Assembly (NCBI GenBank): GCA_024405255.1
Contig: JAKSOY010000211.1
Span: 1-7,847 of the forward strand
DNA from: Kiritimatiellia bacterium
GTDB taxonomy: Bacteria > Verrucomicrobiota > Kiritimatiellia > RFP12 > UBA1067
Direction of reading: 5' to 3'
DNA length: 7,847 nt
Part shown: one piece after another, positions 1 to 7,847 of the stretch
Layout of the letters: each line of letters opens with the position of its first letter
Numbering within the stretch: position 1 is the stretch's first letter
Notes under the pieces: generated by a model
Database searches by the model: none
Told to the model about the DNA's origin: nothing
The model's input: only the letters and a program-made list of their open reading frames with translations
Translations under genes and position numbers: made by a program

Positions 1-563
1 TGCACGACCGGATCCCACGGGAACTCCTTCGAGAAGACGACCTTGCCCTTCTTCAGGGCGGAGATCTTGAAGTCGCTCGCGCCGAGGTCGAAGCCGATGC
101 GATTGCCGTCCGCCACCGTCTTCACCTGCTGGAGCTTCTCGGCGAACTCGGGCATCTTGCGGAGCGGCACGACGGCCACCTCGACGGGACGCGAGTAGAT
201 CGAACCGAAGAAGTCGTAGTCGAATTTCCTGAGGCCGTTCTTCGTGTAGGCCTTCGCGACGGGCTTGACGACGGCATCGGGGCCGGCGAGGTAGAGCTTC
301 CAGCCGCCCGCGGCCCAGAGCGCGAACTTCGCGATGCGCTCGACGACGTGGCTGACGAACTTCGCCGCCTCAGGGTCGAGGCGCTTCGGGATCGGCAGGT
401 CGTAGCGGAACACCTTTCCGCCTTCGCGCTCCCACGCAATCGACACGATGTCGGCGTTCGCCTTCGAGTCAATGCCGTCGTAGACCTTCCAGAGCGCACC
501 CATCGGCGCGATGAACTCGGAATTGCAGCAGCTGCAGCCCTTCTTTCCGCATGAACATGCCAT
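1..563 (-). CDS. Cys-rich N-terminus protein with ROK/ASKHA-type phosphate motif, 3' part outside window
   Basis: Open frame of 187 codons from ATG at 563-561 to the window edge, with no stop. The start is supported by a clear Shine-Dalgarno (GAAGGAG, about 8 nt upstream) and by a promoter at 605-634. The protein opens with a Cys cluster (MACSCGKKGCSCCN), which could bind metal. About 140 residues follow that I do not recognise, with mixed alpha/beta character and several aromatic patches. At about residues 158-170 comes FDLGASDFKISAL, then KKGKVVF. This looks like the phosphate-1 loop plus following strand that opens ROK sugar kinases and other actin-like (ASKHA) ATPases. In ordinary ROK proteins this motif is at the extreme N-terminus, so here an extra domain of roughly 150 residues precedes it. 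It could be a sugar kinase, a ROK regulator or another ASKHA ATPase; the diagnostic C-terminal half is missing. Gene reality is fairly sure; function is weak. Confidence 0.75.
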   Translation of the reverse strand, partial: MACSCGKKGCSCCNSEFIAPMGALWKVYDGIDSKANADIVSIAWEREGGKVFRYDLPIPKRLDPEAAKFVSHVVERIAKFALWAAGGWKLYLAGPDAVVKPVAKAYTKNGLRKFDYDFFGSIYSRPVEVAVVPLRKMPEFAEKLQQVKTVADGNRIGFDLGASDFKISALKKGKVVFSKEFPWDPVV

Positions 564-604
564 GATCTTGCTCCTTCTCTGTCTGGTGAATGAAAATCAT
601 TGGA

Positions 605-634
605 ATTATACCCTACCTTCGTCTGCCTTGGCAA
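605..634 (-). promoter_or_regulatory. Sigma70-type promoter for the 1-563 gene, inside the metH 3' end
   Basis: On the minus strand TTGCCA (634-629) and a perfect TATAAT (610-605) are separated by 18 nt. The expected start near 598 gives a leader of about 35 nt containing the GAAGGAG ribosome site of the downstream gene. The promoter overlaps the last codons and the TAA stop of metH, so the downstream gene can be expressed apart from the methionine operon, although readthrough from metH is also possible because I see no terminator between them. Confidence 0.6.
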
Positions 635-3095
635 GCGCCTCGGCGATGCGCACCGTGCGCATCGCGTCCTTCGCGTAGAAGTCGGCGCCAATCGAATCCG
701 CATATTCCTGCGTCACGACCGCGCCGCCAACGACGGTCCTGCATCCGAGTCCAGCCGCCTTCAGCTGACGGATCGTCTCCGCCATGGCGCCGACGGTCGT
801 CGTCATCAGCGCCGAGAGTCCCACGAGCATCGCGTTCGACGTCCGCGCGGTCTCGACGATCTTCTCCGGCGGCACGTCGCGCCCGAGATCGATCACCGCG
901 AACCCGTAATTCTCGAGGAGCGCGCGAACGATGTTCTTTCCGATGTCATGGATGTCGCCCTTCACAGTGGCGATCACAATCGGCCGGTTCGCGTCTTTTG
1001 TCTCTCGTCTAAGGTCCTCGGCCTGATCAAGGCCTGACGTGGAAGACATTGCGCCCTTCACAACCCCGAACGCCTCGCCCGCCGCATCGGCCGCCATGAG
1101 CAGCTGCGGCAGGAAGACCGTCCCCTTCTCGAAACCGCGTCCGACTTCCTCCAGGGCCGGCACGATGCCGCGCTCGATCACCTCGAGCGGCGCGACACCG
1201 CCCTTCAGCATCGCCGACGCCGACGCGCGCGCATCGTCACGCAAACCGCGGCGGATCGCCGCGGAGAGATTAGAGTCGCCTAGGGCCGAACAGGGTCGCT
1301 GAGGGTCAGTTGTTCCCTTCGACCCTCCTTCGACTCTATTTGACTCTATCCAACGCGCGCAATTCGGATCGCGCCCGAGGAGAACGTCCTCCGCGGCGGG
1401 ATCGATCTCGTCCTTGATCACCGCGGGGTTCGCAATCGCCGCGGAGAGTCCGGCCCTCTTCGCCAGCGCGTACATCGCGTTGTTGAGCGCAGGGCGGTTG
1501 GGGAGCCCGAACGAGACGTTCGAGACGCCGAGCACGGTGTTGACCCCGAGCTCGTCCGTGAGGCGCTTCACGGTCTCGAGCGTGACGAGCGCCGCGTTCA
1601 TGTCGGAACTCACGGCAAGCGTGAGCGCATCGAAGATAAAATCCGATTTCGTGAAACCGTACTTCGCGCCCTCGGCGAGGATGCGCCGCGCAATCGCGAG
1701 GCGACCTTCGCTCGTCGGCGGAATGCCGTTCTCGTCGAGGCACAGCGCGACGATCGCGCCGCCGTAGGTCCTGACGAGCGGAAAGACCGCGTCCATCGAC
1801 TCGCGCTTGCCGTTCACCGAGTTGACGAGCGGCTTGCCGTTCACGTGCCGGAGCGCGCGCTCGAGCGCGGCGGGGTCGGCGGTGTCGATCTGAATCGGAC
1901 AGGTGACGACGCCCTGGACGGACGCGACCGTCGCATCGAGAAGCGCGGACTCATCGAGTCCCGGAACGCCGCAGTTCACGTCGAGGATCCGCGCGCCGGC
2001 CTCGACCTGCTTCACCGCCTCGCGGAGGACATACGCCGTATCGCCCTTCGCGTACGCCTCCTTCAGGAGCTTCTTCCCGGTCGGATTGATCCGCTCGCCG
2101 ATGATGAGACCTGCGTGGGGCTGAAGCATGACGACGGAAGTTCCCGAGGAAACCGTCAGGTCTTTCGTCTTCCGTCTAAAGTCCCCTGCACCGGCAGGAC
2201 GTGAGACATGAGACGCGAGAGACGAGTGGACTTGAGACTTAAGACGCGAGATATGCGCGGGCGTCGTTCCGCAACAGCCGCCGACCACCGAGGCGCCGGC
2301 GCGGACGAGCTTCGCGACGTGTCCGGCGAATTCATCCGGACCGACGGAGAAGACCGTGCGGCCGTTTTCAATTCGCGGGAGTCCCGCGTTGGGTTTGACG
2401 ATGATCGGCTTCGTTGAGATCTTCGCGAGCCGTTCGACGAACGGCAGCATCCGATCCGGGCCAAGCCCGCAGTTGAATCCGTACGCGTCGACGCCGAGCG
2501 ACTCCAGGAGCGCCGCGACGCACTCGGGCGTTCCGCCGGTGAGGAGCTTGCCGTCCTCACCGAGGGCGACCGTCGCGTAAATCGGAAGGCTGCAGTTCTC
2601 CTTCGCGGCGATGACGGCCGCCTTGAGCTCAAGGAGGTCGCCCATCGTCTCGATGACGATCAGGTCAGGTGAAGGTGAGAGGTGAAGGTGAACAGTGGAA
2701 GTTGCAATGCTTATTGTTTCCGCAAACGCCGCCACTGCTTCATCGAAGTCCAGATCTCCAACGGGCTTGAGGAGTCTCCCCGTCGGCCCAATGTCCAAGG
2801 CAATCTTTATCTTCCTCTGTTCACCTTCACCTTTCACCTTCACCTTATTCGCGACTTCGAGCGCCCCTCGAATCACCTTCTCAAGCTCGTACTTCCCGTG
2901 GTACTTCAGGCGGTTCGCGCCGAAGGTGTTGGCGTAGACAACCTGTGCGCCGGCCGCAACGTAGGCACGGTGGATCGCGAGGATGTCGTCCGGACGCTCG
3001 ACATTCCAGTCCTCCGGGGTCTCCCCCGCCCGGAGCCCCCGCTCCTGCAGGAGCGTTCCCATCCCGCCGTCAAGGATCTCAGGCGACAAGTCCAT
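606..3095 (-). CDS. metH: Cobalamin-dependent methionine synthase, without reactivation domain
   Basis: Transfers the methyl group of 5-methyl-tetrahydrofolate via cobalamin to homocysteine, giving methionine in the cytosol. The 829 residues hold, in order: the homocysteine-binding barrel (about 5-283) with zinc ligands Cys209 (GFNC) and Cys274-Cys275 (GGCCGTT); the pterin-binding barrel (about 325-575, GERINPTGKK at 333-342); the cap helices (about 608-682); and the Rossmann cobalamin domain (about 704-825) with the DxHxxG motif, lower-ligand His716, plus SALMTTT and VVGGAVV. The SAM-dependent activation domain of the roughly 1,230-residue E. coli enzyme is absent, as in the short MetH of Thermotoga. 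ATG 3095 overlaps the end of metF by 17 nt and has no obvious Shine-Dalgarno, so translational coupling is likely. Odd features: repeat-like insertions at about residues 84-95 and 132-143 of the first barrel, and long repeat-containing linkers at 283-320, 583-608 and 683-702. The frame stays open through all of them. Confidence 0.95.
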   Translation of the reverse strand: MDLSPEILDGGMGTLLQERGLRAGETPEDWNVERPDDILAIHRAYVAAGAQVVYANTFGANRLKYHGKYELEKVIRGALEVANKVKVKGEGEQRKIKIALDIGPTGRLLKPVGDLDFDEAVAAFAETISIATSTVHLHLSPSPDLIVIETMGDLLELKAAVIAAKENCSLPIYATVALGEDGKLLTGGTPECVAALLESLGVDAYGFNCGLGPDRMLPFVERLAKISTKPIIVKPNAGLPRIENGRTVFSVGPDEFAGHVAKLVRAGASVVGGCCGTTPAHISRLKSQVHSSLASHVSRPAGAGDFRRKTKDLTVSSGTSVVMLQPHAGLIIGERINPTGKKLLKEAYAKGDTAYVLREAVKQVEAGARILDVNCGVPGLDESALLDATVASVQGVVTCPIQIDTADPAALERALRHVNGKPLVNSVNGKRESMDAVFPLVRTYGGAIVALCLDENGIPPTSEGRLAIARRILAEGAKYGFTKSDFIFDALTLAVSSDMNAALVTLETVKRLTDELGVNTVLGVSNVSFGLPNRPALNNAMYALAKRAGLSAAIANPAVIKDEIDPAAEDVLLGRDPNCARWIESNRVEGGSKGTTDPQRPCSALGDSNLSAAIRRGLRDDARASASAMLKGGVAPLEVIERGIVPALEEVGRGFEKGTVFLPQLLMAADAAGEAFGVVKGAMSSTSGLDQAEDLRRETKDANRPIVIATVKGDIHDIGKNIVRALLENYGFAVIDLGRDVPPEKIVETARTSNAMLVGLSALMTTTVGAMAETIRQLKAAGLGCRTVVGGAVVTQEYADSIGADFYAKDAMRTVRIAEALAKADEGRV
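993..1019 (-). repeat. 27-nt repeat copy B, in metH cap/B12 linker
   Basis: A gap-free match of 22/27 to copy A at 2160-2186, and 18/27 to copy C at 3580-3606, by hand alignment. It is translated in frame as EDLRRETKD (MetH residues 693-701), in the linker between the cap helices and the cobalamin domain. Just beside it (1020-1034) is a near-palindrome, GGCCTGATCAAGGCC. Confidence 0.5.
1271..1338. repeat. Nested palindrome in metH pterin/cap linker
   Basis: Outer arms TAGAGTCG (1271-1278) and CGACTCTA (1331-1338) pair perfectly. Inner arms AGGGTCG (1292-1298) and CGACCCT (1320-1326) also pair, with an alternative GAGGGTC/GACCCTC pairing (1301-1307 with 1321-1327). The right side contains imperfect tandem units of 10-11 nt (CTTCGACCCTC, CTTCGACTCTA, TTTGACTCTA). 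It codes for the Gly/Ser/Thr-rich linker around MetH residues 583-608, a spot that tolerates length change. Confidence 0.55.
2160..2251. repeat. Composite palindromic and direct-repeat element in metH Hcy/pterin linker (includes 27-nt copy A)
   Basis: Contains 27-nt copy A (2160-2186, translated GDFRRKTKD). Arms CGTCTAAAGTC (2173-2183) and GACTTAAGACG (2236-2246) form an 11-nt inverted repeat with one mismatch. Inside lies a small perfect hairpin, CCTGC-ACCG-GCAGG (2185-2198). AGACGCGAGA occurs twice (2211-2220, 2242-2251) and GAGAC words recur throughout. It encodes a basic, Ser-rich linker (MetH about 283-312) between the homocysteine and pterin barrels. The patchwork of short words differs from the flanking GC-rich coding sequence. 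Confidence 0.55.
2667..2845. repeat. 35-nt inverted repeat inside metH homocysteine domain
   Basis: Left arm 2667-2701 and right arm 2811-2845 are reverse complements over 35 nt with two mismatches, separated by 109 nt. Each arm is internally repetitive, made of GGTGAAGGTGA units (or TCACCTTCACC on the other arm). Both arms are translated in the metH frame: the right arm as KVKVKGEGEQRK (about 84-95) and the left arm as TSTVHLHLSPSP (about 132-143). Against the Thermotoga-type MetH sequence as I remember it, each site carries about seven extra residues. In the mRNA the arms could form a long stem with a loop of about 109 nt. Confidence 0.8.
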
Positions 3096-3987
3096 GGAGG
3101 TTCAGCATGATGCGGATTGCGATCTCGGGACGGTTCATCGTGTAGACGTGGACATGGTTGACGCCGTTCGCGAAGAGGTCGATGATCTGCTCGGTCGCGT
3201 AGGCGACGCCGGCGTCCATCATCGCGGACGGACTGTCGCCAAACCTGTCGACGATTGCCCGGAAGCGCGGCGGAAGCGACGTCCCCGAGAGCGCGCAGAT
3301 GCGCGCGATCTGCTTCCCGTTCGTGACGGGCATGATGCCGGCGAGGACGGGGATCGTGATTCCGGCGGACCGCAGGCGCGCGAGGTAGTGGAAGTAGACG
3401 TTGTTGTCGAAGAACATCTGCGTCGTCAGGAAGTCGAGCCCGGCGTCGACCTTCTCCTTCAGGTGCGCGATGTCGTCGTCGATGTGGGCGCATTCCGGAT
3501 GGCACTCCGGATAGCAGGCGCCGCCCAGGCAGAAGTTCGAGGGCCTCAGCGCACGCACAAGGTCGACCGCATGCGAGAAGTCCCCCGCCTTCCGTCTCAT
3601 GTCCTCGCCGACGTTCTGCGGCCAGTCTCCTCTCAGACACAGGATGTTCTCGATGCCCTTCTCGCGGAAGGAGGTGATTTCGTCAGCAATCCGGTCGCGG
3701 GACGACGTGATGCACGTGAAGTGCGCGAGCGCAGGCACGTGGCATTCGTCCTGGATGAATTGCGCGATGGTCGCGGTATTTGCGCCCGTCGTCCCGCCCG
3801 CGGCGCCGTAGGTGACGGAGATGAAGGACGGCTTCTCGTGCGCAATCTTGCGCACGACCTCCTTCGTCCGCTCCATCGCGGCCTTCGCCTCGGCGTCGCC
3901 GAAGAGCGACGGATCCTGGCGCTTGGGCGGAAATATCTCGAATGAAACGGATGGCTCCGTCGAATGGATGATCTCGCTTATCTTCAT
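3079..3987 (-). CDS. metF: 5,10-methylenetetrahydrofolate reductase
   Basis: FAD-dependent reduction of 5,10-methylene- to 5-methyl-tetrahydrofolate, the methyl donor used by the MetH encoded just downstream. The 302 residues match the usual bacterial length. Visible family features: FEIFPPK (16-22) with the active-site Glu17, the VTYGAAGG strand (58-65), AHFTC (88-92), ENILCLRGD (113-121), the LTTQMFFDN segment (187-195) with Gln190, GIMPV (217-221) and the C-terminal HVYTMNRPE (280-288). ATG 3987 overlaps the stop of the upstream gene as ATGA, and GGAGG lies about 11 nt before it. The stop (3081-3079) lies inside the first codons of metH. The loop after LRGD (EDMRRKAGD, about 128-136) is encoded by a 27-nt stretch related to two metH linker repeats; loop length is still within what other MTHFRs show. 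Confidence 0.95.
   Translation of the reverse strand: MKISEIIHSTEPSVSFEIFPPKRQDPSLFGDAEAKAAMERTKEVVRKIAHEKPSFISVTYGAAGGTTGANTATIAQFIQDECHVPALAHFTCITSSRDRIADEITSFREKGIENILCLRGDWPQNVGEDMRRKAGDFSHAVDLVRALRPSNFCLGGACYPECHPECAHIDDDIAHLKEKVDAGLDFLTTQMFFDNNVYFHYLARLRSAGITIPVLAGIMPVTNGKQIARICALSGTSLPPRFRAIVDRFGDSPSAMMDAGVAYATEQIIDLFANGVNHVHVYTMNRPEIAIRIMLNLHGLVA
3580..3606 (-). repeat. 27-nt repeat copy C, in metF loop
   Basis: Gap-free hand alignment gives 20/27 identity to the metH copy at 2160-2186 and 18/27 to that at 993-1019. It is read in the same frame (EDMRRKAGD beside GDFRRKTKD and EDLRRETKD). This is the weakest of the three copies and could be convergence in a basic surface loop. Confidence 0.35.
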
Positions 3988-4838
3988 CTGTCAAATGCCT
4001 CCAGGAGGGCGGGCGTCACGTCCTGCAATGAATTCACGCGGTCGCGGATCCATTCTTCGCTCGGCCCGAGCACGATGAACGGCACGGGGTTGCGCGTGTG
4101 CCCGCGTTCGCCCATCGCCTCGATGTTGCCGTGGTCCGCCGTCATAACGAGCGTAATGCCCGCGGCCTCCGTGCAGCGGACGAGCGCGGAGAGAAACCTG
4201 TCGTAGACACGCAGGACGGCGCACGCGCGCGCGTAGTCCATTGAGTGCCCGGAGACATCGGTCTGAAAGAACTCATACAGGGTGAAGTCATTCAGGAGCG
4301 CCAGACGGAACAGGTGCTCCGCAGCGCGCTGCGGCGCGACGACGGGGATGTCGGGGTAGCGGTCCTGGATGGTTTCCCGCGTCAGGTCCTGCATCAGCGC
4401 CCGGTCCTCCATCAGGTCCTCCGTGAGGGAAATCGATTCGGGCGCCGTGAGCGCCATGACGGTCGTCACGGACTTGAATCGACGCGCCCCGAGCTCTTCC
4501 ACTGAATCCACGAGATAGGCGTCTGCGAACCGAACGCGCTTGTTGCGCCGCCTCAGCTCGATGAAAAGATTGTTGTCCTCGATGATCTTGCGAAGCTCGG
4601 CCCCCGGAAATCCCTCGCAGTGCTTTCCGATTGCCGCCGCGCAGTTCACCCCGGTGAACATTGTCGCCTGCCCGGTCGCCGACTGCGGCAACCCCTCCAC
4701 CCCGAGACAGGCGTCAATCGGCTTCGAATGCCTCTCGATGAGACGCCACAACGTCGGACATACCTCCTTGTTCAGGGGGTTGTCAACAGCCGGCTCTCGC
4801 AGACCGACGCCGTCAATGAAGAGATAAATGACTTTCAA
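3984..4838 (-). CDS. Phosphoglycerate-mutase-like metalloenzyme (alkaline phosphatase superfamily)
   Basis: A binuclear-metal phosphotransferase or phosphatase of the iPGM/alkaline phosphatase superfamily; substrate unknown. From TTG 4838 it is 284 residues: LFIDGVG (6-12) gives the first metal Asp9, LPQSATGQATMFTG (50-63) holds the likely Ser/Thr nucleophile, TDVSGH (193-198) and TADHGN (233-238) are metal-binding Asp/His motifs, and GHTRNPVP (246-253) closes the site. It is far shorter than true iPGM (about 510 residues) or the archaeal-type apgM (about 400), so it is probably not the glycolytic enzyme. The frame is open back to ATG 4994, but residues before KVIYLFIDG look AT-rich and unconserved. 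An extended -10 sits 8 nt before the TTG, so I prefer TTG, with ATG 4856 as the alternative. It is first in the operon with metF and metH, so a link to methionine or one-carbon metabolism is inferred only. Confidence 0.85.
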   Translation of the reverse strand: MKVIYLFIDGVGLREPAVDNPLNKEVCPTLWRLIERHSKPIDACLGVEGLPQSATGQATMFTGVNCAAAIGKHCEGFPGAELRKIIEDNNLFIELRRRNKRVRFADAYLVDSVEELGARRFKSVTTVMALTAPESISLTEDLMEDRALMQDLTRETIQDRYPDIPVVAPQRAAEHLFRLALLNDFTLYEFFQTDVSGHSMDYARACAVLRVYDRFLSALVRCTEAAGITLVMTADHGNIEAMGERGHTRNPVPFIVLGPSEEWIRDRVNSLQDVTPALLEAFDR

Positions 4839-4846
4839 GTGAGCGA

Positions 4847-4876
4847 AGTATATCATATCCTCATTAAAATCGGCAA
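4847..4876 (-). promoter_or_regulatory. Promoter of the mutase-like/metF/metH operon, apparently leaderless
   Basis: On the minus strand TTGCCG (4876-4871), an 18-nt spacer, and TATACT (4852-4847) preceded by TGA, which makes an extended -10. The architecture is the same (TTGCCN-N18-TATANT) as the promoter at 605-634. Transcription should start near 4840, leaving about 2 nt before the TTG at 4838. No Shine-Dalgarno is found in front of that TTG. Confidence 0.55.
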
Positions 4877-4900
4877 GTAGCGCCCTTCTGTTCATATCTA

Positions 4901-4930
4901 TTAGATAACTGTAGATAGGTTTTGATAACT
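4901..4930. repeat. Three phased 10-bp GATA units
   Basis: Three consecutive 10-mers, TTAGATAACT, GTAGATAGGT and TTTGATAACT, put GATA at 4904, 4914 and 4924, exactly one helical turn apart. GATAACT repeats exactly 20 bp apart. The array lies about 25-55 bp upstream of the -35 of the leftward operon promoter, where an activator or an origin protein could bind. No known binding site is recognised. Confidence 0.4.
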
Positions 4931-5027
4931 TCTCCTTGACAAATCTGAAAATTTCAAAAATCCCCCTATTTTTCATTGAAGACACGACGCCCACGCTTTA
5001 CATCGTCGCATAATGTATAATGTATTT

Positions 5028-5036
5028 TTGTTCACA
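5028..5036 (+). promoter_or_regulatory. DnaA-box-like 9-mer
   Basis: TTGTTCACA differs at one position from the TTATNCACA consensus. It overlaps the region where the -35 of the mnmG promoter would lie, so DnaA binding there could also control mnmG. A single near-match can arise by chance in AT-rich DNA. Confidence 0.3.
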
Positions 5037-5052
5037 AAGCGAATAATAATTT

Positions 5053-5061
5053 TGCTATACT
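5053..5061 (+). promoter_or_regulatory. Extended -10 promoter of mnmG, apparently leaderless
   Basis: TGCTATACT is an extended -10 (TGN-TATACT); TTCACA at 5031-5036 is a weak -35 with a 19-nt spacer. Only 12 nt separate the -10 from the ATG at 5074, so the predicted leader is about 6 nt. The sequence before the ATG (CCGTACTCCT) has no Shine-Dalgarno. Confidence 0.5.
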
Positions 5062-5073
5062 ATCCGTACTCCT

Positions 5074-6798
5074 ATGACAGATGAATACGAGCTGATTATC
5101 GTTGGCGGAGGGCATGCTGGTGCTGAAGCCGCATTGGTTGCTGCCCGAATGCGGATTCGGACACTCCTTATAACCTCCCGCAAGGACGCTTGCGCACGGA
5201 TGCCTTGCAATCCGTCAATTGGAGGCCTTGCCAAAAGCCATCTCGTCTACGAACTTGATGCTCTCGGCGGCGAAATGGGCCTCAATGCTGATCTGACAGC
5301 ACTCCAGTCCAAGCTTCTCAATCGAAGTCGAGGACCAGCCGTCTGGGCGACGCGTTGCCAGTGTGCGAAAACGGAATACACGCAACGTATGCAGCACGTC
5401 ATCGCAGAACAGGAGAACTTGACCCTTCTTGAAGATTCTGTCATTTCAATTTTAACGGTACACGACTCTGTTTGTGGAGTAAAAACTGAGCATTATGGAG
5501 ATATCAGGTCTTTTTCTGTTATTATAACATCTGGCACTGCACTTCGAGGACGAATTTGGATTGGAAAAGAGTCAAAAGACTCTGGTGGCGATTCGCGTCC
5601 AGCTGTTAACCTCCTTTCCAATTGTCTTTCCGACCTTGGATTTACATTGATTCGGCTGAAAACGGGCACGCCACCTCGCCTAAAGGCCTCTTCGTGTGAT
5701 TTTTCAAAGTGTGCTCGACAGGATGGTGAACATCCGCGTCCATTGTTCCACGTGGAACAATCCGCCAAAAATGTTCCACGTGGAACATTGCCTGAACTCC
5801 CTTGCTGGCAGACCCATACAACAGTAAAAACCCACGACATTATTCGAGAAAACCTCCCTTTGTCGGCCTTGTATGGCGGATCAATCAGAGGTACAGGTGT
5901 GCGGTATTGCCCATCCATTGAGGACAAAATCGTTCGGTTTAAGGATGCTGAACAACACCATGTCATGCTTGAACCGGAGGATTCAGCAGGAACAATTATC
6001 TATCCAAATGGTCTTAGCTGTTCGCTCCCGCGCGGCATTCAAGATCTAATGGTTCGTTCTGTACCTGGTCTTGAGTGCGCCGAATTCATCGCCTATGCTT
6101 ATGCAATTGAATATGACGGCATTGATGCACGAGAACTCAAACACTCTTTAGAATCCAAACGGATTCACGGGCTATTTTTTGCGGGACAGGTCAATGGCAC
6201 AACTGGATATGAGGAGGCTGCGGCACAGGGAATTATGGCTGGAATCAATGCAGCATTTATGATTAATGAGCAAGAACCTCTCATTCTCAGTCGTCAAGAT
6301 GCGTATATTGGTGTGATGATTGATGATTTGGTGACCAAGGGAACGGATGAACCTTATCGGATCTTCACAAGCCGCGCCGAACGCCGCCTCCTCCTCCGCC
6401 AAGACAATGCTCGCTATCGTCTTCTTGAAGCGGCCCGCCGCGTCGGTGTTATCTCTCAGACCGTCCTAAAGCGACGTGAGGCTGAAATTGATTATATTAA
6501 CAAGGGGAAAATGGAAGAAGGGGAGTTTGCTTCCCTGAATCAAGAAATAGCAATTATGCGTCATTATGCTCCTTATATTGAGCAGGAGCGGAAAGCCGCT
6601 GAACGGGCAAAACTAGACGAATCGATTCGTATTCCGCAGTGGCTGGACTATGACCAGTGCATTTCAGTACGGTTTGAGAGTCGACAGCAACTTAAGAAAT
6701 ATCGCCCAGAAACCCTTGCGCAGGCCGCTCGAATTCCGGGTGTGAATCCAGCTGATGTGGCCGTTCTCGCCATCATCATCAAGCGCGGCCATATCTGA
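5074..6798 (+). CDS. mnmG: tRNA uridine-5-carboxymethylaminomethyl modification enzyme (FAD subunit)
   Basis: With MnmE, MnmG installs the carboxymethylaminomethyl group at wobble uridine 34 of certain tRNAs. Visible features: the N-terminal FAD loop [10 protein letters not shown] (11-20), [15 protein letters not shown] (43-57), [12 protein letters not shown] (192-203), [15 protein letters not shown] (275-289), [17 protein letters not shown] (371-387), [20 protein letters not shown] (410-429) and the C-terminal [15 protein letters not shown] (543-557). The start matches the family start exactly ([14 protein letters not shown]). At 574 residues it is about 45-55 shorter than most MnmG; much of the missing length appears to come from the helical region about 465-520. 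The variable loop at 223-239 is encoded by two parS-like palindromes (FHVEQ and VPRGT). The gene is visibly AT-richer than the metH side. It is co-directional with dnaA, 111 bp downstream. Confidence 0.95.
5742..5761. promoter_or_regulatory. parS: parS-like centromere site 1 (ParB binding)
   Basis: A perfect 20-bp palindrome whose central 16 bp, TGTTCCACGTGGAACA (5744-5759), is the form of chromosomal parS known from Pseudomonas and one symmetric base pair away from the Bacillus/Caulobacter TGTTTCACGTGAAACA type. ParB binds such sites near the origin to segregate the chromosome. It is translated as part of an MnmG loop (FHVEQ). Confidence 0.85.
5770..5789. promoter_or_regulatory. parS: parS-like centromere site 2 (ParB binding)
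   Basis: A second perfect 20-bp palindrome with the identical 16-bp core (5772-5787). Flanks differ from site 1 (AA/TT instead of AT/AT), so this is not a simple 20-bp duplication. The centres are 28 bp apart and 12 bp separate the cores. It is read in another codon phase than site 1 (VPRGT instead of FHVEQ). Confidence 0.85.
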
Positions 6799-6870
6799 CT
6801 TGTAAACAGAAAATGTTAATAACTTGATGACATGTGTTGAATTCTTGTCACCCAAAGAGAGGACATTTTA

Positions 6871-6879
6871 TGCTATATT
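6871..6879 (+). promoter_or_regulatory. Extended -10 promoter of dnaA
   Basis: TGCTATATT is an extended -10 of the same TGC-TATANT form as the mnmG promoter. No good -35 stands at 16-19 nt; TTGTCA (6845-6850) is 23 nt away. The predicted leader is about 24 nt with only a weak ribosome site (AAGCGGA). Confidence 0.4.
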
Positions 6880-6880
6880 T

Positions 6881-6903
6881 TCCGCCGTTGAAAAACAAGC
6901 GGA
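6881..6903 (+). other. Small hairpin just before the dnaA start
   Basis: TCCGC (6881-6885) pairs with GCGGA (6899-6903), and TTG (6888-6890) with CAA (6896-6898) around an AAAAA loop, with CG bulged. The right arm is the only Shine-Dalgarno-like stretch and ends 6 nt before the ATG. If transcription starts near 6886 the left arm would not be in the mRNA, so an RNA role depends on the true start. Confidence 0.3.
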
Positions 6904-6909
6904 TTTAAA

Positions 6910-7847
6910 ATGACAAACCAAACCATAGACATTTCGTCGAAGGAAATGTGGGAGAAGGCGAAGACGATTTATCTCGCAACGCTCCAGTCGGCGGATGAGA
7001 AGAGCCAGGTCGACAGATATCTTTCGATGATCACATCGGTTGCAAGCAAGGCCGGAAACTTCACGATCTATACGGCAAATTCATATGCGGCTGATTATCT
7101 GAGGGACAATTACTCGGACCGTCTGCGCAAGTGCCTTGAGCTCGTCTCCAATGGCCTTGAGATCAACCTTGACTTCAAGTTCGACGTCCATTCAAAGCCG
7201 GCGATTGTCGTTCCCACGAAAAACGCGGGATCCGATGCGAAGCCCGTGCGCGTGTCAACCTTTGTCTCAACACTGCCACTCAACGACGAGTACACCTTCG
7301 ACGAATTCGTCCGCGGGCCCTCGAACAGCTTTGCGCTCGCTGCGGCAATGGCAGTCGTGAAGAACCCGGGAAAGAGCGGCTACAATCCTCTTTTCATCCA
7401 CGGCGGCACGGGTCTCGGCAAAACTCATCTCATGCAGGCGATCGGAAACGAGCTTCGCCGCCTTGATCCTTCGCTCGCCATTTGCTATCTGACAGCCGAG
7501 GAGTACCTGAACGAGTACGTCAACTACATGAAGGACAACAACGTCCCGGCGTTCAGAAACAAGTATCGCACGGTCGACGTTCTGCTGCTGGACGACGTTC
7601 AGTTCTTCCAAAAGGGTAAAGCCATCCAGGAGGAGTTCTTCAATACGTTCAACGCCCTGCAGCAGGCGAAGAAACAGATCGTCATGACGTCCGACGTCGC
7701 ACCGAAGAACCTGCCGGCAATCGAGGCAAGGCTTATCTCGCGCTTCGAAGGAGGTATGCTCCAGGAAATCGAGTCACCGAGCTATGAAACTCGTCTTGCG
7801 ATTCTAAAGAAGAAGGCCGAAGGCATCGGCATCAACGTGCCTCTCTC
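6910..7847 (+). CDS. dnaA: Chromosomal replication initiator DnaA, C-terminal part outside window
   Basis: Binds DnaA boxes and ATP to open the origin and load the helicase. 312 codons from ATG 6910 run to the window edge without a stop. Domain I covers about 1-90, followed by a short variable linker (about 93-122). The AAA+ domain opens with YTFDEFVRGPSNSFALAAA (128-146). Walker A is GGTGLGKTHL (165-174; most DnaA have GGVGLGKT), Walker B LLLDDVQFF (225-233), sensor 1 is around VMTSD (258-262), and box VII RLISRFEGGM (274-283) carries the arginine finger Arg278. The DNA-binding domain IV lies beyond the window. An in-frame ATG at 6946 has its purine run too close, so 6910 is preferred. It sits 111 bp after mnmG and co-directional with it, close to the parS sites. 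Confidence 0.95.
   Translation, partial: MTNQTIDISSKEMWEKAKTIYLATLQSADEKSQVDRYLSMITSVASKAGNFTIYTANSYAADYLRDNYSDRLRKCLELVSNGLEINLDFKFDVHSKPAIVVPTKNAGSDAKPVRVSTFVSTLPLNDEYTFDEFVRGPSNSFALAAAMAVVKNPGKSGYNPLFIHGGTGLGKTHLMQAIGNELRRLDPSLAICYLTAEEYLNEYVNYMKDNNVPAFRNKYRTVDVLLLDDVQFFQKGKAIQEEFFNTFNALQQAKKQIVMTSDVAPKNLPAIEARLISRFEGGMLQEIESPSYETRLAILKKKAEGIGINVPL

Follow-up and report, generated by a model that had tools for sequence, protein, structure and literature searches.

Two palindromes inside the mnmG gene of a Kiritimatiellia bacterium are very probably parS sites, i.e. ParB loading sites kept within a coding sequence next to dnaA, a "translated centromere", a reading that we draw from sequence comparison. 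Moreover, among related genomes the mnmG array has probably been respelt at least three times (TGTG in two lineages, GTTT in one), every respelling being accompanied by a corresponding change of ParB, and would then be a natural record of re-coding. The window, by which we mean the whole stretch of 7,847 nucleotides that was analysed, holds the following features:

5074..6798, + strand: mnmG (gidA), host gene of both sites (TIGR00136, 686.7 bits; homologues; solved MnmG chains match)
5680..5802, + strand: DNA of the variable-length MnmG stretch hosting the sites, between the conserved TGTPPR and CW.THT
5744..5759, + strand: putative parS site 1, 16-bp core TGTTCCACGTGGAACA (exact match; all 27 mnmG genes compared use the same F-H-V-E codons)
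5772..5787, + strand: putative parS site 2, core TGTTCCACGTGGAACA again (exact match; second motif in the same loop of relatives)
6910..7845, + strand: dnaA, 5' part, cut off by the end of the window, a marker for where the origin presumably lies (TIGR00362, 304.6 bits)

Each core extends to a perfect 20-bp palindrome, spanning 5742-5761 for site 1 (ATTG...CAAT) and 5770-5789 for site 2 (AATG...CATT), with 28 bp between the centres and 1.12 kb from site 2 to the start of dnaA at 6910. The two exact cores within perfect palindromes in mnmG, about 1.1 kb before dnaA, are as an earlier note on this DNA had described them, and so is the reading of the pair in two codon phases, the codons being TTG TTC CAC GTG GAA CAA (L-F-H-V-E-Q) over site 1 and GTT CCA CGT GGA ACA (V-P-R-G-T) over site 2. 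The chance expectation for the window is 0.01 matches with up to three mismatches, and two exact copies are present; none of 200 dinucleotide shuffles of the window yielded two core matches, even with three mismatches allowed. The window contains no match to the DnaA box TTATCCACA at up to one mismatch. The earlier note had also taken the different outer flanks as a sign that each site is selected separately. In relatives the bases that directly flank the 16-mer are variable, so that the length of 20 bp and the flank argument carry little weight, and by this measure the conserved unit is the 16-mer and not the 20-mer. The low-GC stretch at window positions 4850-6909 is a composition island at the presumed origin, with a GC content of 49% in mnmG and 33-34% in the flanking gaps versus 62-64% in the four preceding genes. 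Farther upstream, a MetH-like protein (window 606-3095, 829 amino acids) matches positions 7-861 of a methionine synthase model of 1182 positions, so its C-terminal part seems to be missing; short tandem repeats in its gene (7-, 6- and 13-bp units at 2198-2220, 2667-2692 and 2820-2846) recall the low-complexity spacers of some MnmG loops.

Among the nearest MnmG proteins (the listed best 120 of 7999 matches), all 120 carry [LMV]FHVE[QH] at the same place and 113 carry a second exact motif in the same loop, VPRGT or CSTWN, the latter (8 of the 120) being the same palindrome in a third codon phase; at least three motifs occur in six. A six-segment alignment and the patterns PAVWATRC and PRPLFHVE, the second of which favours carriers of the peptide and not particular codons, led to 30 genome loci, and 27 of these (L001-L027) are close kin of the window MnmG. 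They are labelled Kiritimatiellae/Kiritimatiellia, Verrucomicrobia, Lentisphaerae or uncultured bacterium, with one labelled Bacillota (L020), and many stem from rumen and gut samples. Throughout the 26 relatives' genomes reached via these loci, L020 being set aside, the exact core occurs one to six times per genome and each copy lies within mnmG (26/26); positions were listed for 22 genomes, and for the other four (G004, G016, G021 and G023) the genome-wide count equals the count in mnmG. In these relatives the core is therefore restricted to the origin region and does not occur all round the chromosome, an outcome that by the earlier note would have refuted its reading.

Wider sampling gave a similar picture. 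An order-wide search at the DNA level found the core in 87 of 144 genomes, and all 30 further loci taken from these 87 have at least one core well inside mnmG. Four of the 30 (L046, L047, L049 and L054) have an extra core outside the mnmG frame, so mnmG is the main and not always the sole place; in another four (L048, L050, L051 and L053) an extra core stands at the 5' end of the stop-to-stop frame, where it perhaps precedes the start codon. The class was sampled by the best 30 loci by MnmG score among 193 genomes, a choice in which a high score may favour short loops: 27 of 29 genes from outside the order carry the core inside mnmG, most class genes have a single site (23/29), and in one (L104) no recognised site was found in mnmG. 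At the level of the phylum the core was found in 126 of 230 genomes and a reversed control pattern in 2 of 230; when 30 core-bearing genomes were picked, none of them from the class sample, 27 had the core inside mnmG, the exceptions being L236, L237 and L238. A pair inside mnmG had been considered less usual; since the core is common in mnmG across both the class and the phylum samples, the pair of the window is ordinary for its clade. In 8 of the 27 phylum genomes (L229-L235 and L239) the core lies approximately 95 codons from the mnmG 3' end and outside the loop, so that the site is known from two positions in mnmG.

The 57 order genomes without the canonical core included 17 with a usable mnmG locus, three with fragments only (L088-L090) and 37 whose mnmG matches, if any, were short or due to chance; with mnmG so often unmatched, the origin region is frequently absent from these assemblies. 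Other palindrome-like sites were found in the mnmG loop of 13 of the 17 usable genes, and no recognised site in the remaining four (L081, L082, L084 and L086), of which L082 and L086 are partial genes. The loop contains TGTGCCACGTGGCACA in G103, G043 and G032, TGTGCCACATGGCACA twice in G116, TGTTCCACATGGAACA twice in G105 and GTTTCCACGTGGAAAC in G028, G127, G092, G111, G078, G113, G068 and G109, the last sequence often being embedded in TGTTTCCACGTGGAAACA, i.e. with one extra T per half-site. Over 161 order genomes TGTGCCACGTGGCACA was present in four (G314 added) and GTTTCCACGTGGAAAC in ten (G311 and G313 added), and in 14 of these 14 genomes the variant sites are on the mnmG contig, inside mnmG wherever the gene was read. 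The respelt arrays translate as CATWH and VSTWK peptides. G311 was considered as a second origin of GTTT-type sites and rejected: at 93% identity between its mnmG and the G078 gene, it was not counted separately. In L072 (G105) as in L071 (G116), both sites have CCACATGG as an asymmetric centre and are oriented alike, and a directional spelling of these sites is possible.

ParB (TIGR00180) scored over the cut-off in 25 of the 26 relatives, as well as in 24 of 28 and 30 of 34 genomes of two further sets, so the absence of parB, which the earlier note had named as fatal to its reading, is not what the relatives show. The two ParBs that were checked contain ParB_N and HTH_ParB domains. From 64 parB loci, 62 ParBs were aligned by HMM and placed in a tree, L147 (the first of two in G105) and L262 having been dropped; the latter belongs to G050, a canonical-core genome in which the sole ParB obtained is of another type with Q at aligned place 178. 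At residue 178, in Caulobacter numbering assigned by motif spacing, 56 of the 62 proteins have N and the other 6 have H, and the carriers of H178 are all five TGTG-type genomes (G043, G032, G103, G116 and G314) together with G090, whose mnmG was not found. One extra helix-turn-helix residue, accompanied by Q162Y and R181G, occurs in 9 of the 62, namely in six GTTT-type genomes (G078, G113, G111, G068, G028 and G127) and in three where mnmG was not found (G143, G102 and G112). A usable ParB was lacking for four of the ten GTTT genomes, with no match in G092 and G109, another type in G313, and G311 left out. Neither N178H nor the insertion occurs in any of 41 ParBs from canonical-core genomes, a class assigned from the core in mnmG for 33 and from its presence in the genome only for 8. 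The ParB of G105, the genome with TGTTCCACATGGAACA sites, has N178 and is without the insertion.

Sites of the TGTG type are thus paired with N178H in five of five genomes from two separate lineages, and those of the GTTT type with the one-residue helix-turn-helix insertion in six of six genomes from which a chromosomal-type ParB was obtained. The odds of random matching over the 52 ParBs with a canonical, TGTG or GTTT site class are 3.8e-7 and 4.9e-8, figures that ignore kinship, and the GTTT genomes belong to one lineage. The H178 proteins fall into two widely separated sets on the ParB tree, and a forced single H178 clade was rejected (log-likelihood 106 lower, AU p 2.5e-94, on the premise of a group defined in advance of the tree). 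In the MnmG tree, too, the TGTG genomes fall into two sets, and the GTTT genomes group together (SH-aLRT 74). As the split appears on both trees, TGTG with N178H either has two origins or disappeared from many intervening lineages. In the re-coding that we consider probable, the matching changes would be N178H in parallel and a one-residue insertion corresponding to one extra base pair per half-site. This joint change of site and ParB ties the palindromes to ParB more closely than resemblance does.

The parB gene lies apart from the sites. In 22 of 22 relatives with both contigs listed, parB and mnmG are on different contigs. The 64 parB loci (L031-L040, L147-L171 and L241-L269) cover up to about 3.5 kb, with about 1.5 kb on each side at most; within them a ParA Walker motif, sought as a simple pattern, was found near parB in one of 64, no canonical core with up to one mismatch and neither of the variants was found, and the layout of a parABS operon, in which parA adjoins parB and parS is nearby, was not seen. 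With parB on another contig and the ParA motif at a single locus, the arrangement differs from the textbook parABS operon. In both of the loci that were checked, parB is followed by a gene for an M28 peptidase.

Palindromes near two genes that need control could also be operators of a transcription factor acting on mnmG or dnaA and not centromere sites. We consider this very unlikely: the sites are well within a coding sequence, separate lineages show joint variation of site spelling and ParB reading head, and the core is at most two bases away from the 16-bp palindromic parS consensus TGTTTCACGTGAAACA as quoted in a passage of PMC10197239, TGTTCCACGTGGAACA differing from it at two symmetric positions.

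The arrays themselves were analysed in 28 order mnmG genes, which contain one exact core in 1 gene, two in 16, three in 6, four in 2, five in 2 and six in 1, at spacings of 28-480 bp. The largest array, in L017, has 6 exact cores and 7 when one mismatch is allowed. All three codon phases occur among the sites of relatives, which are strung together in frame as arrays, and the GTPPR-to-RYCPS stretch reaches up to 329 residues without a stop (L045, among 13 genes displayed). A further site is present in L024, L026 and L027 within a second insertion before the TGTPPR block and the main loop; the mnmG frames of these three loci reach about 800 codons. For helical phasing of the spacings, R was 0.12 over 72 spacings and 0.41 over the 31 spacings below 60 bp, and we claim no phasing. 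The loop was placed by sequence alignment to solved MnmG, and an AlphaFold2 model of the window MnmG (32-row alignment, mean pLDDT 54.5) was discarded. In this clade there is a second variable-length stretch in the C-terminal part of MnmG, at alignment columns of approximately 660-800, in which no parS peptides were found in the clade protein alignment. The low-complexity spacers and near-identical tandem units of some loops (L017 and L021) would suit an origin of the sites in a mobile or minisatellite element that inserted into mnmG and then multiplied, with ParB binding irrelevant, an explanation that is likewise very unlikely, given that the exact 16-mer is found outside mnmG in none of the 26 relatives, that the spacers between the sites of L045 differ from copy to copy and that class genes mostly have one site (23/29).

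Codon usage bears on whether selection acts on the peptide or on the DNA. We compared 27 mnmG genes (the window and L002-L027, L001 being left out for a frameshift) over the 300 columns in which the amino acid is kept in at least 90% of the rows. On average the commonest codon had a share of 0.51, and a single codon was used in all 27 genes at only 4 of the 300 columns, i.e. F, H, V and E of site 1, encoded by TTC CAC GTG GAA, the four whole codons of the palindrome. This pattern argues that it is the DNA of site 1 on which selection acts. Retention of the peptide with synonymous loss of the palindrome, foreseen as a possible refutation, is the opposite of what is observed, and the proposal that the protein accommodates the DNA signal is borne out by the three codon phases, the expansion of arrays and the changed peptides of the respelt arrays (CATWH and VSTWK). 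That the palindromes are a by-product of an F-H-V-E peptide needed by MnmG, their symmetry being incidental, is hardly credible despite the presence of [LMV]FHVE[QH] in all of the best 120 MnmG matches, because codon invariance against the mean share of 0.51 contradicts it, this DNA yields VPRGT and CSTWN when translated in other phases, the respelt arrays encode other peptides and the motif is absent from the two solved MnmG chains aligned.

ParB is a CTP-dependent clamp that loads at parS. If the palindromes are parS, a ParB dimer would grip each 16-bp site by its helix-turn-helix, and the bound ParB would close as a clamp dependent on CTP and slide over mnmG and dnaA, whereby the origin region would gain a partition and SMC-loading complex. 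From established ParB work it is likely that the protein would load at mnmG and then slide across the origin region. The MnmG loop would merely tolerate the site and selection would maintain the DNA, from which it would follow that any codon phase is allowed, that sites may be copied in frame into arrays and that they may be respelt when ParB changes. A segregation signal would then be kept in a housekeeping gene across the class, and probably beyond it, as an overlap of centromere and coding sequence in which the protein gives way to the DNA. Since sites and ParB appear to have been switched together more than once, these genomes could provide naturally matched pairs with which to test how a centromere can change together with its reader while the chromosome is retained. 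Furthermore, the mnmG core could serve as an easy marker of the origin in uncultured Kiritimatiellia.

The occurrence of parS within coding genes is already known, passages of a Caulobacter study placing parS sites in essential or high-fitness-cost genes (PMC5815017). In the open-licence literature, as far as titles, the starts of abstracts and some passages go, we found no report of parS inside mnmG/gidA or in Kiritimatiellia, and none of translated parS arrays or of an N178H or insertion switch. According to passages of Jalal et al. 2020 (PMC7383237), who worked with engineered ParB/Noc variants, the switch between parS and NBS lies in residues 173, 179, 184 and 201 of two paralogues, and N178 and Q162 are among six parS-contacting residues conserved between ParB and Noc. 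The canonical ParBs of the present clade deviate from this published list at S172 and R204, and the list is therefore not absolute.

Like the chromosomal parS of Bacillus subtilis, Caulobacter and Pseudomonas, the sites described here are 16-bp palindromes near TGTTTCACGTGAAACA, clustered near dnaA, and ParB is encoded in the genomes of the relatives as it is in those ParABS chromosomes. Unlike them, the exact cores of the relatives are all in one gene, mnmG, where they often form a translated in-frame array that uses more than one codon phase, and a different contig carries parB. As in the divergence of ParB and Noc described in the passages of PMC7383237, the spelling of the site and the helix-turn-helix residues shift together; in contrast to that case, the proteins are orthologous ParBs, and the shift involves N178H, in two lineages, or an insertion with Q162Y and R181G.
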